From Clostridia bacterium (GTDB lineage Bacteria > Bacillota > Clostridia > Oscillospirales > Acutalibacteraceae), in NCBI GenBank assembly GCA_017430535.1, contig JAFRMR010000013.1:124001-188000 (forward strand): a stretch of 64,000 nucleotides of DNA, in the 5' to 3' direction. Within the stretch, counting starts at the first letter, position 1. Every line of letters starts with the position of its first letter. The notes below the pieces were generated by a model. It was given only the letters and a program-made list of their open reading frames with translations. It was not told the origin of the DNA and ran no database searches. The position numbers were made by a program, and so were the translations under genes. Shown here in pieces: positions 1-64,000 of the stretch.

Positions 1-658
1 TCAGCTCCAGCCCTTTGTTCATCATTGTAGCGGAGTCTATGGTAATTTTTGCGCCCATCTCCCAGTTGGGGTGTTTCAGGGCCTGCTCCGGGGTTATATT
101 TTTAAGCTCATCAAGGGCTTTTCCGAAGAAGGGGCCGCCGGAAGCCGTAAGAATCAGCTTCTTTATCTGGCCGTGGGCGGCGCATCCCTGAAGGGACTGA
201 AAAATTGCGGAATGCTCGCTGTCAACGGGCAGTATATCAACCCCCGCCTTCTTTGCGGCGTTTATAACAAGGTCTCCGCCTGCCACAAGGGTTTCCTTGT
301 TGGCAAGGGCAAGCCGGTTGCCGGCGGCAATGGCGCAGAGAGTGGGCTCAAGGCCCGCTATCCCAACAATGCCGTTAAGCACGGTTTCCGCAGAAAGAGC
401 GGCGCATTCCTTTACGCCCTCTTTGCCTGAAAGAACCTTTACCCCGGTATCGGCAACTTTTATTTTAAGGTCACGGGCTGCCTGCTCATCTGCAACGGCG
501 GCAAACCCGGGCCGGAATTTTCTTATCTGATTTTCAAGGATATCCGTTCTTCTGTTGGCGGTCATGGCTGTAATTTTTATGCCGTGCATTTCGGCAACCT
601 CAAGGGCCTGCACGCCTATTGAGCCGGTTGAGCCGAGAACGGTAAGTGTGTTGATCAC
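1..658 (-). CDS. dxr: 1-deoxy-D-xylulose 5-phosphate reductoisomerase, partial
   Basis: Converts DXP to 2-C-methyl-D-erythritol 4-phosphate with NADPH, the committed step of the MEP isoprenoid pathway in the cytosol. The N-terminal Rossmann motif GSTGSIG is followed by LANKETLVAGG, VDSEHSAIFQ and ITIDSATMMNKGLE, all Dxr signatures. The C-terminal third is cut off by the left window edge. The start is GTG at 658, preceded by GGAGGA; no upstream ATG fits. It is the last visible gene of pyrH-frr-uppS-cdsA-dxr, a standard Firmicutes order that feeds isoprenoid and phospholipid synthesis. A 105-bp gap rich in hairpins separates it from cdsA. Confidence 0.96.
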   Translation of the reverse strand, partial: MINTLTVLGSTGSIGVQALEVAEMHGIKITAMTANRRTDILENQIRKFRPGFAAVADEQAARDLKIKVADTGVKVLSGKEGVKECAALSAETVLNGIVGIAGLEPTLCAIAAGNRLALANKETLVAGGDLVINAAKKAGVDILPVDSEHSAIFQSLQGCAAHGQIKKLILTASGGPFFGKALDELKNITPEQALKHPNWEMGAKITIDSATMMNKGLEL

Positions 659-660
659 GG

Positions 661-765
661 GAAATCCTCCCCTTATAAACCACGGGGCAGCTGCCCCTTA
701 ATGAATATTTTATCAGGCACTATTCGTTATGAATAATGCCTGATATGTTCAGTCTTTGGTGAGAT
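661..765 (-). other. cdsA-dxr intergenic region with two stem-loops
   Basis: Read on the minus strand, an imperfect hairpin with arms TATCAGGCA and TGCCTGATA (inner stem ATTC/GAAT) is followed by a perfect 14-bp palindrome GGGGCAGCTGCCCC and then the dxr ribosome binding site. There is no clear U-tract, so this is more likely a processing, attenuation or repeat structure than a full terminator. Confidence 0.5.
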
Positions 766-1704
766 TCAAGCAAAAACCTCTGCAAGGAAACGCACAAGAA
801 TATAGGTGGCAGGCATGGTGAAAAGGAAGGAATCTATCCTGTCCATTGCTCCGCCGTGCTCCGGCAGCAGTGTGCCGAAATCCTTTACCCCGTAATTTCT
901 CTTTATTACGGAAGCCGCAAGGTCTCCGCACATGCCCAGCACACATATACAGGGCACTGCAATAAGAACCATCCACCACTTGATTGTGTTTATAACTTCG
1001 GGCTTGAAATACCAGGTATGGCATATAAAGTAAGTTATAAGGGCCACAGCCGTGGTGCCCACAATGCCGCCGATTGCGCCTTCAACGGATTTTTTGGGGC
1101 TGATTCTGGGGGCCATCTTATGCTTGCCGAATGCGCTGCCCACAAAAAGTGCGAAGGTATCGCACAGCCAGGCGCAGTACATTGCCATAAGCAGCACAAA
1201 TATTATCTGAGCTGTGCTGAAAATATCGCTTCTTGAGGCCATATAGTTATGCAGAAATGTAAGGCAGGAAACGGAAAGAGGCAGGGCAAAGGACATAAAC
1301 AGACCGATAGCCACATGCTCGAATCTTGTGTTGTCGTACATTTTCAGCATCATAATAAGCACTGCCAGTATGTAAACCACCGCCAGCATAATTGTTATGC
1401 CCGGCAGGGCTGCCTCGGCATCATCACGCACCCCGAAGCTGAAATAAAGGGGAACGCAGCCGGCAAAAACCATCATAATATAGGTTATCAGCCTGTTTTT
1501 GCAGCCGGAAATTCCCAGCACTTCGTGAATGCACAGGGCGCACACCGCGCTCATTACTATGCCCAGGTACTTGACTTGCCCGTAACCCGTAAGGCAGAGC
1601 AGGAATACCGCAAATGCCGCGCAGCCAAGCCCTACGCCTATGCGCACCAGCATTTTTTTGGCGCCGCCCTTTTTCTCTTTGTTAGTTGCTTTTGAATTGT
1701 CCAT
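766..1704 (-). CDS. cdsA: Phosphatidate cytidylyltransferase
   Basis: Integral membrane enzyme that makes CDP-diacylglycerol from phosphatidate and CTP for phospholipid synthesis. The 312-aa protein has a basic N-terminus (KKMLVRIGVG), about eight hydrophobic segments and the C-terminal family signature around KSVEGAIGG and GDLAASVIKRNYGVKDFG...LPEHGGAMDRIDS, including the conserved D-x3-S-x2-KR and final DRxDS. The length is slightly above the usual 260-280 aa because of an N-terminal extension. The start ATG has an upstream AGGAAAGTGAG. It sits 25 bp after uppS, as expected for co-transcription. Confidence 0.95.
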   Translation of the reverse strand: MDNSKATNKEKKGGAKKMLVRIGVGLGCAAFAVFLLCLTGYGQVKYLGIVMSAVCALCIHEVLGISGCKNRLITYIMMVFAGCVPLYFSFGVRDDAEAALPGITIMLAVVYILAVLIMMLKMYDNTRFEHVAIGLFMSFALPLSVSCLTFLHNYMASRSDIFSTAQIIFVLLMAMYCAWLCDTFALFVGSAFGKHKMAPRISPKKSVEGAIGGIVGTTAVALITYFICHTWYFKPEVINTIKWWMVLIAVPCICVLGMCGDLAASVIKRNYGVKDFGTLLPEHGGAMDRIDSFLFTMPATYILVRFLAEVFA

Positions 1705-1729
1705 TTTTTACTCACTTTCCTGGGAGCTT

Positions 1730-2461
1730 TTATACTCCCCCGAAACGCCTGTTTCGTTTGCAGTAGTCAAGTATGGCCCGGTCCAGATCATCGGGGGTAA
1801 AATCGGGCCACAGAATATCGGAAAACCAGAATTCCGAGTAAGCCGCCTGCCATATCATGAAATTGGAGAGCCTGTATTCTCCGCTGGGGCGGATAATCAG
1901 GTCCGGGTCCGGCTGACCGGCGGTAAAAAGATTTTCCGAAATGCTTGCTTCATCAATATCACCGGGCTTTATTTCGCCCCGTTTTACCTTCTGAGCAAGA
2001 GCTTTTGCGGCGTGGACTATTTCATCCCTGCCGCCGTAGTTTATGGCAAGGTTTACGGTCATAACCTTTTTGCCCGCAGATTTTTTCTCAAGGGTTTCAA
2101 GGTTTTTGACTATATCCGGGGGAAGGCCTTTCTTTTCACCGGTAAGGTGAAACCTGAGGCCTCTTTTTTCATTTTCCGCTTCCCTGGCGTTTGCCTCGTC
2201 AAGGTAATCACGGAAAATTTTCATTATGGCGGATACCTCTTTGGGCGGGCGCTTCCAGTTTTCCGTTGAGAAGGCATAAAAAGTCATATACTCTATGCCA
2301 AGATCCGCCCCGTAATCGCAGATGGTGCGGAAGGTGTTTGCCCCGGCCCGGTGGCCCTCGGTGCGCTCAAGGCCTCTTTGCTTTGCCCAGCGCCCGTTGC
2401 CGTCCATAATAATACCTATATGCTTAGGCAGTTCAATCTGCTTGAGTATTTCTTCGTTCAT
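1730..2461 (-). CDS. uppS: Isoprenyl transferase (undecaprenyl diphosphate synthase)
   Basis: Cis-prenyltransferase that condenses IPP onto FPP to give the undecaprenyl carrier lipid for peptidoglycan. The 243-aa protein shows the family motifs in order: MDGNGRWAKQRG with catalytic Asp20, GHRAG, TFYAFSTENWKRP, NLAINYGGRDEI, and the C-terminal PDPDLIIRPSGEYRLSNFM and FWSDILWPDF. The length is typical. It starts 5 bp after frr, so its translation is probably coupled, and it lies upstream of cdsA in the conserved cluster. Confidence 0.97.
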   Translation of the reverse strand: MNEEILKQIELPKHIGIIMDGNGRWAKQRGLERTEGHRAGANTFRTICDYGADLGIEYMTFYAFSTENWKRPPKEVSAIMKIFRDYLDEANAREAENEKRGLRFHLTGEKKGLPPDIVKNLETLEKKSAGKKVMTVNLAINYGGRDEIVHAAKALAQKVKRGEIKPGDIDEASISENLFTAGQPDPDLIIRPSGEYRLSNFMIWQAAYSEFWFSDILWPDFTPDDLDRAILDYCKRNRRFGGV

Positions 2462-2465
2462 ACCG

Positions 2466-3020
2466 TCAGATGGACATAATCTCTTTTTCTTTTTCTTCTG
2501 CGGCCTTGTCTATCTCTTTTACATATTTGTCGGTGTAATCCTGGATTTCCTCTTCGGCGTCCTTAAGGTCGTCCTCGGTAATCTCGGAAGCTTTTTCCAT
2601 CTTCTTCGCCTTTTCAATGGCATCTCTTCTGGTTGAGCGGATTGCAACCCTGGCGCTTTCGGCCATGGTGCGTACATTCTTGCTCAGCTCTTTACGGCTC
2701 TCCTCGGTAAGCTGGGGGAATATAAGGCGGATTGTTGTGCCGTCATTCTGAGGATTGATGCCTATATCCGAGGCCTGTATTGCCTTCTCTATTGCCTGCA
2801 GGGTGGATTTATCCCAGGGCTGTATGTTGAGGATTCTTGCCTCTGCAACAGAAACCGCCGCCATCTGATTGATTGGGGTGGGGGTGCCGTAATAGTCAAC
2901 CCTGATTCTGTCAAGCACATTGGCGTTGGCTCTGCCGGCCTTGAGCTGTGAGTATTCTCTCTTGAGAGCGTTAACGGTTTTTTCCATTTTTTCTTTTGTG
3001 TTGGCAAATAAAGTTTCCAT
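2466..3020 (-). CDS. frr: Ribosome recycling factor
   Basis: Splits post-termination ribosomes with EF-G. At 184 aa it has the normal length. The N-terminal helix (KEKMEKTVNALKREYSQLKAGRANANVLDRI) and the VDYYGTPTPINQMAAVSV hinge region are classic RRF, and the C-terminal helix ends in the usual acidic/basic KEIDKAAEEKEKEIMSI. AGGAGGTTTATT-type spacing precedes the ATG at 3020. It lies between pyrH and uppS, as in most Firmicutes. Confidence 0.97.
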   Translation of the reverse strand: METLFANTKEKMEKTVNALKREYSQLKAGRANANVLDRIRVDYYGTPTPINQMAAVSVAEARILNIQPWDKSTLQAIEKAIQASDIGINPQNDGTTIRLIFPQLTEESRKELSKNVRTMAESARVAIRSTRRDAIEKAKKMEKASEITEDDLKDAEEEIQDYTDKYVKEIDKAAEEKEKEIMSI

Positions 3021-3047
3021 AATAAACCTCCGTAATGGTATTGTTAA

Positions 3048-3785
3048 TCAGTTGTTTGTTACAAGGGTACCTATTTTTTCGCCGCAGGCGGCGGTTATGA
3101 TGTTGCCGGTTTCATCCGTGATATTGCCGGCCTCATCTTTGCTCCAGCCGAATTTGAAAACGATAATGTCAATGTTGCTGTCACGGCAGATTGCAAAGGC
3201 CGCCGCATCCATAACCTTGATATCGTTTTTCAGCACTTCGCTGTAGGATACCTTTTCGTATTTTACTGCATCGGGATTCTTTCCCGGGTCTTTATCGTAT
3301 ACTCCGTCAACATTTGTTGCCTTGAGTATTACATCCGCTCCTGTTTCGGCGGCTCTCAGGACCGCGCAGGTGTCTGTTGAAAAGAAGGGGCAGCCGGTGC
3401 CTGCGCTGAAAATGCAGACTTTGCCTTCCTCAAGGTACTTTACCGCGTTATCCCTTACATAGGGCTCGGCAAACTGCTTCATTTCAACAGCAGTCATAAC
3501 CTTGGCGGGCACTCCTGCCTGCTCAAGGGAATCCGCAACCGCAAGGCCGTTCATTACGGTGGCCAGCATACCGATATAATCGGCTTTTACTCTGTCCATA
3601 CTGCCGCCGGTACGCCCGCGCCAGAAATTGCCGCCGCCTATTACAAGGCCCACCTGTATTCCTTTTTCCCTTAGTATTTTAATCTTTTCGCAAACTGCGT
3701 TTATTACTTCAAAATCAAAGCCGTGGCCCGCCTTGCCGGCAAGAACCTCGCCGCTGATTTTAAGAAGTATGCGTTTATAACCCAT
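3048..3785 (-). CDS. pyrH: UMP kinase
   Basis: Phosphorylates UMP to UDP in pyrimidine nucleotide synthesis; a bacterial hexameric amino-acid-kinase fold enzyme. Visible motifs are KRILLKISGEVLAG (phosphate loop), GLVIGGGNFWRG, DYIGMLATVMN, FSAGTGCPFFSTDT and LKATNVDGVYDKDP. The 245-aa length is normal. It is the first gene of the minus-strand pyrH-frr-uppS-cdsA-dxr cluster. A weak promoter lies in the 178-bp divergent region shared with the GH89 gene. Confidence 0.97.
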   Translation of the reverse strand: MGYKRILLKISGEVLAGKAGHGFDFEVINAVCEKIKILREKGIQVGLVIGGGNFWRGRTGGSMDRVKADYIGMLATVMNGLAVADSLEQAGVPAKVMTAVEMKQFAEPYVRDNAVKYLEEGKVCIFSAGTGCPFFSTDTCAVLRAAETGADVILKATNVDGVYDKDPGKNPDAVKYEKVSYSEVLKNDIKVMDAAAFAICRDSNIDIIVFKFGWSKDEAGNITDETGNIITAACGEKIGTLVTNN

Positions 3786-3821
3786 TTCCGGTCACTCCCG
3801 TCATATACTTAATCACAGTAT

Positions 3822-3850
3822 ATATTATATTATTTTAATTCAACTGTAAA
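3822..3850 (-). promoter_or_regulatory. Candidate pyrH operon promoter
   Basis: On the minus strand a TTTACA box (3845-3850) lies 17 bp from TAATAT (3822-3827). The region is AT-rich and other spacings are possible. Confidence 0.4.
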
Positions 3851-3899
3851 GATAAAACGCGGAAAATGTGCAAAAAATTTACATATTGGGTTATAATAA

Positions 3900-3928
3900 T
3901 TGATTGACGGGGATTTTTATTGTATAAT
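3900..3928 (+). promoter_or_regulatory. Sigma-A-like promoter for the GH89 gene
   Basis: TTGATT (3900-3905), a 17-bp spacer and TATAAT (3923-3928), 35 bp upstream of the start codon. Confidence 0.6.
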
Positions 3929-3963
3929 CATTTTCTGTAATGAAATATTAAAGGAGAACGGAC

Positions 3964-6066
3964 TTGAAAAATCTTATTCTGAGAAATACTCCGGATATCG
4001 CTGATGCCTTTGAAATCAAAGAGATTGAGAAGGAAAACGGCTGCGATGTATATGAGGTTTACTGTGAAAACGGAAAAATCGTAATCTGCGGCAACTGCAA
4101 AATCAGCATGGCAATGGGTTATTATGATTACCTCAGAACTTACTGCGGGGTAAATTACTCCCACTGCGGCAATACACAGATTAATGTTACCGAAGCCCCT
4201 CTTTTTGACGGGAAGCTGAGAAGGGTTATACCCCAGCAGAAAAGGGCCTATTTCAATTACTGCACCTTCGGCTATTCCACGGCCTTCTGGCAGTGGGACA
4301 GGTGGGAAAAAGAAATTGATTTTATGGCAATGAACGGTATAAATATGCCCCTTTCCGTAGTGGGCAGCGAAGCCGTCTGGTACTATACCCTCAGGGATTT
4401 CACCTACAGCGAGGTGGGAGCCCTCAGGTATTTAAGCGGCCCCGGCTTCTGGCCCTGGCAGCTTATGACAAATATTGAGTCCTACTTCAGCCTTACGGAT
4501 GTTAAATATATCGAAAGCCGGGTTGAGCTTGGCAAAAAGATTATAGACAGAGAAACAGAGCTGGGTATGACTCCCATACAGCAGGGGTTTTCCGGCATGG
4601 TGCCCGGCAGCTTTTCCAAGCTTTTCAAAAAGCTCCGCCTGATTATGGCAAACAGCTGGTGCAATTTTCCTGTTACCTATCAGCTTGACCCCACAAGCCC
4701 GGTTTTCAAGAAATTCGGCACCGCCCTGCTTGAAAAGCAGAAGCAGCTTTTCGGCTCCTACCACTACTACGCCTGCGATCCCTTCCACGAAAATGAGCCC
4801 ACAATCAAAACCAAGGATTACCTTTGGAAAGTGGGCAGAGCCATAGACGGCATGTATAAGGACTTTGATCCGGATTCCGTCTGGGTAATGCAGAGCTGGT
4901 CTTTAAGAGAAAAAATAGTAAAAGCCGTCCCCAAGGGGAGGCTTCTTGTGCTGGATATTGACGGCTCAAAGCACGGCATAACCGAAGAATTCTGGGGCCA
5001 CGATTTTATTCTGGGCAGAATTCACTCTTTCGGTGACAGAAACACCCTTCACGGCAGCCTTAAAGAGCTGGCGGAGAATAATTACAGCAAAGTCAATGCG
5101 GAAAACTGCATCGGCACGGGCCTTTTCCCCGAGGGAATCTATCAGAATCCCCTTTACTATGACCTCGCCTTTGATATGCTCACAAGAGGCGAGAGCGTAA
5201 ACCTTGACAAATGGCTTGAAAGCTACGCTTTCCGCCGCTACGGCAGCAGAGAGGACTGCCTTGTTCAGGCGGTTAAAATGCTTGAAAAATCCTGCTACAG
5301 CGAAAAATGCACCGGCAGGGAAACCGGCTCAATAATCGCCGCAAGGCCGGGCACGGAAGTGCGCCACACCGCCCCCAATGATTTCAGAGAGCTGAGATAC
5401 AGCAACAAGGATCTGCTTGCGGCTCTCCGCCTTCTTATGCAGGCGGAAAAAGCGGAAACAGACGGCTATGTTTTTGATGTCTGCGATATAACAAGGCAGG
5501 TGCTCAGCAACTACTGCTCCCTGCTTTATGACAGAGTTATGGAGGGCTTCAACACAAGGGAACTGAGCACTTTTGAGCGCTCCTGCAACACCTTCCTGAA
5601 AATCTGCGAGGAGCTGGATGAGCTTCTTCAGACAAGGCCGGAGCTTACCCTTGCAAAGCACCTGACCGACGCAGGCAATCTTGCCGTCAATGAAAAGGAT
5701 AAAGAGAATTTCGAGCTCAATCTCCTTACCCAGATTACCATTTGGGGCCCGGTGCTCTATACGGTGAATTACGACTACGCCTGGAAAGAATGGGGCGGAA
5801 TGATTAAAACCTATTACGCCAAAAGATGGCAGAGCTTCTTTGAAAAGCTTGCCCTTGAATTCCCCCACAGGGGCAAATTCTCCACCACCACCAAAAAACA
5901 GCACTGTGAGAGAAACATCTACCGGGGCAATCAGTTCTATAAATCCTATGCGGAGTTTGAAAGAAAATGGCTTTCCACCGCAAACCCCGAGCCCCCAACA
6001 GACGGTGACACCCTGGCCATAGCCAAAGCCCTTATCGAAAAATACGGAAAAGCGATTGAGCAATAA
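3964..6066 (+). CDS. Alpha-N-acetylglucosaminidase, GH89 (NAGLU) family
   Basis: Predicted to remove terminal alpha-linked GlcNAc from glycans such as mucin or heparan-type chains. The 700-aa protein follows the NAGLU layout: an N-terminal small domain (1-90), a TIM barrel with FWQWDRWEKEIDFMAMNGINMPL, the ENEP segment (Glu near 275, putative acid/base), and LFPEGIYQNP (Glu near 389, putative nucleophile), then an all-helical C-terminal domain. The start is TTG at 3964, 8 bp after AAAGGAG; no nearby ATG fits. No signal peptide is visible, so it probably acts in the cytosol on imported oligosaccharides. It is a single-gene unit with its own promoter and a terminator. Confidence 0.88.
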   Translation: MKNLILRNTPDIADAFEIKEIEKENGCDVYEVYCENGKIVICGNCKISMAMGYYDYLRTYCGVNYSHCGNTQINVTEAPLFDGKLRRVIPQQKRAYFNYCTFGYSTAFWQWDRWEKEIDFMAMNGINMPLSVVGSEAVWYYTLRDFTYSEVGALRYLSGPGFWPWQLMTNIESYFSLTDVKYIESRVELGKKIIDRETELGMTPIQQGFSGMVPGSFSKLFKKLRLIMANSWCNFPVTYQLDPTSPVFKKFGTALLEKQKQLFGSYHYYACDPFHENEPTIKTKDYLWKVGRAIDGMYKDFDPDSVWVMQSWSLREKIVKAVPKGRLLVLDIDGSKHGITEEFWGHDFILGRIHSFGDRNTLHGSLKELAENNYSKVNAENCIGTGLFPEGIYQNPLYYDLAFDMLTRGESVNLDKWLESYAFRRYGSREDCLVQAVKMLEKSCYSEKCTGRETGSIIAARPGTEVRHTAPNDFRELRYSNKDLLAALRLLMQAEKAETDGYVFDVCDITRQVLSNYCSLLYDRVMEGFNTRELSTFERSCNTFLKICEELDELLQTRPELTLAKHLTDAGNLAVNEKDKENFELNLLTQITIWGPVLYTVNYDYAWKEWGGMIKTYYAKRWQSFFEKLALEFPHRGKFSTTTKKQHCERNIYRGNQFYKSYAEFERKWLSTANPEPPTDGDTLAIAKALIEKYGKAIEQ

Positions 6067-6099
6067 AAAAACCGGGATGAAATAAGCATCCCGGTTTTT
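6065..6099. terminator. Bidirectional terminator between convergent genes
   Basis: Arms ACCGGGATG (6071-6079) and CATCCCGGT (6087-6095) are flanked by A and T runs, so it can serve both the GH89 gene and the convergent MmcQ-like gene. Confidence 0.85.
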
Positions 6100-6102
6100 G
6101 CT

Positions 6103-6858
6103 TTATTTCTGTTTTTTAAGTGCTTCGCTCAGGGAATGGGGGATTCCCCGGGGTCCTCTTACGGCGAAGATGCTGTAGTCATTTTTCAGCTTTTCAAAAG
6201 TAAAGGAATCCGGCTTATAGCGCCTGATAAGTTTTATTTTCATCAGGGCGGATATATTCAGATTGGTTACGGCATATCTGAAAGGTATGCCGGTTTCCGT
6301 CACCTTGCATTTATACAGAATTGCTGATACTGGAGCGCCCACATACATATAAACCGTATCTCCGGTTTTGATTCCCGCGCCCTGCTTCCAGTTTATTTCG
6401 GAAGCGCTGTCAAAAGCGTGCTCAATATCGTAATATTTCGGGTTGGCGGGCACAAGCCACTCCTTGGGCGGCCTGATTTTATTCAGTTCCGTTTTTGAAG
6501 CGGTATTTACATAGCTTTCATCAATATGGGCGCAGATGTTCTCAAAGGGAACAGTGCCGTCCAGCAGCACTGTAATCCAGCTGCTTTTGCCCATGTGGTA
6601 GCCCCGGGAATAACCATCCTGCCTGCAGAGCAGATCCATAAAAAGAGGGTCGGCAATTTTAAGGTTCAGAGCTTCAACCGGGTCATCCCCGTCAAGGCCC
6701 AGCTTTGAGCCGGAAACAATCATATAAAGGGCAAACCATTTTTTATTATCATCATGGCGGAATACGGCGTATTCGGGAAATCTCATCCAGGGATATTCCG
6801 CATCGCTTCTGTATTTTTTCTTTATGTAATCAAACACATCGTTTTTTAAAGAAGACAT
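6103..6858 (-). CDS. MmcQ/YjbR-like protein with C-terminal PUA/EVE-like domain
   Basis: The first ~115 aa match the MmcQ/YjbR fold (CyaY-like, often called DNA-binding): PWMRFPEYAVFRHDDNKKWFALYM, then LNLKIADPLFMDLLCRQDGYSRGYHMGKSSWITVLLDGT. The rest (from about 135) resembles an EVE/PUA-type fold: NPKYYDIEHAF, KTGDTVYMYVGAPVSAILYKCKVTETG, which in that superfamily binds modified bases. The substrate is unknown and I infer no specific role. The start ATG lies inside the right arm of a 17-bp inverted repeat that also holds its Shine-Dalgarno. It could be read through from cysK. Confidence 0.75.
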   Translation of the reverse strand: MSSLKNDVFDYIKKKYRSDAEYPWMRFPEYAVFRHDDNKKWFALYMIVSGSKLGLDGDDPVEALNLKIADPLFMDLLCRQDGYSRGYHMGKSSWITVLLDGTVPFENICAHIDESYVNTASKTELNKIRPPKEWLVPANPKYYDIEHAFDSASEINWKQGAGIKTGDTVYMYVGAPVSAILYKCKVTETGIPFRYAVTNLNISALMKIKLIRRYKPDSFTFEKLKNDYSIFAVRGPRGIPHSLSEALKKQK

Positions 6859-6861
6859 AAA

Positions 6862-6916
6862 TTCTCCCCGCAGATAAGTTTTAACCGATTATAGCTTATC
6901 TGCGGGGAGAATACAA
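6862..6916 (-). promoter_or_regulatory. Promoter overlapped by a 17-bp perfect inverted repeat that covers the RBS
   Basis: Minus-strand -35 TTGTAT (6911-6916), 17-bp spacer and -10 TATAAT (6888-6893). The spacer is one arm of a perfect 17-bp inverted repeat (6895-6911 with 6862-6878); the other arm contains the GGGGAG ribosome binding site of the MmcQ-like gene. Only transcripts that start upstream (from cysK) would contain both arms. Confidence 0.7.
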
Positions 6917-6927
6917 GTTTGATTGTT

Positions 6928-7863
6928 TTACTGTTCCGTAAACAGGGGAGTGGAGTAGTATCTGTCGCCGCTGTCGGGGAGCAGGGCAACAATTACCTTG
7001 CCCTTGTTTTCCGGCTTCTTTGCGATTTCTATGGCGGCAAACAAGGCTGCGCCGGAGGAAATGCCCACGGAAATTCCTTCCTTTTTGGCAAGGAGTTTTG
7101 CCGCTGCAAAAGCATCCTCATTCTTTGCCCTGAATACCTCATCATATACTCCGGTGTTCAGCACATCCGGCACAAAGCCTGCGCCTATGCCCTGAATCTT
7201 GTGGGGGCCTGCCTTACCTTCTGAAAGCACGGGGGAATCGTCCGGCTCAACGGCAATAACTTTTACAGCCGCCTTATGCTCTTTCAGGTATTCGCCTGTG
7301 CCTGTTACGGTGCCGCCGGTACCAACGCCCGCGATGAATATATCAACTTTTCCGTCGGTATCCTTCCAGATTTCCGGGCCGGTGGTGGCCTTGTGGATTG
7401 CGGGGTTTGCCGGGTTCACAAACTGGCCGGGGATAAAGCCGCCGGGGATTTCCTTTGCCAGCTCTTCCGCTTTTGCTATGGCGCCTTTCATTCCCTTTGC
7501 GCCCTCGGTGAGCACAAGCTCTGCGCCGTAGGCCTTAAGGATGTTTCTGCGCTCAACGCTCATGGTTTCCGGCATGGTGAGTATGATTCTGTAGCCCTTT
7601 GCGGCGGCTATGGCCGCAAGGCCTATGCCGGTGTTGCCGCTGGTGGGTTCGATTATAACCGAGCCCTCTTTCAGAAGTCCTTTTTCCTCTGCGTCTTCAA
7701 TCATTGCCTTTGCAATACGGTCTTTTACGCTGCCTGCGGGGTTGAAATATTCCAGCTTTACAAGAAGGGTGGCTTCAAGCCCCAGTTCTTTTTCTATATT
7801 GACTGTCTCCACAAGAGGGGTGTTGCCTATAAGGCCGAGAGTTCCTTTATAAATATTTGACAT
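6928..7863 (-). CDS. cysK: Cysteine synthase A (O-acetylserine sulfhydrylase)
   Basis: PLP enzyme that forms cysteine from O-acetylserine and sulfide. Motifs: [11 protein letters not shown] with the PLP lysine Lys47, the substrate loop [11 protein letters not shown], the phosphate-binding [12 protein letters not shown] and the C-terminal [10 protein letters not shown]. The 311-aa length is typical. It lies 18 bp downstream of metY with its own AGGAAAACACA region, so the pair is one operon under the promoter at 9438-9466. The Rrf2-type operator there implies control by iron-sulfur or cysteine status. Confidence 0.96.
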
Positions 7864-7881
7864 TGTGTTTTCCTCTTTTCT

Positions 7882-9165
7882 TTATTTAACTGCCACAAAG
7901 CCTTTTTCAAGGTCTGCGATAATATCGTCTATATGCTCCGTACCTATGGAGAGCCTGATTGTGTTTTCAAAAATTCCCTGGCTTGCAAGCTCTTCGCCGG
8001 AAAGCTGTGAGTGAGTGGTTGATGCGGGGTGAATTACAAGGCTCTTTACATCCGCCACATTTGCAAGCAGTGAGAATATCTCAAGGGCATCGATGAATTT
8101 CCATGCCTCTTCTCTGCCGCCTTTGATTTCAAAGGTGAATATTGAGCCGCCGCCCTTGGGGAAATACTTATTGTAAAGTCCGTTATCCGGGTGGCCGGGC
8201 AGGGATGGATGGTTAACTTTTTCAACCAGTGGATGATTGCTCAGGTATTCAACAACCTTTTTAGTGTTTTCCACGTGCCTGTCAAGTCGGAGGGAAAGGG
8301 TTTCAACTCCCTGCAGAAGCAGGAAAGCGTTGAAGGGTGAAATTGCCGCGCCGGTATCTCTGAGCAAAATGGCTCTGATATAAGTTACAAAAGCGGCGGG
8401 GCCAATAGCATCATAGAATGAAACACCGTGGTAGCTGGGGTTGGGGGCGGCAATGTTGGGGTATTTTCCGCTCTTGCTCCAGTCAAATTTACCGCTTTCA
8501 ATTATAATGCCGCCAAGGGTTGTGCCGTGGCCGCCCAGGAATTTGGTGGCGGAGTGAACAACTATATCCGCGCCGTGCTCAAAGGGCCTGATAAGGTAAG
8601 GTGTGCCGAAGGTGTTATCCACAACAACGGGAATTCCGTATTTGTGGGCAATTTCCGCTATGGCATCAATATCCGGGATATCGCTGTTGGGGTTGCCGAG
8701 GGTTTCAAGATATATTGCCCTTGTGTTTTCTTTTATTGCGCCCTCAACCTCGGCAAGATTGTGAGCATCAACAAAGGTGGTTTCAATGCCGTACTGGGGC
8801 AGGGTGTGGGACAGAAGATTGTAGCTGCCGCCGTAGATGGTTTTCTGAGCCACTATATGGCCGCCGTTTGCGGCAAGGGCCTCAATTGTGTAAGTGATTG
8901 CCGCCGCGCCGGAGGCAAGGGCAAGGGCTGCGCTGCCCCCTTCAAGGGCGGCTATTCTCTTTTCAAGCACATCCTGGGTTGTGTTTGTAAGCCTGCCGTA
9001 AATATTACCCGGGTCTGCAAGGCCGAAACGGTCGGCTGCGTGTTTGGAATTATGAAATACATAAGATGTTGTCTGATAAATGGGTACTGCTCTTGAATCG
9101 GTTGCGGGGTCTGCCTGTTCCTGGCCTACATGTAACTGTAAGGTTTCAAATTTATAATTACTCAT
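7882..9165 (-). CDS. metY: O-acetylhomoserine sulfhydrylase (homocysteine synthase)
   Basis: PLP enzyme of the Cys/Met metabolism family that makes homocysteine directly from O-acetylhomoserine and sulfide. The 427-aa length and the insertions typical of the MetY/MET17 group (for example PNPSYHGVSFYDAIGPAAFVTYIR) separate it from the ~380-aa MetB/MetC enzymes. VVHSATKFLGGHG holds PLP Lys208, and N-terminal ETLQLHVGQE and TSYVF are family hallmarks. The start ATG follows AAAGGAGAAACAG. It is first in a metY-cysK operon, so methionine and cysteine synthesis from sulfide are co-controlled, behind a leader ORF and terminator. Confidence 0.93.
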   Translation of the reverse strand: MSNYKFETLQLHVGQEQADPATDSRAVPIYQTTSYVFHNSKHAADRFGLADPGNIYGRLTNTTQDVLEKRIAALEGGSAALALASGAAAITYTIEALAANGGHIVAQKTIYGGSYNLLSHTLPQYGIETTFVDAHNLAEVEGAIKENTRAIYLETLGNPNSDIPDIDAIAEIAHKYGIPVVVDNTFGTPYLIRPFEHGADIVVHSATKFLGGHGTTLGGIIIESGKFDWSKSGKYPNIAAPNPSYHGVSFYDAIGPAAFVTYIRAILLRDTGAAISPFNAFLLLQGVETLSLRLDRHVENTKKVVEYLSNHPLVEKVNHPSLPGHPDNGLYNKYFPKGGGSIFTFEIKGGREEAWKFIDALEIFSLLANVADVKSLVIHPASTTHSQLSGEELASQGIFENTIRLSIGTEHIDDIIADLEKGFVAVK

Positions 9166-9218
9166 TTCTGTTTCTCCTTTTGTTTGAAAATATTATTTGT
9201 ATGTATCGTTTTTCGGCT

Positions 9219-9255
9219 AAAAAAAGCCGGGGGCTTAAGGTTAAGCTCCCGGGCA
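9219..9255 (-). terminator. Intrinsic terminator/attenuator in the metY leader
   Basis: Minus-strand stem GCCCGGGAGCTTAA with TTAAGCCCCCGGC (one mismatch) followed by seven U, located between the promoter and metY. Its 5' arm (9246-9255) is exactly complementary over 10 bp to a segment of the upstream leader ORF (9341-9350), so an alternative antiterminator pairing is possible. Confidence 0.75.
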
Positions 9256-9280
9256 AACGGCATACAATAATGCTGAAAGG

Positions 9281-9406
9281 TCAACATCGTTCTGTATTGA
9301 GGCGCGCAGACATACAGTCGAACGCCCCGGCCGGTTTATATGCCCGGGAGATCAGCATTCGACACCACATCATGTTATCTCTGTTTGTCTTAACGGAAAA
9401 CTGCAT
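9281..9406 (-). CDS. Leader peptide ORF upstream of metY (41 aa, three Cys codons)
   Basis: A 42-codon reading frame lies between the metY promoter and the attenuator hairpin. It has an excellent AAGGAGG 8 bp before its ATG. The peptide has Cys at positions 15, 31 and 41 (the last sense codon), two MM/WC-type sulfur-rich spots, and the segment AFDCMSA. There is no signal peptide. I infer a regulatory leader whose translation senses Cys-tRNA or peptide status; direct proof is lacking. A similar F-D-C-x-[ST]-A string occurs in a possible leader ORF before iscS. Confidence 0.6.
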   Translation of the reverse strand: MQFSVKTNRDNMMWCRMLISRAYKPAGAFDCMSARLNTERC

Positions 9407-9437
9407 ATCAGCGCCTCCTTTCTTATCTGTTGTGGGG

Positions 9438-9471
9438 ATTATATCACCATTAACCTACTATGTCAATAGGT
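9438..9471 (-). promoter_or_regulatory. metY-cysK promoter with Rrf2-type operator
   Basis: TTGACA (9461-9466), 17 bp, TATAAT (9438-9443) on the minus strand. The inverted repeat ACCTA-N9-TAGGT (9453-9471) overlaps the -35 box and spacer. The same 18-mer ACCTACTATGTCAATAGG is found at the iscS promoter, which points to one shared repressor, most likely the neighbouring IscR-like protein. Confidence 0.8.
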
Positions 9472-9475
9472 AAAT

Positions 9476-9859
9476 TCAAATTTTTCCGGAATTTTTTTCA
9501 TTATAGTCTGCAAGAGCGCTTTCAATGGCCTCCTGAGCCAGCACTGAGCAGTGCATTTTGTAATCGGGCAGGCCGTCAAGGGCTTCTGCCACAGCCTGGT
9601 TTGTGAGCTTCATGGCTTCCGAAACGGGCTTGCCTTTAATCAGCTCCGTTGCCATTGAGCTGGAAGCGATTGCGCTGGCGCAGCCGAAGGTTTCAAATTT
9701 TACATCCGTAATAGTATCATTATCTATTTTAAGATACATTTTCATTATATCTCCGCACTTGGCGTTGCCTACCTCGCCTACGCCGTCCGCATCTTCAATG
9801 GTGCCTACATTTCTCGGGTGCAGGAAATGATCCATAACTTTTTCACTGTATAATGCCAT
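9476..9859 (-). CDS. iscU: Iron-sulfur cluster scaffold IscU
   Basis: Scaffold on which [2Fe-2S]/[4Fe-4S] clusters are built from IscS sulfur. The 127-aa protein has the three ligand cysteines Cys35 (GNAKCGD), Cys60 (FGCASAI) and Cys104 (KMHCSVLA), plus Asp37 next to the first, as in IscU. No C-terminal NifU extension is present. It lies 13 bp downstream of iscS, and the pair forms a minimal Isc operon as in many Clostridia. Confidence 0.95.
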   Translation of the reverse strand: MALYSEKVMDHFLHPRNVGTIEDADGVGEVGNAKCGDIMKMYLKIDNDTITDVKFETFGCASAIASSSMATELIKGKPVSEAMKLTNQAVAEALDGLPDYKMHCSVLAQEAIESALADYNEKNSGKI

Positions 9860-9872
9860 AATATCTACTCCT

Positions 9873-11063
9873 TTACGGTAATATATATTCTCGTTTGCCT
9901 TCTGTCAGGTCACGCCAGACCGGGGAAAAGCTTCTCAGGTGCGCCACAATTTCTTTTACGCTCTCTATAATATAATCCGCCTCTTCCACAGTGGCGTTTT
10001 CGCCGATGGTAAGGCGCAGGGAACCATGGGCCACATCGTGAATTCTGCCTATAGCCAGCAGCACATGGCTCGGGTCAAGGGCGCCGGAGGTACAGGCGCT
10101 GCCAGAGGATGCGCTTATGCCTTTCTGGTCCAGAAGTATCAGCAGCGATTCTCCTTCAATCCCCTCAAAGCTGAAGTTTACATTGCCTGGCAGCCTCATT
10201 TTTGCATCCCCGTTAAGGGCGCAGTGTGGTATTTCCGAAAGACCTTTTATCAGATAATCCCTTACGGCGGACATTTTTTCGCTGTTTTTCTCCATTGCGG
10301 CGGAGGTTTCCTTCAGAGCCGCAGCCATTGACATAATCCCCGCAAGGTTTTCGGTGCCGGCTCGCTTGCCCCGCTCCTGGGCTCCGCCTTCAATCAAATT
10401 GGTCAGGGCAACTCCTTTTCTTGCATAAAGGAAGCCTGTTCCTTTGGGGCCGTGGAATTTATGGGCCGATGCCGATAGCAGGTCAATATTCATTGCCTTA
10501 ACATCAATGGGTATGTGCCCCACCGCCTGTACTGCGTCGGTATGGAAAAGCACACCGTGATCTCTGCATATTCTGCCGATTTCCGCTATGGGCTGAATTG
10601 TGCCTATTTCATTGTTTGCCGCCATAACCGTTACAAGGCAGGTATCTTCCCTAATGGCGGCTTCAAGTTCCTCCGGCCTTACAATGCCGTTTTCGTGCAT
10701 AGGCAGAAGGGTTACCTCAAAGCCCTGTTTTTCAAGTCGCTTCAGGGAGTGAAGCACGGCGTGATGCTCAAAGGTGGTGGAAATTATATGGGTTTTGCCT
10801 TTCTTTTTGCCTATTTCGGCGGCGGAAAGAAGGGCCTGATTATCTGCCTCGCTGCCCCCGGATGTAAAGATTATCTCCCGGGGCTCTGCATTTAAAACGG
10901 AGGCGATATCATATCTTGCGTTTTCAAGCTCCTCTTTTGCCTTCTGCCCAATGGTATAAAGGCTTGAAGGGTTACCGTAAACATTAGTCAGGTAATATAC
11001 CATTGTATCAAGAGCGGCTTTGCTCATTTCGGTTGTTGCTGCATTATCCGCATATATTTTCAT
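9873..11063 (-). CDS. iscS: Cysteine desulfurase (IscS/NifS)
   Basis: PLP enzyme that releases sulfur from cysteine as a persulfide and passes it to IscU. The 396-aa protein contains the N-terminal YADNAATT, TSGGSEADN, DAVQAVGH, PLP lysine Lys202 in SASAHKFHGPKG, and the catalytic loop SSGSACTSG with Cys324. It is the first gene of iscS-iscU. The start ATG follows AAAGGAGG. The 140-bp leader carries a promoter with an Rrf2-type operator and two possible short leader ORFs. Confidence 0.96.
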   Translation of the reverse strand: MKIYADNAATTEMSKAALDTMVYYLTNVYGNPSSLYTIGQKAKEELENARYDIASVLNAEPREIIFTSGGSEADNQALLSAAEIGKKKGKTHIISTTFEHHAVLHSLKRLEKQGFEVTLLPMHENGIVRPEELEAAIREDTCLVTVMAANNEIGTIQPIAEIGRICRDHGVLFHTDAVQAVGHIPIDVKAMNIDLLSASAHKFHGPKGTGFLYARKGVALTNLIEGGAQERGKRAGTENLAGIMSMAAALKETSAAMEKNSEKMSAVRDYLIKGLSEIPHCALNGDAKMRLPGNVNFSFEGIEGESLLILLDQKGISASSGSACTSGALDPSHVLLAIGRIHDVAHGSLRLTIGENATVEEADYIIESVKEIVAHLRSFSPVWRDLTEGKREYILP

Positions 11064-11065
11064 TA

Positions 11066-11125
11066 TTAAATCCTCCTTTGCCGGTATAAACGGTCTGTGT
11101 CCGTCAACTGATTACCGCAGGTCAT
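11066..11125 (-). CDS. Possible 19-aa leader ORF before iscS
   Basis: ATG with AAAGGA just upstream, 20 codons, and a stop codon 2 bp before the iscS start, so it could couple translation to iscS. The peptide begins MTCGNQ. A second frame at 11133-11180 (15 aa) contains MVFDCRTA, which resembles AFDCMSA in the metY leader, but starts almost at the predicted transcription start. Very short ORFs like these arise by chance, so support is weak. Confidence 0.3.
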   Translation of the reverse strand: MTCGNQLTDTDRLYRQRRI

Positions 11126-11190
11126 AAATCCTTTATCGGTTTACAAAACCGGAACCCGCTGTACGACAGTCAAAAACCATCTTCCCGGTG

Positions 11191-11224
11191 ATTATATACC
11201 CAATTACCTACTATGTCAATAGGC
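11191..11224 (-). promoter_or_regulatory. iscS-iscU promoter with Rrf2-type operator
   Basis: TTGACA (11214-11219), 17 bp, TATAAT (11191-11196) on the minus strand. The operator-like inverted repeat ACCTA-N9-TAGGC spans 11206-11224 and is the same 18-mer as at the metY promoter. Confidence 0.8.
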
Positions 11225-11239
11225 AAATAAATTTTTGTG

Positions 11240-11272
11240 TTGATTTACCTATTCGCCCTGTGGTAAAATAGG
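11240..11272 (+). promoter_or_regulatory. Promoter of the IscR-like gene with half-palindrome around the -10
   Basis: TTGATT (11240-11245), 18 bp, TAAAAT (11264-11269). CCTATT (11248-11253) and AATAGG (11267-11272) flank the -10, which suggests autoregulation by the same repressor that sees CCTA...TAGG at the divergent iscS promoter. Confidence 0.55.
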
Positions 11273-11303
11273 CAAAACAGATTGCGATACAAGGAGAATA
11301 AAA

Positions 11304-11705
11304 ATGATTTCAACCAAAGGCAGATACGCTCTCAGGGTTATGATGGATCTTGCAAAGCAGGAGCCGGATGCTCATATCCCCCTTAAAGAGATTGCGGAAA
11401 GGCAGCAGATTTCAAAAAAATACCTTGAAATAATAGTCAAAGAGCTGGTCACCGGGGGCCTGATTGAAGGGGTCAGCGGAAAAGGCGGCGGTTACCGCCT
11501 GTGCCGCAGGCCGGATGAATATACCGTGGGAGAAATCCTTGAGCTTACGGAGGGTTCTCTTGCGGTGGTTGCCTGCCTTGCAAAAGGAGCTCAGGAGTGC
11601 CCGAGGGCGGAAAAATGCGAAACCCTCCCTCTCTGGAGCGAGTATAATAAACTGGTTTATGACTTTTTCTACGGAAAAAAACTCAGTGATCTGATTAAAG
11701 AATGA
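11304..11705 (+). CDS. Rrf2-family transcriptional regulator, IscR-like
   Basis: The 133-aa protein has an N-terminal winged helix (MISTKGRYALRVMMDLA, then ISKKYLEIIVKELVTGGLIEGVSGKGGGYRL) and a three-cysteine cluster Cys91-x7-Cys99-x5-Cys105, close to the [2Fe-2S] ligands of IscR. CymR-type Rrf2 proteins usually lack this cluster, so an IscR-like iron-sulfur sensor is more likely. It is transcribed divergently from iscS-iscU. I infer that it represses iscS-iscU and metY-cysK through the shared ACCTA-N9-TAGGT sites and possibly itself. Confidence 0.88.
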   Translation: MISTKGRYALRVMMDLAKQEPDAHIPLKEIAERQQISKKYLEIIVKELVTGGLIEGVSGKGGGYRLCRRPDEYTVGEILELTEGSLAVVACLAKGAQECPRAEKCETLPLWSEYNKLVYDFFYGKKLSDLIKE

Positions 11706-11778
11706 AACAGGTATTTTAGAACCGAACACATAAAATGAAACCATAAGAAAAAAATTAACTGTTTATGAACAAAATTCA

Positions 11779-11807
11779 TTGACAACCGCAAATTGTAGTG
11801 GTAAAAT
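11779..11807 (+). promoter_or_regulatory. Promoter of the secreted zinc-finger-like gene
   Basis: TTGACA (11779-11784), 17 bp, TAAAAT (11802-11807), about 50 bp before the ATG at 11857, which has AAGGAAGG upstream. Confidence 0.7.
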
Positions 11808-11856
11808 ACATTTGAATATGTACATTTATGTACAAAAATAAGGAAGGTAAAACCAA

Positions 11857-12315
11857 ATGAAAAAGTTTCTTTCAGTTTTCTTTGCAGTTCTTTTTATTCT
11901 GTCATCTATGTCTGTAATGGCATTTGCATGGGAAACAGAGTGCCCCTATTGTGGTGAGAAGTTTTCCACCGAGGAAGCATACACAGAGCATATGAAGAAG
12001 TACAACTTCTCAGAAGATCATTATCTGACCTGCCCCTACAGCGGCGATGATTATAAAGATGGTGGCTGTGGCCAGAAATTTGCTACCAAAGAAGCTTATG
12101 ATCTTCATGTTGAGACCTGCCCCCATAATGGTGATTACAGCACCATCGGTTATGTTAAATTCTACGGCGGCAAGCTGGTTGACACTGTTAAAGGCGTAGC
12201 CTGGGGCGATATCCTTGGTAGTATTGTAAGCATAGTAAAGGCTCTTTTTGGTGCTATTGATTTCAAAGAGATAATCAACTTCGGTAAAACTATGATTTCT
12301 CTTGTTAAAGGTTAA
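11857..12315 (+). CDS. Secreted protein with two C2H2/C2HC-like zinc-binding modules
   Basis: Function unknown. The 152-aa protein has a clear signal peptide (KKFLSVFFAVLFILSSMSVMAFA, cleavage near Ala24). Two Cys/His modules follow: CPYCGEKFSTEEAYTEHMKKY (Cys29, Cys32, His45) and, from Cys59, a looser CPYSGDD...CGQKFATKEAYDLHVETC (Cys71, His84, Cys88). The repeated KF-[ST]-[T]-[EK]-EAY core shows internal duplication. The C-terminal ~45 aa are hydrophobic or amphipathic (ILGSIVSIVKALFGAI) and may associate with membrane. It has its own strong promoter and terminator. Zinc-finger-like folds outside the cell are unusual in bacteria. Confidence 0.7.
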   Translation: MKKFLSVFFAVLFILSSMSVMAFAWETECPYCGEKFSTEEAYTEHMKKYNFSEDHYLTCPYSGDDYKDGGCGQKFATKEAYDLHVETCPHNGDYSTIGYVKFYGGKLVDTVKGVAWGDILGSIVSIVKALFGAIDFKEIINFGKTMISLVKG

Positions 12316-12332
12316 TTAAGTTTATATGTATC

Positions 12333-12365
12333 AAGTCGCATTGCCTTGGCAATGCGACTTTTTTA
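12333..12365 (+). terminator. Terminator of the zinc-finger-like gene
   Basis: Perfect 13-bp stem AAGTCGCATTGCC / GGCAATGCGACTT with a 2-nt centre, followed by T6. Confidence 0.9.
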
Positions 12366-12410
12366 TGTACTTAAATAACCAAGATGATTACGTATTAAAC
12401 ATAATAACAA

Positions 12411-12446
12411 AAAAAAGCTCACAGACATTGTCCGTGAGCTTTTTCC
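12411..12446. terminator. Terminator of the PAP2 gene (bidirectional)
   Basis: AGCTCACAGAC / GTCCGTGAGCT (one mismatch), flanked by an A run on the left and T5 on the right. It serves the minus-strand PAP2 gene. Confidence 0.8.
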
Positions 12447-12468
12447 TTACAAATAAAAGATTTTTCTG

Positions 12469-13461
12469 TTACGCCGCGGCGTTGGTTTCAATTTCCTGTG
12501 CTTCTGTTTCGGAAACTTCTGCTGCCGGGGCATCCGTGATTTCTTCGGCTGCCTGATCATCTGCGGCGCTTTCGCCCTCTTCAGCCTCTGCCGTTAGCTG
12601 TTTCCAGTGAATCTTGCAGTAGTTTTTGCCGTCTATGGGAGGATATTTTTCCTCGCCTATTCTCGCTTTGTTGTTGCAGTCATATTCCTCGGAATAAGCG
12701 CATTTTATTTCATCGCTTTCGGTCATAAGCTTGCCGAAGGAAATGCCGAGCATCACAACAAGCGCAACGGTTATTATGGCGTAGAAGGGTTTGTAAATCT
12801 TCAAGTGGAAAAGGTCCTCAAGGCCCAGCTTATCAAAAATCAGGCACACAAGCTTTGATGCAAAGAATCCCACAATACCTGCGCAGATGCCCACACAGGC
12901 GCCCGCAACAACATCGCTGGGGTAGTGAACCATAAGGTAAATTCTGGAGCAGGCAGTGCCCAGAGCCAGCACCGGAGGAATCCAGGCAACCTTACCTTTT
13001 TTATCGCTTATAAGGCAAAGGCAAACTGCAATTGCAACCTCAAAGGCGGAGGTGGTGTGACCCGAGGGGAAGGAATAATCGCTCTCCGAAAGGGAGCCCA
13101 CCGAAGCGTACCATCCGCTGTATTTCGGCCAGAAGTCCGTAAGCTGCAGTGTGTTATAGGGCCTTACTCTGAGCACCATGGGCTTCAGCCACAGGTTTGT
13201 GAGTATTGTGCCCACAGCCACGGCGGCAATAACGGCAACGCCGTATTTTCTGGTCTTTTTGAATATGCACAGAAAAGCTGCCAGCGCCACAACGGGAATA
13301 ATAAAGTTTTCATCGCCCATTGATGTAAAAAGCTTTGCAACAATGGTTAAAAAAGAATTCTGAAGGTTGCCGAAAAAAGTGAATACTGCGGTATCAAAAC
13401 CGAATAACGAAGTATCGATTTTGTCACCCAGTGTTGCGGCAAGGGTCAGTACAGGGTACAT
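12469..13461 (-). CDS. PAP2-superfamily membrane phosphatase
   Basis: Likely dephosphorylates a lipid phosphate such as undecaprenyl diphosphate or phosphatidate at the outer membrane face. All three PAP2 motifs are present: KPMVLRVRP, PSGHTTSAF and SRIYLMVHYPSD. There are about six membrane segments, and a second hydrophobic block (YAIITVALVVMLGISF) precedes a soluble tail with four cysteines (KCAYSEEYDC...YCKIHW) and an acidic, low-complexity end. I chose ATG 13461, with GAGAGGTG 5 bp upstream, over an in-frame TTG five codons earlier. The C-terminal extension is not part of the usual family. Confidence 0.88.
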   Translation of the reverse strand: MYPVLTLAATLGDKIDTSLFGFDTAVFTFFGNLQNSFLTIVAKLFTSMGDENFIIPVVALAAFLCIFKKTRKYGVAVIAAVAVGTILTNLWLKPMVLRVRPYNTLQLTDFWPKYSGWYASVGSLSESDYSFPSGHTTSAFEVAIAVCLCLISDKKGKVAWIPPVLALGTACSRIYLMVHYPSDVVAGACVGICAGIVGFFASKLVCLIFDKLGLEDLFHLKIYKPFYAIITVALVVMLGISFGKLMTESDEIKCAYSEEYDCNNKARIGEEKYPPIDGKNYCKIHWKQLTAEAEEGESAADDQAAEEITDAPAAEVSETEAQEIETNAAA

Positions 13462-13495
13462 AAATACACCTCTCAATCCATTTTGTATTACTTAA

Positions 13496-13524
13496 ATACT
13501 ACCACAGGCACGGGTTAAATTCAA
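13496..13524 (-). promoter_or_regulatory. Promoter of the PAP2 gene
   Basis: Minus strand TTGAAT (13519-13524), 17 bp, TAGTAT (13496-13501). Confidence 0.5.
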
Positions 13525-13566
13525 TGGTTTTTTGCTGTAACTGCCTGTAACCGCAATGATTTTGTC

Positions 13567-13594
13567 TTGATATTCCGCTCAATAATGATATAAT
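13567..13594 (+). promoter_or_regulatory. Promoter of the ZIP transporter gene
   Basis: TTGATA (13567-13572), 16 bp, TATAAT (13589-13594), divergent from the PAP2 promoter. Confidence 0.6.
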
Positions 13595-13630
13595 AAATAA
13601 GATAAATAAGATGAAAGGTGAGTGCTGCCT

Positions 13631-14413
13631 TTGAATCTCAAGGTTATAATAGGCATCCTTATCCCCCTGCTGGGCACAACCCTGGGCGCAGGCGTTGTGT
13701 TCTTTATGAAGGAGGAGATGTCTTCACAGCTTCGTAAAATTCTTACGGGCTTTGCTGCGGGAGTTATGGTTTCCGCTTCCTTCTGGAGCCTGCTGCGGCC
13801 TGCGGTTGAGGAATCCTCCGGCTACGGCAAGCTGTCATTTCTCCCTGCCGCAATCGGTTTTCTTCTGGGTATAGGGTTCCTGCTGCTGCTGGATGTCATT
13901 ACCCCCCATGTGCATATGAACGACCAGAACGAAGGCCCGCAAAGGCGGGGTATGAGCCACAATACCAAGCTGTTTCTGGCAGTAACAATTCATAATATCC
14001 CCGAGGGTATGGCGGCAGGCGTGGTTTTTGCCGGCTGGCTTTCAGGCAAGGCCTCAATCAGCATCACCTCTGCCCTGGCTCTTTCAATAGGCATTGCAAT
14101 CCAGAACTTTCCCGAGGGCGGCGTTGTTTCCGCACCTCTTCTTGCAAAGGGAATGTCCAAGGGCAAAACCTTCCTTTACGGCTTCCTTTCCGGTGTGGTT
14201 GAGCCCATAGCGGCAATCATTACCATAGTTGCAACTGCTCTTGTGGTGCCGGTTCTGCCCTATCTTCTCGCTTTTGCTGCAGGGGCAATGATATATGTTG
14301 TGGTTGAGGAGCTTATACCCGAGATGTCACAGGGTCAGCACAGCAATTCAGGCACAATATCCTTTTCCCTTGGTTTTGTTATTATGATGATTCTCGATAT
14401 TGCTCTGGGGTAA
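13631..14413 (+). CDS. ZIP-family metal transporter (ZupT/GufA-like)
   Basis: Membrane importer of divalent metals, most often zinc. The 260-aa protein has about eight transmembrane segments. The metal-binding helices are intact: HNIPEGMAAGV in TM4 and QNFPEGGVVSAPL in TM5, with EELIPEMSQGQH later. A His/acid loop (DVITPHVHMNDQNEG) lies between TM3 and TM4. I chose TTG 13631, about 9 bp from AAAGGTG; a GTG at 13622 is too close to that site. It is a single gene with its own promoter. Confidence 0.9.
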   Translation: MNLKVIIGILIPLLGTTLGAGVVFFMKEEMSSQLRKILTGFAAGVMVSASFWSLLRPAVEESSGYGKLSFLPAAIGFLLGIGFLLLLDVITPHVHMNDQNEGPQRRGMSHNTKLFLAVTIHNIPEGMAAGVVFAGWLSGKASISITSALALSIGIAIQNFPEGGVVSAPLLAKGMSKGKTFLYGFLSGVVEPIAAIITIVATALVVPVLPYLLAFAAGAMIYVVVEELIPEMSQGQHSNSGTISFSLGFVIMMILDIALG

Positions 14414-14426
14414 AACACACCCGCAC

Positions 14427-14455
14427 TTGTTAAGATTTTTCTTTTATGCTAAAAT
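14427..14455 (+). promoter_or_regulatory. Promoter of the GH36-proBAC block
   Basis: TTGTTA (14427-14432), 17 bp, TAAAAT (14450-14455), 33 bp before the GH36 ATG with CGGAGG. Confidence 0.55.
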
Positions 14456-14487
14456 AAATTATTACAGATTTTTCCGGAGGTATTTTT

Positions 14488-16149
14488 ATGTACGATTTTG
14501 ACCTGAGCATAAGGTATAAAGCAGACGGCAGAGAAAAAATCTGCGCCGATGTCAAAAACGAAGACTATGAAATTGAGATAATCAAGAGCGAAGGTGAGCT
14601 TAAATACATCCTTCACCCTGCCAAAGAAATGGAGCTTGTATCCTTTTCGGTAAGAACAAAAAGAGCAATGGCCGAAAAAGAAGTTTTCTTTGTAAACGGC
14701 TTCCAGTCCTGGTCCACCTCCCTTGAGGTTTACAGAGGGGAAACCCTTAAAGGCGTTAACCCCGTATCGGGTATCAGCTCCTTTACAAAGCACCTTGCCT
14801 CCATGTCCGGCGACTGCCAGATTATTGATGATTACGGTAAGGCGGGGCATTTCCATTCCTTTACCTACACTTATTTCAGAAACGCAGGCAGTGTTGAACT
14901 GTTCGGCTCAATGAACGAAAGAACGGGCTATACCATTTTTGCCGTCAATAACGATGATGACAGCTTTACAATCATCAAGGATGTTAAGGGTGCTGCGGTA
15001 AACGGCGATTACGAGCTGCTCAATGTAAGGATAATCAGCGGCGCTTATGATGAGGTGTTTGATGATTATTTCGGTTCAATGAATCTGCGCAAGCCCGGCA
15101 TAGAGCACCTTTCCGGTTACACATCCTGGTATAATTATTTCCAGAAGATAGATGAAAAAATCATCCTCAGGGATCTTGACGGCCTTGACAGAGTAAAAGA
15201 CAGCGTATCAATTTTCCAGATTGACGACGGCTATGAAACCTTTGTAGGCGACTGGCTGGATGTTGACCCCGTAAAATTCCCCCGGGGCATGAAAGTTATT
15301 GCGGATAAGGTTCACGAAAAGGGTTATCTTGCAGGCATCTGGGTTGCTCCCTTCTCTGTGCAGAGGGTTTCAAAAACCGCAAAAGAGCATCCCGACTGGC
15401 TTATCAAAAACGCAAAAGGCAAGCCCGAGTGGGGCTGTTTCGCCTGGGGCGGAGCCTACACAATAGATATGTATAACCCCGAGGTCAGGGAATATATCAA
15501 GCATTTCTTTGATGTTATACTTCACGACTGGGGCTATGATATGGTTAAGCTGGATTTCCTCTATTCCCAGGCCATACATCCCAGAAACGGCAAATCAAGG
15601 GGGCAGATTATGTGTGAAGCCCTTGACTTCCTCAGGGAGTGCGTAGGTGAGGATAAGCTGTTCCTCGGCTGCGGCGTGCCTCTGGGCCCCTCCTTCGGCG
15701 TGGTTGATGCCTGCCGCATAAGCTGCGATGTGGACCTTGTTTACGGCGGCAAGTTCTATAATAAACTCAGCGTAAACCGTGAGGTTCCTTCGGCACAGAA
15801 CGCAATCAACAACAGCATGTTCCGCCGCCACCTGAACGGCAGGGTATTCTGCAACGATCCGGATGTTTTCTTCCTGCGCAAGGATAACCTTACCTTCACA
15901 ATGGAGCAGAAGAAGCTGCTGGGCAAAATCAACAACCTTTTCGGCGATGTTCTTTTCGTTTCGGATAACGCAGGGGATTATGACGATGAAGCCATTGAGC
16001 TGGTAAAAGAATTCTTTGCCCCCTCAAAGGCCGAAATCATATCTGTTGACCGCACCGTATCAAGCGATATAACCATTAAATATGTCCTTGACGGTCAGGA
16101 AAAAGAGCTTGCCTTCAACCTTGTTACAGGCAAGGTAATCAAACAGTAA
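14488..16149 (+). CDS. Alpha-galactosidase, GH36 family
   Basis: Predicted retaining alpha-galactosidase acting on raffinose-type or galactomannan oligosaccharides. The 553-aa protein has the beta-sandwich N-domain and the (beta/alpha)8 barrel with FQIDDGYETFVGDW, GIWVAPF, the nucleophile motif DMVKLDF and the acid/base segment CRISCDVDL. It is shorter than the ~720-aa GH36 type, as in the compact subgroup, and lacks a signal peptide, so it is cytosolic. Note that the usual C-x-IGPD acid/base motif reads RISCD here. proB starts 13 bp downstream, so the sugar enzyme and proline genes may share a transcript. Confidence 0.87.
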   Translation: MYDFDLSIRYKADGREKICADVKNEDYEIEIIKSEGELKYILHPAKEMELVSFSVRTKRAMAEKEVFFVNGFQSWSTSLEVYRGETLKGVNPVSGISSFTKHLASMSGDCQIIDDYGKAGHFHSFTYTYFRNAGSVELFGSMNERTGYTIFAVNNDDDSFTIIKDVKGAAVNGDYELLNVRIISGAYDEVFDDYFGSMNLRKPGIEHLSGYTSWYNYFQKIDEKIILRDLDGLDRVKDSVSIFQIDDGYETFVGDWLDVDPVKFPRGMKVIADKVHEKGYLAGIWVAPFSVQRVSKTAKEHPDWLIKNAKGKPEWGCFAWGGAYTIDMYNPEVREYIKHFFDVILHDWGYDMVKLDFLYSQAIHPRNGKSRGQIMCEALDFLRECVGEDKLFLGCGVPLGPSFGVVDACRISCDVDLVYGGKFYNKLSVNREVPSAQNAINNSMFRRHLNGRVFCNDPDVFFLRKDNLTFTMEQKKLLGKINNLFGDVLFVSDNAGDYDDEAIELVKEFFAPSKAEIISVDRTVSSDITIKYVLDGQEKELAFNLVTGKVIKQ

Positions 16150-16162
16150 ATCGGAGAATAAT

Positions 16163-16930
16163 ATGCGCATTGTAGTAAAAATAGGCACATCAACCCTGAC
16201 TCACAGCACAGGGCTTATAAATATAAGGCGCGTTGAGCAGCTCTGCAGGGTGCTCAGCGACCTTAAAAACGCCGGCCATGATATCATTATGGTTTCCTCC
16301 GGCGCTATAGGTATGGGTGTAGGCAAGCTGAGCCTTAACGAAAAACCCACGGATATCCCCACAAAGCAGGCCTGCGCCGCTCTGGGGCAGTGCGAGCTTA
16401 TGTATACCTATGACCAGGAGTTTTCAAAATATAACCATAATGTTGCCCAGATACTCATTACCAGCGCCGACGTTGAGAATGAAAAGTATCACAATAATTT
16501 CCGCAATACTCTCTCACGGCTTGTTGAGCTGGGCGTAATACCCATAATCAACGAAAATGACAGCATTTCCACCGAGGAAATATCCATAGGGGATAACGAT
16601 ACCCTGGGCGCCATTGTTGCCGTAAGCGTAAACGCCGATCTTATCATTATCCTTTCGGATATTGACGGCCTCTATGATAAAAACCCACGCACCAATCCGG
16701 ATGCAAAGCTAATTTCCGAAGTGCGTGAAATAACCCCAGAAATTACGGTTATGGGGGGCAGCGCCGGTTCAGGCCTTGCCACCGGCGGTATGCATACCAA
16801 AATAAAAGCCGCCCATATAGTAACGGAAAAGGGTATTGATATGGTTATTGCCAACGGCAGCAATCCGGATTGCCTTTATAAAATAGTTGAAGGCGGCAGT
16901 GTGGGTACAAGATTTTACGGCAGGAAGTGA
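16163..16930 (+). CDS. proB: Glutamate 5-kinase
   Basis: First step of proline synthesis, phosphorylating glutamate. The 255-aa amino-acid kinase fold is complete: RIVVKIGTSTLT, VSSGAIGMGVGKL, INENDSIST, GDNDTLGA, LSDIDGLYDKNPRTNPDA and the Gly-rich GTGGMHTKIKAA near the end. The C-terminal PUA domain of the E. coli enzyme is absent, as in many Firmicutes. It is followed 4 bp later by proA and then proC, a complete glutamate-to-proline operon. Confidence 0.97.
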   Translation: MRIVVKIGTSTLTHSTGLINIRRVEQLCRVLSDLKNAGHDIIMVSSGAIGMGVGKLSLNEKPTDIPTKQACAALGQCELMYTYDQEFSKYNHNVAQILITSADVENEKYHNNFRNTLSRLVELGVIPIINENDSISTEEISIGDNDTLGAIVAVSVNADLIIILSDIDGLYDKNPRTNPDAKLISEVREITPEITVMGGSAGSGLATGGMHTKIKAAHIVTEKGIDMVIANGSNPDCLYKIVEGGSVGTRFYGRK

Positions 16931-16934
16931 TTAT

Positions 16935-18179
16935 ATGACAACGGCTGAGATACTTTCAAGGGCCGTAAAAGCAAAAGGTTCCCTTAAAAATCTGGGAACG
17001 GAAGAAAAAAACAATGCCATAGAAGCTATGGCAAAATCCATTGAAAAAAGCGCAGCGGATATCCTTGCTGAAAACCGCACAGATGTTGAGCAGGCAAGGG
17101 GCACCATCGGCGAGGTTATGCTGGACCGCCTTGCTCTTAACGAAGCGAGAATAGAATCCATAGTAAAGGGTATGCGTGATGTTGCCCTTCTGCCGGACCC
17201 AAACGGCAGGGTGCTCACAAGGGTTGAAAGGCCCAACGGCCTTGTAATAGAAAAGGTTGCCGTGCCTATGGGCGTAATCGGCATTATCTATGAGAGCCGC
17301 CCCAATGTTACCTCGGATGCGGCTGTGCTCTGCTTCAAGAGCTCAAATGTCTGCGTGCTCAGAGGCGGCAAGGAAGCTTACCGCACCTCAAAGGCCATAG
17401 TGAACGCCATGCGCCGTGGGCTGGAAGAGTGCGGCATAAACCCGGACGCAGTTCAGCTTATTGATGATACCACAAGGCAGAGCGCCGGCGAAATGATGAC
17501 GGCAGTGGGCAGTATTGACCTGCTTATTCCCAGAGGGGGCAAGGGTCTCATAACCGCCTGCACCGAGAATGCAAAGGTTCCCTGCATACAGACCGGTACC
17601 GGTATCTGCCATATTTATATTGAAAAAACCGCAGATATTGAAAAAGCGGTAAATATAGTTGATAACGCCAAAACATCAAGGCCCTCGGTGTGCAATGCCT
17701 GCGAGGTGTGCCTTGTTGATAAGGAAACAGCCCCTGCATTCCTGCCGAAGCTCAGTGAAAGGCTTACAAAGGGCAGGGAGCATCCCGTAAAGTTTATTGT
17801 GGATGAAGAGGCGGCAAAATATATAAAGGGCGAACCCGCCGGAGAAGACAGTTTTGATACAGAGTTTCTTGATTATATCCTTGCCGTAAAGGTTGTGAAT
17901 AACACGGAAGAAGCCGTGGAGCATATCCTTAAGCACTCCACGGGCCACAGCGAAGCCATAGTTACCGAAGATATGGCAAAAGCTTCGTATTTTGTCAATA
18001 ATACGGATTCCGCGGCGGTTTATGTAAACGCTTCCACCAGGTTTACGGACGGCGGCGAATTCGGGCTTGGCTGCGAAATGGGTATTTCCACCCAGAAGAT
18101 GCACGCAAGAGGCCCCATGGGTCTTGAAGAAATGATGACATATCACTATGTTATTAAAGGGGAAGGACAGGTCAGATAA
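16935..18179 (+). CDS. proA: Gamma-glutamyl phosphate reductase
   Basis: NADPH-dependent reduction of glutamyl phosphate to glutamate semialdehyde. The 414-aa aldehyde-dehydrogenase-fold protein has GVIGIIYESRPNVTSD, LRGGKEA, IPRGGKGLI and the catalytic cysteine in SRPSVCNACE. The C-terminal FTDGGEFGLGCEMGISTQKMHARGPMG is diagnostic. I used ATG 16935, preceded by GGAAGTGA that overlaps the proB end; an upstream in-frame start would overlap proB by 44 bp without a better ribosome site. Confidence 0.97.
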   Translation: MTTAEILSRAVKAKGSLKNLGTEEKNNAIEAMAKSIEKSAADILAENRTDVEQARGTIGEVMLDRLALNEARIESIVKGMRDVALLPDPNGRVLTRVERPNGLVIEKVAVPMGVIGIIYESRPNVTSDAAVLCFKSSNVCVLRGGKEAYRTSKAIVNAMRRGLEECGINPDAVQLIDDTTRQSAGEMMTAVGSIDLLIPRGGKGLITACTENAKVPCIQTGTGICHIYIEKTADIEKAVNIVDNAKTSRPSVCNACEVCLVDKETAPAFLPKLSERLTKGREHPVKFIVDEEAAKYIKGEPAGEDSFDTEFLDYILAVKVVNNTEEAVEHILKHSTGHSEAIVTEDMAKASYFVNNTDSAAVYVNASTRFTDGGEFGLGCEMGISTQKMHARGPMGLEEMMTYHYVIKGEGQVR

Positions 18180-18180
18180 T

Positions 18181-18978
18181 ATGTATGATTTCGGCTTTAT
18201 AGGCGCGGGCAATATGGGCTCCGCCCTTGCAAAGGCGGTATGCGCCAAAACAAAGTCCGTTTTAATCTGCGATGCGGATGAAAACAAAGCCGCTTCCCTT
18301 GCCCGTGAGCTGGGCTGCGAAAGCGGTAAAATTGAAGATGTGGCTGAAAAATGCAGTTATATATTCATAGCCGTCAAGCCCCAGGTTCTTGCGGAGATGT
18401 TTGCCGGTATTTCCGGAATTCTCAAAGCGAGAAGCGACAGGTTTATTCTTGTTTCAATGGCGGCAGGCACCGCAATTTCAAAAATCGTTGCCCTTGCCGG
18501 CACCGATGCCCCCGTAATAAGGATTATGCCCAATGTGGCCTGCGCCGCAGGGGAGGGTATGATTCTCAGCGCAAGGAATGAGAGCGTTACGGATGATGAG
18601 TATGACCGGTTTATTGAGGCAATGTCCGAATCCGGCAAAATTGATAAGATAAGCGAAGAAAAAATTGACAGTTACTCAATCGTATCCGGCTGCGGCCCCG
18701 CCTATGTTTACCTTATGCTGGAAGCCCTTGCGGATGCTCAGGTAGCAATCGGCGTACCAAGAGATAAAGCTTATCTTTATTCCGCCCAGACTCTGAAGGG
18801 CGCCGCTGAGCTTATGCTCAGCACCGGCAGAATCCCCGCCGAGCTTAAAGACTCCGTCTGCAGCCCCGGAGGCACCACCATTGAGGGCGTTAAAGCCCTT
18901 GAGCAGGGCAGCTTCAGAGCCGACGTTATAAACGCCGTCTCCGCCTCCTACAAACGCACAAAAGAGCTTGGAAAATAA
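18181..18978 (+). CDS. proC: Pyrroline-5-carboxylate reductase
   Basis: Final step of proline synthesis. The 265-aa protein has the N-terminal NAD(P) motif GFIGAGNMGSALAKA, the central VKPQVL and RIMPNVACAAGEG, and the C-terminal dimer-domain signature SGCGPAYVYLMLEALADA...SPGGTTIEGVKALE. I chose ATG 18181, directly after the proA stop, with GGGGAAGGA upstream; the longer frame starting inside proA lacks support. A strong bidirectional terminator follows. Confidence 0.97.
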   Translation: MYDFGFIGAGNMGSALAKAVCAKTKSVLICDADENKAASLARELGCESGKIEDVAEKCSYIFIAVKPQVLAEMFAGISGILKARSDRFILVSMAAGTAISKIVALAGTDAPVIRIMPNVACAAGEGMILSARNESVTDDEYDRFIEAMSESGKIDKISEEKIDSYSIVSGCGPAYVYLMLEALADAQVAIGVPRDKAYLYSAQTLKGAAELMLSTGRIPAELKDSVCSPGGTTIEGVKALEQGSFRADVINAVSASYKRTKELGK

Positions 18979-19003
18979 TTACAGAAAATATATAAGACAG
19001 TAA

Positions 19004-19031
19004 AATGCGGCGAGATTTCTCTCGCCGCATT
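19004..19031. terminator. Bidirectional terminator between proC and the giant repeat protein gene
   Basis: AATGCGGCGAGA / TCTCGCCGCATT with a short loop. It lies between convergent genes. Confidence 0.8.
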
Positions 19032-19039
19032 CTTTGTTA

Positions 19040-22000
19040 TTATTGATAAACCACAGGAAGTTTGCCGAAAAGGTTCTGGAAGAAAGCTTTGATAACAAGG
19101 ATAATATTCTTTCTTATAACAACCTCTTCGGTTTTGCTTTGGGCTGTGGTGCCGTCTTTGCAGTAAATATCCGCTCTGACAGTAAATGTCTTTTTGGCCT
19201 GGTGAACCGTAAAGCTGCCGTCAGCTTTGCCTGTGCCCCGGTCATTATTATCAACAAACCATCTTATTTCATACTCATTCGGTGCATCTTCGGTAATTGC
19301 CTTAAAGGTTATTGTGGTGCGGTAATCTTCGGTTCTTGATTTTATATAGCCGGAGATTCTTATTTTTGGATTATATATGTAAAGGGCGTTTATTGTAATA
19401 TCGGAGGCAACTATGGAATATTTGCTCCACTCTCCGCTCTTGCCGTTGGGGCGTATGGGTACATAAGGTTCATCAATGCTTATATCCTCAACGGTAAAGG
19501 GAACCTTTGCCACAACCACGCCGTCTGCAACAAAGGTGGCGGTGTAGGTTATGGGGGTGTAAACTGCGTTTACGGTAAGGTCCTCATAGCTCAGCGTATA
19601 ATCCGCCCAGGCTGCGGTATATCCGGCTTTTGCGGGTATATCCGGCTCTTTAACGGATTTTGCGCCGTATTTGTATTTTACGGCACCCACGGTTTTGCCG
19701 TCCGCCTTAAAGATTGCCGTGTAGGTGTTGGGGGTGTAAACAGCATTTACGGTAAGGCCGCCCGGGGTAAAGGTATATGACGGCCAGGAGCCGGTGTAGC
19801 CGTTTTCTGCAGGTATTTCCGGCTCGGTTACGGAGATGGTTTCAACAGTATAAACCGCTCTGCCCACAATTTTTTGATTTGCCTTGAATACTATTTCATA
19901 TTCGTTGAGTGTGCGCTTTGCAAATATTACCGTGCCGCCGGATTTAAGAGTATAGTTTTCCCAGCTGTATGTGTAGCCGGGCTTCTCGGGTACTTCCGGC
20001 TCGGCAACGGAATCACTCTCAACGGTATAGGGCACGGCGTCAATAAGCTCGGAATCCGCTATGAATTTGGCGGTGTATTCTTTGGGAATATATACGGCTG
20101 TGAGTTCAATATTGTTTGCAGGCATTGCCGCCGGCAATTCATCGCTCCAGCCGGTGAAGAGATAGTCGGGCTTTTCGGGAATTTCGGGCGGGATTATTTT
20201 TCCCCCTGCCGGGTACTGCTGCTTAACGGTTCTGCCCGGGAAAATATATGATATCTCAAATTCACCGGGGGTGTAAACTGCACGGCAGAGGTATCCGCCG
20301 GTTATTTCTTCATAATTGCCCCAGGATCCGGTGAAACCATCTTTTGCAGGAATGGCGGGTTCTGTTATTTCATCCGAATACGGTATAACCGCAACGGTTT
20401 CACTGCCTGCGGCAAAGGTTACGCTGCCGGAAACAACCTCAGCATATCCCGCGGTAAGCGCCGTATCGGAAAGAGAGGTATAAATAGTTTCTTCCGTTAC
20501 CTCTTCGCCCTGCTCATTGAACCAGCCCAGGAAAACGCTGCCTTCTTTATGAGCTTCGGGAAGGCTGCCCACAGGGGATGAGTAACTAACTTCTTTGGCC
20601 GCAGTATCGCAGGCTCCTTCGCCCGGGTCAAATGTCAGGCTGTATCTGTTTCCGCTCCATTTTGCGGTCAGGGTCATATTCTCGCTGACAGCGCTGCCGG
20701 AACCGAATAAGGTGTTATCCGGTGTGAACCAGCCGTCAAATGTGAAACCTTCTTTTTGAGGAACCGGGAGTTCACCGGCGGTTCCTCCGCTTTTTACATG
20801 AATAAACCGGGTTTCACAGGAGCCGCCGTCTGCATCAAATGTAAGGGTGTAAACATCCTCGGCCCACAGGCCGTAAAGGGTGTGGTTTTCGGCGGTTTTC
20901 ATTACGGTATCCGGGGTTATGCGTCTGCCGTCGGCAGGGGCGGTGAACCAGCCCGCAAAGATATATCCCCGGCGGGTAGGCTCCGGCATATTGCCGTAAA
21001 CGCTGTCATAAGCAATCACCTTTTCCGTAACAGAACCGCCGGAAAAACCGGGATTAAAGGTTACGGTAAAGGTCTGCGCTTTCCAGTGAGCGTAAAGAGT
21101 GATTGATGTTGTTATTTTTACGGAGTCTGTTGGTTTAACTTCTCTGCCGCCTTCGGCTTCGGTGAACCAGCCTTCAAAATCATACCCCGTGCGGGATATA
21201 TCGGGCAGGGCGCCGTATGTGGAATCATAGGTAACTCTTATTGAGTCCGCAGTTACCTCAGGCGTGCCTGTATTGAAAAACACAGTGTAGGTATTTGCAG
21301 TCCAGCGGGCGTGGAAGGTTGAATTTGAGGTTATTTTTACTTTATCCGAGGCGTTTATCCTTGAGCCGCCTGTGTTGGGGTAATACCAGCCGGCAAAGGA
21401 ATAGCCGGTTTTTGAAACAGAAGGCAAAGTGCCGTAAGGCGAATCATAAGTAACGGTGATGGGGGAGGGGTTCTCAACCCCGGCGCCTGCATCAAAATAT
21501 ACGGTAAACTGCTTTGCTTCCCATATTGCAAAGAGAGCAAGATCCTCGTTTTTATCGTATATATCCCCGGGGTTATAACTTTCTCCGCTGCCGTCGGCTT
21601 TTGTATTCCACTCAATGAAATCATAGCCGGTTCTTACGGGCTTTGAAGTGCTCAGGGTGACGGATGCTGTGGAAAAATGCTTCTTTTCCTGTGCAGCCGG
21701 TGCGCCTGTGCCCCCTTGGGGATCATAAGATATGATATATGCCCGCTCTTCCCACTGGGCATAGAGGGTGGCATCGTTTTCCTCCGTGTAAGGGTCACCC
21801 GGTTTATATGATGTGCCTGAGCCGTTTGCCGCTGTATTCCATGATGTGCAGACATAGCCGGTTTTTTCGGGCACTTCGGTTGTAAGTATCAGAACGGTAT
21901 CATACTCTTTTATTTGCGATGCCGGTGCGCCTGTTCCCGAATTTGCATTGAAACTGATTGTGAATTTCAGGGGCTCCCACTTGGCATATAGCACAATATC

Positions 22001-23947
22001 CGAATTATCGGTATATGTTCCCCCGGGGGCATAGTATCTGCCTGTGCCGTCCGCAGAGGTGTACCAGCCTTCAAATGTATAGCCTGTCCTTCTGGGAATG
22101 GTGGAGCTTAAAGTGAGGCTTACATTTTTCTTTTTCTGTTGAGAAACGGGGGCGTTTGTGCCGCCGTTGCCGTTATAGTAAACGGTGAATGTATCTTTTT
22201 CAATCCATTTGGCAAAAAGGGAATGGGCGCTTGCGGTCTGAACCACGGTATCTGCCGTAACCTGATTTTTGAGGGATGAATCAAGATACCAGCCGGCGAA
22301 ATTGTAGTTTGACCTTGTGGGAACAGGCAATTCCCCATAGGGGGAGCCGTAGGTTACTGTAATTGATGTGGGGTTCACCGTGCCGTCATTGGGCTTAAGG
22401 GTAACCGTGTATGTATTTGCAACCCACTCTGCATAAAGCACTGCATCCGAGTAGCCGGGGTAAGTTCCGCCGGATTTATATGATGTGCCCGAGCCGTCCG
22501 CTTTGGTATTCCAGCCGTTGAAGGTGTAGCCTGTGCGTATGGGTTTCTGTGACCCTATGGTTTTGGTGCTGCCGTATTGCAGGGTGAAGCTCATGGGCAG
22601 TGAGCCGGAGCCGCCGTTTGCATCAAATGTTACGCTGTATATGATAATGGACCAGTGAGCGTAAAGGGTGATGCTTGAGGAGCAGATTGAGGATGAAGTT
22701 ACCTGAGTGCCGCCGTTTGCCGAGGTAAACCAACCGTCAAAGTTATAGCCTGTTCTTGTGGGCACGGGCATATCACCGTAACTGTTGCCCTCATATATTT
22801 TAAAGGATGAAGGGCTCACCGAGCCGCCGTTGGCGTTGAAGGTAACTGTGTAAATATCCGGGTCGGAAGGAGTATTACCGCCTGGGGCTTCATAGGGGGC
22901 AACTCTCATATAGGTAAATGAGGATTTCAGAGTGCTTTTGGTTATGGTGGCATCCCAGCGTATGCCGCACTGCCTGCCCCAGTTTGCGTCTGTGAAATAA
23001 ACTGTATTTCCGCTGACGCCCGTAATAAATATTGAGTGGCCGTCATTGCGGTATCTTATTACATCACCGGCTTTTATATTGTCAACTGACGATGAGGATG
23101 TGTTTTTTTGCCAGCTTCCATTTGGGTAAGAGCCGAAAATGTCATAGCCGCATTTTACCGCATAGCCCGCGCACTGAATAGCGCCGTTGCAGCTGTTGCA
23201 GTAGCTGTTACCGTAGGTGTCATGGTCGCAGGGGGTTGAGGTATAGCCGTTGGCGTTATTGCTGCTCATTCCTCTGTGATTCCAGTATTTGCCTGCCGGG
23301 AACTTTGACCTCAGGTTACCTATACCTGTTGCAGTGCTGCTGTTACTGCTCTTTTTGGTGCCGGAGGAGGGAATAACAATATCTTCAAGAGAGGATATGC
23401 TGTTTGCTTTTGCGCTCTCATTACCTGTAACGGTATTTACGGTATAGATGTAATTGCCGTCTGTTGTGTAGGAGAGATTGTTTATATCATCAAGCCAGAA
23501 ATCGGAAATAACCCCGGATAGTCTGAATAATTCCGCTTTTCCGTTTTCATTGAGGGTATATATACTGCCCCGGGAAAGGAAATATGATATTCCTCGTGTA
23601 AGGGTGAAGCAGGTGATATAACCTGTATGCTCAAATACCACGGTATCTTTTTTTGAATTAACATCAATGGCGTGGAGCTTTTTGCCCTCGGCAACATAAA
23701 GAAGGCCGTCAAAATACGCAAGCTTTGAGGCAGAATATGAAGTGAGATAAGTATTATCGCTTCCTTCCGCCATCATAAGCACACGGCCGGTTTCGCATTC
23801 TATGCCGTAAACCGTGCCGTCGGCATAATTTTCGGAGTCGCTGTTTACAAATTTATTATCGCTGTAGGATGAAAAGGCAAAAGGAACAGCACCGGCCACT
23901 ACAGCCAGTGTAAGCAGGAATATTAAAAGATTGCGTAGATGTTTCAT
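19040..23947 (-). CDS. Giant secreted protein: CHAP-like cysteine peptidase domain plus InlB-type repeats
   Basis: 1635 aa. A signal peptide (residues 1-26) is followed by a propeller-like segment (30-190), a CHAP/NlpC-like domain (210-350) with Cys259 (QCAGYAVKC), His304 (DGHSIFITG) and Asp320/Asn322 as likely catalytic residues, then about 11 Listeria-Bacteroides (InlB B / Flg_new) repeats from ~366, each ~70 aa with GYxFxGWxT and a final LYAxW, and about seven shorter relatives ending in NAVYTP. A last Ig-like domain ends in NIILVIKAFFQNLFGKLP. No LPXTG or other known anchor is present. It probably remodels or binds wall or host surfaces. The start ATG has AAAGGA upstream and a TTGACA promoter. 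Confidence 0.88.
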   Translation of the reverse strand: MKHLRNLLIFLLTLAVVAGAVPFAFSSYSDNKFVNSDSENYADGTVYGIECETGRVLMMAEGSDNTYLTSYSASKLAYFDGLLYVAEGKKLHAIDVNSKKDTVVFEHTGYITCFTLTRGISYFLSRGSIYTLNENGKAELFRLSGVISDFWLDDINNLSYTTDGNYIYTVNTVTGNESAKANSISSLEDIVIPSSGTKKSSNSSTATGIGNLRSKFPAGKYWNHRGMSSNNANGYTSTPCDHDTYGNSYCNSCNGAIQCAGYAVKCGYDIFGSYPNGSWQKNTSSSSVDNIKAGDVIRYRNDGHSIFITGVSGNTVYFTDANWGRQCGIRWDATITKSTLKSSFTYMRVAPYEAPGGNTPSDPDIYTVTFNANGGSVSPSSFKIYEGNSYGDMPVPTRTGYNFDGWFTSANGGTQVTSSSICSSSITLYAHWSIIIYSVTFDANGGSGSLPMSFTLQYGSTKTIGSQKPIRTGYTFNGWNTKADGSGTSYKSGGTYPGYSDAVLYAEWVANTYTVTLKPNDGTVNPTSITVTYGSPYGELPVPTRSNYNFAGWYLDSSLKNQVTADTVVQTASAHSLFAKWIEKDTFTVYYNGNGGTNAPVSQQKKKNVSLTLSSTIPRRTGYTFEGWYTSADGTGRYYAPGGTYTDNSDIVLYAKWEPLKFTISFNANSGTGAPASQIKEYDTVLILTTEVPEKTGYVCTSWNTAANGSGTSYKPGDPYTEENDATLYAQWEERAYIISYDPQGGTGAPAAQEKKHFSTASVTLSTSKPVRTGYDFIEWNTKADGSGESYNPGDIYDKNEDLALFAIWEAKQFTVYFDAGAGVENPSPITVTYDSPYGTLPSVSKTGYSFAGWYYPNTGGSRINASDKVKITSNSTFHARWTANTYTVFFNTGTPEVTADSIRVTYDSTYGALPDISRTGYDFEGWFTEAEGGREVKPTDSVKITTSITLYAHWKAQTFTVTFNPGFSGGSVTEKVIAYDSVYGNMPEPTRRGYIFAGWFTAPADGRRITPDTVMKTAENHTLYGLWAEDVYTLTFDADGGSCETRFIHVKSGGTAGELPVPQKEGFTFDGWFTPDNTLFGSGSAVSENMTLTAKWSGNRYSLTFDPGEGACDTAAKEVSYSSPVGSLPEAHKEGSVFLGWFNEQGEEVTEETIYTSLSDTALTAGYAEVVSGSVTFAAGSETVAVIPYSDEITEPAIPAKDGFTGSWGNYEEITGGYLCRAVYTPGEFEISYIFPGRTVKQQYPAGGKIIPPEIPEKPDYLFTGWSDELPAAMPANNIELTAVYIPKEYTAKFIADSELIDAVPYTVESDSVAEPEVPEKPGYTYSWENYTLKSGGTVIFAKRTLNEYEIVFKANQKIVGRAVYTVETISVTEPEIPAENGYTGSWPSYTFTPGGLTVNAVYTPNTYTAIFKADGKTVGAVKYKYGAKSVKEPDIPAKAGYTAAWADYTLSYEDLTVNAVYTPITYTATFVADGVVVAKVPFTVEDISIDEPYVPIRPNGKSGEWSKYSIVASDITINALYIYNPKIRISGYIKSRTEDYRTTITFKAITEDAPNEYEIRWFVDNNDRGTGKADGSFTVHQAKKTFTVRADIYCKDGTTAQSKTEEVVIRKNIILVIKAFFQNLFGKLPVVYQ

Positions 23948-23992
23948 ATTGTTCCTTTGCGCACAAAAATCCGTGTATATTTATACCAGTAT

Positions 23993-24022
23993 ATAATACA
24001 ACATATAGCGTTTTCTTGTCAA
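23993..24022 (-). promoter_or_regulatory. Promoter of the giant repeat protein gene
   Basis: Minus strand TTGACA (24017-24022), 18 bp, TATTAT (23993-23998), within an AT-rich leader. Confidence 0.6.
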
Positions 24023-24044
24023 GTTATATAGAATTATCCACAAC

Positions 24045-24281
24045 TTACTGCCGGGACAGATAATCCCCGATCATTTCTTCAATACCTTTTACAGATGTAA
24101 GATTATTTCTGTCTATTCTGGTTGGATGCAGTTCAATTCCGTATTCTTCAAGCTTATAGAATAGCTCAATAAAGGCATAAGAATCCAGCAGACCGCTTTC
24201 AACAAGGTCCGTGGAATCATCATATACTCTCTCATCCGAGCATATTTCAAAAAGAATTTCTTTTATATCCGGAATGTTCAC
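24045..24281 (-). CDS. DltC-like acyl/D-alanyl carrier protein
   Basis: A 78-aa carrier protein whose phosphopantetheine site is Ser34 in VESGLLDSYAFIELFYKLEE, close to the DltC pattern (FDSGLLDS). The start is GTG 24281, which overlaps the stop of the adenylation-enzyme gene in the 4-bp GTGA, a sign of tight coupling; a longer frame upstream lies inside that gene and is not real. It receives an activated amino acid, probably D-alanine, from the enzyme encoded just before it. No DltB or DltD acceptor machinery is in the window. Confidence 0.85.
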   Translation of the reverse strand: MNIPDIKEILFEICSDERVYDDSTDLVESGLLDSYAFIELFYKLEEYGIELHPTRIDRNNLTSVKGIEEMIGDYLSRQ

Positions 24282-25684
24282 AGTTTCATCAGCTTCTTTC
24301 TGTCTGTTTTTCCGTTCCGGGTAACGGGCAGGCTGTTTAAAAACACGATTTTTTTCGGAATCATATAACCGGGCAGCAGTTTTTCGAGCCCCGCCTTTAT
24401 ATATTCGGCGGTAACATCTTTTTCCGCCACAACATAAGCGGTCAGAGATTTTGCTTCGCCGCCTTTTCCGCAAACCGGAACAACGCAGCACTGCAGCGCC
24501 CCGGGGATTTTGCAGATGTTGTTTTCTATATCGCCGGCCTCAATCCTGAAGCCGTTGAGCTTAATCTGATTATCCCGCCTTCCCGAGCAGAAAAGAAGAC
24601 CGTTTTCCGTATATCCCAGGTCCCCGGTTCTGAAACAGTTCACGCCGTTTTCGGAAAAGTATCCTCCGGTTTCTTCGCCGAGATAGCCGGAAAATACGCT
24701 CTTGCCTCTGAGCACTATTTCTCCGTTTTCAATCCGTATTTCCGTGGCGGCAGAACTTATTTCTCCCACAGGGAGTAGGGGGTATTTGCTTATTATTTCA
24801 TCTGTGATTTCCACGGAACACACTGCGCAGGCAGCTTCCGTAGGTCCGTAGGCGTTTATTATATGTATTCCGGGGAACCTTTCAAGGAGCTTTTTTGCTG
24901 TTACGGCATCCAGCCGTTCCCCGCAGAAAAACACGCAGCCGAGCAGCGGGAAGTATTCACAGCGGAAATCCTTTTCAAGCAGCAGCATTTTCATAAAAGT
25001 GGGGGTCATTACCGCCGCATCTGCTTTTGCCAGGGTACCCAGAACATTTTCGTAATCACCGGGCAGAGTGCCTTCGGGAGAAATAAGGGTATGGCCGCCG
25101 CAGAGCGAATAGTATAAATCTGCAACGCTCAGGTCAAATGCGAAGCTTGCCTGATTCATTACGGTTATTCCCTCATAGCCGCACAGGGGCTCAAGGGAGC
25201 TTATCCAACTTACGAAATTTTCGAGATTTGCCCTTGAAACAGGCACGCCTTTCGGTTTCCCTGTGCTGCCGGAGGTGAAAATAATATATGCAGTATCTCC
25301 GGTATATTCGCTTTTTGCCGTTTTTCTGCATCCGGTCAGCTCACCAAGGCTGCAGCAGGTTACCGGACCGGGGAGTTTTTCATCGGATATAATAAGCTCC
25401 GCTCCGGACAGCTTTATTGTATCCTCAAGCCGGGCCGGGGTTACCGCAGGGTCAAGGGGCACATAAGGCAGGCCCGAAATAAGGCAGGCGGCAATAGCCG
25501 TAACCGTTTCCGGGCTTTTGCTGGCAATTATTATAACGGAGGATGAAGTAATCCTTTTAAGATGCTCTGCATATTTGCAGGCTTCTTCCCAGAGTCTGCC
25601 GTATGTTATTGACCTGCCGCCGCAGGAATATGCTGTTCTTTCCGGGTACCGCAGGGCGTTTTGCCTGATTTTTTCCGCTGTCAT
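24278..25684 (-). CDS. DltA-like amino acid adenylation enzyme
   Basis: ATP-dependent ligase that loads an amino acid, by family D-alanine, onto the adjacent carrier protein. The 468-aa ANL enzyme has the P-loop YIIFTSGSTGKPKGV, FDLSVADLYYSLCGGHTL (a DltA hallmark), VFFCGERLD with the DltA-type Cys, NAYGPTEAACA, FRTGDLGY and the C-terminal lysine in RNGKTDRKKL. The length is slightly shorter than usual DltA (~505 aa). It is followed by the DltC-like gene and preceded by vanW in the same direction, so the group may act in cell-wall modification. Confidence 0.85.
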   Translation of the reverse strand: MTAEKIRQNALRYPERTAYSCGGRSITYGRLWEEACKYAEHLKRITSSSVIIIASKSPETVTAIAACLISGLPYVPLDPAVTPARLEDTIKLSGAELIISDEKLPGPVTCCSLGELTGCRKTAKSEYTGDTAYIIFTSGSTGKPKGVPVSRANLENFVSWISSLEPLCGYEGITVMNQASFAFDLSVADLYYSLCGGHTLISPEGTLPGDYENVLGTLAKADAAVMTPTFMKMLLLEKDFRCEYFPLLGCVFFCGERLDAVTAKKLLERFPGIHIINAYGPTEAACAVCSVEITDEIISKYPLLPVGEISSAATEIRIENGEIVLRGKSVFSGYLGEETGGYFSENGVNCFRTGDLGYTENGLLFCSGRRDNQIKLNGFRIEAGDIENNICKIPGALQCCVVPVCGKGGEAKSLTAYVVAEKDVTAEYIKAGLEKLLPGYMIPKKIVFLNSLPVTRNGKTDRKKLMKL

Positions 25685-25688
25685 ATCT

Positions 25689-26510
25689 TTACCTTATCTG
25701 ATCTTCGGGTATCAGTGAATAGTCATACATTACTTCGGAGTGATTATCCAGTATCAGTTCCCTGGCGACCTGCTCATTTGTCTGCCGGTCTGTCACAATC
25801 CTGTAAACCTTGGATATTCTGTAGTATTTATCTCCCTCTTTTGCAAAGTGGTGATTCTCTTCCACCAGCCTGTAACGGCAGGGGTAGGCTTTTTCGCTTC
25901 TCAGCTCACCGCACAGATAACCGTCATCAACCCATACAAGTATCTGCACATCGCAATCTGTGGTGTTTTTGAAACGGTAGTCAACATTGTTGTAATAAAC
26001 CGAGGTGCCGGTACCGAAGGGTACGGTTCTTCTTTCATCGGGGAAAAGGGCATCGGAATGGTGGTGGAGCTCCGTAACCGTCAGCGGGCTGTTGAGAACC
26101 AGCCAGTGAATCATATTTGCCATCTGGCAAAGGCCTCCGCCGTAACCGGATATCAGTCTGCCTCTGCTGATAACAAGCCCCTCTTTATATCCCTCTTTTT
26201 CCGTGGCTTTGCCTACGGTTTTCCAGTATGAAAATGTTTCTCCCGGATGAATAATTATGCCGTTTACTTTTTTACAGGCAAGTTCAATGTTTGTTACCTT
26301 GTTTTCCTGCAGCCTTATATCAACCCCGTTCAGCTTTCTTACAAGCACGGAGCTGTGGCTTTTCACAATATTCGGCAGTTCCTTTTCGGTATGTTCCCGG
26401 GCAAACTTTTCAGAGCTCAGCAAATCCTTTAGATTCCGCAGAGCTGTTTCTTTTTTTACCGATATTTTGTATGTCAGGGGGCTTATTTCGCAAAACAGTT
26501 TTCGGCTCAT
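25689..26510 (-). CDS. VanW-family protein
   Basis: VanW proteins occur in some glycopeptide-resistance clusters and in many Firmicutes walls; their reaction is unknown. The 273-aa protein shows the core VanW motif HPGETFSYWKTVGKATEKEGYKEGLVISRGRLISGYGGGLCQMANMIHWLVLNSPLTVTELHHHSD and YNNVDYRFKNTTD. No signal peptide or membrane segment is visible. It is 4 bp upstream of the DltA-like gene, giving a three-gene vanW-dltA-dltC-like operon. There are no vanHAX genes here, so resistance should not be assumed. Confidence 0.85.
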   Translation of the reverse strand: MSRKLFCEISPLTYKISVKKETALRNLKDLLSSEKFAREHTEKELPNIVKSHSSVLVRKLNGVDIRLQENKVTNIELACKKVNGIIIHPGETFSYWKTVGKATEKEGYKEGLVISRGRLISGYGGGLCQMANMIHWLVLNSPLTVTELHHHSDALFPDERRTVPFGTGTSVYYNNVDYRFKNTTDCDVQILVWVDDGYLCGELRSEKAYPCRYRLVEENHHFAKEGDKYYRISKVYRIVTDRQTNEQVARELILDNHSEVMYDYSLIPEDQIR

Positions 26511-26534
26511 ATTATCATTCCTTTTTGGGATGAA

Positions 26535-26570
26535 AAAGCACTGTACATCCGTATGGGGGTACAGTGCTTT
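26535..26570. terminator. Terminator of the von Willebrand A gene
   Basis: Perfect 12-bp stem AAAGCACTGTAC / GTACAGTGCTTT. The minus-strand transcript has a run of U after it. It lies between the vWA gene and vanW. Confidence 0.85.
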
Positions 26571-26575
26571 GATTT

Positions 26576-28192
26576 TTACTTTTTATCTACAAAATAGAAC
26601 TGGAAGTTGGAGCCTTCCTCTTTCATCTTTTTCCTGTTGGCTTTATCTTTCTTGGCTCTTTCTTTTGCAGCTTTGGCTCTGTCTTTTTCTTCCTGGGCAA
26701 GTCTCTGCCTTTCTTCCTCAGCGGCTGCGGCTTTTGCCTGGGCTGAAGCTCTGGCTTCTCTTGCGGCTCTGGCTACAGTAGCGGCTCTTGATGCCGCTCT
26801 CTCTTTGGCATCTGCCAGGGCTGCGGCTCTTGCCTCTTCCTGTTCTTTTCTCTTTCTTTCTCTCTCTTCTCTTGCAAGTCGCTCTTCTTCTGTTTCTTCT
26901 TCAGGCTCTTCTTCCTGCTCGGTTTCGCCGGTTTCTTCTGTCTGTTCGGCTTCCGGTTCTTCTGCAATTTCCGGTTCCGGCTCAGGCTCGGGCTCCGGTT
27001 CAGGTTCAGGTTCCGGCTCAGGCTCGGGTTCCGGCTCAGGCTCGGGTTCGGGCTCTGCGGGTGCTTCGGGAGCTTCAGGTTCTTTCTCTTTAGGGGATTT
27101 CTTTGAATTTTTGCCCCTGAGGATAAGCAGCAGGATAAGGGCTATAATCAGAACCCCGGGAATTGCCAGAAGGGCTGGGTTGAATTCAAATCCTTCTTTT
27201 TCATTTCCGCCATCTGTCGTGGCCTCGGTTTCGGAAGCAGTTTCGCTCTGAGGCTGAGTTTCTGTCTTATCTTCCTTTGTTGTTTCTGCAGCGGAAGAGG
27301 ATTTTTCGGGAGCAAAATCGGGCACGGCGGTTTTATATGTTACGGGTTTTCCGTCGCCCAGGTCTATTGAAAGAACTGCGTTATCGTTCTTTGCTATGCT
27401 TTCATCGGCTTTGAAGTTTATTACAACGGTTTCTTCCGCTTTATCTTTTTTGGCAATCAGTTTATCCGAGGCGTTCTTTACAGAAAAAGATTCTGCTTTT
27501 CCGCCGGATTCCTTAAGGATTGCGTTCAGCGCTTCAACATCCGCCTTGGCTGTTACATCCGGGTAAAGGCCGTAAATTGCTACGCCTGAGGATTTAAGTG
27601 CCTCAACGGTTTTTTCTCTGTCACCCTTTTTGAGGGTTTCAACGCCGTCTGTATAAATTACGGGCACAACTCTGTCGGCTTTGCTGGCTTTTGCCTTACC
27701 GGCAAGGTCGGTAAGGGCGGCATAAAAAGCGGTATCCTGGCCGTTTGCTTTTACCGCGTCAATCTTTTTAACGGCATCCTCTTTGGATTCTTTTCCGCTG
27801 AGTATCTGCTTTATTTCGGAATCAAAGGTATAAAGGGAAAGGGTGTCCTTTTCCCCCAGCTTATTGTAAAGCGCCTTTATTGCCGATTTCTCCGCGGCAA
27901 AATGCTCTGCAGAAAGTGAAAGAGAAGTATCAAGCATAATTATCCATTCGGAGGATGCGCTCTTTTTCTCTATATCTCCGGTTTTGAGCTCCTTGCCGTC
28001 AAGGGTGGCTTTAACCGAATCTCCGCTGAGTTTTTCCGCCGAATCGGCAGGGATTTTAACCTCTGCCGAAATATCGGGCAGGTTTGTTTTAACATTTGAT
28101 ATTGAAGCAGCGTAAGCCGGCACTGCCATGCAGGCCAGCATTACAAAGCATATTAAAAGAGCCGATAATTTCTTCATTTTATGCGCCGGCAT
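26576..28192 (-). CDS. von Willebrand factor A domain membrane protein with EP-repeat cytoplasmic tail
   Basis: 538 aa: signal peptide (to about residue 29), an extracellular vWA domain with the MIDAS motif DTSLS and TDGVET, a linker rich in Ser/Thr/Glu, one transmembrane helix (PALLAIPGVLIIALILLLILRG, near 345-365), a run of about 14 Glu-Pro pairs, and a long charged helix of Arg/Ala/Glu heptads ending in FQFYFVDKK. It probably binds a ligand outside and something inside, but no function is known. The ATG at 28192 and one five codons downstream are both possible. The EP tract is encoded by a degenerate 6-bp repeat. Confidence 0.75.
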   Translation of the reverse strand: MPAHKMKKLSALLICFVMLACMAVPAYAASISNVKTNLPDISAEVKIPADSAEKLSGDSVKATLDGKELKTGDIEKKSASSEWIIMLDTSLSLSAEHFAAEKSAIKALYNKLGEKDTLSLYTFDSEIKQILSGKESKEDAVKKIDAVKANGQDTAFYAALTDLAGKAKASKADRVVPVIYTDGVETLKKGDREKTVEALKSSGVAIYGLYPDVTAKADVEALNAILKESGGKAESFSVKNASDKLIAKKDKAEETVVINFKADESIAKNDNAVLSIDLGDGKPVTYKTAVPDFAPEKSSSAAETTKEDKTETQPQSETASETEATTDGGNEKEGFEFNPALLAIPGVLIIALILLLILRGKNSKKSPKEKEPEAPEAPAEPEPEPEPEPEPEPEPEPEPEPEPEPEPEIAEEPEAEQTEETGETEQEEEPEEETEEERLAREERERKRKEQEEARAAALADAKERAASRAATVARAAREARASAQAKAAAAEEERQRLAQEEKDRAKAAKERAKKDKANRKKMKEEGSNFQFYFVDKK

Positions 28193-28268
28193 ACTTCCCG
28201 GCTGTCACCTCTCAGATAGATTGTTTAAAGGTATGGAAAAAGCCCCGGTTATTTGAACGGGATAATAT

Positions 28269-28296
28269 ATTATAGCATAATTTTTTATAAAATCAA
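28269..28296 (-). promoter_or_regulatory. Promoter of the vWA gene
   Basis: Minus strand TTGATT (28291-28296), 16 bp, TATAAT (28269-28274). Confidence 0.6.
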
Positions 28297-28306
28297 TAGC
28301 ACATTA

Positions 28307-29080
28307 TCAATCGGCGTTTGCAAGCCATTCGTGCTCTTCTTCATAAATTCTGGTTTTATCCCAGGGGTCGCCGTCTATGTGCCTTATCATCCACACATAA
28401 TACATTGTGTACCCCGGGGCGCAGACCTGCTGGTGAGCGTTGCCCGGCTCAATGCAGAGGAAAGAGCCGTCAGTGCATTTGAACACATCGTTGCCCATAA
28501 ATGCCGCACCGAAGCCCTGAGGGTAATCAAACTGATAGTAGTAAACCTCCGGCTGGGGGTGGTGATGAGGGGGATAGGAAGACCACTTGCCCGGGTTATG
28601 AAAAACCTCGCCGAGCACCATGTTTGAGTAAGGAGCGTTTGAAAGGTCAAACATTGTGGAAACGGTCCTCTGGCCTGTACCTCCCCACTGGGCTTTGCCG
28701 AATTCCTGATAAAGGCAGTTTTCCGGGTTGTAGTAAACCGTGTCAAACTCACAGTCGTTATCGGTCTGCTGCACCACTATCTCACTGTCGGCGAGGGCGG
28801 TTACGGTAACAGGTGTGTTTTTGCTGAAATGGAGAGCGTAAGGGGTCTTCTGAAACGGGTTTTCCCTGAATCCGGTTTTTTCGCTTCTGCCGTCAAAGCT
28901 GAATTCAACCTGTCCTTTCAGCAGCAGAAAAGCCGTTTCATTTTCCGGGTCGTTTACGGTATATTTCTCCCCCTGTGTAAGCCGTTTTATCTTGATATTC
29001 ATAAGCATATCCGGGTGGAGCTTATTCATTTCGCAAAGGATTTTTTCGTTGTTTTCGTTAAAAGCGGGGTTTTCAAGCAT
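28307..29080 (-). CDS. iolB: IolB-like 5-deoxy-glucuronate isomerase
   Basis: Cupin-fold metalloenzyme; the named role is 5-deoxy-D-glucuronate to 2-deoxy-5-keto-D-gluconate in inositol catabolism. The 257-aa protein carries the metal-binding YPPHHHPQPEVYYYQFDYPQGFG, and the C-terminal CAPGYTMYYVWMIRH and PWDKTRIYEEEHEW match IolB. No other iol genes are nearby, so the true substrate may be another uronate (the related KduI family shares the fold). It is monocistronic and divergent from the GH3 gene. Confidence 0.8.
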   Translation of the reverse strand: MLENPAFNENNEKILCEMNKLHPDMLMNIKIKRLTQGEKYTVNDPENETAFLLLKGQVEFSFDGRSEKTGFRENPFQKTPYALHFSKNTPVTVTALADSEIVVQQTDNDCEFDTVYYNPENCLYQEFGKAQWGGTGQRTVSTMFDLSNAPYSNMVLGEVFHNPGKWSSYPPHHHPQPEVYYYQFDYPQGFGAAFMGNDVFKCTDGSFLCIEPGNAHQQVCAPGYTMYYVWMIRHIDGDPWDKTRIYEEEHEWLANAD

Positions 29081-29116
29081 AATAACACCTCGTTTTGTAT
29101 TTATTATATCCAGTTT

Positions 29117-29145
29117 ATTTTATCACCTTAAAAAAAATATTTCAA
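29117..29145 (-). promoter_or_regulatory. Candidate iolB promoter
   Basis: Minus strand TTGAAA (29140-29145), 17 bp, TAAAAT (29117-29122). A TATAAT closer to the gene, with a poorer -35, is an alternative. Confidence 0.45.
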
Positions 29146-29161
29146 TATTGTTTTTATGCTA

Positions 29162-29191
29162 TTGAAAAATGCATGTGCTGTGTGGCATAAT
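29162..29191 (+). promoter_or_regulatory. Candidate GH3 promoter
   Basis: TTGAAA (29162-29167), 18 bp, CATAAT (29186-29191). Confidence 0.45.
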
Positions 29192-29225
29192 ACAGGCAGT
29201 GATAATGCCTGAAAGGAGTGCGGCT

Positions 29226-31277
29226 ATGAACTTTGAAGAAGCCTATAAAAAAGCATCGGAACTTGTGGCAAAGATGACCGCAGAGGAAAAAATGTCACAG
29301 CTGCTTTTTGATTCCCCCGCCATAGAGCGCCTCGGGATAAACGAATACAACTGGTGGAATGAAGCCCTGCACGGCGTTGCGAGGGCGGGCACCGCCACGG
29401 TGTTTCCTCAGGCCATAGGCCTTGCCGCCACTTTCAATCCGCCTCTGGTCAAAAAAATCGCCTGCGCGATTTCCACAGAGGCCAGGGCAAAATACAATAA
29501 GAATACCGAGTACGGCGACAGAGACATATACAAGGGCCTTACCTATTGGTCGCCCAACATCAATATTATGCGCGACCCGAGGTGGGGCAGGGGTCAGGAA
29601 ACCTACGGCGAGGACCCCTTCCTTACTGCCCGTATTGCTCGCTCCTTTATTGAAGGCATACAGGGTGACGGAGAGTTTATGAAGGCCTGCGCCTGCGCAA
29701 AGCATTTTGCAGCCCATTCCGGTCCTGAGGAACTGCGCCACGGCTTCAGCTCCGAGGTTACGGAAAAAGACCTTAACGAAACCTACCTTCCCGCATTTGA
29801 AAAGAGCGTTGAAGCAGGGGTTGCCGGGGTAATGGGTGCTTACAGCGCCCTTAACGGCGTGCCCTGCTGCGCCAATGAAGAGCTGATTGAAAACATACTG
29901 AGAAAGAAATGGAATTTCAAGGGATATTTTGTTTCCGACTGCGGGGCAATCAACGATATTTATGAGCACCATAAATTTGCCTCAAGCCCCGAAGAAGCCG
30001 CGGCGTTTTCCCTTAACGCCGGTTGCGACCTTAACTGCGGCGACTGTTATTCCCATATGCCGGATGCCTATGAAGAGGACCTTGTTACCGATGAGGCTAT
30101 TACAAAAGCCTGTGAGCGGCTTTTTGCCATAAGATATATGCTGGGAGAGTTTGAGGAAAACAGACCCTATTCCGATATCGGTTTTGAAACAGTTGACTGC
30201 GCACTGCACAGGGAGCTTAATATTGAGGCCGCCCGTGAGAGCATAGTTCTTCTTAAAAACGAAAACGGGTTCCTGCCACTTAATGCTTCCGCTGTAAAAA
30301 GCATTGCCGTTGTAGGCCCCAACGCCATGTCCGTGGAAGCTCTTGAGGGTAATTACGAGGGCAAGTCTTCCGAATATATAACCGTTGCCGACGGTATAAG
30401 AAGAATATTCCCCGGCGCGGATATCCGTGTTGCCGCCGGTTCACAGTATAAGATTTACAAAGAAAACAGCTGGGACGGCCACGAGAATATGATTTCCGAC
30501 GGTATGGCCGCGGCATCCGTAAGCGATGTTACCGTGCTTTGCCTGGGCCTCAGCCCTTCCATAGAAGGGGAGTGCAGCGATAAAGAGGATATTATGCTGC
30601 CTGAGGTTCAGAGGCGCCTTGCGGAAAAAGTCTGCGAGGTATGCGATAATATAATAGTGGTGCTTATGTGCGGCAGCGCAATAGATATAGGCGAAAAGCT
30701 GAGAAGTAATGCAAAGGCAATTATCTGGGCCGGATACCCCGGCGCAAGGGGCGGCCTTGCGGCGGCGGAAATAATTTCGGGCGCCGTGTCACCCTGCGGG
30801 CGGCTTCCATTCACTTATTATTCCTCTGAAAACAAGCTGCCGGATTTCACCGATTATTCAATGAAAGGCAGAACCTACCGCTACTTTGAGGGCAAGCCTC
30901 TTTATCCTTTCGGCTTTGGCCTGGGGTACTCGGATATTAAATATGAGGGCACCCGTAAAGTTTCGGAAAATGGTGACAGCATTTTTATTTCGGTAAAGCT
31001 GAAAAACAGCGGCATCAAAGCAAAAGAAAAAATCCAGATTTATGCCGCAATAAAAGATTCCCGCACTGAAACCCCCATAAAGCAGCTTTGCGCCGTTGCC
31101 GCTGCGGAACTTGAAAGCGGCGAAAGCGCAGAAGTTACCTGTGAGGTTGAGAAATACTGGCTTCAGGCCGTGCTTGAAGACGGCTCAAGGGTTGATGCCG
31201 ACGGCGGATATACGCTTTATCTCGGTATCCCCAAGTCAGGGCCTCAGGGCAGTACCATGGAGTTTGTAAAAATCTGA
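29226..31277 (+). CDS. Glycoside hydrolase family 3 (beta-xylosidase/beta-glucosidase type)
   Basis: 683 aa, cytosolic (no signal peptide). The N-terminal barrel has YNWWNEALHGVARAG, SPNINIMRDPRWGRGQETYGEDP, AKHFAAHSGPE and the nucleophile motif GYFVSDCGAINDIY (Asp238). The C-terminal alpha/beta sandwich has NAMSVEALEGNYEG and CLGLSPSIEGE, and a fibronectin-III-like end. The WWNEALHG and DPRWGRGQETYGEDP strings are typical of the xylan beta-xylosidase branch. I used ATG 29226 with GAAAGGAG upstream rather than an earlier frame start at 29169. The ABC-F gene follows after 12 bp. Confidence 0.88.
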   Translation: MNFEEAYKKASELVAKMTAEEKMSQLLFDSPAIERLGINEYNWWNEALHGVARAGTATVFPQAIGLAATFNPPLVKKIACAISTEARAKYNKNTEYGDRDIYKGLTYWSPNINIMRDPRWGRGQETYGEDPFLTARIARSFIEGIQGDGEFMKACACAKHFAAHSGPEELRHGFSSEVTEKDLNETYLPAFEKSVEAGVAGVMGAYSALNGVPCCANEELIENILRKKWNFKGYFVSDCGAINDIYEHHKFASSPEEAAAFSLNAGCDLNCGDCYSHMPDAYEEDLVTDEAITKACERLFAIRYMLGEFEENRPYSDIGFETVDCALHRELNIEAARESIVLLKNENGFLPLNASAVKSIAVVGPNAMSVEALEGNYEGKSSEYITVADGIRRIFPGADIRVAAGSQYKIYKENSWDGHENMISDGMAAASVSDVTVLCLGLSPSIEGECSDKEDIMLPEVQRRLAEKVCEVCDNIIVVLMCGSAIDIGEKLRSNAKAIIWAGYPGARGGLAAAEIISGAVSPCGRLPFTYYSSENKLPDFTDYSMKGRTYRYFEGKPLYPFGFGLGYSDIKYEGTRKVSENGDSIFISVKLKNSGIKAKEKIQIYAAIKDSRTETPIKQLCAVAAAELESGESAEVTCEVEKYWLQAVLEDGSRVDADGGYTLYLGIPKSGPQGSTMEFVKI

Positions 31278-31289
31278 AGGAGAAACAAT

Positions 31290-32888
31290 ATGATTTCAGC
31301 AGTAGACGTTGAACTTTCCTATTCCGGCAAACCGCTTTTCAAGCATGCGGATATCACTTTCACAAGAGGTAACTGCTACGGGCTTATAGGCGCTAACGGA
31401 GCGGGAAAATCCACGTTCCTCAAAATACTTTCCGGCGATCTTGAACCTACCGCAGGCAAAATAAATGTTACCCCCGGTGAAAGAATCTCCGTTTTGCGGC
31501 AGGATCACTTCGCTTTTGATGACTGCACCGTAATACGCACTGTACTGCTCGGCAACAAGCACCTGTGCGATATTATGGATGAAAAAGAAGCTATCTATAT
31601 GAAAGAGGATTTCTCTCAGGAGGACGGCATAAGGGTCAGCGAGCTTGAAGAGGAATTTGCCGAAATGGGCGGCTGGAGCGCCGAGAGCGATGCGGAAATA
31701 CTTCTGAACGGCCTGGGCGTTACCAATGAATACCATAACCTGCTTATGGCCGAAATATCCAATGACCTTAAGGTTAAAGTTCTGCTTGCCCAGGCTCTTT
31801 TCGGCAACCCGGATATACTGCTTATGGACGAGCCCACCAACCACCTGGATATTGAGGCAGTGGCCTGGCTTGAGGAGTTCCTGAACGAGCTTGAAAGCAC
31901 CGTGATTGTAGTTTCCCACGACCGTCACTTTCTCAATGCCGTTTGCACCCATATTGTTGATATAGATTTCGGCAAAATGGAGCTTTATACAGGCAACTAT
32001 GATTTCTGGTATGAATATACCCAGATACGCCAGCGCCAGCTCAAGGAGCAAAATAAAAAGAACGAAGCCAAGGCGGAAGAACTGCGCAAATTCATTGAAA
32101 GGTTCTCCGCAAACGCCTCAAAGCACAGGCAGGCCACCAGCCGCAAGAAGCTGCTGGATTCCCTTGACCTTGAGGATATGCCGGTTTCCTCCCGCCGGTT
32201 CCCATTTGTGGATTTCAAACCGGACAGAGAAGTCGGCAATGATGTGCTTACCGTAACGGGGCTCACCAAAACAATCGGCGGGCGCAAGGTGCTTGATAAT
32301 GTTTCCTTTACCATAATGCCCAGAGAAAAGGTTGCCTTTATCGGTACCGATGCCGTTGCAAAAACCACTCTTTTCAAAATACTTGTGGGCGAAATGGAGC
32401 CGGACGAAGGCACCCTCAAATGGGGCGTAACCACGTCAACCGCCTATTTCCCCTCGGATAATTCAGCTTTCTTTGACGGCGTTGATGATAACCTGATAGA
32501 CTGGCTCAGGGGTTATTCAAACCTTATTTTTGAAACCGATGTAAGGGGCTGGCTTGGCAGGATGATGTTCTCCGGCGATGACGCGCTCAAGCAGGCAAAG
32601 GTTCTTTCCGGCGGCGAAAGAGTGCGCTGCATGCTTTGCAAAATGATGCTCTCCGGCGCCAATGTGCTTATTTTTGATGAGCCTACCAACCACCTGGATC
32701 TTGAATCCATCACATCCCTGAATAACGGCCTTATCAAATACCCCGAAACCATTCTCTTCACTTCTCACGATCATCAGTTTGTTGAAACCGTTGCCGACAG
32801 AATCATAGACATCACCACCGGCAGCCACTTCGACCGCAAGATGACCTACGATGAATACCTTGAAATGAGAAGGAACAGAGAAATATAA
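31290..32888 (+). CDS. ABC-F ATPase, YkpA/YbiT type
   Basis: Cytosolic twin-ATPase of the ABC-F group, which act at the ribosome; the YbiT/YkpA branch has no settled role. 532 aa with Walker A GANGAGKST, DEPTNHLD twice, an interdomain linker rich in Arg/Lys (KHRQATSRKKLLDSL) and LSGGERVRCML in the second half. The second Walker A is degenerate (GTDAVAKTT) and the first signature is lost (EISNDLKVKVLL); both are typical of YkpA/YbiT rather than signs of decay. It has no transmembrane part, so it is not a transporter. Confidence 0.9.
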   Translation: MISAVDVELSYSGKPLFKHADITFTRGNCYGLIGANGAGKSTFLKILSGDLEPTAGKINVTPGERISVLRQDHFAFDDCTVIRTVLLGNKHLCDIMDEKEAIYMKEDFSQEDGIRVSELEEEFAEMGGWSAESDAEILLNGLGVTNEYHNLLMAEISNDLKVKVLLAQALFGNPDILLMDEPTNHLDIEAVAWLEEFLNELESTVIVVSHDRHFLNAVCTHIVDIDFGKMELYTGNYDFWYEYTQIRQRQLKEQNKKNEAKAEELRKFIERFSANASKHRQATSRKKLLDSLDLEDMPVSSRRFPFVDFKPDREVGNDVLTVTGLTKTIGGRKVLDNVSFTIMPREKVAFIGTDAVAKTTLFKILVGEMEPDEGTLKWGVTTSTAYFPSDNSAFFDGVDDNLIDWLRGYSNLIFETDVRGWLGRMMFSGDDALKQAKVLSGGERVRCMLCKMMLSGANVLIFDEPTNHLDLESITSLNNGLIKYPETILFTSHDHQFVETVADRIIDITTGSHFDRKMTYDEYLEMRRNREI

Positions 32889-32908
32889 AAACGAACATAA
32901 CCTCAAAC

Positions 32909-32940
32909 CGCCTGCGGAAATCTCCCGCAGGCGAATTTTT
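32909..32940 (+). terminator. Terminator of the ABC-F gene
   Basis: CGCCTGCGG / CCGCAGGCG stem followed by AATTTTT. Confidence 0.85.
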
Positions 32941-32944
32941 CGGC

Positions 32945-32973
32945 TTGACATATACCCCACGGGGGTATATAAT
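32945..32973 (+). promoter_or_regulatory. csoR-copA promoter containing a CsoR operator
   Basis: TTGACA (32945-32950), 17-bp spacer, TATAAT (32968-32973). The spacer forms a near-perfect palindrome ATATACCCC-ACG-GGGGTATAT (32950-32970), a typical CsoR site. Repressor binding there would block RNA polymerase until Cu(I) releases it. Confidence 0.88.
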
Positions 32974-33021
32974 TATGCTGTAATGAATTGTCCGATAATC
33001 GGTATTTTATGAGGTGATTAA

Positions 33022-33336
33022 ATGGCAGAGAAAAAAACAAGCTGCCCGGGTTGCTGCAAAAGGACAAAGGAGCGTTCCGATGAGGAATACAAAGCCCTTA
33101 TGAACAGGCTCAGCCGCATTGAGGGCCAGGTCAGAGGGCTTAAGAAGATGCTTGAGGAGAGCGCCTACTGCACGGATATTATCACACAGGCCGCCGCTGT
33201 AAGCGCCGCACTCAATTCCTTTAACCGTGAGCTTCTTTCAAATCACATTAAAACCTGTGTTTCCCGTGATATTAAAGAGGGCAAAACGGAAACGGTTGAT
33301 GATTTGCTTATAACATTGCAGAAGTTGGTGAAATAA
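33022..33336 (+). CDS. csoR: CsoR-type copper-sensing repressor
   Basis: 104 aa, all-helical DUF156 protein. The Cu(I) ligands Cys50, His75 and Cys79 (AYCTDI, NHIKTCV) match the canonical C-H-C set, and RLSRIEGQVRGLKKMLEE is the family hallmark. An extra Cys-rich N-terminus (CPGCCKRTKER) is present. It overlaps copA by one base (TAATG), so repressor and pump are translationally coupled. The operator lies in its own promoter. Autoregulation and copper induction follow from family knowledge. Confidence 0.93.
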   Translation: MAEKKTSCPGCCKRTKERSDEEYKALMNRLSRIEGQVRGLKKMLEESAYCTDIITQAAAVSAALNSFNRELLSNHIKTCVSRDIKEGKTETVDDLLITLQKLVK

Positions 33337-35840
33337 TGGAACAGTATAATATTACGGGTATGAGCTGCGCCGCCTGCTCCGCCAGGGTTGAAAAAGCCGT
33401 GAGCTCGGTGGAGGGTGTAACCGCCTGCAGCGTAAACCTGCTGACGAATTCCATGGGGGTTGAAGGCAGCGCCCCTGCGGAAGAGATAATAAAAGCCGTA
33501 ACCGCCGCAGGTTACGGAGCTTCGCTGAAAAACCCGGAGAGCTCTGCAAAAAACAGGGCGGATGAACTGGAAGATAAGGAAACACCCCGGCTTATAAAGC
33601 GGCTTATTGTTTCCCTTGTTATTCTTCTGCCCCTTATGTATATTGCCATGCTCCATAATATGCTGCATACACCTCTGCCCTCGTTTTTAAGTGAAAACCC
33701 GGTTTATACGGGCCTTGCGCAGATGATACTTGCGGCAGCTGTTATGGTTATAAACAGAAAGTTTTTCATAAACGGTTTCAGGGGTGTGCTGCACGGAGCC
33801 CCCAATATGGATACCCTTGTTGCTCTCGGTTCCGGAGTATCTTTTGTTTACAGTGCGGTTCTGCTTTTTCAGATGATTGCCGCAGGCAAAGAGCAGGCTC
33901 ACGAAATGCTCCACGGCCTCTATTTTGAATCCGCCGCAATGATTCTTACCCTTATCACTCTGGGCAAAACCCTTGAATCCTATTCAAAGGGCCGCACCAC
34001 CGATGCACTCAAAGGTCTTATTTCACTCGCTCCCGAAACCGCTTCCGTAATAAGAGACGGTAAGGAATACACCGTTCCCGTTGCCGAAGTGCTTAAAGGG
34101 GATATTTTCATTGTAAGACCCGGGGAGAGCATACCCGTGGACGGAAAGGTGATTGAGGGCATAAGCTCTGCGGATGAGTCCGCGGTTACAGGGGAAAGTA
34201 TGCCTGTGGATAAAGCCCCGGGGGACAGTGTCACCTGCGCCACCATAAATAAATCAGGCTACCTTAAATGCGAGGCCCTGCGGGTGGGTGAGGATACAAC
34301 CCTTGCCCGCATAATCAAAACAGTTTCGGATGCCTCCGCCACAAAAGCCCCCATTGCCAAAACGGCGGATAAAGTTGCCGGGGTATTTGTGCCGGCGGTT
34401 ATTGCGGTTGCTGTTATTACTTTTATCTGCTGGCTCATTGCCGGGCAGAGTTTCGGCTTTTCCCTCACAAGGGGAATATCCGTGCTGGTTATCAGCTGCC
34501 CCTGCGCCCTGGGCCTTGCCACACCTGTTGCGGTTATGGTGGGCAGCGGCAAAGGAGCAAAAAACGGCATTCTTTTCAAAACCGCCGCTTCCCTTGAAGA
34601 AGCGGGCAGGGTTCAGATAGTTGCTTTTGATAAAACCGGCACCCTTACCGAAGGTAGGCCCGCCGTTACCGATATTATCCCCGCACCGGGGGTTGACCGG
34701 GATGAACTTATAAAATACGCAGCGGCTCTTGAAATGAAAAGCGAACATCCCCTTGCCCTTGCGGTAACCGAATATATTAAAGATACGGAAATTCAGCTTC
34801 CCGAGGTTTCGGATTTCACTGCCCTGCCCGGTAACGGGCTTACGGGACTTACAGGGAGCCAAAAGCTCTGCGGCGGCAGTTTCGCTTATATATCTTCTGT
34901 TACCGCCGTGACTGCGGAAACAGAAAGCACGGTGAATTCCCTTGCGGAAGCCGGCAAAACCCCGCTGCTGTTTGCCCTTGGCGATAAACTTCTCGGCATA
35001 ATTGCTGTTGCGGATAAGGTTAAAAAAGAGAGCGCCGGTGCTGTTGCCCGGCTTAAAAATATGGGCATAAAAACAGTTATGCTTACCGGCGATAACAGCC
35101 GCACCGCAAAGGCAATTGGAGAAAAAGCCGGGGTGGATAAAGTCTATGCCGGCCTTATGCCCGAGGATAAAGAAAAGATTATCAAAGCCCTTTGCGAGTG
35201 CGGTAAAACCGCAATGGTGGGCGACGGCATCAACGATGCCCCCGCCCTCACAAGGGCGGATCTCGGCGTTGCTGTTGAAACAGGCACGGATATTGCCCTT
35301 GATGCGGCGGATACGGTGCTGATGAACAGCAATATTATGGATGTGCCTGCTCTTATACGGCTTTCAAGGCGCACCCTGCTTAATATCAAAGAAAACCTGT
35401 TCTGGGCGTTCATATATAATATAATCGGCATACCCGTTGCCGCAGGGCTGCTTATACCCTTTACCGGCCTTACCCTCAGCCCTATGTTCGGGGCGGCGGC
35501 AATGAGCTTGTCAAGCTTCTGCGTTGTGTCAAATGCCCTCAGGCTTAATTTTATCAATATCTATTCACCCGATAAAGACAGAAAAAGAAAGCCCGTAAGC
35601 ATTGATTTTACGGGCCTTGAGAATAAGGAGGAAAAAACTATGACAAAGGTATTCAATGTTGAAGGTATGATGTGCCCCCACTGCGAGGCAAGGGTAAAGC
35701 AGGCAATCGAGGCCCTTCCCGGGGTTGAGAGCGCCGTTCCCTCCCACGAAGAGGGCAGGGTTACCGTAAACTGTACCGCAGAGGCGGCGGATGAAATAAT
35801 TGCAAAAGCAATAACCGATGCAGGTTATAAAGTAATATAG
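33336..35840 (+). CDS. copA: Cu(I)-exporting P-type ATPase with N- and C-terminal HMA domains
   Basis: Pumps cytosolic Cu(I) out. 834 aa: an N-terminal HMA (GMSCAACSARVEKA, Cys11/Cys14), eight transmembrane helices, the TGES actuator motif, the CPC channel motif (ISCPCALGLATP), phosphorylation motif DKTGTLT, HP locus (EHPLA) and MVGDGINDAPAL. A flexible linker (about 755-768) then leads to a second HMA with GMMCPHCEARVKQA. CopA usually carries its HMAs at the N-terminus, so the C-terminal one is a fused CopZ. A separate in-frame start with its own ribosome site at 35640 could also make free CopZ. Confidence 0.95.
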   Translation: MEQYNITGMSCAACSARVEKAVSSVEGVTACSVNLLTNSMGVEGSAPAEEIIKAVTAAGYGASLKNPESSAKNRADELEDKETPRLIKRLIVSLVILLPLMYIAMLHNMLHTPLPSFLSENPVYTGLAQMILAAAVMVINRKFFINGFRGVLHGAPNMDTLVALGSGVSFVYSAVLLFQMIAAGKEQAHEMLHGLYFESAAMILTLITLGKTLESYSKGRTTDALKGLISLAPETASVIRDGKEYTVPVAEVLKGDIFIVRPGESIPVDGKVIEGISSADESAVTGESMPVDKAPGDSVTCATINKSGYLKCEALRVGEDTTLARIIKTVSDASATKAPIAKTADKVAGVFVPAVIAVAVITFICWLIAGQSFGFSLTRGISVLVISCPCALGLATPVAVMVGSGKGAKNGILFKTAASLEEAGRVQIVAFDKTGTLTEGRPAVTDIIPAPGVDRDELIKYAAALEMKSEHPLALAVTEYIKDTEIQLPEVSDFTALPGNGLTGLTGSQKLCGGSFAYISSVTAVTAETESTVNSLAEAGKTPLLFALGDKLLGIIAVADKVKKESAGAVARLKNMGIKTVMLTGDNSRTAKAIGEKAGVDKVYAGLMPEDKEKIIKALCECGKTAMVGDGINDAPALTRADLGVAVETGTDIALDAADTVLMNSNIMDVPALIRLSRRTLLNIKENLFWAFIYNIIGIPVAAGLLIPFTGLTLSPMFGAAAMSLSSFCVVSNALRLNFINIYSPDKDRKRKPVSIDFTGLENKEEKTMTKVFNVEGMMCPHCEARVKQAIEALPGVESAVPSHEEGRVTVNCTAEAADEIIAKAITDAGYKVI
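35640..35840 (+). CDS. copZ: CopZ-like copper chaperone, possible internal start within copA
   Basis: A 66-aa HMA protein starting MTKVFNVEGMMCPHCEA, with Cys11 and Cys14 as Cu(I) ligands. It shares the copA frame and stop codon. AAGGAGG lies 8 bp before ATG 35640, an ideal site that need not exist inside a coding region. I infer dual output: a full CopA-CopZ fusion plus soluble chaperone. Alternatively the site is a relic of a recent gene fusion and is masked. Confidence 0.6.
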   Translation: MTKVFNVEGMMCPHCEARVKQAIEALPGVESAVPSHEEGRVTVNCTAEAADEIIAKAITDAGYKVI

Positions 35841-35842
35841 TA

Positions 35843-35871
35843 TTGAAGCGTATAATACTGTGTGATATACT
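35843..35871 (+). promoter_or_regulatory. Candidate promoter of the 35905 gene
   Basis: TTGAAG (35843-35848), 17 bp, TATACT (35866-35871), starting right after the copA stop. Confidence 0.45.
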
Positions 35872-35904
35872 CTAAAGGTAAAATACTTTTATCCGGAGTG
35901 AATT

Positions 35905-36825
35905 ATGACTGTTTTATCCGAACACTTTCTCAATATGGAAAAATGGGGAGATTTTCCCGAAAGCTCTCTGGAGGAAATCAATAACGCCGCAAAGCTTATT
36001 GATGAAAACCCCGATGTAAGCAAGCTGTTTTCAAAGCTTGTCAAGAAGTATATGTCCGCCCATCCCCGCCACCTGGGCAGTATTTACCTGCCGCAGCTCA
36101 AGGCGGTTGAAAAGAGCACCGGGCTCCACGAATACACCGTAAATTTTCTTTACATTATGGCCTGCAGTGAAATACTCCACGAAAGGTATAAGGAAAAGGG
36201 AATTGACGAGGAGATATTCCGGGGCATTGCAAAGGATTTCCGCTGCAAGCTTATTGAGTGCATAGAGTGCGAGCGGGTTACAGGCACCTTTGTTGCGGAC
36301 TGGAACGACGGCTTTTTCAGCATGAACCGTTTTCCTCTGGGCAGGTTTCAGTTTGAGTATTCCGATTTTGACCGCAACTATATTACCGAAGGCGGCATAA
36401 AAATCAAAAGGGGGCAGAAATGCCTCAATATGCACATACCCTCTCTGGGCACTTCAATTACGGATGATATAAGGCTGGATTCCTATAAAAGGGCCTATGA
36501 TTTCTTCCCCGGTGTCCGTATGAAAAACGGTCTGCTGCCCGTGCAGTGCAGCTCCTGGCTCCTTTTCCCCGCCCACAGGCAGATGCTCCCCGAAACCTCA
36601 AACATCATAAAGTTTATGAATGATTTTGAAATATACGAGAGCAAAACCAGGGATAATTTCAATGATGACTGGAGAATCTGGGGTCACTACTCCGACCTGC
36701 CCCTTGAGGAAAGGCCGGCAGATACTTCCCTGCGCAAGGGATATAAAGACTGGATGATGGCAGGCAACAAAACCGGCTACGGCAGGGGAATATTATTCTT
36801 TGACGGTGAAAAAATCGTAAAATAA
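35905..36825 (+). CDS. Acyltransferase-domain protein (NAT_N/GNAT_C type)
   Basis: 306 aa, cytosolic. It resembles the two-part N-acyltransferase-like proteins of Firmicutes: a helical N-domain up to about residue 120, then a GNAT-like half with GRFQFEYSDFD, LNMHIPSLGTSITDD and SWLLFPAHRQMLPETSNIIKFM. The typical P-loop of acetyltransferases is not obvious to me, so activity is uncertain. The neighbouring 18-bp spacing to a carbohydrate esterase suggests co-expression. The substrate is unknown. Confidence 0.65.
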   Translation: MTVLSEHFLNMEKWGDFPESSLEEINNAAKLIDENPDVSKLFSKLVKKYMSAHPRHLGSIYLPQLKAVEKSTGLHEYTVNFLYIMACSEILHERYKEKGIDEEIFRGIAKDFRCKLIECIECERVTGTFVADWNDGFFSMNRFPLGRFQFEYSDFDRNYITEGGIKIKRGQKCLNMHIPSLGTSITDDIRLDSYKRAYDFFPGVRMKNGLLPVQCSSWLLFPAHRQMLPETSNIIKFMNDFEIYESKTRDNFNDDWRIWGHYSDLPLEERPADTSLRKGYKDWMMAGNKTGYGRGILFFDGEKIVK

Positions 36826-36842
36826 AATCGGAGGGTAGCAAA

Positions 36843-37883
36843 ATGAAGTTCAGCCCGGATATTCTCACATTAAAAGACGGCACACAGGCAGATACTCCTG
36901 AAAAATTCGCCCTCAGGCGGGCGGAGATGCTGGATATCCTTGCCCGGGAGGAATACGGGTATATTCCGGAATTCAAAGGTGAAGTATCAGCTCAGGTAAT
37001 AAAAAGCAGTGATGACAGAATCTGCGCAGGCCACGGCTCTCTTGAAGAAATAACCGTAAGCTTTGATGCGGAGAAGGGAAGGTTCTCCTTCCCCCTTAAG
37101 CTTATTATGCCCGTGGGGGTGAAAAATCCCCCCTTGTTTCTGCTAATCAATTTCAGGCAGGAGATTTATGATAAATACATCCCCCTTGAGGAGATAATTG
37201 ACCGGGGCTTTGCCGTTGCGGTTATTTATTATCAGGATATCACAAGCGATGACGGTGATATGGCAAACGGCCTTGCGGGGCTTTACACAAGGCCCACGGA
37301 CGGCACCGGTTTCGGCAAAATATCCCTCTGGGCTTTTGCATTGAGCCGGGCGGCGGATTATCTTTTCACAAGGGATGATTTTGATAAAGAAAATGTTGCG
37401 GTTATCGGCCACTCCCGCCTCGGCAAAACAGCCCTGTGGTGCGGGGCCAATGACAGCCGCTTTGACTATGTGCTTTCAAACTGCTCCGGCTGCGGCGGCG
37501 CCGCTTATGAAAAAGGCAAGCGCCCCGAAGCGGAAACCATTGAGCACATGAATAAAGTTTTCCCCTTCTGGTTCTGCGAAAACAGGCAGAAATATGCCGG
37601 TAGGGAGGATGAGATGCCCTTTGACCAGCATTTTTTAATCGGGGCATCCGCAGGGCGCAGGGTTCTGGTTGAATCCGCCACCGAGGATCTCTGGGCGGAT
37701 CCGCAGGCGGAGGAGCGCTCCTGCATAGGGGCAAAGCCTGCCTTTGATATTGCCGGGGGCGAGGCCGTGCACCATATAAGGCACGGCAAGCATTTCCTTT
37801 CCCGCAACGATTGGAATTTTTATATGGATTATATATCCCGCACAATAAATTCAGGGGGAACCGATAATGAAAAACAATATTAA
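36843..37883 (+). CDS. CE15-like (glucuronoyl esterase family) alpha/beta hydrolase
   Basis: 346 aa, no signal peptide. The nucleophile elbow GHSRLGKTALWCGANDSRF (Ser191) is the CE15-type G-x-SRxGK motif. A Glu/Asp after VESATEDLWADPQ and the late histidine in VHHIRHGKHFL complete the likely triad. CE15 enzymes cleave glucuronoyl esters between lignin and xylan; a cytosolic form would act on imported fragments, and related acetyl-esterases share this fold. The start ATG has GGAGGG. It overlaps the following phosphoesterase by 17 bp. Confidence 0.78.
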   Translation: MKFSPDILTLKDGTQADTPEKFALRRAEMLDILAREEYGYIPEFKGEVSAQVIKSSDDRICAGHGSLEEITVSFDAEKGRFSFPLKLIMPVGVKNPPLFLLINFRQEIYDKYIPLEEIIDRGFAVAVIYYQDITSDDGDMANGLAGLYTRPTDGTGFGKISLWAFALSRAADYLFTRDDFDKENVAVIGHSRLGKTALWCGANDSRFDYVLSNCSGCGGAAYEKGKRPEAETIEHMNKVFPFWFCENRQKYAGREDEMPFDQHFLIGASAGRRVLVESATEDLWADPQAEERSCIGAKPAFDIAGGEAVHHIRHGKHFLSRNDWNFYMDYISRTINSGGTDNEKQY

Positions 37884-38835
37884 CGATTTAACCTTTCAGG
37901 GCATGAAAAAGGCCCTTGATATGGTTGAGATTAAATCACCGGGCACCGATGACCCCCTTGTTGTTGACCCGGCAGCGGCCCTCACCTTTGCCGCCTGGGG
38001 AGATCCGCAGATTTCTTCTGTTTCTCCTCTCAGGTCCGCAAGGCTTGCCGCCGCCTGTGAGGACTTATCAAATGCGGAAGGTACCCTTGATGCTCTTGTG
38101 CTGCTGGGGGATATAACCGAATTCGGCAGGAAGTGCGAATACGATATGGCGGGGGATATTATCGGCGGCGCATCCGAAAAATTCAGAAATTTCCTCTGCG
38201 TTTCCGGCAACCACGATGTGCGTATGCGCCCCCATAAAAAGCAGCTTGCAAAGTTTGAAAACTTTGTGCTGGGCGTTCGAGGGGGCAGGGTATCCGGCAG
38301 CGGAAAATACTGGTTTTCCTATGATATAAACGGCTATAAGATGATAATGATGGGTACGGATTTTACCGCCTTTGAGGGCACTTTCCTGAGCAAAGCCCAG
38401 CTTGAGTGGCTTGATAAGGAGCTGAGCAGCTGTGAAAAAGGCAATCCCGTATTCATCTTTAACCATCAGACTCTTCAAAAAACCAACGGTCTGCCCGTAA
38501 CCTGGCTCGGCAAGGGGGCCTGGCGCGGCTCCGTTGGCTGGCAGAATGACAAGCTTGCGGATATCCTTTCAAAATATAAAAATGTTTACTATATCACCGG
38601 CCACCTTCACTACGGTGTAAGCAGATATAATTTTGAGGACTGCGGCAATTTCAAAGCCCTGTCCGTACCTACGGTGGGGGTTGTGAACCACGGTGATTTC
38701 AGCTCCGACAGCCAGGGATATGTGGTTTCTGTTTATGATGATAAAGTTGTTATCAGAGCCCGCCTTTTCGGCGACGGAAAGTGGGTGGACAGCACCCTCC
38801 CGGGAGCTTATATAGAAGTGCCTGTAGAAAAATGA
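37867..38835 (+). CDS. Cytosolic metallophosphoesterase
   Basis: 322-aa calcineurin-like phosphoesterase. Metal ligands sit in AWGDPQ, LLGDITEFG, VSGNHDVRM, FNHQTL and YYITGHLHYG. No signal peptide is present. The substrate cannot be named; such enzymes cleave phosphomono- or diesters, including cyclic nucleotides. The start overlaps the CE15-like gene by 17 bp, which implies coupled expression with the acyltransferase and esterase. Confidence 0.82.
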   Translation: MKNNINDLTFQGMKKALDMVEIKSPGTDDPLVVDPAAALTFAAWGDPQISSVSPLRSARLAAACEDLSNAEGTLDALVLLGDITEFGRKCEYDMAGDIIGGASEKFRNFLCVSGNHDVRMRPHKKQLAKFENFVLGVRGGRVSGSGKYWFSYDINGYKMIMMGTDFTAFEGTFLSKAQLEWLDKELSSCEKGNPVFIFNHQTLQKTNGLPVTWLGKGAWRGSVGWQNDKLADILSKYKNVYYITGHLHYGVSRYNFEDCGNFKALSVPTVGVVNHGDFSSDSQGYVVSVYDDKVVIRARLFGDGKWVDSTLPGAYIEVPVEK

Positions 38836-38851
38836 AAAAAAGTAATAAAAT

Positions 38852-38887
38852 ACCCCCTGCGGTTTATAAAACCGCAGGGGTGTTTTT
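38852..38887 (+). terminator. Terminator of the 35905-38835 operon
   Basis: CCCCTGCGGTTT / AAACCGCAGGGG with a short loop, then GTGTTTTT. Confidence 0.9.
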
Positions 38888-38941
38888 ATGTCAATATATA
38901 TATATCACTATAATCCGGAGCAAAGCGACCGAGACTTGTTC

Positions 38942-38969
38942 CTTATTCCTTATCACTTATTACTTATTA
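38942..38969 (-). repeat. Four tandem copies of a 7-bp unit at the FGGY stop codon
   Basis: The heptad CTTATTA (first two copies vary in the last bases) is repeated four times without spacers and runs into the stop codon of the FGGY kinase. It is too short for a CRISPR or ordinary minisatellite. A second four-copy heptad run with another sequence lies at 63478. Confidence 0.7.
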
Positions 38970-40547
38970 TATTTCCGCCGCGGCTTTTTCTGCGGCAAGG
39001 CCTTTTTTGTAAAGCTCAATATACTTTGCAAAGCCGTCAATATCCTCCTGTGAGGGGGCAACCTCAAAGGATTCCTGATTGCCGAATACCGAGGAGTCAA
39101 GGTAGTCTTCAAGGGACTGGCCCGGCTTTTTATTCAGCATGTAATTTGCCAGCACTGCCATACCCCAGGGGCCGCCTTCGCCGGCGGTTTTCATAACCGA
39201 AACCGGGGCGCCAAGAGCCGCCGCCATAACGGTCTGGCCGGCAACCGGAGCTTTGAAATATCCGCCGTGGCCAAGGATGCGGTCAATTTTAACATTTTCG
39301 CCCTCAAGTATTTCCATGCCGATGCTCAGGGTTGCAACTGCCGAGCAGAGCAGGTTGCGGGCAAAGTTTTCCGGGGTGAAGCGGCTGTCGGTGGTCCTGA
39401 AATAAAGGGGCTTGCCTTCATCAAGGTCGGTGATTACTTCGCCTGAAATATAGTTGTAGCCCGCAATTCCTCCGCAGTCCTTTTCGCCGGAGAGGGCAAG
39501 CTCAAATATCTTATCAAGGGTTTTGTATATATTTGTATCCGCTCCCAGGGCCTTGCTCATGGAGCAGAACATATTTGCCCAGGCATCAATCTCATTGCTG
39601 CAGTTGTTGCCGTGAACCATTGCAACGGGCCTGCCCCCCGGGGTGGTAACCATATCAATCTCCGGGTAAAGCTTTGACAGGGCCTTTTCAAGCACAACCA
39701 TAAGGAAGATTGAGGTGCCGGCGGAAACATTTCCGGTTCTCTCTGCCACGGAGTTGGTGGCAACCATACCGGTGCCTGCGTCGCCCTCCGGCGGGCAGAA
39801 GGGTACGCCTGCCCCGAATTCCCCTGTGGGATCAAGCAGCAGGGCGCCCTCTTCTGTAAGGCAGCCCGCTTTTTCGCCGGCAACAAGAACCTTGGGCAGT
39901 ATATCCCTTAAACTCCATAGGTAGTCCTTTGTTTTTTCGCCGAAAAGGGCAAGCATTTTTTCATCATAATCATTTTTGGTGCTGTCAATGGGGAACATAC
40001 CGCTGGCTTCGCCTATGCCTATTACATTTTCGCCGGTAAGGCGGTAATGGATATATGAGGCCAGGGTGTGAAGGGAGGCAATATCCTTAACATGCCCTTC
40101 GCCGTTTTGCATTGCCCTGTAAAGGTGGGCTATGCTCCAGCGCTGGGGAATGTTGAAATCAAACAGAGCGCTCAGCTCTTCCGCCGCCTTTGCGGTAATG
40201 GTATTTCTCCAGGTGCGGAACTCCGCAAGCTGATTGCCGTCCTTATCAAAGGGCAGGTAGCCGTGCATCATACCGCTTATGCCCATAGCTCCGCAGGAAA
40301 CCAGCTTAACGCCGTATTTATCTTCGGTATCTGCTTTCAGCTTTGCAAATGCGGCTTTAAGGCCGGTGAAAACCTCCTCAAGGGAGTAGGTCCATATCCC
40401 GTTTACATAGCTGTTTTCCCAGTCAAAGGAACCGGAGGCAAGGGGATTTGATTCAAAATCCGTAAGCACCGCTTTAATTCTTGTGGAGCCGAATTCAATG
40501 CCTATGCAGGTTTCGCCCCGGGTGATTTTATCTTTTATGTTATCCAT
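38967..40547 (-). CDS. FGGY-family carbohydrate kinase
   Basis: 526 aa. N-terminal IGIEFGSTRIKAVLTDF (phosphate loop), GAMGISGMMHG, and the C-terminal GHGGYFKAPVAGQTVMAAALGAPV are the FGGY signatures. It is likely to phosphorylate a pentulose such as L-ribulose or xylulose, but the family alone does not tell the sugar. It lies 11 bp after the HAD gene and after nadE in the same direction, so these three may be one transcript. The ATG at 40547 has AAGGAGA. Confidence 0.85.
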   Translation of the reverse strand: MDNIKDKITRGETCIGIEFGSTRIKAVLTDFESNPLASGSFDWENSYVNGIWTYSLEEVFTGLKAAFAKLKADTEDKYGVKLVSCGAMGISGMMHGYLPFDKDGNQLAEFRTWRNTITAKAAEELSALFDFNIPQRWSIAHLYRAMQNGEGHVKDIASLHTLASYIHYRLTGENVIGIGEASGMFPIDSTKNDYDEKMLALFGEKTKDYLWSLRDILPKVLVAGEKAGCLTEEGALLLDPTGEFGAGVPFCPPEGDAGTGMVATNSVAERTGNVSAGTSIFLMVVLEKALSKLYPEIDMVTTPGGRPVAMVHGNNCSNEIDAWANMFCSMSKALGADTNIYKTLDKIFELALSGEKDCGGIAGYNYISGEVITDLDEGKPLYFRTTDSRFTPENFARNLLCSAVATLSIGMEILEGENVKIDRILGHGGYFKAPVAGQTVMAAALGAPVSVMKTAGEGGPWGMAVLANYMLNKKPGQSLEDYLDSSVFGNQESFEVAPSQEDIDGFAKYIELYKKGLAAEKAAAEI

Positions 40548-40558
40548 AAGCTGTCTCC

Positions 40559-41365
40559 TTATTCCTCTTTCAGTATTATATCGTATATAAGCCGGGCAAC
40601 GCCGTCTTCATCATTGGAGGCGGTTATATACCCGCATTGGCTTTTAACGGAATCCCCGGCGTTTGCCATAGCAACCCCGAGACCCGCCGCCCTGAGCATG
40701 CTCAGGTCGTTTTCTCCGTCCCCTGCGGCAGCGGTTTCATCAAGGGTTATGCCGTAAAATCCGCAAAGCATTTCAAGGGCCCGGGCTTTGGAAACCTTTT
40801 TATTCATCAGCTCAAGAAAGCAGGGGTTTGATGTGCAGTAGGAAAGGGATGCAAATTTTTTCTTATCAAGGTCTTTTATATACTGCTGCACCTTCTCCGG
40901 GCTGTCATTCCAGATTATTTTTGTAACTCCCTGAGCTGCAAGGGCTTCGCAGTCTGTGAAAATCGTAGGTTCCATACCTGAGAGCCGGCCGTAATCAAGG
41001 CTTCTTTCGTTAATGAAATTTGTGTAGTATCTGTCCCGTGACCAGGCGCATACCGTAATGCCCCGCTCATTTGCTTTTTTAAGCAGCCAAAGGGCGTCGG
41101 AGTTTTCAAGGCCTTCATAATAGAGGAGCTTATCCTCTTTGGGGTCGTAAATCGCTGCGCCGTTGTAGGCAATAACCGGGCAGTTCAGTTCCCTGATGAA
41201 AGGGAAGCGCATAAGTGAGGGCACTGAACGGCCGGAAACTACTGCAAATCTTACACCCGCGTCCATGGCGTCGTTTATTGCCTGCAGGGTTATGCCGGAT
41301 ATATTGCTGCTGCTGTCAAGCAGGGTGCCGTCCATATCCGCGGCAAGCAGTCTGTACTTTGCCAT
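40559..41365 (-). CDS. Cof-type HAD-IIB sugar-phosphate phosphatase
   Basis: 268 aa. Motif I DMDGTLLDS holds the nucleophile Asp11 region, motif II is VVSGR, a C2 cap domain fills the middle, and motif IV is GDGENDLSML. Cof-type enzymes remove phosphate from sugar phosphates or cofactors. It overlaps the nadE stop by one base (TAATG), and the FGGY kinase gene follows 11 bp later. The exact substrate is unknown. Confidence 0.88.
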   Translation of the reverse strand: MAKYRLLAADMDGTLLDSSSNISGITLQAINDAMDAGVRFAVVSGRSVPSLMRFPFIRELNCPVIAYNGAAIYDPKEDKLLYYEGLENSDALWLLKKANERGITVCAWSRDRYYTNFINERSLDYGRLSGMEPTIFTDCEALAAQGVTKIIWNDSPEKVQQYIKDLDKKKFASLSYCTSNPCFLELMNKKVSKARALEMLCGFYGITLDETAAAGDGENDLSMLRAAGLGVAMANAGDSVKSQCGYITASNDEDGVARLIYDIILKEE

Positions 41366-43266
41366 TACAGCTTCTCCAGTTCATCAAGCCATATTTTTGA
41401 GCAAACATCCGAAGGCATAGTGAACCCGCCCGGCGAAAGGTTCACCGAGCCCACAGCGGGGCCGTCAGGCGAGCAGCTCCTCTTGAACTGCTGGCTGAAA
41501 AATCTGCGGTAAAATGTCTTTTCCCACTTAAGTATGGTTTCGCCGTCATAGGTTCCCCCGAAGGCTGCCTTTGCAAGGCGGTAAATCTTTGAGGGGGAGG
41601 CGCCGTAGTGAATCATATTATAAAGGAAGAAATCGTGCAGCTCATAGGGGCCCACAATATCCTCGGTTTTCTGGGCAATTTCGCCCTCATTTGCAGGCAG
41701 GAGCTCCGGCGAAACAGGGGTATCAAGCACATCGTAAAGGGTGGCTTTAAGGCCCTCGTCGCCGCAGGTGTCTGCATAAAATTTCACAAGATACCTTACC
41801 AGCGTTTTCGGCACGGAGCCGTTCACATTATACATTGACATATGGTCGCCGTTATAGGTGGCCCAGCCCAGCGCCAGCTCGGACATATCCCCGGTGCCTA
41901 CGGCAAGGCCGTTCACCTGGTTTGATATATCCATAAGTATCTGGGTGCGCTCTCTCGCCTGGGCGTTTTCATAAGCGGCATCCTTCTTTTCCGGGTCCTG
42001 ATTTATATCTTTGAAATGCTGAAGCACCGCTTTGGAAATATTTATCTCTCTGAATTCTGCGCCCAGTGATTTTATAAGTTTAACTGCGTTTTCATAGGTT
42101 CTGCCCGTGGTGCCGAAGCCGGGCATGGTTACGGCGCAAATATCCTTCCTGCTCTTGCCCATAAGGTCAAAGGCACGGGCTGTAACCAGCAGCGAAAGTG
42201 TGGAATCAAGGCCGCCGGAAATGCCCAGCACCGCCTTTTCGCTCTTAGTGTGCTCAAATCTCTTTTTAAGGCCGTAGGCCTGTATGCTGAATATTTCGCT
42301 GCAGCGCTCCTCCCTGAGGCTGTCATCATCCGGCACAAAAGGCAGGGAGTCAATCGCCCTTGTAAGGTGGGTTTCTCCTGTCTCAATATTAAAGCCCGCA
42401 ATAATGTAACCGTCCGCTTCTGCGCTCTGCCTGAAAACGGGGTTTCTGCTCCTTTGGTAGTTTAAGCTGAATACATCGATTTCCGAGTAGGTAACACCCA
42501 TTGAAAAGCAGGGAGATTCATTGAGAATACTGCCGTTTTCCGCAATAATATTGTGGCCGGGGTAAACACAGGAGGCGGTGGATTCACCCTCACCTGCGCC
42601 CGCAAGTATATAGCCGCATATAAGCTGCGCCGAAAGGGCTTTGGCTTTTTCATCTCTTTTGATTTTTCTTCCTGCGGCTTCCGGGGCGGCATAGGGGTTC
42701 ACAATAATATTTGCGCCCGCTCCCGCGTGAAAAGCTCCCGGGTTGAATACTGCGGTAATATCCGAGCCAACTTCGCAGCCGATGGCAATTTCAGGCATTT
42801 CGCAGCACCTGAAGATAATATCCGGGCAAAGGGGTATAAACTCTCCGCCGTCGCTTTCAACAACGCAGTCTGCATCTCCTCCGGCTGAAAAATATCTCTC
42901 TTCCCCGGGGGTGAGGAAGGTTTTGGGCACAAAGCCGTATATTTCGCCTTTGCCCACAGCGGCAACGGCGTTATAGATTTTACCGCCGTTTTCTATGGGA
43001 AGGCCTATGAAGAAAATGCCGCCAAGGTCTTTGCTGAAATCTTTTATTTCATCAAGCTTGTTACGGACAGCGTCAAGCAGTGTGCGCTGCAAAAACATAT
43101 CCCCGCAGGAGCGTGAGGTAAGGCAAAGCTCCGGGAATACGGTTATAACAGCCCCCTCGCGGGAGGCCTCTTTCATATATTTTTTGATTTTTTCGCCGTT
43201 GTAATCAACATCGGCAACTTTAATTTTGGGCGTAGCGGCCGCTACTTTAACAAAGCCGTCTTTCAT
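41365..43266 (-). CDS. nadE: Glutamine-dependent NAD+ synthetase
   Basis: Makes NAD+ from deamido-NAD+ using glutamine. 633 aa: an N-terminal nitrilase-type glutaminase (about 1-280; VFPELCLTSRSCGD with the catalytic Glu, IGCEVGSD for the Cys region) and a C-terminal synthetase with the P-loop LGISGGLDSTLSLLV, GTGDMSELALGW and PALVxxP-like ending KRSCSPDGPAVGSVNLSP. Its length is typical of the two-domain enzyme. It has its own promoter and is first in a nadE-HAD-FGGY run. Confidence 0.95.
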   Translation of the reverse strand: MKDGFVKVAAATPKIKVADVDYNGEKIKKYMKEASREGAVITVFPELCLTSRSCGDMFLQRTLLDAVRNKLDEIKDFSKDLGGIFFIGLPIENGGKIYNAVAAVGKGEIYGFVPKTFLTPGEERYFSAGGDADCVVESDGGEFIPLCPDIIFRCCEMPEIAIGCEVGSDITAVFNPGAFHAGAGANIIVNPYAAPEAAGRKIKRDEKAKALSAQLICGYILAGAGEGESTASCVYPGHNIIAENGSILNESPCFSMGVTYSEIDVFSLNYQRSRNPVFRQSAEADGYIIAGFNIETGETHLTRAIDSLPFVPDDDSLREERCSEIFSIQAYGLKKRFEHTKSEKAVLGISGGLDSTLSLLVTARAFDLMGKSRKDICAVTMPGFGTTGRTYENAVKLIKSLGAEFREINISKAVLQHFKDINQDPEKKDAAYENAQARERTQILMDISNQVNGLAVGTGDMSELALGWATYNGDHMSMYNVNGSVPKTLVRYLVKFYADTCGDEGLKATLYDVLDTPVSPELLPANEGEIAQKTEDIVGPYELHDFFLYNMIHYGASPSKIYRLAKAAFGGTYDGETILKWEKTFYRRFFSQQFKRSCSPDGPAVGSVNLSPGGFTMPSDVCSKIWLDELEKL

Positions 43267-43291
43267 ATTGTTACCCCCTTTAATATATTGA

Positions 43292-43320
43292 ATTATAACA
43301 CAGCGTTATTTCAATTACAA
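43292..43320 (-). promoter_or_regulatory. nadE promoter
   Basis: Minus strand TTGTAA (43315-43320), 17 bp, TATAAT (43292-43297). Confidence 0.65.
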
Positions 43321-43336
43321 GATTTCACTTTAATGG

Positions 43337-43365
43337 TTGATAAGGGAGTAAAAAACTGGTAAAAT
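43337..43365 (+). promoter_or_regulatory. Promoter of the membrane metallophosphoesterase gene
   Basis: TTGATA (43337-43342), 17 bp, TAAAAT (43360-43365), divergent from nadE; GGGGAGGAAG precedes the ATG. Confidence 0.6.
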
Positions 43366-43391
43366 GAAGAAAAAACACGGGGAGGAAGAAT

Positions 43392-45029
43392 ATGGCAGGC
43401 AAAATACCGGGCACCGGCAACGGTCCCCTCAAAATTCAGTTCATTACGGATGTTCATTATTACGCAAGGGAAAACGGCACAGAAGGCCCGGCTTATGAAA
43501 AAGAAGAGGCCAAGAGCCAGCAGGTAATAAAGGACAGCGACCTGGTTATTCACAAGGCTTTTGATATGCTGTGCGAGGATACCTCCACAGATATTGTTGT
43601 GCTGGCCGGCGATACCACACGGAACGGCGAATATACATCCCACAAGGGTATTATTGATGAGCTTCACTCTTTGCAGGAGCGGGGCAAAAAAGTCTATGTC
43701 ATAACCGCCACCCATGATTACCGGGGCGACGGCAAGGGCAGGGGATTCAAAGGCGATGAGGTCATAGGAGTTCCCGCCGTGGCCGAAAGGCACGATTTAT
43801 GGGATATGTACTATGATTTCGGCCCCAAGGATGCCATTGCCGTGCATAAGGAATCCATGTGCTATGTATCTCAGCTTGCCCCGGGGTATCGGTTTTTTGC
43901 CCTGAATGATGATACCAACTATAAAGGCGACGGCGAGGGCGGCTCCGGCTACTCCGATTCCTGCCTGCAGTGGATTCTTGAGCAGCTTGAAGATGCAAAG
44001 GCCAATAACCAGTTTGTTATTGCCATGACTCACCATCCCATGGTTTCCCCTTCGCCGTTTTACTCAATAATCGGCAGCGGCGATATGCAGAGAAACCACG
44101 AAAAAACCCGTGAAATTTTTGCGGATGCCGGCCTCAGCTGTATGCTTACGGGCCACACCCATATCCATAATATCAGCTATGTTACCACCGCAAAGGGCAA
44201 CAGGTTTTATGATATTTCCTGCAGCGCCCTTATCGGTTGCCCGCCCAATTACAGAAATGTTACCATTGACCCGGATAATGAGCGCATAAAGGTTGATACC
44301 GTAACCGTAACCGATGTGCCCGGCGTTGAAACCGGCGGCAAATCCTTTGATAAATATATGGAGGATTTCTTCTTCGGTATGATAGGCCGTGTGGTATGGG
44401 CAATGGGTTATGATATAGATAAACTTGCGGAGATGACCCCCGCCTTCTCAATCCCCGGCGAAAAGGTCTATAAACTTAAACATATTATCCGCCCCTTCGG
44501 CAAGTTCCTCAACAAGCTCACCTTCAAAAAGGTATGGCGCCTTTGCAAAAAGGAGAGCGGCCTTAAAAAAGCCGATATAGCGGATATTGCAGATAATAAA
44601 GTGGTTGATTTCATTATCGGCCTTGTAAAGGACCTTTACTGCGGCGATGCTCCCTATACTCCTGATACAAGGGAATACAAGCTGACCTGCGGGCTTCTGA
44701 ATATAATTGACAGCTTCCTTAACACAATTCACCTGCCCATAGGCAAGTTCCTTAAAGGGGCAACGAGTGTACGCTCCCTTGTGGAGCCCCTTCTGTGGAA
44801 GGACGGCTACTGCGATGCCGAAGCCACCCTTCCCCTTTACCCCCTGTTTGACGAAAACAACCCCGCACCCGCCGAAATGTTTGAAACCAAGAAAATCCCC
44901 GATACCGTGAAGGCAAGTAAAAAAGGTCCCCTTATTCTTCTGCTTATCATCCTCGGTGTTCTGCTCCTGCTCGGCATACTTGCCGCAATAATTGCTTTGA
45001 TTGTGAAACTGATAATTTTCCTTGTGTAA
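43392..45029 (+). CDS. Membrane-anchored metallophosphoesterase
   Basis: 545 aa. Calcineurin-like core with ITDVHYYAR, VLAGDTTRNGE, THHPMV and LTGHTHIHN; the usual GNHD reads ATHDY, so that metal ligand set is slightly divergent. A ~200-aa helical region follows and the protein ends in one long hydrophobic helix (GPLILLLIILGVLLLLGILAAI...). No N-terminal signal is visible, so the enzyme is probably a tail-anchored protein facing the cytosol. Its layout is like the secreted enzyme at 51983, which shares the helical region style. Confidence 0.78.
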   Translation: MAGKIPGTGNGPLKIQFITDVHYYARENGTEGPAYEKEEAKSQQVIKDSDLVIHKAFDMLCEDTSTDIVVLAGDTTRNGEYTSHKGIIDELHSLQERGKKVYVITATHDYRGDGKGRGFKGDEVIGVPAVAERHDLWDMYYDFGPKDAIAVHKESMCYVSQLAPGYRFFALNDDTNYKGDGEGGSGYSDSCLQWILEQLEDAKANNQFVIAMTHHPMVSPSPFYSIIGSGDMQRNHEKTREIFADAGLSCMLTGHTHIHNISYVTTAKGNRFYDISCSALIGCPPNYRNVTIDPDNERIKVDTVTVTDVPGVETGGKSFDKYMEDFFFGMIGRVVWAMGYDIDKLAEMTPAFSIPGEKVYKLKHIIRPFGKFLNKLTFKKVWRLCKKESGLKKADIADIADNKVVDFIIGLVKDLYCGDAPYTPDTREYKLTCGLLNIIDSFLNTIHLPIGKFLKGATSVRSLVEPLLWKDGYCDAEATLPLYPLFDENNPAPAEMFETKKIPDTVKASKKGPLILLLIILGVLLLLGILAAIIALIVKLIIFLV

Positions 45030-45043
45030 AATAAAACTATAAA

Positions 45044-45080
45044 AATCCACCCCTGCGGTCTGTTTCCGCAGGGGTGGATT
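45044..45080. terminator. Bidirectional terminator
   Basis: AATCCACCCCTGCGG / CCGCAGGGGTGGATT stem between convergent genes. Confidence 0.85.
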
Positions 45081-45091
45081 CCGATTATATA

Positions 45092-46042
45092 TTACTGTTC
45101 AAGCTCAAACGAAGCGTTGTAATAATAGCTGTCCCAGTCAAATTCCGCTTTCCAGTCCGAAAGCAGGGGGAGCAGGTTCGGCTTGTCGTTTTCATCGGCG
45201 CCTGTATAGTAAATGCCGAAGCAGGTGGTTGCTGTTGCCTGTGAATCAGCTTCGCCCTCTTCTCCCTCATATTGTTTTAATTGTGAGATATTAAAACTGT
45301 AGGCTGTGGATTCTCCGTCTTTTTCGGCAACGAGCTGACCCTTGCCGTCAAAGGAAAGATTATAGCTGCTTTCTCCGTATGTAAGAACGCCGTTTTCAAT
45401 GGTAACCTCTCCTTTTTCACAGGACCATTTACCGTTGAGGACATTGATATCAACAGGATTTGCGGATAATGCCGCATCAATTTTACCGTTTTCATCGGCT
45501 CTGTAAAAAACAATAAGGGCATTTTGTGAAGAGCTGAAATCCGGGTTTACATTTTCAACGGGAACCATATAAAGGGCATCGTTTTCAATGCTGTAGGCGG
45601 TAAAAGTAAGGGCGGTGGTTCCTTCCTCCACATCGCCTATCATCTCTGATTCTTCGCAGATTATTTTGCGGCCGTTTGCTTCAATGCAGGTGTATTTTAC
45701 TTCGGATGAGCCCCTACTCTCAATTTCGGCGGTTGATGTGCCGTCTTCATTGTATGTATATATGCTGCTTCCGTCGGCAGTGATCCATCTACCGGTTAAA
45801 TCCGGGTCTGTTTTACCATCTGTAATATCGGCAAAAGCATTGTATTTGCTTGCAATGCCGAGCTCAACATCGGTAGCAGCAAGGGAATTCAGTTTTTCAA
45901 TAAGGTTTACTCCATTGCCGGCCGGTTCTTCGGCGGCGCCGGTTGTGCTTTGCTCAGTTTCGGGCTTATCGGCTCCGCAGCCGAAAAATACCGCTGCCAT
46001 AAAAACGCAGAGAAGTATGCATATAAGTTTTTTTGCTGACAT
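45092..46042 (-). CDS. Secreted lipoprotein of unknown function
   Basis: 316 aa. Signal sequence with lipobox VFFGC, so Cys22 is the likely lipid-modified residue, then a Thr/Glu/Gly-rich spacer. The rest has two lipocalin-like or beta-rich repeats with LTGRWITADGSSIYTYNEDGTSTAEIE and LNGKWSCEKGEVTIENGVLTYGESSYNLSFDGKGQLVAEKDG, each a 'GxW' start followed by short strands. I do not recognise a function. It has its own promoter and is monocistronic. Confidence 0.7.
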   Translation of the reverse strand: MSAKKLICILLCVFMAAVFFGCGADKPETEQSTTGAAEEPAGNGVNLIEKLNSLAATDVELGIASKYNAFADITDGKTDPDLTGRWITADGSSIYTYNEDGTSTAEIESRGSSEVKYTCIEANGRKIICEESEMIGDVEEGTTALTFTAYSIENDALYMVPVENVNPDFSSSQNALIVFYRADENGKIDAALSANPVDINVLNGKWSCEKGEVTIENGVLTYGESSYNLSFDGKGQLVAEKDGESTAYSFNISQLKQYEGEEGEADSQATATTCFGIYYTGADENDKPNLLPLLSDWKAEFDWDSYYYNASFELEQ

Positions 46043-46070
46043 TTTTATTTCCTCCCTGAATCGGTTTGTT

Positions 46071-46086
46071 GTGAAATTCGTTTCAC
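46071..46086 (-). promoter_or_regulatory. Small palindrome in the lipoprotein 5' leader
   Basis: GTGAAA-TTCG-TTTCAC just downstream of the -10 box; it could be an operator or a small RNA hairpin. Confidence 0.4.
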
Positions 46087-46092
46087 ATATTT

Positions 46093-46121
46093 ATTATACA
46101 TACACTCAGCAGCATAATCAA
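46093..46121 (-). promoter_or_regulatory. Promoter of the lipoprotein gene
   Basis: Minus strand TTGATT (46116-46121), 17 bp, TATAAT (46093-46098). The -35 end lies inside a repeat shared with 51904-51975. Confidence 0.6.
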
Positions 46122-46183
46122 GGAACAAAACAAAATCGAAGCTCTGTAAGCTACATATAAAAAAACACCCCGCAGGGTGCTTT
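46116..46183 (-). repeat. Duplicated terminator-promoter cassette, copy 1
   Basis: About 70 bp that matches 51904-51975 with few changes: hairpin CACCC-CGCA-GGGTG, a U-run, a small AGCT-TACAG-AGCT hairpin, and the TTGATT of the next promoter. It separates the CODH-beta-like gene from the lipoprotein gene. Confidence 0.75.
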
Positions 46184-46185
46184 TT
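46160..46185 (-). terminator. Terminator of the eight-gene dehydratase/CooC operon
   Basis: Minus strand GCACCC-TGCG-GGGTG followed by seven U. Confidence 0.85.
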
Positions 46186-46888
46186 ACTTATCTTTTTCGC
46201 ACAGCGCCTCAACCTCATCGCAGACCGTTTTAAGGCTGCAGGTTTGGCAGTCCATGCGTATATCTTTCATTATATGGTCAAGGGCTGTGGTTATGCTCTC
46301 CGATTTTTTCATTATTGCTTCAAGCTTATCATAAGGAAAACCGGGGTCTGTAACAAAAAGAAGTTTCACCGCCTTAACCTGCGGATTCTTTTTGTATTCA
46401 TCAATAAAAAATCTGCCAATGTGCCCGAAGCTCAGGCCCTTTTTTACAGCATCTTTTCCAACCCTTGCCGCCTCGCGGTGAGTGAATGCGGAAATGCGCA
46501 TCATATATCCCTCCGGGTGGATATGATACCGGGCATATTCTATTTTTCTGATAGTTTGGTACAGTTTTTCTCCTGTGCCCATTTCATCTTCGTTAACATT
46601 CAGCAGTGCAATTCTTGCAAAAGGGGAATCACCTTTTATTTCTCCAAGGTCCTTGCCTATGAGCAGTATTTCATCCCGGGTAACAAAATCTTCCCTGTCC
46701 GTAAGCGCAATGCTGCTTAAGGCCGGCAGAGTACCGCCGCCCAGCTCATAAGCGGTATCACTCTGAAAAATTATCTGATTTTTGTCATTGCTTTCCCAGT
46801 GTGAATATTTTTGTGCTTCAAAGCTTTTTACGGAGTATTGAGAAAGTATTTCTCCAACACCTTCAAAGCATTCATCATAGAGTTTCAT
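46184..46888 (-). CDS. CO dehydrogenase beta-subunit-like protein (ACS-associated family)
   Basis: 234 aa. It resembles a family annotated near CO dehydrogenase genes: QIIFQSDTAYELGG, DEILLIGKDLGEIKGDSPFARIALLNV and GYMMRISAFTHREAARVGKDAVKKGLSFGHIGRFFIDEYKKN. The C-terminus has a Cys cluster DCQTCSLKTVCDEVEALC that could bind Fe-S or metal. Not all residues fit known acetyl-CoA synthase, and no catalytic subunit is in the window. It starts 3 bp after cooC and is last in the operon. Confidence 0.6.
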   Translation of the reverse strand: MKLYDECFEGVGEILSQYSVKSFEAQKYSHWESNDKNQIIFQSDTAYELGGGTLPALSSIALTDREDFVTRDEILLIGKDLGEIKGDSPFARIALLNVNEDEMGTGEKLYQTIRKIEYARYHIHPEGYMMRISAFTHREAARVGKDAVKKGLSFGHIGRFFIDEYKKNPQVKAVKLLFVTDPGFPYDKLEAIMKKSESITTALDHIMKDIRMDCQTCSLKTVCDEVEALCEKDK

Positions 46889-46891
46889 TAT

Positions 46892-47677
46892 TTATACATC
46901 CCCGATAAGGTTCAGTTTTTTCAGCGCATGTTTTGCGCCCTGTATCACGGCGGAGCTTCCGGGCAGGCTGTAAATGCTGTCGCCTGCAATATCGTTCATA
47001 GCAAGCCCGGGGTCATCGGGTATGAGGGCAAGTATTTCAAGGCCGGCCGTATCAAGCCTGTCTGCAACGGAAATATCCGGCAGGCGGTTTATAATCAGCC
47101 CCGCCTTGTCAAACATAACCATTTCCCCGGCAACGGTCAGTATTGTGCGTGTTACCTGCAGGCCTTTTTTGCTGGCGTCCGAAACAAGAATAAGGTGGGT
47201 AACCTTTTCCATAACCCTGCGGTTTACCTGCTCAATCCCCGCCTCGCCGTCAATAACAACATAGTCAAAGTTGCCGGCAATCATTGAGATTATCTCTTTA
47301 AGATAGGCGTTCACTTTGCAGTAGCAGCCGGCCCCTTCCGGGCGGCCTATGGCAAGGAAGGAAACATTGCCCGTTTCCTTAAGAGCATCAAACATCTGGT
47401 ATTTTGCTTCGCCCAGCAGCTCAACAGCGGCGCTTGTGTTGCCGCTTTCCGCCGTCTTAACAAAGGATTTTCTTATATCATCAACGGTAAAATCAACATC
47501 AACCCCAAGGGCGGTTGCAAGGCCTACTGCCGGGTCTGCATCAATGGCAAGTATTTTTTTGCCCGGGTAAGCTTCCGAAAGCAGGCGCACTGCAGCGGCA
47601 GAGAGGGATGTTTTGCCCACTCCGCCTTTTCCGGTGAATGCAAGAACAGTTGTTTTTTTATCCGCCGTATTCATCAT
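46892..47677 (-). CDS. cooC: CooC-like Ni-insertion ATPase
   Basis: Dimeric P-loop ATPase of the MinD/SIMIBI class; CooC inserts nickel into the CO dehydrogenase C-cluster. 261 aa: deviant Walker A FTGKGGVGKTSLSA, AIDADPAVGLA, the dimer-interface metal motif GRPEGAGCYCKVN (Cys118 and Cys120) and VVIDGEAGIEQVNRR. ATGA overlaps the cooT stop. No CO dehydrogenase gene lies nearby, so it must serve another Ni or Fe-S enzyme or one encoded elsewhere. Confidence 0.87.
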   Translation of the reverse strand: MMNTADKKTTVLAFTGKGGVGKTSLSAAAVRLLSEAYPGKKILAIDADPAVGLATALGVDVDFTVDDIRKSFVKTAESGNTSAAVELLGEAKYQMFDALKETGNVSFLAIGRPEGAGCYCKVNAYLKEIISMIAGNFDYVVIDGEAGIEQVNRRVMEKVTHLILVSDASKKGLQVTRTILTVAGEMVMFDKAGLIINRLPDISVADRLDTAGLEILALIPDDPGLAMNDIAGDSIYSLPGSSAVIQGAKHALKKLNLIGDV

Positions 47678-47862
47678 TCTGTTTTTAATATCACATAACC
47701 GTCTGTAAGGCTTGCCTTGAGTAGGCTGCCGTCAAAGGAAATTCTGCGGCCCATAAGGTCAATCAGCGTTACCTGATTTTCGGAGCACTCAATGAGCATC
47801 ACATTATTCATAAGCACGGTTTCGTCGGAAATCTCGTTTTTGTATGCGGTAGATAGGCACAT
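47674..47862 (-). CDS. cooT: CooT-family nickel-binding protein
   Basis: 62 aa. The N-terminal MCLSTAY with Cys2 is the defining CooT feature, and the rest (DETVLMNNVMLIECSENQVTLIDLMGRRISFDGSLLKASLTDGYVILK) has the small beta fold. Known CooT binds one Ni(II) per dimer through Cys2. It starts 2 bp after the small membrane ORF and overlaps cooC by 4 bp, so the nickel proteins are made together. Confidence 0.85.
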   Translation of the reverse strand: MCLSTAYKNEISDETVLMNNVMLIECSENQVTLIDLMGRRISFDGSLLKASLTDGYVILKTE

Positions 47863-47864
47863 AA

Positions 47865-48020
47865 TTACAGCTTCCTGTCTTTTTTCAGATTATCGTAATA
47901 GGGCTGAACTTTGTCATAAATCCACCTTACAAGCTTCATATCGCTGTTTGTATAGTAGATTATGAATGTAAGGGCAAAAAGTGCCGCCAGGACTATCAGT
48001 ATAATAAGCAATACTTTCAT
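47865..48020 (-). CDS. Small single-span membrane protein (51 aa)
   Basis: Not found by length filters. ATG 48020 shares its first base with the activase stop (TAATG) and the stop lies 2 bp before cooT. Residues 2-22 form one hydrophobic helix (KVLLIILIVLAALFALTFIIYY), then a charged tail with Trp, Tyr and Lys (MKLVRWIYDKVQPYYDNLKKD). The precise packing between coding genes supports a real gene. I know no family; it may tether the complex to the membrane. Confidence 0.7.
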   Translation of the reverse strand: MKVLLIILIVLAALFALTFIIYYTNSDMKLVRWIYDKVQPYYDNLKKDRKL

Positions 48021-48817
48021 TATTCAGCCGCCAGTCCTTTCTGCCGCGCAAACTCAGCTGCGCCCAGGGCGCCCATAAGCTGCGGGTCTGTTTTGAGCTC
48101 AACAACCTTTATTTTAAGCACTTTTTCAATGGCCTGTTTAAGTCCGTCGTTTTTTGCGCAGCCCCCGGTCAGTGTTATGCTGTCGGTAGCGCCCGCTTTT
48201 TTTGCCATAACAAAGCAGCGTTTTGCAACGGCAAGCTGTATGCCCGCGGCAATTTCATCCATAGGTTTTCCTTCGCCTACAAGGGATATAACCTCGGATT
48301 CCGCAAATACCGTGCACTGCGCAGTGATGGGTATGGTATTCTTTGCCTGCAGCGAGAGCTTTGAAAAATCTGAAAGGGACATTTCAAAAGCATTTGCCAT
48401 TGCCTCATAGAATCTGCCGGTACCTGCAGCGCATTTGTCGTTCATTGCAAAGTTCTTTACAGTGCCGTCCGTATCAATGGCAATGCCCTTTACATCCTGA
48501 CCGCCTATATCGATTATAGCCCTTACGCTCGGGTCCGTAACATGAACGCCCATAGCGTGGCAGGATATTTCGCTGATATTTTCATCGGCAAAGGGAACTT
48601 TATTTCTGCCGTAGCCGGTACCCACAAGGTAGGATAAATCCCTGGCAGAGGCAAGCCCGTCAACCTGGGCAACCGCATCGTTCAGCGCTATTTCCGCAGA
48701 CTGAACGGGGTTGATTTTGCTCCTGTTTGTTACATTGGCAACCATTTTGCCGTTTTCATCAAGTATTACGCATTTTGTGTAGGTTGAGCCCACATCGCAA
48801 CCGCCGAAATATTTCAT
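48020..48817 (-). CDS. 2-Hydroxyacyl-CoA dehydratase activase (HgdC/BadF family)
   Basis: ATP-driven electron-transfer activator. 265 aa of the ASKHA fold: GGCDVGSTYTKCVILDENG, the helix IDIGGQDVKGIAID, and two [4Fe-4S] ligands per homodimer, Cys129 (NDKCAAGTGRF) and Cys168 (AQCTVFAESEV), as in HgdC (one cluster shared between subunits). C-terminal GGCAKNDGLKQA. It lies 23 bp after the larger dehydratase-like gene. It would reduce that complex by ATP hydrolysis. Confidence 0.93.
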   Translation of the reverse strand: MKYFGGCDVGSTYTKCVILDENGKMVANVTNRSKINPVQSAEIALNDAVAQVDGLASARDLSYLVGTGYGRNKVPFADENISEISCHAMGVHVTDPSVRAIIDIGGQDVKGIAIDTDGTVKNFAMNDKCAAGTGRFYEAMANAFEMSLSDFSKLSLQAKNTIPITAQCTVFAESEVISLVGEGKPMDEIAAGIQLAVAKRCFVMAKKAGATDSITLTGGCAKNDGLKQAIEKVLKIKVVELKTDPQLMGALGAAEFARQKGLAAE

Positions 48818-48840
48818 ATCTGTATTCTCCTTCGTATTTA

Positions 48841-50400
48841 TTACCAGGCCGCAGTGTCGTCAAAATCCACCAGTGTGGGGTCAACGGGCTCTTCGCGCAG
48901 CACCGTGGTCATATATTTGTTTATCTGGTCACGCATATCCCGCCTTGAAATGGTGCGGGGGTCCATAAGATCCTGAGGAACCCAGATAAAGCTTACATTG
49001 TGCTCCCTTGCCTGTTCCTCAAAAATTCCGTTAAGCCCGTCCATTCCTTTACAGGAAATCTGGTCATACATAATAACCATATCTGCGTTGAATTCTTCCA
49101 CAATTCTCCACAGCTCATCCACAACATTGGCGTAGCCGCCTTTGGTATGCTTGCGCATGGTTGTTCTCTGAAGGGTTTTGGCAAATGTTGCAAGAGCCTT
49201 CTCTTTATCTTCCGTATCGTACATATAGTAGGAAATCATTGTTTCCATATCCATAATAACATTTACGCCCCAGCAGTTTTCAAGCCAGTTTGCAAGGCTT
49301 GTGTAGTAGTTTGCCGGGCAGGACCATACTATGGCTCTGTGGCGCATTTCCTTGGAACACTTTGTCTTTTTGGCATAGGCGTCAAGCATCATCTTATTGA
49401 CCTTTTTATCAACCTTTAAGAAGCGCTTGTCTATGCCGCCGGAAATATGAAAATAGAAAAGTCTGTAAAGCCAGAAAGTGGCGCCTGTCATCTGTGGATA
49501 ATCGGTTTTGTTTATCTCCCATTTCTGTATTTCATACTCGGTTTGCTTGTTGTAGGTTTTCATAGCTGAGAAGAAGGCATCCCAGTCCCACTTTTCCCCG
49601 GTCTGCTTTTCAACAAACTCAATGGCGTATTTCACCTCATCCACGGCGTATTCCTGAACATCCTCGCCGTTATAGCGCAGGGGTACATTAATGCTCTGTG
49701 TAGGAATATTGAAGCGCCTGTCAATATATGATGAATTCATAATCGAGCCGTCGCAGGGCATATTGCAGGTAAGGGAGCAGACACCCACAAGGGGATAGTC
49801 ATCATTTATTGCAACACCGGCCTCGGCAGAGGGCAGGGGGCATACATCCGCAGGCACGCCGTAGCTTTCGGTAATATCAAGGTAAACCGGCGTAATATTC
49901 TGGTCCACCATGGATGTAAGGAAAATGGGGATTGTGGTCACATGGTTATCCTTGAGGTTGGGAAAACCCGCAATAAATTCCGATGAAAAAATCTCATCCA
50001 CATTTACGGTTTTATCCGCCCACTTCGGATGCTTGTGAAAATGCCTGTCGTTGCTCAGCAGAAAGCGAATCAAATCCGTTGTGGGCTTAACCAGCATATT
50101 CATATGAAGGTGAGTGATTCTCAGCTGAGGGCCTCTCAGGCCTTCGGTATGGCGGTCAATCCACGCAGGGGCTGTGAGGTAACTCATCATCCAGCGGTAA
50201 TTGAATAAACCTTTTACTATGGAAACAGGCGCTTTAAGCGTCATAAGGATTATATCTTTCCAGGTTACAAGCCAGCGGTAGTAATCATACATTGTATCAG
50301 AAAGTCCGCGCCACTCCCTGTGCTTGAGCAGGCCCGTTTTATCCTTATGAAGGTCGCCCAGATTATGGGGCTCATTTCGCCAGAAATTCTTTATACTCAT
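48841..50400 (-). CDS. 2-Hydroxyacyl-CoA dehydratase/benzoyl-CoA reductase-like large subunit
   Basis: 519 aa, cysteine-rich, with the family core GVCSLTCNMPCDGSIMNSSYIDRRF, WSCPANYYTSLANWLENCWGVNV and MIMYDQISCKGMDGLNGIFEEQA, which provide [4Fe-4S] ligands in relatives such as HgdA/HgdB, BcrC/BcrB or the double-cubane protein. It is about 120-140 aa longer than classic subunits because of an N-terminal extension. It overlaps the partner gene by 4 bp (ATGA). The substrate is unknown. Confidence 0.85.
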   Translation of the reverse strand: MSIKNFWRNEPHNLGDLHKDKTGLLKHREWRGLSDTMYDYYRWLVTWKDIILMTLKAPVSIVKGLFNYRWMMSYLTAPAWIDRHTEGLRGPQLRITHLHMNMLVKPTTDLIRFLLSNDRHFHKHPKWADKTVNVDEIFSSEFIAGFPNLKDNHVTTIPIFLTSMVDQNITPVYLDITESYGVPADVCPLPSAEAGVAINDDYPLVGVCSLTCNMPCDGSIMNSSYIDRRFNIPTQSINVPLRYNGEDVQEYAVDEVKYAIEFVEKQTGEKWDWDAFFSAMKTYNKQTEYEIQKWEINKTDYPQMTGATFWLYRLFYFHISGGIDKRFLKVDKKVNKMMLDAYAKKTKCSKEMRHRAIVWSCPANYYTSLANWLENCWGVNVIMDMETMISYYMYDTEDKEKALATFAKTLQRTTMRKHTKGGYANVVDELWRIVEEFNADMVIMYDQISCKGMDGLNGIFEEQAREHNVSFIWVPQDLMDPRTISRRDMRDQINKYMTTVLREEPVDPTLVDFDDTAAW

Positions 50401-51596
50401 TTCGCCTGCTCCTTTGCTTTCTGGATTTTCTTTATTTCAAGGCTTTCAACAAAGGCTTGCACCCTGGTTCTCAGCTGGCCTGATGCGCTTGCCGTATACT
50501 GGCGGTCAACGCAGACTGAGGGTATGCCGAAATCGTTTGTAACAACATGTGAGGCCAAGGCTCTTTCATAGCCCCAGTATTCGCAGAATTTAAGCTGCTG
50601 GTAAAGAACGCCGTCGGCGTGATATTCCTCAACAAGCTGTTTTACATATTCCCGTCTGCCTTCAACCTTATCCTGGGACATATACCGCGGGCACTGGCTT
50701 GTTCTCATATAGTGAAGAATAATCTGCTCAAGCACATCGCCCTCATCGGTGAGCTTTATCTCTTCCCTGCCGGGCAGAGCACCGAAGCAGAAACGGTCAG
50801 CAACCACCAGTGCGCCGGATTCTTCAATCAGCTTTGTGAAATCCGGGTCATCCATTTCCGAGCCCACCACAACAATTTTAGCCCTGTAGTTTTTCTTTGT
50901 ATCGGGAACTCTTGTTTTCAGTTCTTCCGCCGTTTCCCTGAGCTTATCAATAATAAGATACTTGGGGCAGCAGTAGGATATAAGGTTAAGCACATGATAT
51001 TCGTAGCCGGTGATGCGTGGGTTTTCTTCTTTTCTGTATTCGCCTATTTCCGTAATAAGGCGGCAGACTTCATTGTGCTCTTCAACCGCCTTGCGCAGGG
51101 CATCATCGCTTATATCCACGCCGTAAACCTCGTGAAGCTTATCAAGCACCTTTTCCTGCATCTGGCGTTTATAGTGCTTCACGGTGTGGGGAGCGATTTT
51201 GAACGGAACATCTGAAATGGTTACAAAGAATTTTTCATTATCTACAAGGTGCAGAATTTCAAAATGCTCATAGGCCCTGTTCATCTGCGAGCAGGTTTCG
51301 GAGCCGAAAAGGGCGTCAAGGTGCTGGTAGCCACCTTCAATGCCTCTTTCAACCAGTGCTTTTGAAAAACCGCAGAGGAATGAGCTCATATAATATGTAG
51401 AAATATCAAGGGAACCGGTTCTTGGGGCGCGGAGCCTTGTTGAAAAGCAGCCGGGCAGGTTCAGCAGAACCTCGGGAATATGGTAGCAGGTATAGGCAAG
51501 GCAGAGCTTGCCGTCTTTTTTTGCCTGCTGAACAAGCTCATTATTCGCCTCCTGCAGCAGGTTTTCAAACTCGTAAAGATACTTTAAATCTTTCAT
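50397..51596 (-). CDS. 2-Hydroxyacyl-CoA dehydratase-like small subunit
   Basis: 399 aa. N-terminal CLAYTCYHIPEVLLNLPGCFSTRLRAPRTGS (Cys32, Cys37, Cys50), FGSETCSQMNRAYE (Cys102) and the C-terminal RQYTASASGQLRTRVQAFVESL match the HgdB/HadC type fold. Several extra cysteines (CCPKYL, FCFGALPG, SQCPRY, FCEYWG) suggest an additional or double cluster. It starts just after the His-rich protein and overlaps the next gene, so both subunits are made in step. Confidence 0.85.
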   Translation of the reverse strand: MKDLKYLYEFENLLQEANNELVQQAKKDGKLCLAYTCYHIPEVLLNLPGCFSTRLRAPRTGSLDISTYYMSSFLCGFSKALVERGIEGGYQHLDALFGSETCSQMNRAYEHFEILHLVDNEKFFVTISDVPFKIAPHTVKHYKRQMQEKVLDKLHEVYGVDISDDALRKAVEEHNEVCRLITEIGEYRKEENPRITGYEYHVLNLISYCCPKYLIIDKLRETAEELKTRVPDTKKNYRAKIVVVGSEMDDPDFTKLIEESGALVVADRFCFGALPGREEIKLTDEGDVLEQIILHYMRTSQCPRYMSQDKVEGRREYVKQLVEEYHADGVLYQQLKFCEYWGYERALASHVVTNDFGIPSVCVDRQYTASASGQLRTRVQAFVESLEIKKIQKAKEQAK

Positions 51597-51608
51597 TTTA
51601 TCTGTCCT

Positions 51609-51842
51609 TTATTTAAGTGATTCAAGGGCCTGCCTGAGCAGTTCGTTGCCCTGATTGTATTTTTCAAGGGCGGAAAGGGTCTTTTCCCCGGCCTGTTCAT
51701 TCCCAGTTTTTGTAAGCTGCCGGGCAATCTGAGCAATTTCTTCCGAGTGGGAAATGTTATGGCTCAGCATATACTCAAGCAGCGCCTTCATCTCTTCCGG
51801 GTTTTCGCTTACAACCTTATGATGATGGTGATGTTCCTGCAT
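51609..51842 (-). CDS. Small His-rich protein at operon start
   Basis: 77 aa. It starts MQEHHHHHK (five consecutive His), a potential Ni or Zn site, then a two-helix segment (NPEEMKALLEYMLSHNISHSEEIAQIARQLTKTGNEQAGEKTLSALEKYNQGNELLRQAL). It lies 12 bp before the first dehydratase-like gene and is the first gene of the operon. Its real role is unknown; a metal-store or chaperone role is inferred from the His run and from the CooC/CooT genes downstream. Confidence 0.75.
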   Translation of the reverse strand: MQEHHHHHKVVSENPEEMKALLEYMLSHNISHSEEIAQIARQLTKTGNEQAGEKTLSALEKYNQGNELLRQALESLK

Positions 51843-51880
51843 CCTGCTACACTCCCTCTGAAAATATACTTAATAAAAAT

Positions 51881-51909
51881 ATTATATCTTAATTAAAACT
51901 CAAAATCAA
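51881..51909 (-). promoter_or_regulatory. Promoter of the eight-gene dehydratase/CooC operon
   Basis: Minus strand TTGATT (51904-51909), 17 bp, TATAAT (51881-51886). The -35 box is in a duplicated cassette also found at 46116. Confidence 0.65.
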
Positions 51910-51975
51910 GAAATAAAACAAAAACCGAAGCTCTGTAAGCTGCATATAAAAAAGCACCCCGCAGGGTGCTTTTAG
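51904..51975 (-). repeat. Duplicated terminator-promoter cassette, copy 2
   Basis: Matches 46116-46183: same hairpin with AAGCACCC / GGGTGCTT, AGCT mini-hairpin and TTGATT box. It separates the secreted phosphoesterase gene from the operon's first gene. Confidence 0.75.
51948..51973 (-). terminator. Terminator of the 51983-54868 operon
   Basis: AAGCACCC-CGC-AGGGTGCTT, followed on the minus strand by a U-run. Confidence 0.85.
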
Positions 51976-51982
51976 CGTTATC

Positions 51983-53659
51983 TTAAAACTCAAACCTGAA
52001 AACCGATTCAAACAGTTTTCTGAAAAATTCAATGATTCTTTCCCAGAATCCGCCAGTTTTTTCATTTGCCGCCACCGGAGCCTGCGAGGGCAGGTCTGCG
52101 TCTCTGTCCGGCAGATCAAAGTCCACGGCAAATTTATCAAGCAGAGGGTAAAGCACCTGCTCCGCAACCTTGTATGAATCCTCTTTGCCCAGGGCAACCG
52201 CATTGAAAAGTGGGCTGAGCTCATCTGTGTTTATCTGTGTGCCCAGCACCTGCAGCAGCAGGTTAAGACCGCTTCTGCCGGTTTTTGTCAGTATGTATTC
52301 AAGGCCCGTGTTCAGCCCTTTAACCAGTATTTCACCCTCCGGCGAGCTGCCGCTTGGCATATTCTCATCGCCGTAATAGTGCATGGCAACCATAGAGCTT
52401 GCAAGCTCAATCAGCGAGCCGTAGTCCGATGCCGGTATGGATACCCCTTTTGATTTTGCAAGCTTTTCTATGCTTACGCCGCTGCCGCTGTCATAAAGGG
52501 GCATTGTCAGGGCCTCGGTTATAGTGCTGAAAAGGTTGTCAACGGCAAAGGCCGGGGTATCGCTGCCGATTTTCAGCTTTTTCTTTATGAATTCCGGTGA
52601 GGTGTATTTAAGGATTTTCTTCTCAACCGAATATTTGAAAAGCCCGTACGCAAACTGCTCATAGTCACTCTCAAGCAGTTCCTTCTGGCTGTCGGTGTAG
52701 CCGTCAATCAGGGCATCCGTATTGCATTTTTCAATTTTTCTCATCCTTATTTCCGCGCCCTCGGAGCTAAGGTTTACCGCCCTGTATTCAAGGGGATAGG
52801 ATGACAGCGCAGTGGTCAGCACATCATAAACAACCGCGCCGTTTTTGCCGGTATAGCTTGCAATATCATTGCCGTGCTCGTGGCCCGTGAATACATACTG
52901 TATTCCCCAACCGGTGAATTTTTCCGCCACCTCTTCGCTGTCTCTGAGCATAAAATCCTTCATCAGCACTTTGCCCATATAAAGGTGCTCAAGCAGGGGA
53001 TGATGCATCATATAAATAATCTGCCTGCCGTCGGCTTTTGCTTTTTCCGTCTGGGTTTTTATCCATTCCAGCAGGGCAGATGTAAAACCGTCGCCGTCCT
53101 CACCGGGGTCGTTTGAGTCAACCGCAATAAGGCGGCAGTTCCCGGCCAGATCAGCCGTATAGGATGCAGTGGAGCTGTCGGCGGCAAGGGCCTGATTATA
53201 GCCGAGGTCCGCATAGTATTTTTTGAATTCAGCGGGTTTAGATGAGTAATAATCATGGTTGCCGGGCACCACATAAACCTGTATTCCCGTCTCTTTTTCA
53301 AAATCCGAAAGCAGGGATGCCACAAAGCTGTGCTGCTCTTCGTTTCCGTTTCTGGTAAGGTCCCCGGCAATCAGTATGAATTCAGCGCCTTCATCTGCGC
53401 TTCTTCTAAGGAATTCCTTTGTAAGTTCCGCCGCCTGATCATAGATATTGCCTGAGCCGGAGGCCTGAAAATACAGTTCGCTTTCCGGGTAGTTCACATC
53501 CAGCTCGGTTTTGGTGTTATCAATATGTATATCGGTTGCCATGGTGAATTTCACTCCGCTTTTTTCCGCCGAGGCGCTGAAAAGAGCGCAGGTGCCTGCC
53601 AGCATAACAGCCGCAAGCAGTGTGCTTATTATTCTTTTTGCAGCTTTCCTGTTTTTCAT
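51983..53659 (-). CDS. Secreted metallophosphoesterase
   Basis: 558 aa. A signal peptide (to ~Ala32), then a calcineurin-like core with MATDIHIDNTK, IAGDLTRNGNEEQH, VPGNHDYYS, MHHPLLEH and VFTGHEHGND. A helical C-terminal half follows, ending in the amphipathic helix GGFWERIIEFFRKLFESVF. It starts 12 bp after the choloylglycine-hydrolase-like gene, so both secreted enzymes are one operon. It may cleave host or wall phosphoesters; the substrate is unknown. Confidence 0.82.
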   Translation of the reverse strand: MKNRKAAKRIISTLLAAVMLAGTCALFSASAEKSGVKFTMATDIHIDNTKTELDVNYPESELYFQASGSGNIYDQAAELTKEFLRRSADEGAEFILIAGDLTRNGNEEQHSFVASLLSDFEKETGIQVYVVPGNHDYYSSKPAEFKKYYADLGYNQALAADSSTASYTADLAGNCRLIAVDSNDPGEDGDGFTSALLEWIKTQTEKAKADGRQIIYMMHHPLLEHLYMGKVLMKDFMLRDSEEVAEKFTGWGIQYVFTGHEHGNDIASYTGKNGAVVYDVLTTALSSYPLEYRAVNLSSEGAEIRMRKIEKCNTDALIDGYTDSQKELLESDYEQFAYGLFKYSVEKKILKYTSPEFIKKKLKIGSDTPAFAVDNLFSTITEALTMPLYDSGSGVSIEKLAKSKGVSIPASDYGSLIELASSMVAMHYYGDENMPSGSSPEGEILVKGLNTGLEYILTKTGRSGLNLLLQVLGTQINTDELSPLFNAVALGKEDSYKVAEQVLYPLLDKFAVDFDLPDRDADLPSQAPVAANEKTGGFWERIIEFFRKLFESVFRFEF

Positions 53660-53671
53660 TTTCTCTCTCCC

Positions 53672-54868
53672 TTAAAGATAGATTGTATATCCTTTTTTGT
53701 AGTTTTCTCGCAGGTAATAGGTTACGGCTTTTGCCCCCATATCAGATACGGCGGTCCACTCCGTGTTATAATCATTGAGTCCGCCCTGAGCGGCATCTGC
53801 CATAATATCCCTCAGCTGTGCGGTATCCGGCTTGCCGTTTTCCTCAAGGGCCTTCATTATATTTTCATACCGTTTCACGCTCTTTTGTGAGCCCACCCCG
53901 TATTTGCTGCCGGGGGTGACATAAAAATTGGTGAGCGCCGGGGTTTCGGTAACGTAAATTTTATTGTTTATATATTCCACCGCCGCCGAATATCCCGAAG
54001 GGTCGCAGATTGCAAAGTGTATAACATAGCCGAAGGATGCGTGCATATCGTAGCCCTTCAGCAGCTCCACCGCCTGCTTTGCGCTGCCTGCCCGGTCAAG
54101 AATCAATCGCACTGCGGTTGTGGTTGTAAGGTCCGGCTTTGAGGTCTGCTGATTTATTGATGCGCCTTTGTCAAAAACCATGTTTACCGAAACGCATACT
54201 CCTTTTTCGTTCATGCCGTCCAGCGGGGCGTAAAGGGCGCAGAAGCGCATCACATCATCCGAAAGCTCATATTCAGAGCTGGATGTAATAAAGTCCATGT
54301 TGACCGTTGAAACCGATTTATATCCCTTTGAGGGCCTGCACACAAGGGCAAGGCCGCTGCACTTTTTCCAGTCAAAATTCCTGCCGAAATATCCCGTGCC
54401 GCTTTTGCCGGGGGTGTAAAGGGTGCTGCAGCCTGCGCCTCTGAATTTAAAAAGAGGCCCCGCCTTTCCGCCTATAACCTGGCGGATAAGGAAGTTTGTC
54501 AGCTCCTCATCATCCGATACCCCTTTGCCGGATATAAAATCATCCAGCCCGTCATCCCCGGAAAACGCCACATAGGAAAAGCTTGCCGTAAGGTCTCTTA
54601 TGCTTTTATCCGGTGTGATTTTCACGGTGTTCAGGGGAGCGGCTTTGCGGGCGGTTTCCGTTTCTGAGGTTGTTTCCGCCTCAGAGGAGGTTTCCGTTTC
54701 CGTCTGCGCAGCTGTTGTTTCCGTTTCGGATACAGATGTTACCGCAGAGGTTTCGGTTTGCGCCGCGGTCTGCGTTTCTGTGCCGGTTATTATATTTTCA
54801 CCTTCGCCGCACCCTGCGCATATAATCAAGGCAACGGGCAGCAGCAGGCAGATAATCCGCTTTTTCAT
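53672..54868 (-). CDS. Lipoprotein choloylglycine-hydrolase family (linear amide C-N hydrolase)
   Basis: 398 aa. Signal sequence with lipobox ICAGC (Cys20), a long Thr/Glu-rich linker (residues 28-75), then an Ntn-type domain with GAGCSTLY (Cys147, likely nucleophile) and FGRNFDW (a family signature). Members split bile salts, penicillin V or N-acyl amides; the Cys147 lies internally, so either no autoprocessing to an N-terminal Cys occurs or it is proteolytically exposed. Surface location suggests hydrolysis of host or neighbour metabolites. The substrate is unknown. Confidence 0.8.
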   Translation of the reverse strand: MKKRIICLLLPVALIICAGCGEGENIITGTETQTAAQTETSAVTSVSETETTAAQTETETSSEAETTSETETARKAAPLNTVKITPDKSIRDLTASFSYVAFSGDDGLDDFISGKGVSDDEELTNFLIRQVIGGKAGPLFKFRGAGCSTLYTPGKSGTGYFGRNFDWKKCSGLALVCRPSKGYKSVSTVNMDFITSSSEYELSDDVMRFCALYAPLDGMNEKGVCVSVNMVFDKGASINQQTSKPDLTTTTAVRLILDRAGSAKQAVELLKGYDMHASFGYVIHFAICDPSGYSAAVEYINNKIYVTETPALTNFYVTPGSKYGVGSQKSVKRYENIMKALEENGKPDTAQLRDIMADAAQGGLNDYNTEWTAVSDMGAKAVTYYLRENYKKGYTIYL

Positions 54869-54930
54869 CAGGAACCTCCCGGTGTATTATATTCACACTC
54901 TATCATAAATCGGCTCCTCTTGCAAGGATA

Positions 54931-54959
54931 TTGATAAGTATGTATTTTGCTGTTATAAT
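54931..54959 (+). promoter_or_regulatory. Promoter of the 54993 gene
   Basis: TTGATA (54931-54936), 17 bp, TATAAT (54954-54959). Confidence 0.65.
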
Positions 54960-54992
54960 TATTACCGTAATAAATCCGGGAGGAGGCCCGCC

Positions 54993-55436
54993 GTGAAGAA
55001 TATTAAATTAAAAAAGTTCGCTTACAGCCCCGGCTATTGCGATATGCGGGGCGCAAGTCACAGCGCCTGCCTTATGAAAAACGAAGACGGCAAGTGGATT
55101 ATCACCGCCTCCGACCGTGAGCATTACGGCGAACCCCGGGTTATCACAACCTACGCCGTTACCGACGAAGCCGCCGCAGAGTTTGAGGCTTTTATTCTTG
55201 ATAATAATGTACCCTCCCTTGCCCGCCGCCTTAAAAGCAAAACCTTTGCTACCGATTACAGCCCCTGGAGCTGCAGCATTTATCTTGATACCGGCTCCGG
55301 CGGGAGTAAGGATTACGATATCACTCAGTACAGGATTTATTCCCCCCGGGATAAAAAGCTCCTTGATGAGCTTACCCGCCGCTTTGAAGCGCTTAAAACA
55401 GATAAAATTTCGGAAACATACGCAGAAAAAGAATAA
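54993..55436 (+). CDS. Uncharacterised protein (147 aa)
   Basis: Starts GTG 54993, 6 bp after GGGAGGAGG; the upstream promoter is good, so it is a real gene. The protein has alternating strands (YSPGYCDMRGASHSACLMKNEDGKWIITASDREHYGEP) and a C-terminal alpha segment (SPRDKKLLDELTRRFEALKT). I see no known family motif, no signal peptide, and no membrane helix. It ends just before the remnant of the rpsI 3' end. Confidence 0.65.
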   Translation: MKNIKLKKFAYSPGYCDMRGASHSACLMKNEDGKWIITASDREHYGEPRVITTYAVTDEAAAEFEAFILDNNVPSLARRLKSKTFATDYSPWSCSIYLDTGSGGSKDYDITQYRIYSPRDKKLLDELTRRFEALKTDKISETYAEKE

Positions 55437-55449
55437 AATAAATAAAGAA

Positions 55450-55482
55450 CCGCCGCAGGTTTCCCCCTGCGGCGGCTTGCTT
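55450..55482 (+). terminator. Terminator of the 54993 gene
   Basis: CCGCCGCAGG / CCTGCGGCGG with a 6-nt loop; the T-run after it is short. Confidence 0.7.
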
Positions 55483-55491
55483 TCCCCCAAA

Positions 55492-55526
55492 CAAAAAAAC
55501 CAGCCCTCTGCATATACAGAGGGCTG
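55492..55526 (-). terminator. Former rpsI terminator
   Basis: Perfect stem CAGCCCTCTG / CAGAGGGCTG with minus-strand GGTTTTTTT after it, about 45 bp beyond the rpsI remnant. This is where the native rpsI operon would have ended before the island came in. Confidence 0.7.
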
Positions 55527-55545
55527 TAACCTGTTCGGGTGAAAT

Positions 55546-55592
55546 AATCTCTTTGAAAACTGAGGTGCGCGGCGGGCGCCTTTGAGACCGTA
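55546..55592 (-). pseudogene. Remnant of the rpsI 3' end (left att-like repeat)
   Basis: Minus strand encodes [15 protein letters not shown], the S9 C-terminus, followed by Leu-Phe-His instead of a stop. A core of 29 bp (55558-55586) is identical to 58553-58581 in intact rpsI, and the match continues with one mismatch to 55592. The final Phe-Ser-Lys-Arg codons are synonymous but different in DNA, so the copy is an old true gene end rather than a recent duplicate. Confidence 0.85.
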
Positions 55593-55740
55593 TTGCTGCG
55601 ATCGTTACAGCTGAAACCCCTTGCGGCATAAGGCTTCACAGGCTTCGCCCTTCCGATTGGCCCCTAAGTTGTCCCATACAAATACCCTCAAAATGTGACA
55701 AAACAGATCAGAGAACAAAAGAACATCGATCCCGCATCAA

Positions 55741-55763
55741 AGACAAGGAACCGTCCCCTGTCT
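55741..55763 (-). repeat. REP-like palindrome near left island end
   Basis: Arms AGACA / TGTCT around GGGGACGGTTCC (read on the minus strand), a loop type known from REP families. A sister hairpin in opposite orientation sits at 58393. Confidence 0.55.
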
Positions 55764-55783
55764 TCATTCGTAGGGCGGGCTGT

Positions 55784-56656
55784 TCAGCCGTCCTGGGGAT
55801 AACGGACGCCGATCATCTCCCGGATGGTATCGGTCAGAGTGATGATCTTCAGCGTCTGGGCGTGGGGGATCAGGGGGCTTTCCGGGAGGCCTTTCTGGAG
55901 GCAGTCGCAGAAATGTTCGATCTGCTCCTCAAAGCCGTTGCCGGCATAAGGCGCGGGGATCACTTCCCGTTTTCCCTCCCGCTCCAGCACGATCTCCTGC
56001 GGGGCATAGAACCGTTTGAGATACGCGTACCCCCTGGTGCCGTAGACGTAACCCTCATTGGGCTTGCGCAGCAGCGTGGCGCTGGAAAGGTCGGCGATGG
56101 CGCCGCCGCGGTATTTCAGCAGCACGCAGGCGTGGCGGTCGGTGCCCTTGTAGTAATCCGCCTCGGCGCTGATATGCGTGATATCGTCGCCGAGATACCA
56201 GCTGGCAAAGTGCAGCCCGTAACAGCCCACGTCCAGCAACGAGCCGCCGCCGTATTCGTTCTTCAGTACGTGGTGGTCCATTTCGTCCTCATCCATGGTA
56301 TAGCAGAATTTGCCCTCCACGCCGAGGATCTCCCCCAACGCGCCGTTTTGGACCAGCTCCCGCATTTTCCGGGTACCGGGCACCACTCTCGCCCACATGG
56401 CCTCCGTCAGCAGTACGTGGTTTTGTTCGGCGCAGGCGAACATCTCCTCCGCTTCGCTCCGGTTGATGGCCATGGGCTTTTCGCACAAAACGTGCTTGCC
56501 GTGCGCCATCATCAGCATCGAGCATGCCTTATGCCCCGAGTGAGGCACCGCGATATAGGCCGTGTCGATCACATCGGAGGCGGCCATGGCCTCGTAGCCC
56601 GCAAACCGGTGTGCGATGTTGCCTGTGCCCACAATACCGAATCGGATCGTTGCCAT
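55784..56656 (-). CDS. Gfo/Idh/MocA-family oxidoreductase with N-terminal internal deletion
   Basis: 290 aa. N-terminal FGIVGTGNIAHRF is the Rossmann start, but it runs straight into AGYEAMAASDVIDTAYIAVPHSGH. About 35-40 residues, which normally contain the second beta strand and the residue that contacts the cofactor ribose, are missing. The rest is complete: HVLCEKPMAINRSEAEEMF, GSLLDVGCYGLHFASWYLG. Usual length is ~325 aa. This in-frame loss probably reduces or ends activity. It precedes nothing but the island end and lies downstream of GH32. Confidence 0.82.
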   Translation of the reverse strand: MATIRFGIVGTGNIAHRFAGYEAMAASDVIDTAYIAVPHSGHKACSMLMMAHGKHVLCEKPMAINRSEAEEMFACAEQNHVLLTEAMWARVVPGTRKMRELVQNGALGEILGVEGKFCYTMDEDEMDHHVLKNEYGGGSLLDVGCYGLHFASWYLGDDITHISAEADYYKGTDRHACVLLKYRGGAIADLSSATLLRKPNEGYVYGTRGYAYLKRFYAPQEIVLEREGKREVIPAPYAGNGFEEQIEHFCDCLQKGLPESPLIPHAQTLKIITLTDTIREMIGVRYPQDG

Positions 56657-56689
56657 GTCGTTTTCTTCCTTTCCGTGAAAGCGCCGCCC

Positions 56690-57757
56690 TCAGAGCAGCG
56701 CCGTATAGACTTCTTCTCCGCCGTTGACGAAGACTTCCGCCACGCGGCCGTCCCGCAGGATCTTCAGATCCCGGACAGGGCCTCGGTATTCCACGGGCTC
56801 CCGCCCCGACCGGAGGATCCGGAAACCATCATCCGTACGGATGACGGCAGGATCGCTCTCCGTCAGGAATTGCCGGACCTCCCGGGCGGGATACGCGTGG
56901 ATCACGCCGTTTTCACAGGTGATCTCCCGGGGGACGGAAAAGCACCCCAGATCCTTCTCCCGGTATCCGGCGTAGTTCCAGCCGGGAATCCAGGAGATCA
57001 GCAGCGCACGGTCCTGCGAATCGCGGAAAATCTGCCCGGCGTACTGGTCGGGACCTTTATCCACTTCCCCTTCCGCATCTACGGTAAATCGGGCGTTTTC
57101 AAAACGCCCGACCGCCAGCGAGAAGGCGTGTCCCTGCTCCCGGCAGACGGAGGCCGCCAGCAGATACCGGTCCCCGAAGGGCACAAAGGAGGGGCACTCC
57201 GCAAACTTCGCGTTTTCCCATTCCCGCAATACGCCACGGTATTGCCAACGAAGCAGGTCGCCGCTTTCATACAGCAGCAGAACGGCGGTGTTCCGCTCCC
57301 GGTTGCCGGAGGCCATGACGCACCAGTAACTGCCTTCGGCAAAGCAGACCGCCGGGTCGCGGAAATCCGGGCTTCCCTCCGGCGGGAAGGTAGGGATCAC
57401 CGGGTTGCCCGCGCATTTTTCAAAGTGAACGCCGTCGGTCGAATACGCCGCGGCCACCGCCTGCGTCCCCTCACGGATGCAGGCGTAGAACAGCCAGAGC
57501 ACGCCGTCCTTCACCACGGCGGTGCCGGACCAGCAGCCGTCCCTGTCATAATCCCTGTCAGGGGAAAGCGCAACGGGCAATTCCTCAAAGCGGAAAAAAT
57601 CCTTCGTTATCGCGTGGCCCCAGTGCATGCTTTCATGCCACGGCGTTTCAAAATGAGGCGAATGCTGATAAAAAATATGATAATACCCTTTGAACTGTAC
57701 AAGGCCGTTCGGGTCGTTGATCCAACCCGCGGCGGGTCTGTAATGATAATCAGCCAT
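56690..57757 (-). CDS. Glycoside hydrolase family 32 (fructosidase/invertase-like)
   Basis: 355 aa. Motifs WINDPNG (Asp15, nucleophile), SPDFRDP (transition-state Asp) and FAECPSF (acid/base Glu) are the GH32 triad. It is shorter than full sucrose-6-phosphate hydrolases (~480 aa) because the C-terminal beta-sandwich is reduced to a stub. The start is ATG 57757 with AGGAGGAATC; an earlier in-frame start lacks a site. No signal peptide. It is an island gene, upstream of the oxidoreductase. Confidence 0.88.
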   Translation of the reverse strand: MADYHYRPAAGWINDPNGLVQFKGYYHIFYQHSPHFETPWHESMHWGHAITKDFFRFEELPVALSPDRDYDRDGCWSGTAVVKDGVLWLFYACIREGTQAVAAAYSTDGVHFEKCAGNPVIPTFPPEGSPDFRDPAVCFAEGSYWCVMASGNRERNTAVLLLYESGDLLRWQYRGVLREWENAKFAECPSFVPFGDRYLLAASVCREQGHAFSLAVGRFENARFTVDAEGEVDKGPDQYAGQIFRDSQDRALLISWIPGWNYAGYREKDLGCFSVPREITCENGVIHAYPAREVRQFLTESDPAVIRTDDGFRILRSGREPVEYRGPVRDLKILRDGRVAEVFVNGGEEVYTALL

Positions 57758-57816
57758 TGATTCCTCCTGTGCGGAGCAGATTTTTCTACGCATTCAAAAT
57801 CCCGGAAAACAAAAAT

Positions 57817-58341
57817 TCACACCAGAATGAAACTGCGGAATCCGCGCACGGAGTAGTACGAATCCGCCCCGTTATGAAACGTAAACACCGCCCCGTACCT
57901 TCGTTCACAGAATATGGCGCCGCCTCTTTGCCTGATTTCCTCCGGTGTTTGTACCCATGAAGATGTTTTCAGATCAAATTCGCCGAGGGTCTGCAATCTG
58001 CGGTAGAGCTCTTCCGTCAGCAAAGAAGCGCCGATCTCCCGCGCCATCCCCATGGCGCTGCCCGCGGGAGGGTTTTTGGCGCGTTTTTTCAGGGCTTCCT
58101 CATCATAGCACAGGCTTCTGCGGCCGGCAGGCGACTCTTTTGCGCAGTCGCAGAATATGAGTTTGCCTGTTCCTGCGTCAAAGCCGATGGTGTCCGGCTC
58201 GCCGCCGCTTTCTTCCATCCGCCGCAAAATCTCCAATGCTTCCGGCGCGTCCTGCAAGCGCTTCTCAACAAGCGCCCAGTCTATTCCGGGATGCAGCGCC
58301 GCGTTTTCATAAAACCTCGTTCTTAACTTTTCCAATACCAT
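57817..58341 (-). CDS. DUF4256 family protein
   Basis: 174 aa. It matches DUF4256: FYENAALHPGIDWALVEKRL, EESGGEPDTIGFDAGTGKLIFCDCAKESPAGRRSLCYDEEAL, LTEELYRRLQTLGEFDLKTSSWVQTPEEIRQRGGAIFCERRYGAVFTFHNGADSYYSVRGFR. The family is of unknown function and is widespread in Firmicutes and Bacteroidetes. It is an island gene, GC-rich like its neighbours, and the first after rpsI. Confidence 0.85.
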   Translation of the reverse strand: MVLEKLRTRFYENAALHPGIDWALVEKRLQDAPEALEILRRMEESGGEPDTIGFDAGTGKLIFCDCAKESPAGRRSLCYDEEALKKRAKNPPAGSAMGMAREIGASLLTEELYRRLQTLGEFDLKTSSWVQTPEEIRQRGGAIFCERRYGAVFTFHNGADSYYSVRGFRSFILV

Positions 58342-58392
58342 AATTTTCTCTCAAATCCTTATCACTTTTATCAGCACTTCCGCGATATGCAT

Positions 58393-58417
58393 CAATCAAG
58401 GGACGGCTCCTTGATTG
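58393..58417 (+). repeat. REP-like palindrome near right island end
   Basis: Perfect 9-bp arms CAATCAAGG / CCTTGATTG around GACGGCT; shares the GGGACGG(T/C)(T)CCTTG core with 55741-55763, in opposite orientation. A T7 run follows on the plus strand. Confidence 0.6.
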
Positions 58418-58481
58418 GCTTTGTTTTTTTACGGGTATTCCGGAACCAATACTACTATACAGAAAGCCGGCAAATAAAGCA

Positions 58482-58519
58482 AGCAAAAAAAGAAACTTCC
58501 GCAAAAAACGGAAGCTTCT
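58482..58519 (-). terminator. Terminator of rplM-rpsI
   Basis: AGAAACTTCCG / CGGAAGCTTCT stem with minus-strand T7 after it, 20 bp past the rpsI stop. Confidence 0.85.
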
Positions 58520-58539
58520 GTGAAAACAATAGATAAAGG

Positions 58540-58938
58540 TCAGCGCTTGCTGAACTGAGGTGCGCGGCGGGCGCCTTTGAGTCCGTACTTCTTTCTTTCC
58601 TTCATTCTGGGGTCTCTGGTAAGGAAGCCGGCCTTCTTAAGGGCGGGGCGGAGCTCCTCGTCATACTGAAGCAGTGCGCGGGCGATGCCGTGGCGGATTG
58701 CGCCGGCCTGGCCGGTAACGCCGCCGCCTGCAACGCGGCAGATTATATCAAACTTTTCTTCTGTTTCGGTAAGGGTAAGAGGCTGACGAACGATGAGCTT
58801 AAGGGTATCAAGGCCGAAATAATCGTCAATTTCTCTCTCGTTAATAATTATTTTGCCTGTGCCGGCATAAACGCGTACTCTTGCAACAGAGCTCTTTCTG
58901 CGGCCTGTGCCATAGAAATAAGGATTGGAATCATACAT
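58540..58938 (-). CDS. rpsI: 30S ribosomal protein S9
   Basis: 132 aa, full length. [50 protein letters not shown] and the C-terminal [14 protein letters not shown], whose final Lys-Arg reaches the ribosomal P-site, are typical. It lies 19 bp after rplM. Its last ~10 codons overlap the 29-bp repeat that also occurs at 55558, so the 3' end may have been supplied by the island. Confidence 0.97.
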
Positions 58939-58957
58939 AGTTTACTGCCTCCCTTTC

Positions 58958-59386
58958 TTAAAACTCATAAACTTCGGGCTTCTGTGCGGCGTGAGGATGC
59001 TCAGCGCCTTTGTAGCAGCGAAGTCTGGTAAGAGCCTGGCGGCCGATTACGGTGTCGGGTATCATACCCTTAACAGCCTTGGTAACGGCGAACTCGGGCT
59101 TGGTCTTCATAAGAGTGTTGTATTTAACCTCTTTAAGGTGGCCGATATAGCCGGAGTGATGGTAGTAGGTTTTCTGCTCAAGCTTTTTGCCGGTGAGCAC
59201 AACCTTATCACAGTTGATGATTATTACATGGTCGCCGCAGTCGGCGTTGGGGGTAAAGGTGGGCTTGTTTTTGCCGCGAAGAAGGTTGGCGGCCTCAACA
59301 GCTAATTTACCTAATGTTTTACCTTCGGCATCAATCACATACCAGTTGCGGGTGATATCGCCTGCTTTAGGCATATAAGTAGACAT
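58958..59386 (-). CDS. rplM: 50S ribosomal protein L13
   Basis: 142 aa. [65 protein letters not shown] and the [32 protein letters not shown] end match L13. It is first in the rplM-rpsI operon, whose promoter lies 36 bp upstream. Confidence 0.97.
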
Positions 59387-59421
59387 AGCATTTCCTCCGA
59401 ATTAAATTTTATTGCCTGCAT

Positions 59422-59450
59422 ATATTATCACAGCCCTTTTACCTTGTCAA
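59422..59450 (-). promoter_or_regulatory. rplM-rpsI promoter
   Basis: Minus strand TTGACA (59445-59450), 17 bp, TAATAT (59422-59427). Confidence 0.7.
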
Positions 59451-59601
59451 CCGAAAATTTATCTTTTTTTAATTTATTTTCATCAATCTCGCTTATTCTC
59501 GTGTTTTCTCGCTTTTTCTTATGTTTTTCTCACGCGCGATTTTTGCTTTTTGCTGCAGATTTTTGCGTTTTTCTGCATAAAAAACGCCGAAAAATATGCA
59601 G

Positions 59602-59631
59602 AAAGCCCTCTCCGGTAATGAAGAGGGCTTT
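59602..59631. terminator. Terminator for the 59850-62915 genes
   Basis: AAAGCCCTCT / AGAGGGCTTT with an ~11-nt loop; the minus-strand side has a U-rich tail. Confidence 0.65.
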
Positions 59632-59735
59632 ATCCTTCTCAGCTTTTTTTGCTAATATACAGCACCATATCGGTATCATCCGCCTGCCTCAAGGATATGC
59701 GGAGCATACTACAAAGGGGCTCTGCTCCCCTTAAC

Positions 59736-59824
59736 ATTTTGCCTTGCAAAATATATCGCATTGCGTCAGCAATATATCGCATCGGCTCTGCCGATATATC
59801 GCACCGGCAAAGTCGGTATATCGC
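59736..59824. repeat. Array of four tiny hairpins spaced by ATATCGC
   Basis: In order: ATTTTGC-ctt-GCAAAAT, ATTGC-gtca-GCAAT, ATCGGC-tct-GCCGAT, ACCGGC-aaa-GTCGGT, each followed by the exact 7-bp ATATCGC. Stem sequences differ but both arms change together, so base pairing is conserved. It lies just beyond the stop codon of the phosphodiesterase gene. Confidence 0.85.
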
Positions 59825-59849
59825 TGCCTTCTGGCCCCTGCCCTTGGGC

Positions 59850-60860
59850 TTAAAAGTATTCATCAAAGGGGTGCCCGAGGTTAGTGTATATCCACATTAT
59901 ATTGCCGCAGATAAAGTCAATTATATCCCTGTAATAGGGCCGCGCCTGCCCCTGCACATCATAAAAGAGGTTGCCGGGCACCCGGGCGGTAAAGTTCCAT
60001 TCCGTGCTTTCAAGGCCCAGGGCATAAAGTGATATTGCCGCTATATCCCTCAGCTTCACATCATCATCCATTTTGCCGCCGGGTATTACGGTTTTGCCTT
60101 TTACCGCTACCGTAGAGTAAGATTCAAGTTTTGAGAATCTGCCGTGGCCGCCGGTCTCTTTGTGGCCGTGGTCGGCGGTAACTATAAAGAGCCCGTCCTC
60201 AAGCAGTCCCTTTGCTTCAAGGCAGTCGTATATTTCGCCTATGCGCCTGTCCGCCTCTTTCATGGCGTTTTCATATTCTTTGGATGAGCTGCCGTAGCCG
60301 TGGCCTGCCGCGTCCACCTCATCCAGCTGGGTAAAGAACACCGCCGGGGCGTGGCCCTCGTTAAAGTAGTTTACTATTGCCTCAACCGTGGCGTCATCGG
60401 GCCCCGCATTTATTTTGGTTGCCCCTATGTCATCCTCAACTATGCCCATGTTTATTGCGCCCCAGTTGCATATTGAGGCAAGCTCCGCTCCGGGCATGGC
60501 ATCGCGTGTTATTTTGAATATTGTGGGGTACCTTTTGAATACCCGCTCCTGCTCAAGGCATACAACCCCGTTTTCCGCCCCGTGCTTAAAGTAGGAAACC
60601 CCGGTGAGTATGCTGGTCCAGTTCGGGCCGCTGTCTGTTTTTGTTTCGGTGCGCGCGCCGTATTTTACAGCCCCGTCGGCAAAAATACGGTGAAAGTTCT
60701 GCATATAGTCTTTTTCAAAATAGGTTCCGGCCCCGTCAACGCCTATTATAAAAACATGCTTGTATGCGCCGTATGTTTTTTCATCCGTGGCAGCCCCTGC
60801 CGTGAGGCATACTGCCGTAAGCAGAGCCAGAGTCAATAATAATGCGGTAATTTTTTTCAT
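59850..60860 (-). CDS. Secreted nucleotide pyrophosphatase/phosphodiesterase-like enzyme
   Basis: 336 aa, signal peptide (MKKITALLLTLALLTAVCLTAGA). Alkaline-phosphatase superfamily core: VFIIGVDGAGTYFEKDYM (metal Asp), TETKTDSGPNWTSILTG with the Thr/Ser nucleophile zone, TQLDEVDAAGHGYG, and FIVTADHGHKETGGHG. It probably cleaves phosphodiesters or releases phosphate outside the cell. ATG 60860 has AAGGAG at 8-9 bp; an ATG three codons earlier touches that site directly and is less likely. The leader is duplicated upstream of the next gene. Confidence 0.8.
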   Translation of the reverse strand: MKKITALLLTLALLTAVCLTAGAATDEKTYGAYKHVFIIGVDGAGTYFEKDYMQNFHRIFADGAVKYGARTETKTDSGPNWTSILTGVSYFKHGAENGVVCLEQERVFKRYPTIFKITRDAMPGAELASICNWGAINMGIVEDDIGATKINAGPDDATVEAIVNYFNEGHAPAVFFTQLDEVDAAGHGYGSSSKEYENAMKEADRRIGEIYDCLEAKGLLEDGLFIVTADHGHKETGGHGRFSKLESYSTVAVKGKTVIPGGKMDDDVKLRDIAAISLYALGLESTEWNFTARVPGNLFYDVQGQARPYYRDIIDFICGNIMWIYTNLGHPFDEYF

Positions 60861-60885
60861 ATCGTACATCTCCTTGGGGGGGAAT
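60855..60885 (-). repeat. Duplicated translation-initiation region, copy 1
   Basis: 31 bp ending in the ATG-AAA of the phosphodiesterase gene, nearly identical (one C more) to 61821-61850. Confidence 0.85.
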
Positions 60886-60902
60886 CTTTAATTGTTATAT
60901 TC

Positions 60903-61826
60903 TTAAATAAAAGGCGTAATTGCGTTTTTCAGCATAATAACATTATCTATTGCTTTATTCATAAGCTCATTGTAATTATCTTGCTTTTTGAAATTGAGGC
61001 CTTTGATATATGTGCAAATTAAAGACGCTTTTTTACTTTCGAGGCGGTCCCAAATAAGTTCCACTCCGGCAGCTTTTTCTATTTCATCTTTATTTTCATA
61101 GAGAAAATCGTATAAATCTTTACAATCCGGTATCCATAAACCAACTCTTATTCTTTGCTCTCTGTTAATTAGCTCCACAGAAATATGGCACTTTGAAGAA
61201 CCTACTGCAACAGAATACCAGTGGTCTGTTGTCGCTTTTCGTTTATTGAACGGATTGCCTCGTGCATCAATAACATCATTAAATTGATTCCAGAAGTTTA
61301 ATCTCTGTTTTTGACTTTCGTTCAGTTCGCCCTTTTCAGCAAGGGCTTTTGCTGTTTTGCTGAAATTGTTTGGTTGCTCAATAATTCTGAACTGAGGAGC
61401 AGGCTCGGAATCACCTATTGTATAGGCGTGAACCTCAACAAGGAAAAATGACAAATCATCGTCTGTGTGTTTGTTGAGCCATTCTATTGCGCTTGCGTGT
61501 TCATCACGGGCTGAAGCAACCACCCAAACAACGACCGCTGCGTCAAGGCCGGAAGCGTATGTTATTATTTTGCCGAGGTGGTCGTGGTTAGTCGGTTCAA
61601 GCTGATTTTCAATTAAAACTGTTTTGCCAGTTATTTCATCTTTGCACAATATATCACAACGATAATTACCGACAAATTTTTCGGTTTCAACATCGTTAAG
61701 TGATAAATTAAGTGTATCACCAAGCTCGTTTATATTTTCTTGCTTTGCAAGCCAAGCCGAAAAATCATATTGCTCATGAGGAAACACTTTTCTTATGTCT
61801 ATCTCTTTAAGCTTTCCGAGTTTCAT
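60903..61826 (-). CDS. DUF4268 / PD-(D/E)XK nuclease-like protein
   Basis: 307 aa. The N-terminal half has a nuclease-like core (FVGNYRCDILCKDEITGKTVLIENQLEPTNHDHLGKIITYASG: D...E-x-Q in place of the common E-x-K), and the C-terminal half DUF4268 (WNQFNDVIDARGNPFNKRK, HWYSVAVG...RVGLWIPDCKDLYDFLYENKDEIE). Such proteins are often found near restriction or defence genes. AT-rich codon use unlike the neighbours suggests transfer. It starts at ATG 61826 behind the duplicated AAGGAG leader. Confidence 0.8.
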   Translation of the reverse strand: MKLGKLKEIDIRKVFPHEQYDFSAWLAKQENINELGDTLNLSLNDVETEKFVGNYRCDILCKDEITGKTVLIENQLEPTNHDHLGKIITYASGLDAAVVVWVVASARDEHASAIEWLNKHTDDDLSFFLVEVHAYTIGDSEPAPQFRIIEQPNNFSKTAKALAEKGELNESQKQRLNFWNQFNDVIDARGNPFNKRKATTDHWYSVAVGSSKCHISVELINREQRIRVGLWIPDCKDLYDFLYENKDEIEKAAGVELIWDRLESKKASLICTYIKGLNFKKQDNYNELMNKAIDNVIMLKNAITPFI

Positions 61827-61850
61827 ATCGTACATCTCCTTGGGGGGAAT
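61821..61850 (-). repeat. Duplicated translation-initiation region, copy 2
   Basis: 30 bp that match 60855-60885 and include the start of the DUF4268 gene. Together the two copies bracket that gene. Confidence 0.85.
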
Positions 61851-61904
61851 ATTTCAGAGTCAATGATGAATAGTGTTTTTGCTGTGAAATATTTTTATCT
61901 ATTA

Positions 61905-62915
61905 TCAGTACATTTTAATTAAATCTTCAAATGTTAATTCAATTCCTGCTTTTTCAAGCTCTTCTTTTCGCTCATTATACAAGTTGAATAGCATAATCTT
62001 TTTATCTTTTTCTGTACCATAATGAATACACTTATGACAATTACAGCAAAGAGAAATTATATTAGCCGGCACATCCAGGCTTTTATCAAAAAGGCCTTGT
62101 TGTGATATAGGAACAAGATGATGTGGCTCCATATATTTTTTCCCATCGGAACCTTTAATAAAGGTTTCATGCTCGTGATTAAATTCGCATTTAAAACCGG
62201 CTCTTTTTAAAGCAAAAGCGCCTATTTTAGGATCCCTGGGATATTTCTCGCCTGCTGAGGTTTTTGATTTTGCCGGTGCACTTTTAGGCTCCGCAATATA
62301 CTCATCATCAATTGTTATTTCTTCTAAAGCAGTGGATACTTTTTCAACATATTCGGCATCATTTGCAGACTTGTATGGTAAGTGTATTACATTTAGAGGC
62401 TTTCTCATCTGCGTTATTTTGCCGGGAGTAGAAGGTTTAACTGTTGAATTGATAATTCTTATTTTTCCTTTTGAAATAATTTCTATCTCTGTTGATATCC
62501 GCTTAAACACATTTTTTACATGATTATTTGAGTATTCTGATTTTTCATAATCAGGAACAAATACTCCTCTGAAAACCCACAAGTCTTGGTTCTTTGCTTT
62601 TGAAAAAACTACTCTTGTTGTTTTGAAACGATTTGTTTCATAATCATCTTTATGCAGATAATCATTACCGCCAGATTCTGTTATTATTGTTCCATCTCCA
62701 TTGATTTCATTTATACAACCTGATTGATTCTTATTTTCGTTAGGGCACCATAGAATCCAATTGCCGCATTTTTCTCCGTTAATATCAACGATTGAATACA
62801 TACCTGTTCCAACTGGGTATGTAGCAACTCTAATCTGTCTTTCTTCAAAATAAACCAAGAACTGTTTTTTGTTTTTGTAGTAAGTTTTATCTTCAACTCT
62901 TAAAATGCGACCCAT
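61905..62915 (-). CDS. HNH endonuclease
   Basis: 336 aa. The C-terminal HNH has zinc cysteines and catalytic His: CEFNHEHETF, YMEPHHLVPISQQG, NIISLCCNCHKCIHYG. The N-terminal ~200 aa form a beta-rich domain with no family I recognise (MGRILRVEDKTYYKNKKQFLVYFEERQIRVATYPVGTG). It resembles McrA-like or type IV restriction proteins. AT-rich, next to the DUF4268 protein; a joint defence role is inferred. The start ATG has TTTGGAGG. Confidence 0.82.
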   Translation of the reverse strand: MGRILRVEDKTYYKNKKQFLVYFEERQIRVATYPVGTGMYSIVDINGEKCGNWILWCPNENKNQSGCINEINGDGTIITESGGNDYLHKDDYETNRFKTTRVVFSKAKNQDLWVFRGVFVPDYEKSEYSNNHVKNVFKRISTEIEIISKGKIRIINSTVKPSTPGKITQMRKPLNVIHLPYKSANDAEYVEKVSTALEEITIDDEYIAEPKSAPAKSKTSAGEKYPRDPKIGAFALKRAGFKCEFNHEHETFIKGSDGKKYMEPHHLVPISQQGLFDKSLDVPANIISLCCNCHKCIHYGTEKDKKIMLFNLYNERKEELEKAGIELTFEDLIKMY

Positions 62916-62967
62916 TGTTTGACCTCCAAATCAAAGATATATTATGCTATTACCCCATATAAAAACT

Positions 62968-62996
62968 ATTATATAATACTTGTTAAATAAATTCAA
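62968..62996 (-). promoter_or_regulatory. Promoter of the HNH-DUF4268 genes
   Basis: Minus strand TTGAAT (62991-62996), 17 bp, TATAAT (62968-62973). Confidence 0.6.
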
Positions 62997-63009
62997 TAAT
63001 AAAACTCCC

Positions 63010-63038
63010 TTGAATTGATGCAGGGGATGATATATAAT
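63010..63038 (+). promoter_or_regulatory. Promoter of the small membrane protein gene
   Basis: TTGAAT (63010-63015), 17 bp, TATAAT (63033-63038). Confidence 0.6.
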
Positions 63039-63086
63039 TTTTAATCGGAAGAAAACACAGCAGAGGATACGGTATAAGGTTACATT

Positions 63087-63332
63087 ATGAACGATGACGA
63101 TAAAAAATATGAATTCATAGGCAAAACTGTTTTCAGCATAACTTATCTGCTTTTCGCTCTGCGTATCACGGTTCTCTTTACCGCCGGGGCGCTTATTGTG
63201 CTGTTCATCATAAAAAAGCCCCTGTGGCTCGCCCCCATTATCGGCATTGCCTGCTTCCTGATTTACCGCTTTTTCAGGATACTTGTGCTCCGCCTCCTCA
63301 TCCGCCTGGGCAGATGGGGAAGCGGTGAATAA
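63087..63332 (+). CDS. Small membrane protein (81 aa)
   Basis: Function unknown. Two hydrophobic helices (FSITYLLFALRITVLFTAGALIVLFII and LAPIIGIACFLIYRFF), with a charged N-terminus MNDDDKKYEFIG and a basic C-terminus (RLLIRLGRWGSGE). The start ATG has a weak AAGG 7 bp upstream. It has its own promoter and precedes the FAD oxidoreductase gene; the hairpin array lies in the gap. Confidence 0.65.
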   Translation: MNDDDKKYEFIGKTVFSITYLLFALRITVLFTAGALIVLFIIKKPLWLAPIIGIACFLIYRFFRILVLRLLIRLGRWGSGE

Positions 63333-63352
63333 TGCCCCCGGCATTATTCACA

Positions 63353-63435
63353 GTGATGTACCGCTCCGCGGTGTGAAGTTTTTTCAAAGTGAAGTTCCTT
63401 CGGAGTGATGTATTTTGCCTTGCAAAATGTAAATG
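63353..63435. repeat. Array of small hairpins spaced by GTGA(A/T)GT
   Basis: Units GTGATGT or GTGAAGT alternate with palindromes ACCGC-tcc-GCGGT, TTT-ttc-AAA, TCC-ttc-GGA and ATTTTGC-ctt-GCAAAAT (the last identical to the first hairpin at 59736). The final spacer is GTAAATG. A weaker hairpin (ATGC-gtaa-GCAT) lies about 25 bp beyond. Confidence 0.8.
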
Positions 63436-63477
63436 GTCGCTCCGCTCCGAATTATATAAAATGCGTAAGCATCCGAA

Positions 63478-63505
63478 ATTGCGAATTGCGCATTGCGAAT
63501 TGCGA
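63478..63505. repeat. Four tandem copies of ATTGCGA
   Basis: Four heptads (one ends in C), directly before the -35 of the FAD oxidoreductase gene. Same period and copy number as the run at 38942. Confidence 0.75.
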
Positions 63506-63506
63506 A

Positions 63507-63560
63507 TTGAATTCCCTCCCGCTGCGGTGTATAATAGTAATATAGCACCGCATCGGAGGG
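63507..63560 (+). promoter_or_regulatory. FAD oxidoreductase promoter with inverted repeat that spans to the RBS
   Basis: TTGAAT (63507-63512), 17-bp spacer, TATAAT (63530-63535). Spacer segments CCCTCC and TGCGGTG (63514-63529) pair with CACCGCA and GGAGGG (63546-63560), the second being the ribosome binding site. Same architecture as 6862-6916. Confidence 0.7.
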
Positions 63561-63567
63561 AATTCTT

Positions 63568-64000
63568 ATGTCTGATATCATTGTTGCAGGCGCAGGCATC
63601 GGCGGCCTTACGGCGGCCATGAAGCTTGCCGCGGCAGGGCACAGCGTTACTGTGTATGAAAAGAATAAAAGAGCGGACTGCGGCTATGAGCAGTCCGATT
63701 CATTTGATGCCTCCGCCATGGATTACGCAGGCATCCCCATACCCGATGGCTACATTGCCCCGGGCAACGAGATTACCTTTTATTCCATTGATGAAACCGT
63801 TGAGCCCATCACCACACCCGTGCCCGCAAACTACAAAAACATAACCGTTGAGCGCAAGGTTCTGTTTGCCTACCTCGCCTCCCTTGCAGAGGAAGCCGGG
63901 GTGCGCTTCTGCTGGGAAACGGAGATTAAAACCCCGCTGGTGCTTGGCGGCAGGGTATGCGGCATTGAAACGGAGCAGGGCAAAATCTATGGTGACCTGA
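63568..64000 (+). CDS. FAD-dependent oxidoreductase (geranylgeranyl reductase-like), partial
   Basis: N-terminal 144 aa only; the rest lies beyond the window. IIVAGAGIGGLTAAMKLAAAGHSVTVYEKN is the FAD-binding Rossmann, and VERKVLFAYLASLAEEAGVRFCWETEI is the conserved helix-strand unit of the p-hydroxybenzoate hydroxylase/geranylgeranyl reductase fold. Function could be lipid or quinone reduction. Start ATG 63568 has GGAGGG at 7 bp. Confidence 0.8.
   Translation, partial: MSDIIVAGAGIGGLTAAMKLAAAGHSVTVYEKNKRADCGYEQSDSFDASAMDYAGIPIPDGYIAPGNEITFYSIDETVEPITTPVPANYKNITVERKVLFAYLASLAEEAGVRFCWETEIKTPLVLGGRVCGIETEQGKIYGDL

Follow-up and report, generated by a model that had tools for sequence, protein, structure and literature searches.

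This locus raises the question of which enzyme nickel-insertion genes serve when they share an operon with an ATP-driven iron-sulfur reductase. We analysed a window of 64,000 nucleotides from a Clostridia bacterium, in which homologues of CooC and CooT are encoded, with a His-rich protein and a fragment of acetyl-CoA synthase (ACS), beside subunits of the HGD-D/benzoyl-CoA reductase superfamily. We put at about 60% the probability that the operon encodes an ATP-driven, membrane-anchored HGD-D reductase with a dedicated nickel-insertion module, and is probably that of a nickel enzyme.

Gene content of the operon

Eight open reading frames, all on the minus strand, span positions 51842 to 46184 (ORF coordinates; Table 1), exactly where a sequence-only reading had placed an eight-gene operon. 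That reading described 4-bp or 1-bp overlaps at most joints, which was too strong: three of the seven joints overlap (4, 1 and 4 bp), and the remaining gaps are 12, 23, 2 and 3 bp. Promoter consensus matches in the region numbered 15, against 9.8 ± 2.8 in shuffles. No nickel/cobalt riboswitch or like regulatory RNA was found between positions 45000 and 54500, where three weak sub-threshold matches were of other kinds. An RNA family search of eight loci gave three hits at the gathering threshold, two tRNAs and a Clostridiales-1 sRNA.

Table 1. Features of the operon, in window coordinates
Feature	Position	Strand	Remarks
77-aa His-rich protein	51609..51842	-	heads the operon; EHHHHH run; HNxxH core conserved
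Subunit A, 399 aa, HGD-D	50397..51596	-	double-cubane [8Fe-9S] type predicted by Cys 37, 75, 102, 270, 302, 338
Subunit B, 519 aa, HGD-D, catalytic-type	48841..50400	-	Cys187, 216, 450; extra near-invariant Cys376; N-terminal extension
ATP-driven activase, ASKHA type, 265 aa	48020..48817	-	TIGR00241
51-aa single-helix membrane protein (TM)	47865..48020	-	conserved FxxYxxNxDxK motif (7-sequence alignment)
CooT, 62 aa	47674..47862	-	PF10133; N-terminus MCLS
CooC-type ATPase, 261 aa	46892..47677	-	GKGGVGKT and CYC motifs
p8, stand-alone ACS domain-2 homologue, 234 aa	46184..46888	-	C-terminal C214-x2-C217-x5-C223
Promoter-like site TTGATT-17-TATAAT	51881..51909	-	~40 bases upstream of first operon gene; consensus match only

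Profile searches (Pfam, NCBIfam) and a PDB sequence match agreed with the families first assigned to the HGD-D pair, the activase, CooC and CooT; the His-run and small membrane proteins also hold up, as an EHHHHH run in 77 aa and one hydrophobic stretch in 51 aa. Two HGD-D subunits and a BadF/BadG-type activase place the enzyme in the HGD-D/benzoyl-CoA reductase superfamily: subunits A and B matched PF06050 (322.7 bits, E 4.8e-96, and 145.5 bits, E 3.7e-42; cut-off 28.4), and the activase matched PF01869 (193.2 bits, cut-off 31.5) and TIGR00241 (214.8 bits, cut-off 125.4). Activase Cys129 and Cys168, which we take to be cluster ligands, were present in 70 of 70 sequences.

Subunit A matched BzdN (8s02_B, E 6.8e-28) and DCCP (7yyl_C, E 2e-21) with its cysteines aligned, the DCCP alignment being shifted by a few columns at Cys302. 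Its six cysteines were invariant in 93 of 93 distinct sequences and support its assignment as a double-cubane reductase subunit, the cluster itself being predicted; for this subunit the double-cubane idea of the sequence-only reading survives. Three cysteines of subunit B align with catalytic-cluster cysteines, and this subunit resembles the catalytic subunits BzdO and HadB and folds like BzdO. The BzdO and HadB enzymes act on aromatic or hydroxyacyl CoA thioesters. The further proposal of a DCCP-like enzyme with a small substrate is unsupported, given the resemblance of B to BzdO and HadB and the homodimeric structure of DCCP in the portion of PMC11971306 used here, where the operon enzyme has two different subunits. 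Subunit B Cys376, considered as a candidate nickel ligand, is absent from the subunit B of a second lineage (see below); no nickel site was identifiable in A or B.

NCBIfam equivalog cut-offs for dehydratases and benzoyl-CoA reductases were widely missed by both subunits. Scores fell short for DCCP (NF040772; A 149.6 and B 47.1 bits, cut-off 350), for class I benzoyl-CoA reductase (TIGR03190/TIGR03191; 101 against 453.8 for BzdN, and 22.6 against 448.6) and for (R)-2-hydroxyisocaproyl-CoA dehydratase (NF052455/NF052456; 24.1 against 750 and 87 against 700). As first read, there is no CoA-transferase among the eight operon proteins (Pfam, NCBIfam). A relative of the 51-aa protein was present in all 51 distinct fully flanked groups, and two extra A-B pairs (L068, L085) are each trailed by an ORF of TM type, recognised by eye where the profile gave no match, giving 53 of 53 pairs. 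The protein is probably a membrane anchor or subunit for A-B.

The CooC-type ATPase has CooC 3kje as its best PDB sequence match (E 7.1e-13). It combines a MinD-type P-loop (GKGGVGKT in 60/60 sequences) with a CXC motif, presumably the CooC metal motif (CYC in 60/60), and is predicted to insert nickel into a client; weak profile matches within its superfamily include Fe-S carriers and NifH. CooT scored 54.1 bits against PF10133 (cut-off 27), and its Cys2 (MCLS) was nearly invariant among 11 aligned sequences. The His-rich protein matched no Pfam or NCBIfam family over cut-off; H28, N29 and H32 were invariant in 12 of 12 aligned sequences. We infer a CooJ-like role for it, only His-richness and context being common to the two. 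The sections of a 2018 review drawn on here describe nickel roles for CooC, CooT and CooJ, with Cys2 of Rhodospirillum (R.) rubrum CooT taking part in nickel binding and R. rubrum CooC not binding nickel (PMC6006190).

The protein p8, first read as 'CODH-beta-like', is instead a homologue of ACS domain 2, by its fold and a PF03598 score of 27.9 bits (cut-off 24). It falls below the full-length ACS profiles (NF040764, 27.1 against 800; TIGR00316, 24 against 355.95); domain 1 is missing, as is almost the whole of domain 3. Its C-terminal motif is CxxCx5C, compared with CxxCx8C in ACS. The three cysteines were invariant in 63 of 63 sequences and align with ACS cysteines that we take to be ligands of the [4Fe-4S] part of the A-cluster. 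The nickel ligands of ACS lie in the part of domain 3 that p8 lacks. Families that do not appear in the VIA lists for p8 and subunit B are not thereby ruled out.

Conservation and linkage of the cassette

We surveyed 109 groups, a set that leaves out the window, L013, L014 and the second lineage. In 56 of them a contig or locus end truncated the group; setting these aside left 53, and removal of 2 duplicates gave 51 distinct fully flanked groups, 38 of them core cassettes (p8 or CooC present) and 13 solo (neither); with this definition, only the remaining genes are informative between the two. The contig scan used the best 80 of 581 confirmed relatives, and its counts lean to near relatives. 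Core cassettes carried p8 (38), CooC (37), activase (37) and TM (38), and nine of the 38 had CooT, and nine the His-rich gene, on the operon strand; at four further loci (L080, L081, L083, L086) these two genes lie convergent behind p8. All 13 solo cassettes had A, B and TM, three had the activase, and none had CooT or the His-rich gene. Solo enzymes arise at several places in the B tree. One cassette (L051) is without CooC and p8, as judged on the cassette only. Genome G307 has an A-B-activase-TM cassette without CooC or p8, together with CODH and full ACS; PF03598 found no stand-alone p8 there, a profile that misses p8 in 5 of 23 genomes.

The linkage on which the sequence-only reading hung is thus conserved, with p8 in 38 of the 51 cassettes and CooC also in 37, and its own grounds for refutation, cooC and cooT found only with CODH and the linkage unconserved, did not materialise. 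Copy numbers of A, B and the membrane gene rise in step, to as many as four in one genome, and p8 stays nearly single, a pattern as for a shared maturation factor.

Of 250 genomes from one family, 21 encode subunit B. The p8 profile matched 24 of the 250, namely the same 21 and three in frames of 715-729 aa, as full ACS. In a phylum sample of 398 genomes, B occurred in the window's own genome only, and stand-alone p8 in that genome and G719; a further 30 matches sat in frames of 712-784 aa, the size expected for full ACS. The system is therefore patchy. Because different families and a Spirochaetae MAG share the arrangement, it is beyond chance. In a second, diverged lineage (order of G719), p8-CooC adjoins an activase in all six genomes with stand-alone p8. 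HGD-D genes are visible in four of the six, a different enzyme pair where the contig reaches, and this lineage carries two activases. The p8 profile made two further matches in this order, to frames of 428 and 479 aa.

Cassette flanks, mined for the substrate, gave hints only; in G719, the second-lineage cassette has an acyl-CoA dehydrogenase as a neighbour. Proteins of IsrA-like architecture, with HypA, adjoin some cassettes. HypA was set aside as extra nickel evidence for A-B and credited to the IsrA-like neighbour, in line with the described portion of the IsrA operon (PMC10134865).

The window's own assembly is 96.88% complete. Its search returned no CODH (PF03063, 0 matches; TIGR01702, none), no full ACS (p8 is the sole PF03598 match) and no NiFe hydrogenase (PF00374, none), so the absence of CODH and ACS first read from the operon extends to the whole assembly. 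Of 41 genomes with B, only 8 had a CODH score over cut-off, leaving 33 without, and PF00374 matched in 5 of 23 genomes. Among 17 B genomes with CooT, the gene lies outside the cassette in five, and in two of those it neighbours CODH or ACS. As CooT and the His-rich gene also share the operon strand in no more than 9 of the 38 core cassettes, the nickel case rests mostly on CooC, against which stand the Fe-S carriers of its superfamily and the review's remark on R. rubrum CooC.

Proposed working and alternatives

We propose that the activase hydrolyses ATP and would send low-potential electrons into the predicted double-cubane cluster of subunit A, from which they would move on to the catalytic cluster in B. 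Subunit B may then reduce an unsaturated or aromatic organic substrate, with the one-helix protein tying A-B to the membrane. Nickel would be delivered by CooC, with the aid of CooT and the His-rich protein in cassettes that have them, and would end up in the enzyme; p8, with its cut-down A-cluster-like cysteine motif, could be the dock or scaffold that prepares the metal site before transfer. A bolder version, which we hold tentatively and at a little under even odds, makes A-B the first nickel HGD-D/benzoyl-CoA reductase, in which CooC and the ACS-derived domain build a Ni cluster for ATP-driven hydrogenation, at the membrane of gut anaerobes, of a hydrophobic substrate that is unsaturated or aromatic.

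The main rival to the nickel reading is Fe-S cluster assembly, which we consider unlikely: CooC and p8 would assemble or repair a cluster such as the [8Fe-9S] cluster of subunit A, with the p8 cysteines holding a [4Fe-4S] block. The Fe-S carriers and NifH in the CooC superfamily (weak matches), the alignment of the p8 triad with ACS cysteines, the loss of most of ACS domain 3, the optional CooT and His-rich genes and the double-cubane type of subunit A all fit this. However, CooT, a Cys2 nickel protein, and the His-rich protein recur in core but not in solo cassettes (9/38 versus 0/13), and the known double-cubane enzymes, DCCP and BzdN, are not known to be accompanied by CooC or p8. Alternatively, nickel could reside in p8 itself, as a minimal Ni/Fe-S centre of ACS type, with A-B-activase as its ATP-driven electron supplier or reactivase. 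This is improbable: p8 stays nearly single while A-B-TM reach four per genome, the opposite of what a catalytic partner would show, and it stops short of the part of domain 3 that holds the nickel ligands, even though it accompanies B in 21 of 21 genomes, keeps its three invariant cysteines aligned with those of ACS, and shares its cassette with CooC in 37 of 38 cases.

The pairing of p8 with B in all 21 genomes is not hitch-hiking. Together with the missed equivalog cut-offs and the want of a CoA-transferase among the operon proteins, it makes it very improbable that the enzyme is an ordinary Fe-S benzoyl-CoA reductase or (R)-2-hydroxyacyl-CoA dehydratase to which unrelated genes have become attached, despite parts of HGD-D class and the acyl-CoA dehydrogenase beside the G719 cassette. 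We give least credence to an incidental linkage in which the nickel genes serve another nickel enzyme of the cell. CODH in 8 of 41 B genomes and PF00374 matches in 5 of 23 would allow it, but the profile searches rule out CODH, ACS and hydrogenase as clients in the window's own genome, most B genomes have no CODH over cut-off, and the linkage is conserved in two lineages.

Taken as a nickel-dependent reductase, the conserved set of ATP-driven Fe-S reductase, nickel-insertion proteins and ACS piece suggests an undescribed kind. We found no description of such a system in the open-licence PMC literature (titles and abstract openings among the matches listed). For BzdNO and DCCP, the part of PMC11971306 consulted reports Fe-S clusters only, and the 2018 review, in its consulted part, puts characterised nickel enzymes at nine and foresees more (PMC6006190). 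If the nickel reading is true, nickel gains a new client among enzymes for which only iron-sulfur clusters are known, and there is a genetic handle on the maturation of ATP-driven, very low-potential reductases. The locus also shows a piece of ACS leading a separate life alongside another metalloenzyme. The system recurs in gut and rumen Clostridia, with several enzyme copies in some genomes, and may perform an as yet unassigned reduction in the gut.

Comparison with known systems

Class I BzdNO(PQ)/MbdON likewise pairs two HGD-D subunits, with six-Cys and three-Cys sets, with an ATP-driven activase, whereas the operon adds CooC, CooT, the His-rich protein, p8 and TM, has one activase and scores far below the equivalog cut-offs. 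DCCP (6eno, 7yyl) has the six cysteines in common with subunit A, which lies below the NF040772 cut-off. ACS/CdhC differs from p8 in its cysteine spacing and in extent, p8 being only 234 aa of domain 2. The CODH CooC/CooT/CooJ module likewise has a CooC (CYC, P-loop), a CooT (Cys2) and a His-rich protein, but there is no CODH in this operon or genome and the client appears to be the HGD-D enzyme. The bacterial plasmalogen synthase proteins PlsA/PlsR are HGD-D/activase-like. As described in the accessible parts of PMC9702350, they are anaerobic reductases acting on membrane lipids, a likeness by description, and those parts name no nickel module. Both BzdN and DCCP contain a double cubane (PMC11971306). 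The operon of the putative isoprene reductase IsrA, compared by its description in part of PMC10134865, joins a C=C reductase to the chaperones HypA/HypB with no NiFe hydrogenase; IsrA, however, is an FAD/Fe-S oxidoreductase, and its operon has other chaperones and is without an activase.

Operon layout and conservation

The sequence-only reading had placed eight ORFs on the minus strand at window 46184–51842, and the coordinates matched exactly. Overlaps, claimed for most joints, were observed at 3 of 7; from gene 1 to gene 8 the joints are a 12-bp gap, 4-bp overlap, 23-bp gap, 1-bp overlap, 2-bp gap, 4-bp overlap and 3-bp gap. A promoter-like site, by consensus match only, lies ~40 bases 5' of the first gene. 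Two calcineurin-like phosphoesterases flank the operon region (43392–45029 and 51983–53659), and window 53672–54868 encodes an AAT/choloylglycine-hydrolase-like protein.

Genes of the window operon and neighbouring genes at related loci (L numbers). HGD-D, 2-hydroxyacyl-CoA dehydratase/benzoyl-CoA reductase class; p8, stand-alone homologue of acetyl-CoA synthase (ACS) domain 2
Feature	Size	Location	Remark
His-rich protein (His)	77 aa	minus strand	gene 1 of operon
HGD-D subunit A	399 aa	minus strand	gene 2 of operon
HGD-D subunit B	519 aa	minus strand	gene 3 of operon
Activase	265 aa	minus strand	gene 4 of operon
Membrane protein (TM)	51 aa	minus strand	gene 5 of operon
CooT	62 aa	minus strand	gene 6 of operon
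CooC	261 aa	minus strand	gene 7 of operon
p8	234 aa	minus strand	gene 8 of operon
OYE-type flavoenzymes		L017:12485-14551; L207:4479-6539; L064:9672-12506	beside operon; BaiCD/long bilirubin reductase relatives
HypA-type nickel chaperone + Nfn/GltD-like flavoprotein	909-962 aa (flavoprotein)	L211:3102-6268; L208:9808-12994; L078:9793-10260; L216:3610-7089 (by eye)	

A scan of genome contigs confirmed at least 581 relatives; the loci of the best 80 belong, going by their record titles, to rumen/gut Clostridia, Lachnospiraceae, Mogibacterium, a Spirochaetae MAG and others. Within the window's own order, five of the 295 genomes have B, which shares its cassette with p8, CooC and activase in all five. 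Of 109 cassette groups, 56 truncated by ends and 2 duplicated ones were set aside, leaving 51 for the counts. Conservation of the linkage, proposed earlier as a check, held in 38 of these 51 fully flanked groups, which have p8 or CooC beside A-B. These core cassettes carried A, B, TM and p8 (38/38), CooC and activase (37/38 each; L059 is the single group lacking both) and, counting the operon strand only, CooT and His (9/38 each). The 13 solo cassettes, by definition without p8 and CooC, had A, B and TM (13/13), activase (3/13) and, on that strand, neither CooT nor His (0/13). At L080, L081, L083 and L086, CooT and His are both convergent behind p8. The feature is real and conserved. A Clostridiales-1 sRNA (RF01699) is encoded on the strand opposite to one core operon, directly before its CooC gene (L080:5614-5777).

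Nickel clients and co-occurrence

The main rival assigns the added genes to Fe-S assembly instead; our best reading, a strong genomic prediction, is that the operon encodes a nickel-dependent HGD-D reductase. A search of open-licence PMC literature found no published description of this system. The absence of CO dehydrogenase (CODH) and ACS, claimed for the operon, extended to the whole genome (96.88% complete): PF03063 and TIGR01702 (CODH) and PF00374 (NiFe hydrogenase) gave no matches, and PF03598 (ACS domain 2) found p8 and nothing else. Among genomes carrying B, CODH absence held in part, with 33 of 41 lacking a TIGR01702 match above cut-off and 8 having one. In an earlier-tested set of 23 genomes (22 distinct, because G145 and G301 are one assembly), 13 had no PF03063 match of any kind, 5 had a PF00374 match, and G307 alone had a full ACS by PF03598. 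PF03598 missed p8 in 5 of the 23 whose loci do show it, and is therefore unreliable for counting p8.

G307 carries an A-B-activase-TM cassette without CooC and p8 (L077, L115); its CODH and full ACS are encoded at other sites, and ACS might there take the place of p8. The genome of G286, in which A-B is present four times, encodes a PF03063 protein of ~594 aa that TIGR01702 does not pick up (G286:C18:43613-45118).

Within the family of G298 (250 genomes), we observed B in 21 genomes and the p8 profile in 24 (thresholds 1e-30 and 1e-8), namely the same 21 and three in which the matching frame is 715–729 aa long, a size expected for full ACS. At these thresholds B never occurred in the absence of p8, nor did stand-alone p8 in the absence of B; because the genomes are related, this is weaker than 21 independent events. 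CooT (PF10133) was present in 17 of 41 B genomes, adjoining system genes by coordinates in 12 and lying elsewhere in 5 (beside CODH in G338, beside ACS in G307, ~14 kb off in G545, and in G265 and G071). Of 20 unselected genomes that lack B, 1 had CooT, as did all 3 ACS genomes, which were picked on purpose.

Copy number and a second lineage

The 21 B genomes of the G298 family gave 33 B matches including fragments, 8 genomes having 2 to 4, whereas p8 was single except in G510, where one gene was found as two pieces, and in G346, which has an end-truncated piece. PF03598, which can miss p8, showed one p8 each in G286 (four B) and G071 (three B). The TM gene lies 3' of 53/53 A-B pairs in the 51 groups (two recognised by eye), extra pairs are not followed by CooC or p8, and solo enzymes fall at several places in the B tree. 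We infer from this pattern a role for TM as a subunit and for CooC and p8 as shared maturation factors.

In G719, which belongs elsewhere in the phylum, consecutive genes encode an acyl-CoA dehydrogenase, a protein of 594 aa that matched nothing in Pfam, A, B, two activases, p8 and CooC. Its B is a different HGD-D protein of 466 aa that has three cysteines and lacks Cys376; its A is six-Cys. Stand-alone p8 occurred in 6 of 71 genomes of this order, in all six between activase and CooC with its Cys motif kept. HGD-D genes were visible in four of the six, the contig ending before them in the other two. Pairing of p8 with CooC is therefore a more general feature of HGD-D systems. A further conserved protein precedes subunit A in this lineage (L206:14187-15971, L233:3506-4909, L229:3665-5639), with 594 aa, 467 aa or a split into two ORFs; the L206 copy matched no Pfam or NCBIfam family. 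In G990, another A-B-activase set, nearer the window type, stands directly behind the second-lineage p8-CooC (L229:11300-14706).

Neighbouring genes and known systems

OYE-type flavoenzymes of one cluster (two members scanned with Pfam) lie near the operon in 13 loci. For the L207 copy, long bilirubin reductase and BaiCD were nearest, with scores below their cut-offs; an extra N-terminal region of ~220 aa precedes the L064 enzyme. Large Nfn/GltD-like flavoproteins of one cluster occur in 8 loci, and HypA also in three (one member of each scanned with Pfam); the pair adjoins A-B cassettes of Lachnospiraceae, at times within the operon. The OYE-type and Nfn/GltD-like neighbours hint at C=C bond reduction, and the membrane protein hints at a hydrophobic or membrane-bound partner.

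In L081, L086 (14468-15781; the copy scanned with Pfam) and L088, a gene for lactate racemase LarA, itself a nickel enzyme, is ~2 kb away from the operon. An HtpG (Hsp90)-type gene adjoins cassettes in L209 (2354-4258; the copy scanned, above its NCBIfam cut-off), L095, L097 and L101.

In architecture and in its adjoining HypA, the Nfn/GltD-like neighbour agrees with IsrA, a putative isoprene reductase, as described in PMC10134865. The second-lineage gene arrangement is similar to that of BzdNOPQ.

What the first reader, a model, noticed from the sequence alone, without database searches (positions are those of the whole stretch)
46184..51842. Eight-gene operon: dehydratase/reductase-like enzyme joined to nickel/CODH maturation proteins
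Two Cys-rich subunits of the 2-hydroxyacyl-CoA dehydratase/benzoyl-CoA reductase class and their ATP-driven activase are encoded with CooC, CooT, a CODH-beta-like protein, a His-run protein and a small membrane protein, with 4-bp or 1-bp overlaps at most joints. No CO dehydrogenase, acetyl-CoA synthase or CoA-transferase is present. Known enzymes in this class carry only Fe-S clusters; nickel chaperones next to them imply a novel metallocofactor or the assembly of a Ni-containing double-cubane-type enzyme that reduces a small, hard-to-reduce substrate.
Basis: partly seen in the sequence, partly recalled or inferred. Interest (0 to 1): 0.88.

Follow-up and report, generated by a model that had tools for sequence, protein, structure and literature searches.

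The report
ATP-driven reductase with nickel-insertion genes
Gut and rumen bacteria carry a compact, conserved gene set that joins an ATP-powered iron-sulfur reductase to helper proteins otherwise known from nickel carbon monoxide dehydrogenase, an enzyme that most of the genomes examined here lack, which suggests an undescribed nickel-dependent reductase.

Summary
The operon is real: eight minus-strand genes (51842 to 46184), joints from a 4-nt overlap to a 23-nt gap. The linkage is conserved. Of 80 related loci, 71 carry cooC and 70 the ACS-like gene. Among 343 genomes of the window's class, the large subunit and the ACS-like protein occur in exactly the same 6, and the five distant ones hold the six-gene core (CooC, HgdS, HgdL, activase, small membrane protein, ACS-like). 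Regions around 20 other HGD-D genes have none of these partners except the activase. CODH is absent from the own genome and 50 related ones, though 3 of the 6 class-sample genomes have it.

HgdS keeps all six double-cubane cysteines. HgdL keeps the three [4Fe-4S] cysteines and adds two (208, 376). CooC keeps its CxC, CooT its Cys2. The "CODH-beta-like" protein is a truncated acetyl-CoA synthase without the A-cluster domain.

Best reading: an ATP-driven double-cubane reductase with its own CODH/ACS-derived nickel-insertion set, probably placing nickel at or near the HgdL cluster. Nickel and substrate are inferred, not shown. CooT and the His protein are clade-specific extras.

The parts
51609..51842 (-). 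His-rich small protein (77 aa, HHHHH near the N-terminus); not core. In the window it opens the operon; in L063, L100 and L121-L126 its homologue lies next to CooT
   Evidence: H28 and H32 17/17 rows
50397..51596 (-). HgdS: HGD-D subunit with all six [8Fe-9S] double-cubane cysteines (C37, C75, C102, C270, C302, C338)
48841..50400 (-). HgdL: large HGD-D subunit, 519 aa; [4Fe-4S] Cys187/216/450, further conserved Cys208 (88/90) and Cys376 (90/90); Cys361 only in the window's wider clade; N-terminal helical extension
48020..48817 (-). acyl-CoA dehydratase-type activase (ATPase); Cys129 81/81 and Cys168 80/81
47865..48020 (-). small protein, 51 aa, hydrophobic N-terminus (membrane protein by eye); core gene
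47674..47862 (-). CooT (Cys2 19/19 rows); not core
46892..47677 (-). CooC-type P-loop ATPase with GKGGVGKT and Cys118-x-Cys120
46184..46888 (-). truncated acetyl-CoA synthase-like protein (middle domain) with conserved C214-x2-C217-x5-C223 tail; no CGC motif
51881..51909 (-). promoter-like site TTGATT-17-TATAAT upstream of the operon (consensus match only)

Best explanation
An ATP-driven two-subunit iron-sulfur reductase of the class I benzoyl-CoA reductase / 2-hydroxyacyl-CoA dehydratase / double-cubane (BCR-I/HAD/DCCP) superfamily that carries its own nickel-insertion set derived from CODH/acetyl-CoA synthase. The activase hydrolyses ATP and pushes low-potential electrons into the HgdS-HgdL pair. 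HgdS holds an [8Fe-9S] double cubane that stores or relays electrons. HgdL holds the catalytic cluster on three cysteines. CooC, with the truncated ACS-like protein as partner or scaffold and in some clades CooT and the His protein, supplies nickel to the complex, most likely at or near the HgdL cluster, which has two further conserved cysteines. The substrate is a small or conjugated molecule that is hard to reduce, not yet identified. Shown here: gene content, conservation, cluster ligands by alignment, absence of CODH from most operon genomes tested. Inferred: electron path (by homology), nickel delivery, nickel site, substrate.
For: Linkage: of 80 loci, CooC in 71, ACS-like in 70, activase in 78, all six core genes in 65; 6 of 9 CooC misses and 8 of 10 ACS-like misses lie within 1.2 kb of a contig end. 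HgdL and the ACS-like protein occur in the same 6 of 343 genomes. Six-gene block in the five distant ones. Control: up to 8 kb either side of 20 other HGD-D genes (3 regions cut by contig ends) CooC, ACS-like, CooT, His and TM in 0, activase in 18; the same procedure finds CooC, ACS-like, TM and activase in 5 of 5 distant operons. CODH 0 of 51. Of 21 CooT-bearing genomes, 18 have no match for CODH, urease or NiFe hydrogenase and 12 of these none for LarA either. Six double-cubane Cys in HgdS 83-84 of 84 (the one miss is an X); HgdL C208 88/90 and C376 90/90; CooC CxC 76 and 77 of 77. CooC1 binds Ni, competing with Zn at its CxC (section read, PMC6006190).
Against: No metal data. R. rubrum CooC does not bind Ni tightly. 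CooT is missing from most operons: in 11 of 80 loci, and 50 of the 69 without it have no contig end near; in 21 of 56 genomes. No nickel riboswitch at Rfam thresholds in the window or ten loci. HgdS-HgdL pairs without CooC or activase beside them exist (L105, L106, L100) and keep Cys376, two of three also Cys208, so these cysteines do not track CooC. Cys361 is absent from HgdL of all five distant full operons (I, T, T, V, V), and Glu386 and His418 are not universal either. Distances to the cluster were not measured. CODH is also absent from the 17 listed relatives of the same family or order (none over cut-off), so its absence is not an enrichment; 3 of the 6 class-sample operon genomes (G209, G305, G320) have CODH.
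Confidence: 0.58

Rival explanations
1. CooC and the ACS-like protein assemble or repair the double cubane (or another Fe-S cluster) of this enzyme; no nickel is involved.
For: The core set holds CooC and the ACS-like protein but often not CooT. CooC is a MinD/MRP-family ATPase and scores weakly against NifH and MrpORP models (18.1 and 14 bits, below cut-off). R. rubrum CooC does not bind Ni tightly.
Against: Other HGD-D genes of the class have no CooC within up to 8 kb (0 of 20). CooT with Cys2 is in 21 of 56 operon genomes, and the His protein has a weak homologue near CooT in an acetogen-type CODH/ACS region (22 bits).
Confidence: 0.22
2. The truncated ACS-like protein is itself the nickel-bearing partner; HgdS-HgdL with the activase serve as its ATP-driven reductive activator, as the MCR activation complex does for F430 nickel.
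Against: It lacks the domain and the CGC motif that a full ACS has (that they hold the A-cluster nickels is partly recalled); the tail is modelled with low confidence (pLDDT 50-64).
Confidence: 0.12
3. An ordinary 2-hydroxyacyl-CoA dehydratase or benzoyl-CoA reductase with unrelated CODH accessory genes caught beside it.
For: Pfam HGD-D family and activase match; HgdL model has the fold of HadB, BzdO and DCCP.
Against: Conserved six-gene block across families; HAD, BCR and DCCP equivalog cut-offs missed by wide margins; none of the eight proteins matches a CoA-transferase.
Confidence: 0.08

Closest known systems
Double-cubane cluster protein (DCCP; 6eno, 7yyl)
   Same: HGD-D fold, ATP-driven activase, six Cys for [8Fe-9S] kept in HgdS (ligands mapped through BzdN)
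   Different: DCCP is homodimeric (PMC11971306); here two different subunits; NF040772 score 149.6 against cut-off 350; CooC and ACS-like genes added
Class I benzoyl-CoA reductase BzdNO (8s02) and MbdNO (9g87)
   Same: One double-cubane-type subunit (BzdN-like) plus one [4Fe-4S] subunit (BzdO-like); C187 and C450 align with BzdO C95 and C380, C216 one column from C128
   Different: Cut-offs not met; one activase gene instead of a BzdPQ pair; extra Cys208 and Cys376; CooC and ACS-like genes; no aromatic-pathway gene among the eight
2-hydroxyisocaproyl-CoA dehydratase (3o3m)
   Different: Cut-offs not met; HAD keeps only a [4Fe-5S] remnant in its second subunit (PMC11971306), here all six Cys stay; no CoA-transferase among the eight genes
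CODH maturation set CooC/CooT/CooJ (R. rubrum)
   Same: CooC with CxC, CooT with Cys2, a His-rich protein
   Different: No CODH in 51 of 51 genomes; the His protein is not shown to be a CooJ homologue
Acetyl-CoA synthase (CdhC/AcsB)
   Same: Middle-domain fold and sequence
   Different: No N-terminal domain, no A-cluster domain, no CGC motif; own CxxCx5C tail
Putative isoprene reductase operon (isrA with hypA/hypB, Acetobacterium)
   Same: A redox enzyme encoded with nickel chaperones and without [NiFe]-hydrogenase genes (PMC10134865)
   Different: Different enzyme family and different chaperones; only in L104 does an FAD/Fe-S oxidoreductase of similar domain content plus HypA directly follow the operon (not compared with IsrA by sequence)

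Membership tests
DCCP (NF040772) | score over the curated cut-off | tested here: not met
   HgdS 149.6, HgdL 47.1 against 350
DCCP / BzdN-type double-cubane subunit | six [8Fe-9S] cysteines | tested here: met
   HgdS C37 83/84 (one X), C75/C102/C270/C302/C338 84/84, aligned with BzdN C36/73/100/263/293/327
Class I benzoyl-CoA reductase | score over the BzdN/BzdO/BcrB/BcrC cut-offs | tested here: not met
   HgdS best 101 against 453.8; HgdL 22.6 against 448.6
Class I benzoyl-CoA reductase | acid/base pair Glu65 and His131 (BzdO) | tested here: inconclusive
   HgdL has Ser219 (90/90) three residues after Cys216, but the alignment is one residue uncertain there; Glu65 not placed
2-hydroxyacyl-CoA dehydratase (HadB/HadC models) | score over curated cut-offs | tested here: not met
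   87 against 700; 24.1 against 750
2-hydroxyacyl-CoA dehydratase | activity with a 2-hydroxyacyl-CoA | not testable with these tools
   needs assay
BCR-I/HAD/DCCP superfamily | HGD-D domain and fold | tested here: met
CooC | closest to CooC1, Walker A GKGGVGKT and CxC | tested here: met
   3kje E 7.1e-13, best of 16 PDB matches; C118 76/77, C120 77/77
CooC | nickel binding and insertion | not testable with these tools
   needs protein
CooT | PF10133 over cut-off and Cys2 | tested here: met
   54.1 against 27; C2 19/19
CooJ | homology to CooJ | not tested
   only histidine-richness noted
Acetyl-CoA synthase / CdhC | PF03598 and middle-domain fold | tested here: met
Acetyl-CoA synthase / CdhC | A-cluster domain with CGC | tested here: not met
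   absent from the 234-aa protein; present in the full ACS of L127
CO dehydrogenase | TIGR01702 catalytic subunit in the genome | tested here: not met
   0 of 51 genomes; present in G209, G305 and G320 of the class sample

The most novel reading that the evidence does not exclude
HgdL carries a new nickel-iron-sulfur active site. In this superfamily the single catalytic cluster is thought to have arisen by loss of one half of a double cubane (PMC11971306); here the vacated half would be refilled with nickel, held with the help of Cys208 and Cys376 (and Cys361 in the window's clade) and loaded by CooC with the truncated ACS as scaffold. It would be a first nickel enzyme of the benzoyl-CoA reductase/dehydratase/double-cubane superfamily, fed by an ATP-driven activase, able to reduce a very inert substrate in gut anaerobes that have no CODH. 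I lowered the probability from 0.40 to 0.36 on checking, because Cys361 proved clade-specific.
Probability: 0.36. Interest if true: 0.93.

Novelty: new variant of a known kind. Interest (0 to 1): 0.76.

Why it matters
It would give CooC, CooT and ACS-type proteins a client other than CODH/ACS, and explain part of the CooT genes noted in proteomes without CODH (111 CooT homologues found, 85 CooT-containing proteomes also with CODH; passage of PMC6006190). It would add a metal to an enzyme superfamily that, in the papers seen here, carries only iron-sulfur clusters. Because the system is a compact six- to eight-gene unit, it can be expressed and tested for metal and substrate directly.

Tried and rejected
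Chance neighbourhood: rejected. A first control of 29 loci with about 1.5 kb flanks (0 with CooC, ACS-like, CooT, His or TM, 26 with activase) was too narrow to see the genes far from HgdS; I repeated it with regions of up to 8 kb each side for 20 of the 29. CooC/CooT serving a CODH elsewhere: rejected for the own genome and 50 others; not excluded in G209, G305 and G320, which have CODH. Other nickel clients: NiFe hydrogenase 7 of 53, urease 0 of 53, LarA family 12 of 53 over cut-off and one weak match; the own genome has a LarA-like gene, whose cofactor is made by other proteins (recalled).

Three extra HgdL cysteines as a set: reduced to two, because Cys361 is missing from all five distant full operons. 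Flanking genes as substrate clue: no flanking family lies in more than 11 of 80 loci (up to four ORFs of 70 aa or more per side). The two largest clusters, 11 loci each, look by eye like a sugar-type transporter and a methyltransferase, at varying distance and strand; most clusters were not annotated. An IsrA-like gene with HypA (L104), an FMN oxidoreductase of old-yellow-enzyme type (L100) and an aldehyde oxidoreductase (L101; by eye also L102) are single or two-genome cases. Nickel riboswitch: none in the window or ten loci. Plasmids: no match. Phylum sample: only the own genome of 398 matched, so the system is rare and patchy. Profile alignment of HgdL to HgdS was too weak to place the extra cysteines. 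Literature: ten searches of the held open library; nothing in the listings, abstracts or passages I saw describes this linkage. Subscription papers, including two DCCP papers I asked for, are not held, so prior description cannot be excluded.
Full report
OBSERVATION. The eight ORFs exist at the stated coordinates on the minus strand. In order of transcription: His-rich 77-aa protein, HgdS (399 aa), HgdL (519), activase (265), small membrane protein (TM, 51), CooT (62), CooC (261), ACS-like (234). Joints: gaps of 12, 23, 2 and 3 nt and overlaps of 4, 1 and 4 nt. A promoter-like consensus site lies upstream; a hairpin after the preceding gene is seen by eye but not in the scan's list. HgdS, HgdL and ACS-like are names used here for convenience.

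LINKAGE. A scan of named genomes with an alignment of HgdL found 299 relatives, of which the tool kept the best 80 (67-97% identity), by their titles metagenome-assembled or uncultured, mostly called Clostridia or families within it, many from rumen, cecum, colon or rectum samples. In these 80 loci all matched genes are on one strand. HgdS is in 80, the activase in 78, TM in 75, CooC in 71, the ACS-like gene in 70, and all six core genes in 65. CooC is missing in 9, of which 6 have a contig end within 1.2 kb. Of the three others, L016 has His-CooT-CooC-ACS-like on another contig of the same genome (L126), L045's genome has an ACS-like gene on another contig, and the L080 locus lacks CooC and activase. 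CooC comes before HgdS in 61 loci and after the activase, as in the window, in 10. CooT is in 11 of 80 and the His protein in 9 of 80. In five genomes without CooT in the locus the two stand as a pair elsewhere (L121-L125).

CO-OCCURRENCE. In 343 genomes drawn from the window's class, HgdL (E <= 1e-60) is in 6 and the ACS-like protein (E <= 1e-6) in 6, and they are the same six: G000, G209, G225, G242, G305, G320. Leaving out the own genome, two independent sets of 5 among 342 would coincide about once in 4 x 10^10 (my arithmetic, ignoring kinship). All five others hold the block CooC-HgdS-HgdL-activase-TM-ACS-like (L100-L104). Control: regions of up to 8 kb each side of 20 other HGD-D genes (taken in order from the best-scoring hits in 239 class genomes; three regions cut short by contig ends) contain an activase in 18 but CooC, ACS-like, CooT, His or TM in none; the same procedure finds CooC, ACS-like, TM and activase in 5 of 5 distant operons. 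HGD-D itself is common (93 of 239 over cut-off).

NO CODH CLIENT IN MOST. TIGR01702 gave no match in 51 of 51 genomes: the own genome and those of 50 of the 80 loci (the tool takes at most 50; completeness of the 50 is not given). In the class sample 67 of 343 have a CODH over cut-off, but none of the 17 relatives of the same family or order does, so absence is usual in this lineage and counts only as lack of a client. Three of the six class-sample genomes with the operon have CODH (G209, G305, G320). CooT is in 21 of 56 genomes. Setting aside G209 and G305 (CODH) and G242 (NiFe hydrogenase, LarA), 18 remain, without match for CODH, urease or NiFe hydrogenase; 12 of these have no LarA match either. 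In those 12 this operon is the only client visible among the families tested; assembly gaps are a caveat.

MECHANISM. By homology the activase drives electrons into HgdS-HgdL with ATP; the double cubane stores or relays them; HgdL reduces the substrate. Nickel delivery by CooC is inferred from gene content and motifs. Its destination (HgdL site, ACS-like protein, or none) is open; I put most weight on HgdL. The substrate is unknown: no flanking family lies in more than 11 of 80 loci, and those that recur vary in distance and strand. In L104 an FAD/Fe-S oxidoreductase with domains like those described for the putative isoprene reductase IsrA (not compared by sequence) and HypA directly follow (20-nt gap); in L100 an old-yellow-enzyme-type reductase follows. 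These are single cases and only a hint at unsaturated substrates. PMC10134865 (abstract and passages) reports HypA within five genes of 73% of 988 IsrA homologues.

NOVELTY. Nothing in the listings, abstracts or passages from ten searches of the held library describes this linkage (calls listed under Tried and rejected). The eLife 2026 survey of CODH operons looks at CooC/CooJ/CooT beside CODH (passages seen). The system is a new variant of a known kind; if nickel is shown in HgdL it would be more than that.

CHANGES ON CHECKING. The control was redone with wider regions, Cys361 was dropped from the conserved set and the odds of the novel case lowered from 0.40 to 0.36; the claim that the His protein always lies beside CooT and the claim that no transporter recurs in the flanks were withdrawn.

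Noticed in passing
L104:13232-16520: A 972-aa FAD/[4Fe-4S] oxidoreductase with domains like those of the putative isoprene reductase IsrA, followed by HypA, lies 20 nt downstream of the operon's ACS-like gene.
   Followed up: partly
L105:9525-12271, L106:8999-11941, L100:7136-10335: Second HgdS-HgdL pairs without CooC, activase or ACS-like gene beside them, in genomes that also carry the full operon.
   Followed up: partly
L063:3083-13200: Two operon copies in tandem, one with CooT and His protein; one activase gene was found for both.
   Followed up: no
L121-L125: His-CooT gene pairs standing apart from the operon, in five genomes where no CODH, urease, NiFe hydrogenase or LarA was found.
   Followed up: partly
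L127:7764-11017 (minus strand): In an acetogen-type CODH/ACS region, ACS is followed by CooT, a 140-aa protein and a 73-aa weak homologue of the operon's His protein.
   Followed up: no
L101:3045-6582; L102:479-2659: Upstream of the operon L101 has an aldehyde:ferredoxin oxidoreductase, a ThiS-like protein and an iron alcohol dehydrogenase; L102 has by eye a similar oxidoreductase and small protein further off.
   Followed up: no
L051 and L068, just downstream of the ACS-like gene: A gene that looks by eye like a class I methyltransferase follows at 0 or 2 nt; similar genes lie in the flanks of 11 of 80 loci.
   Followed up: no
L040:13950-14020: A fluoride riboswitch (Rfam RF01734, 34.9 bits, gathering 34) in the flank.
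   Followed up: no
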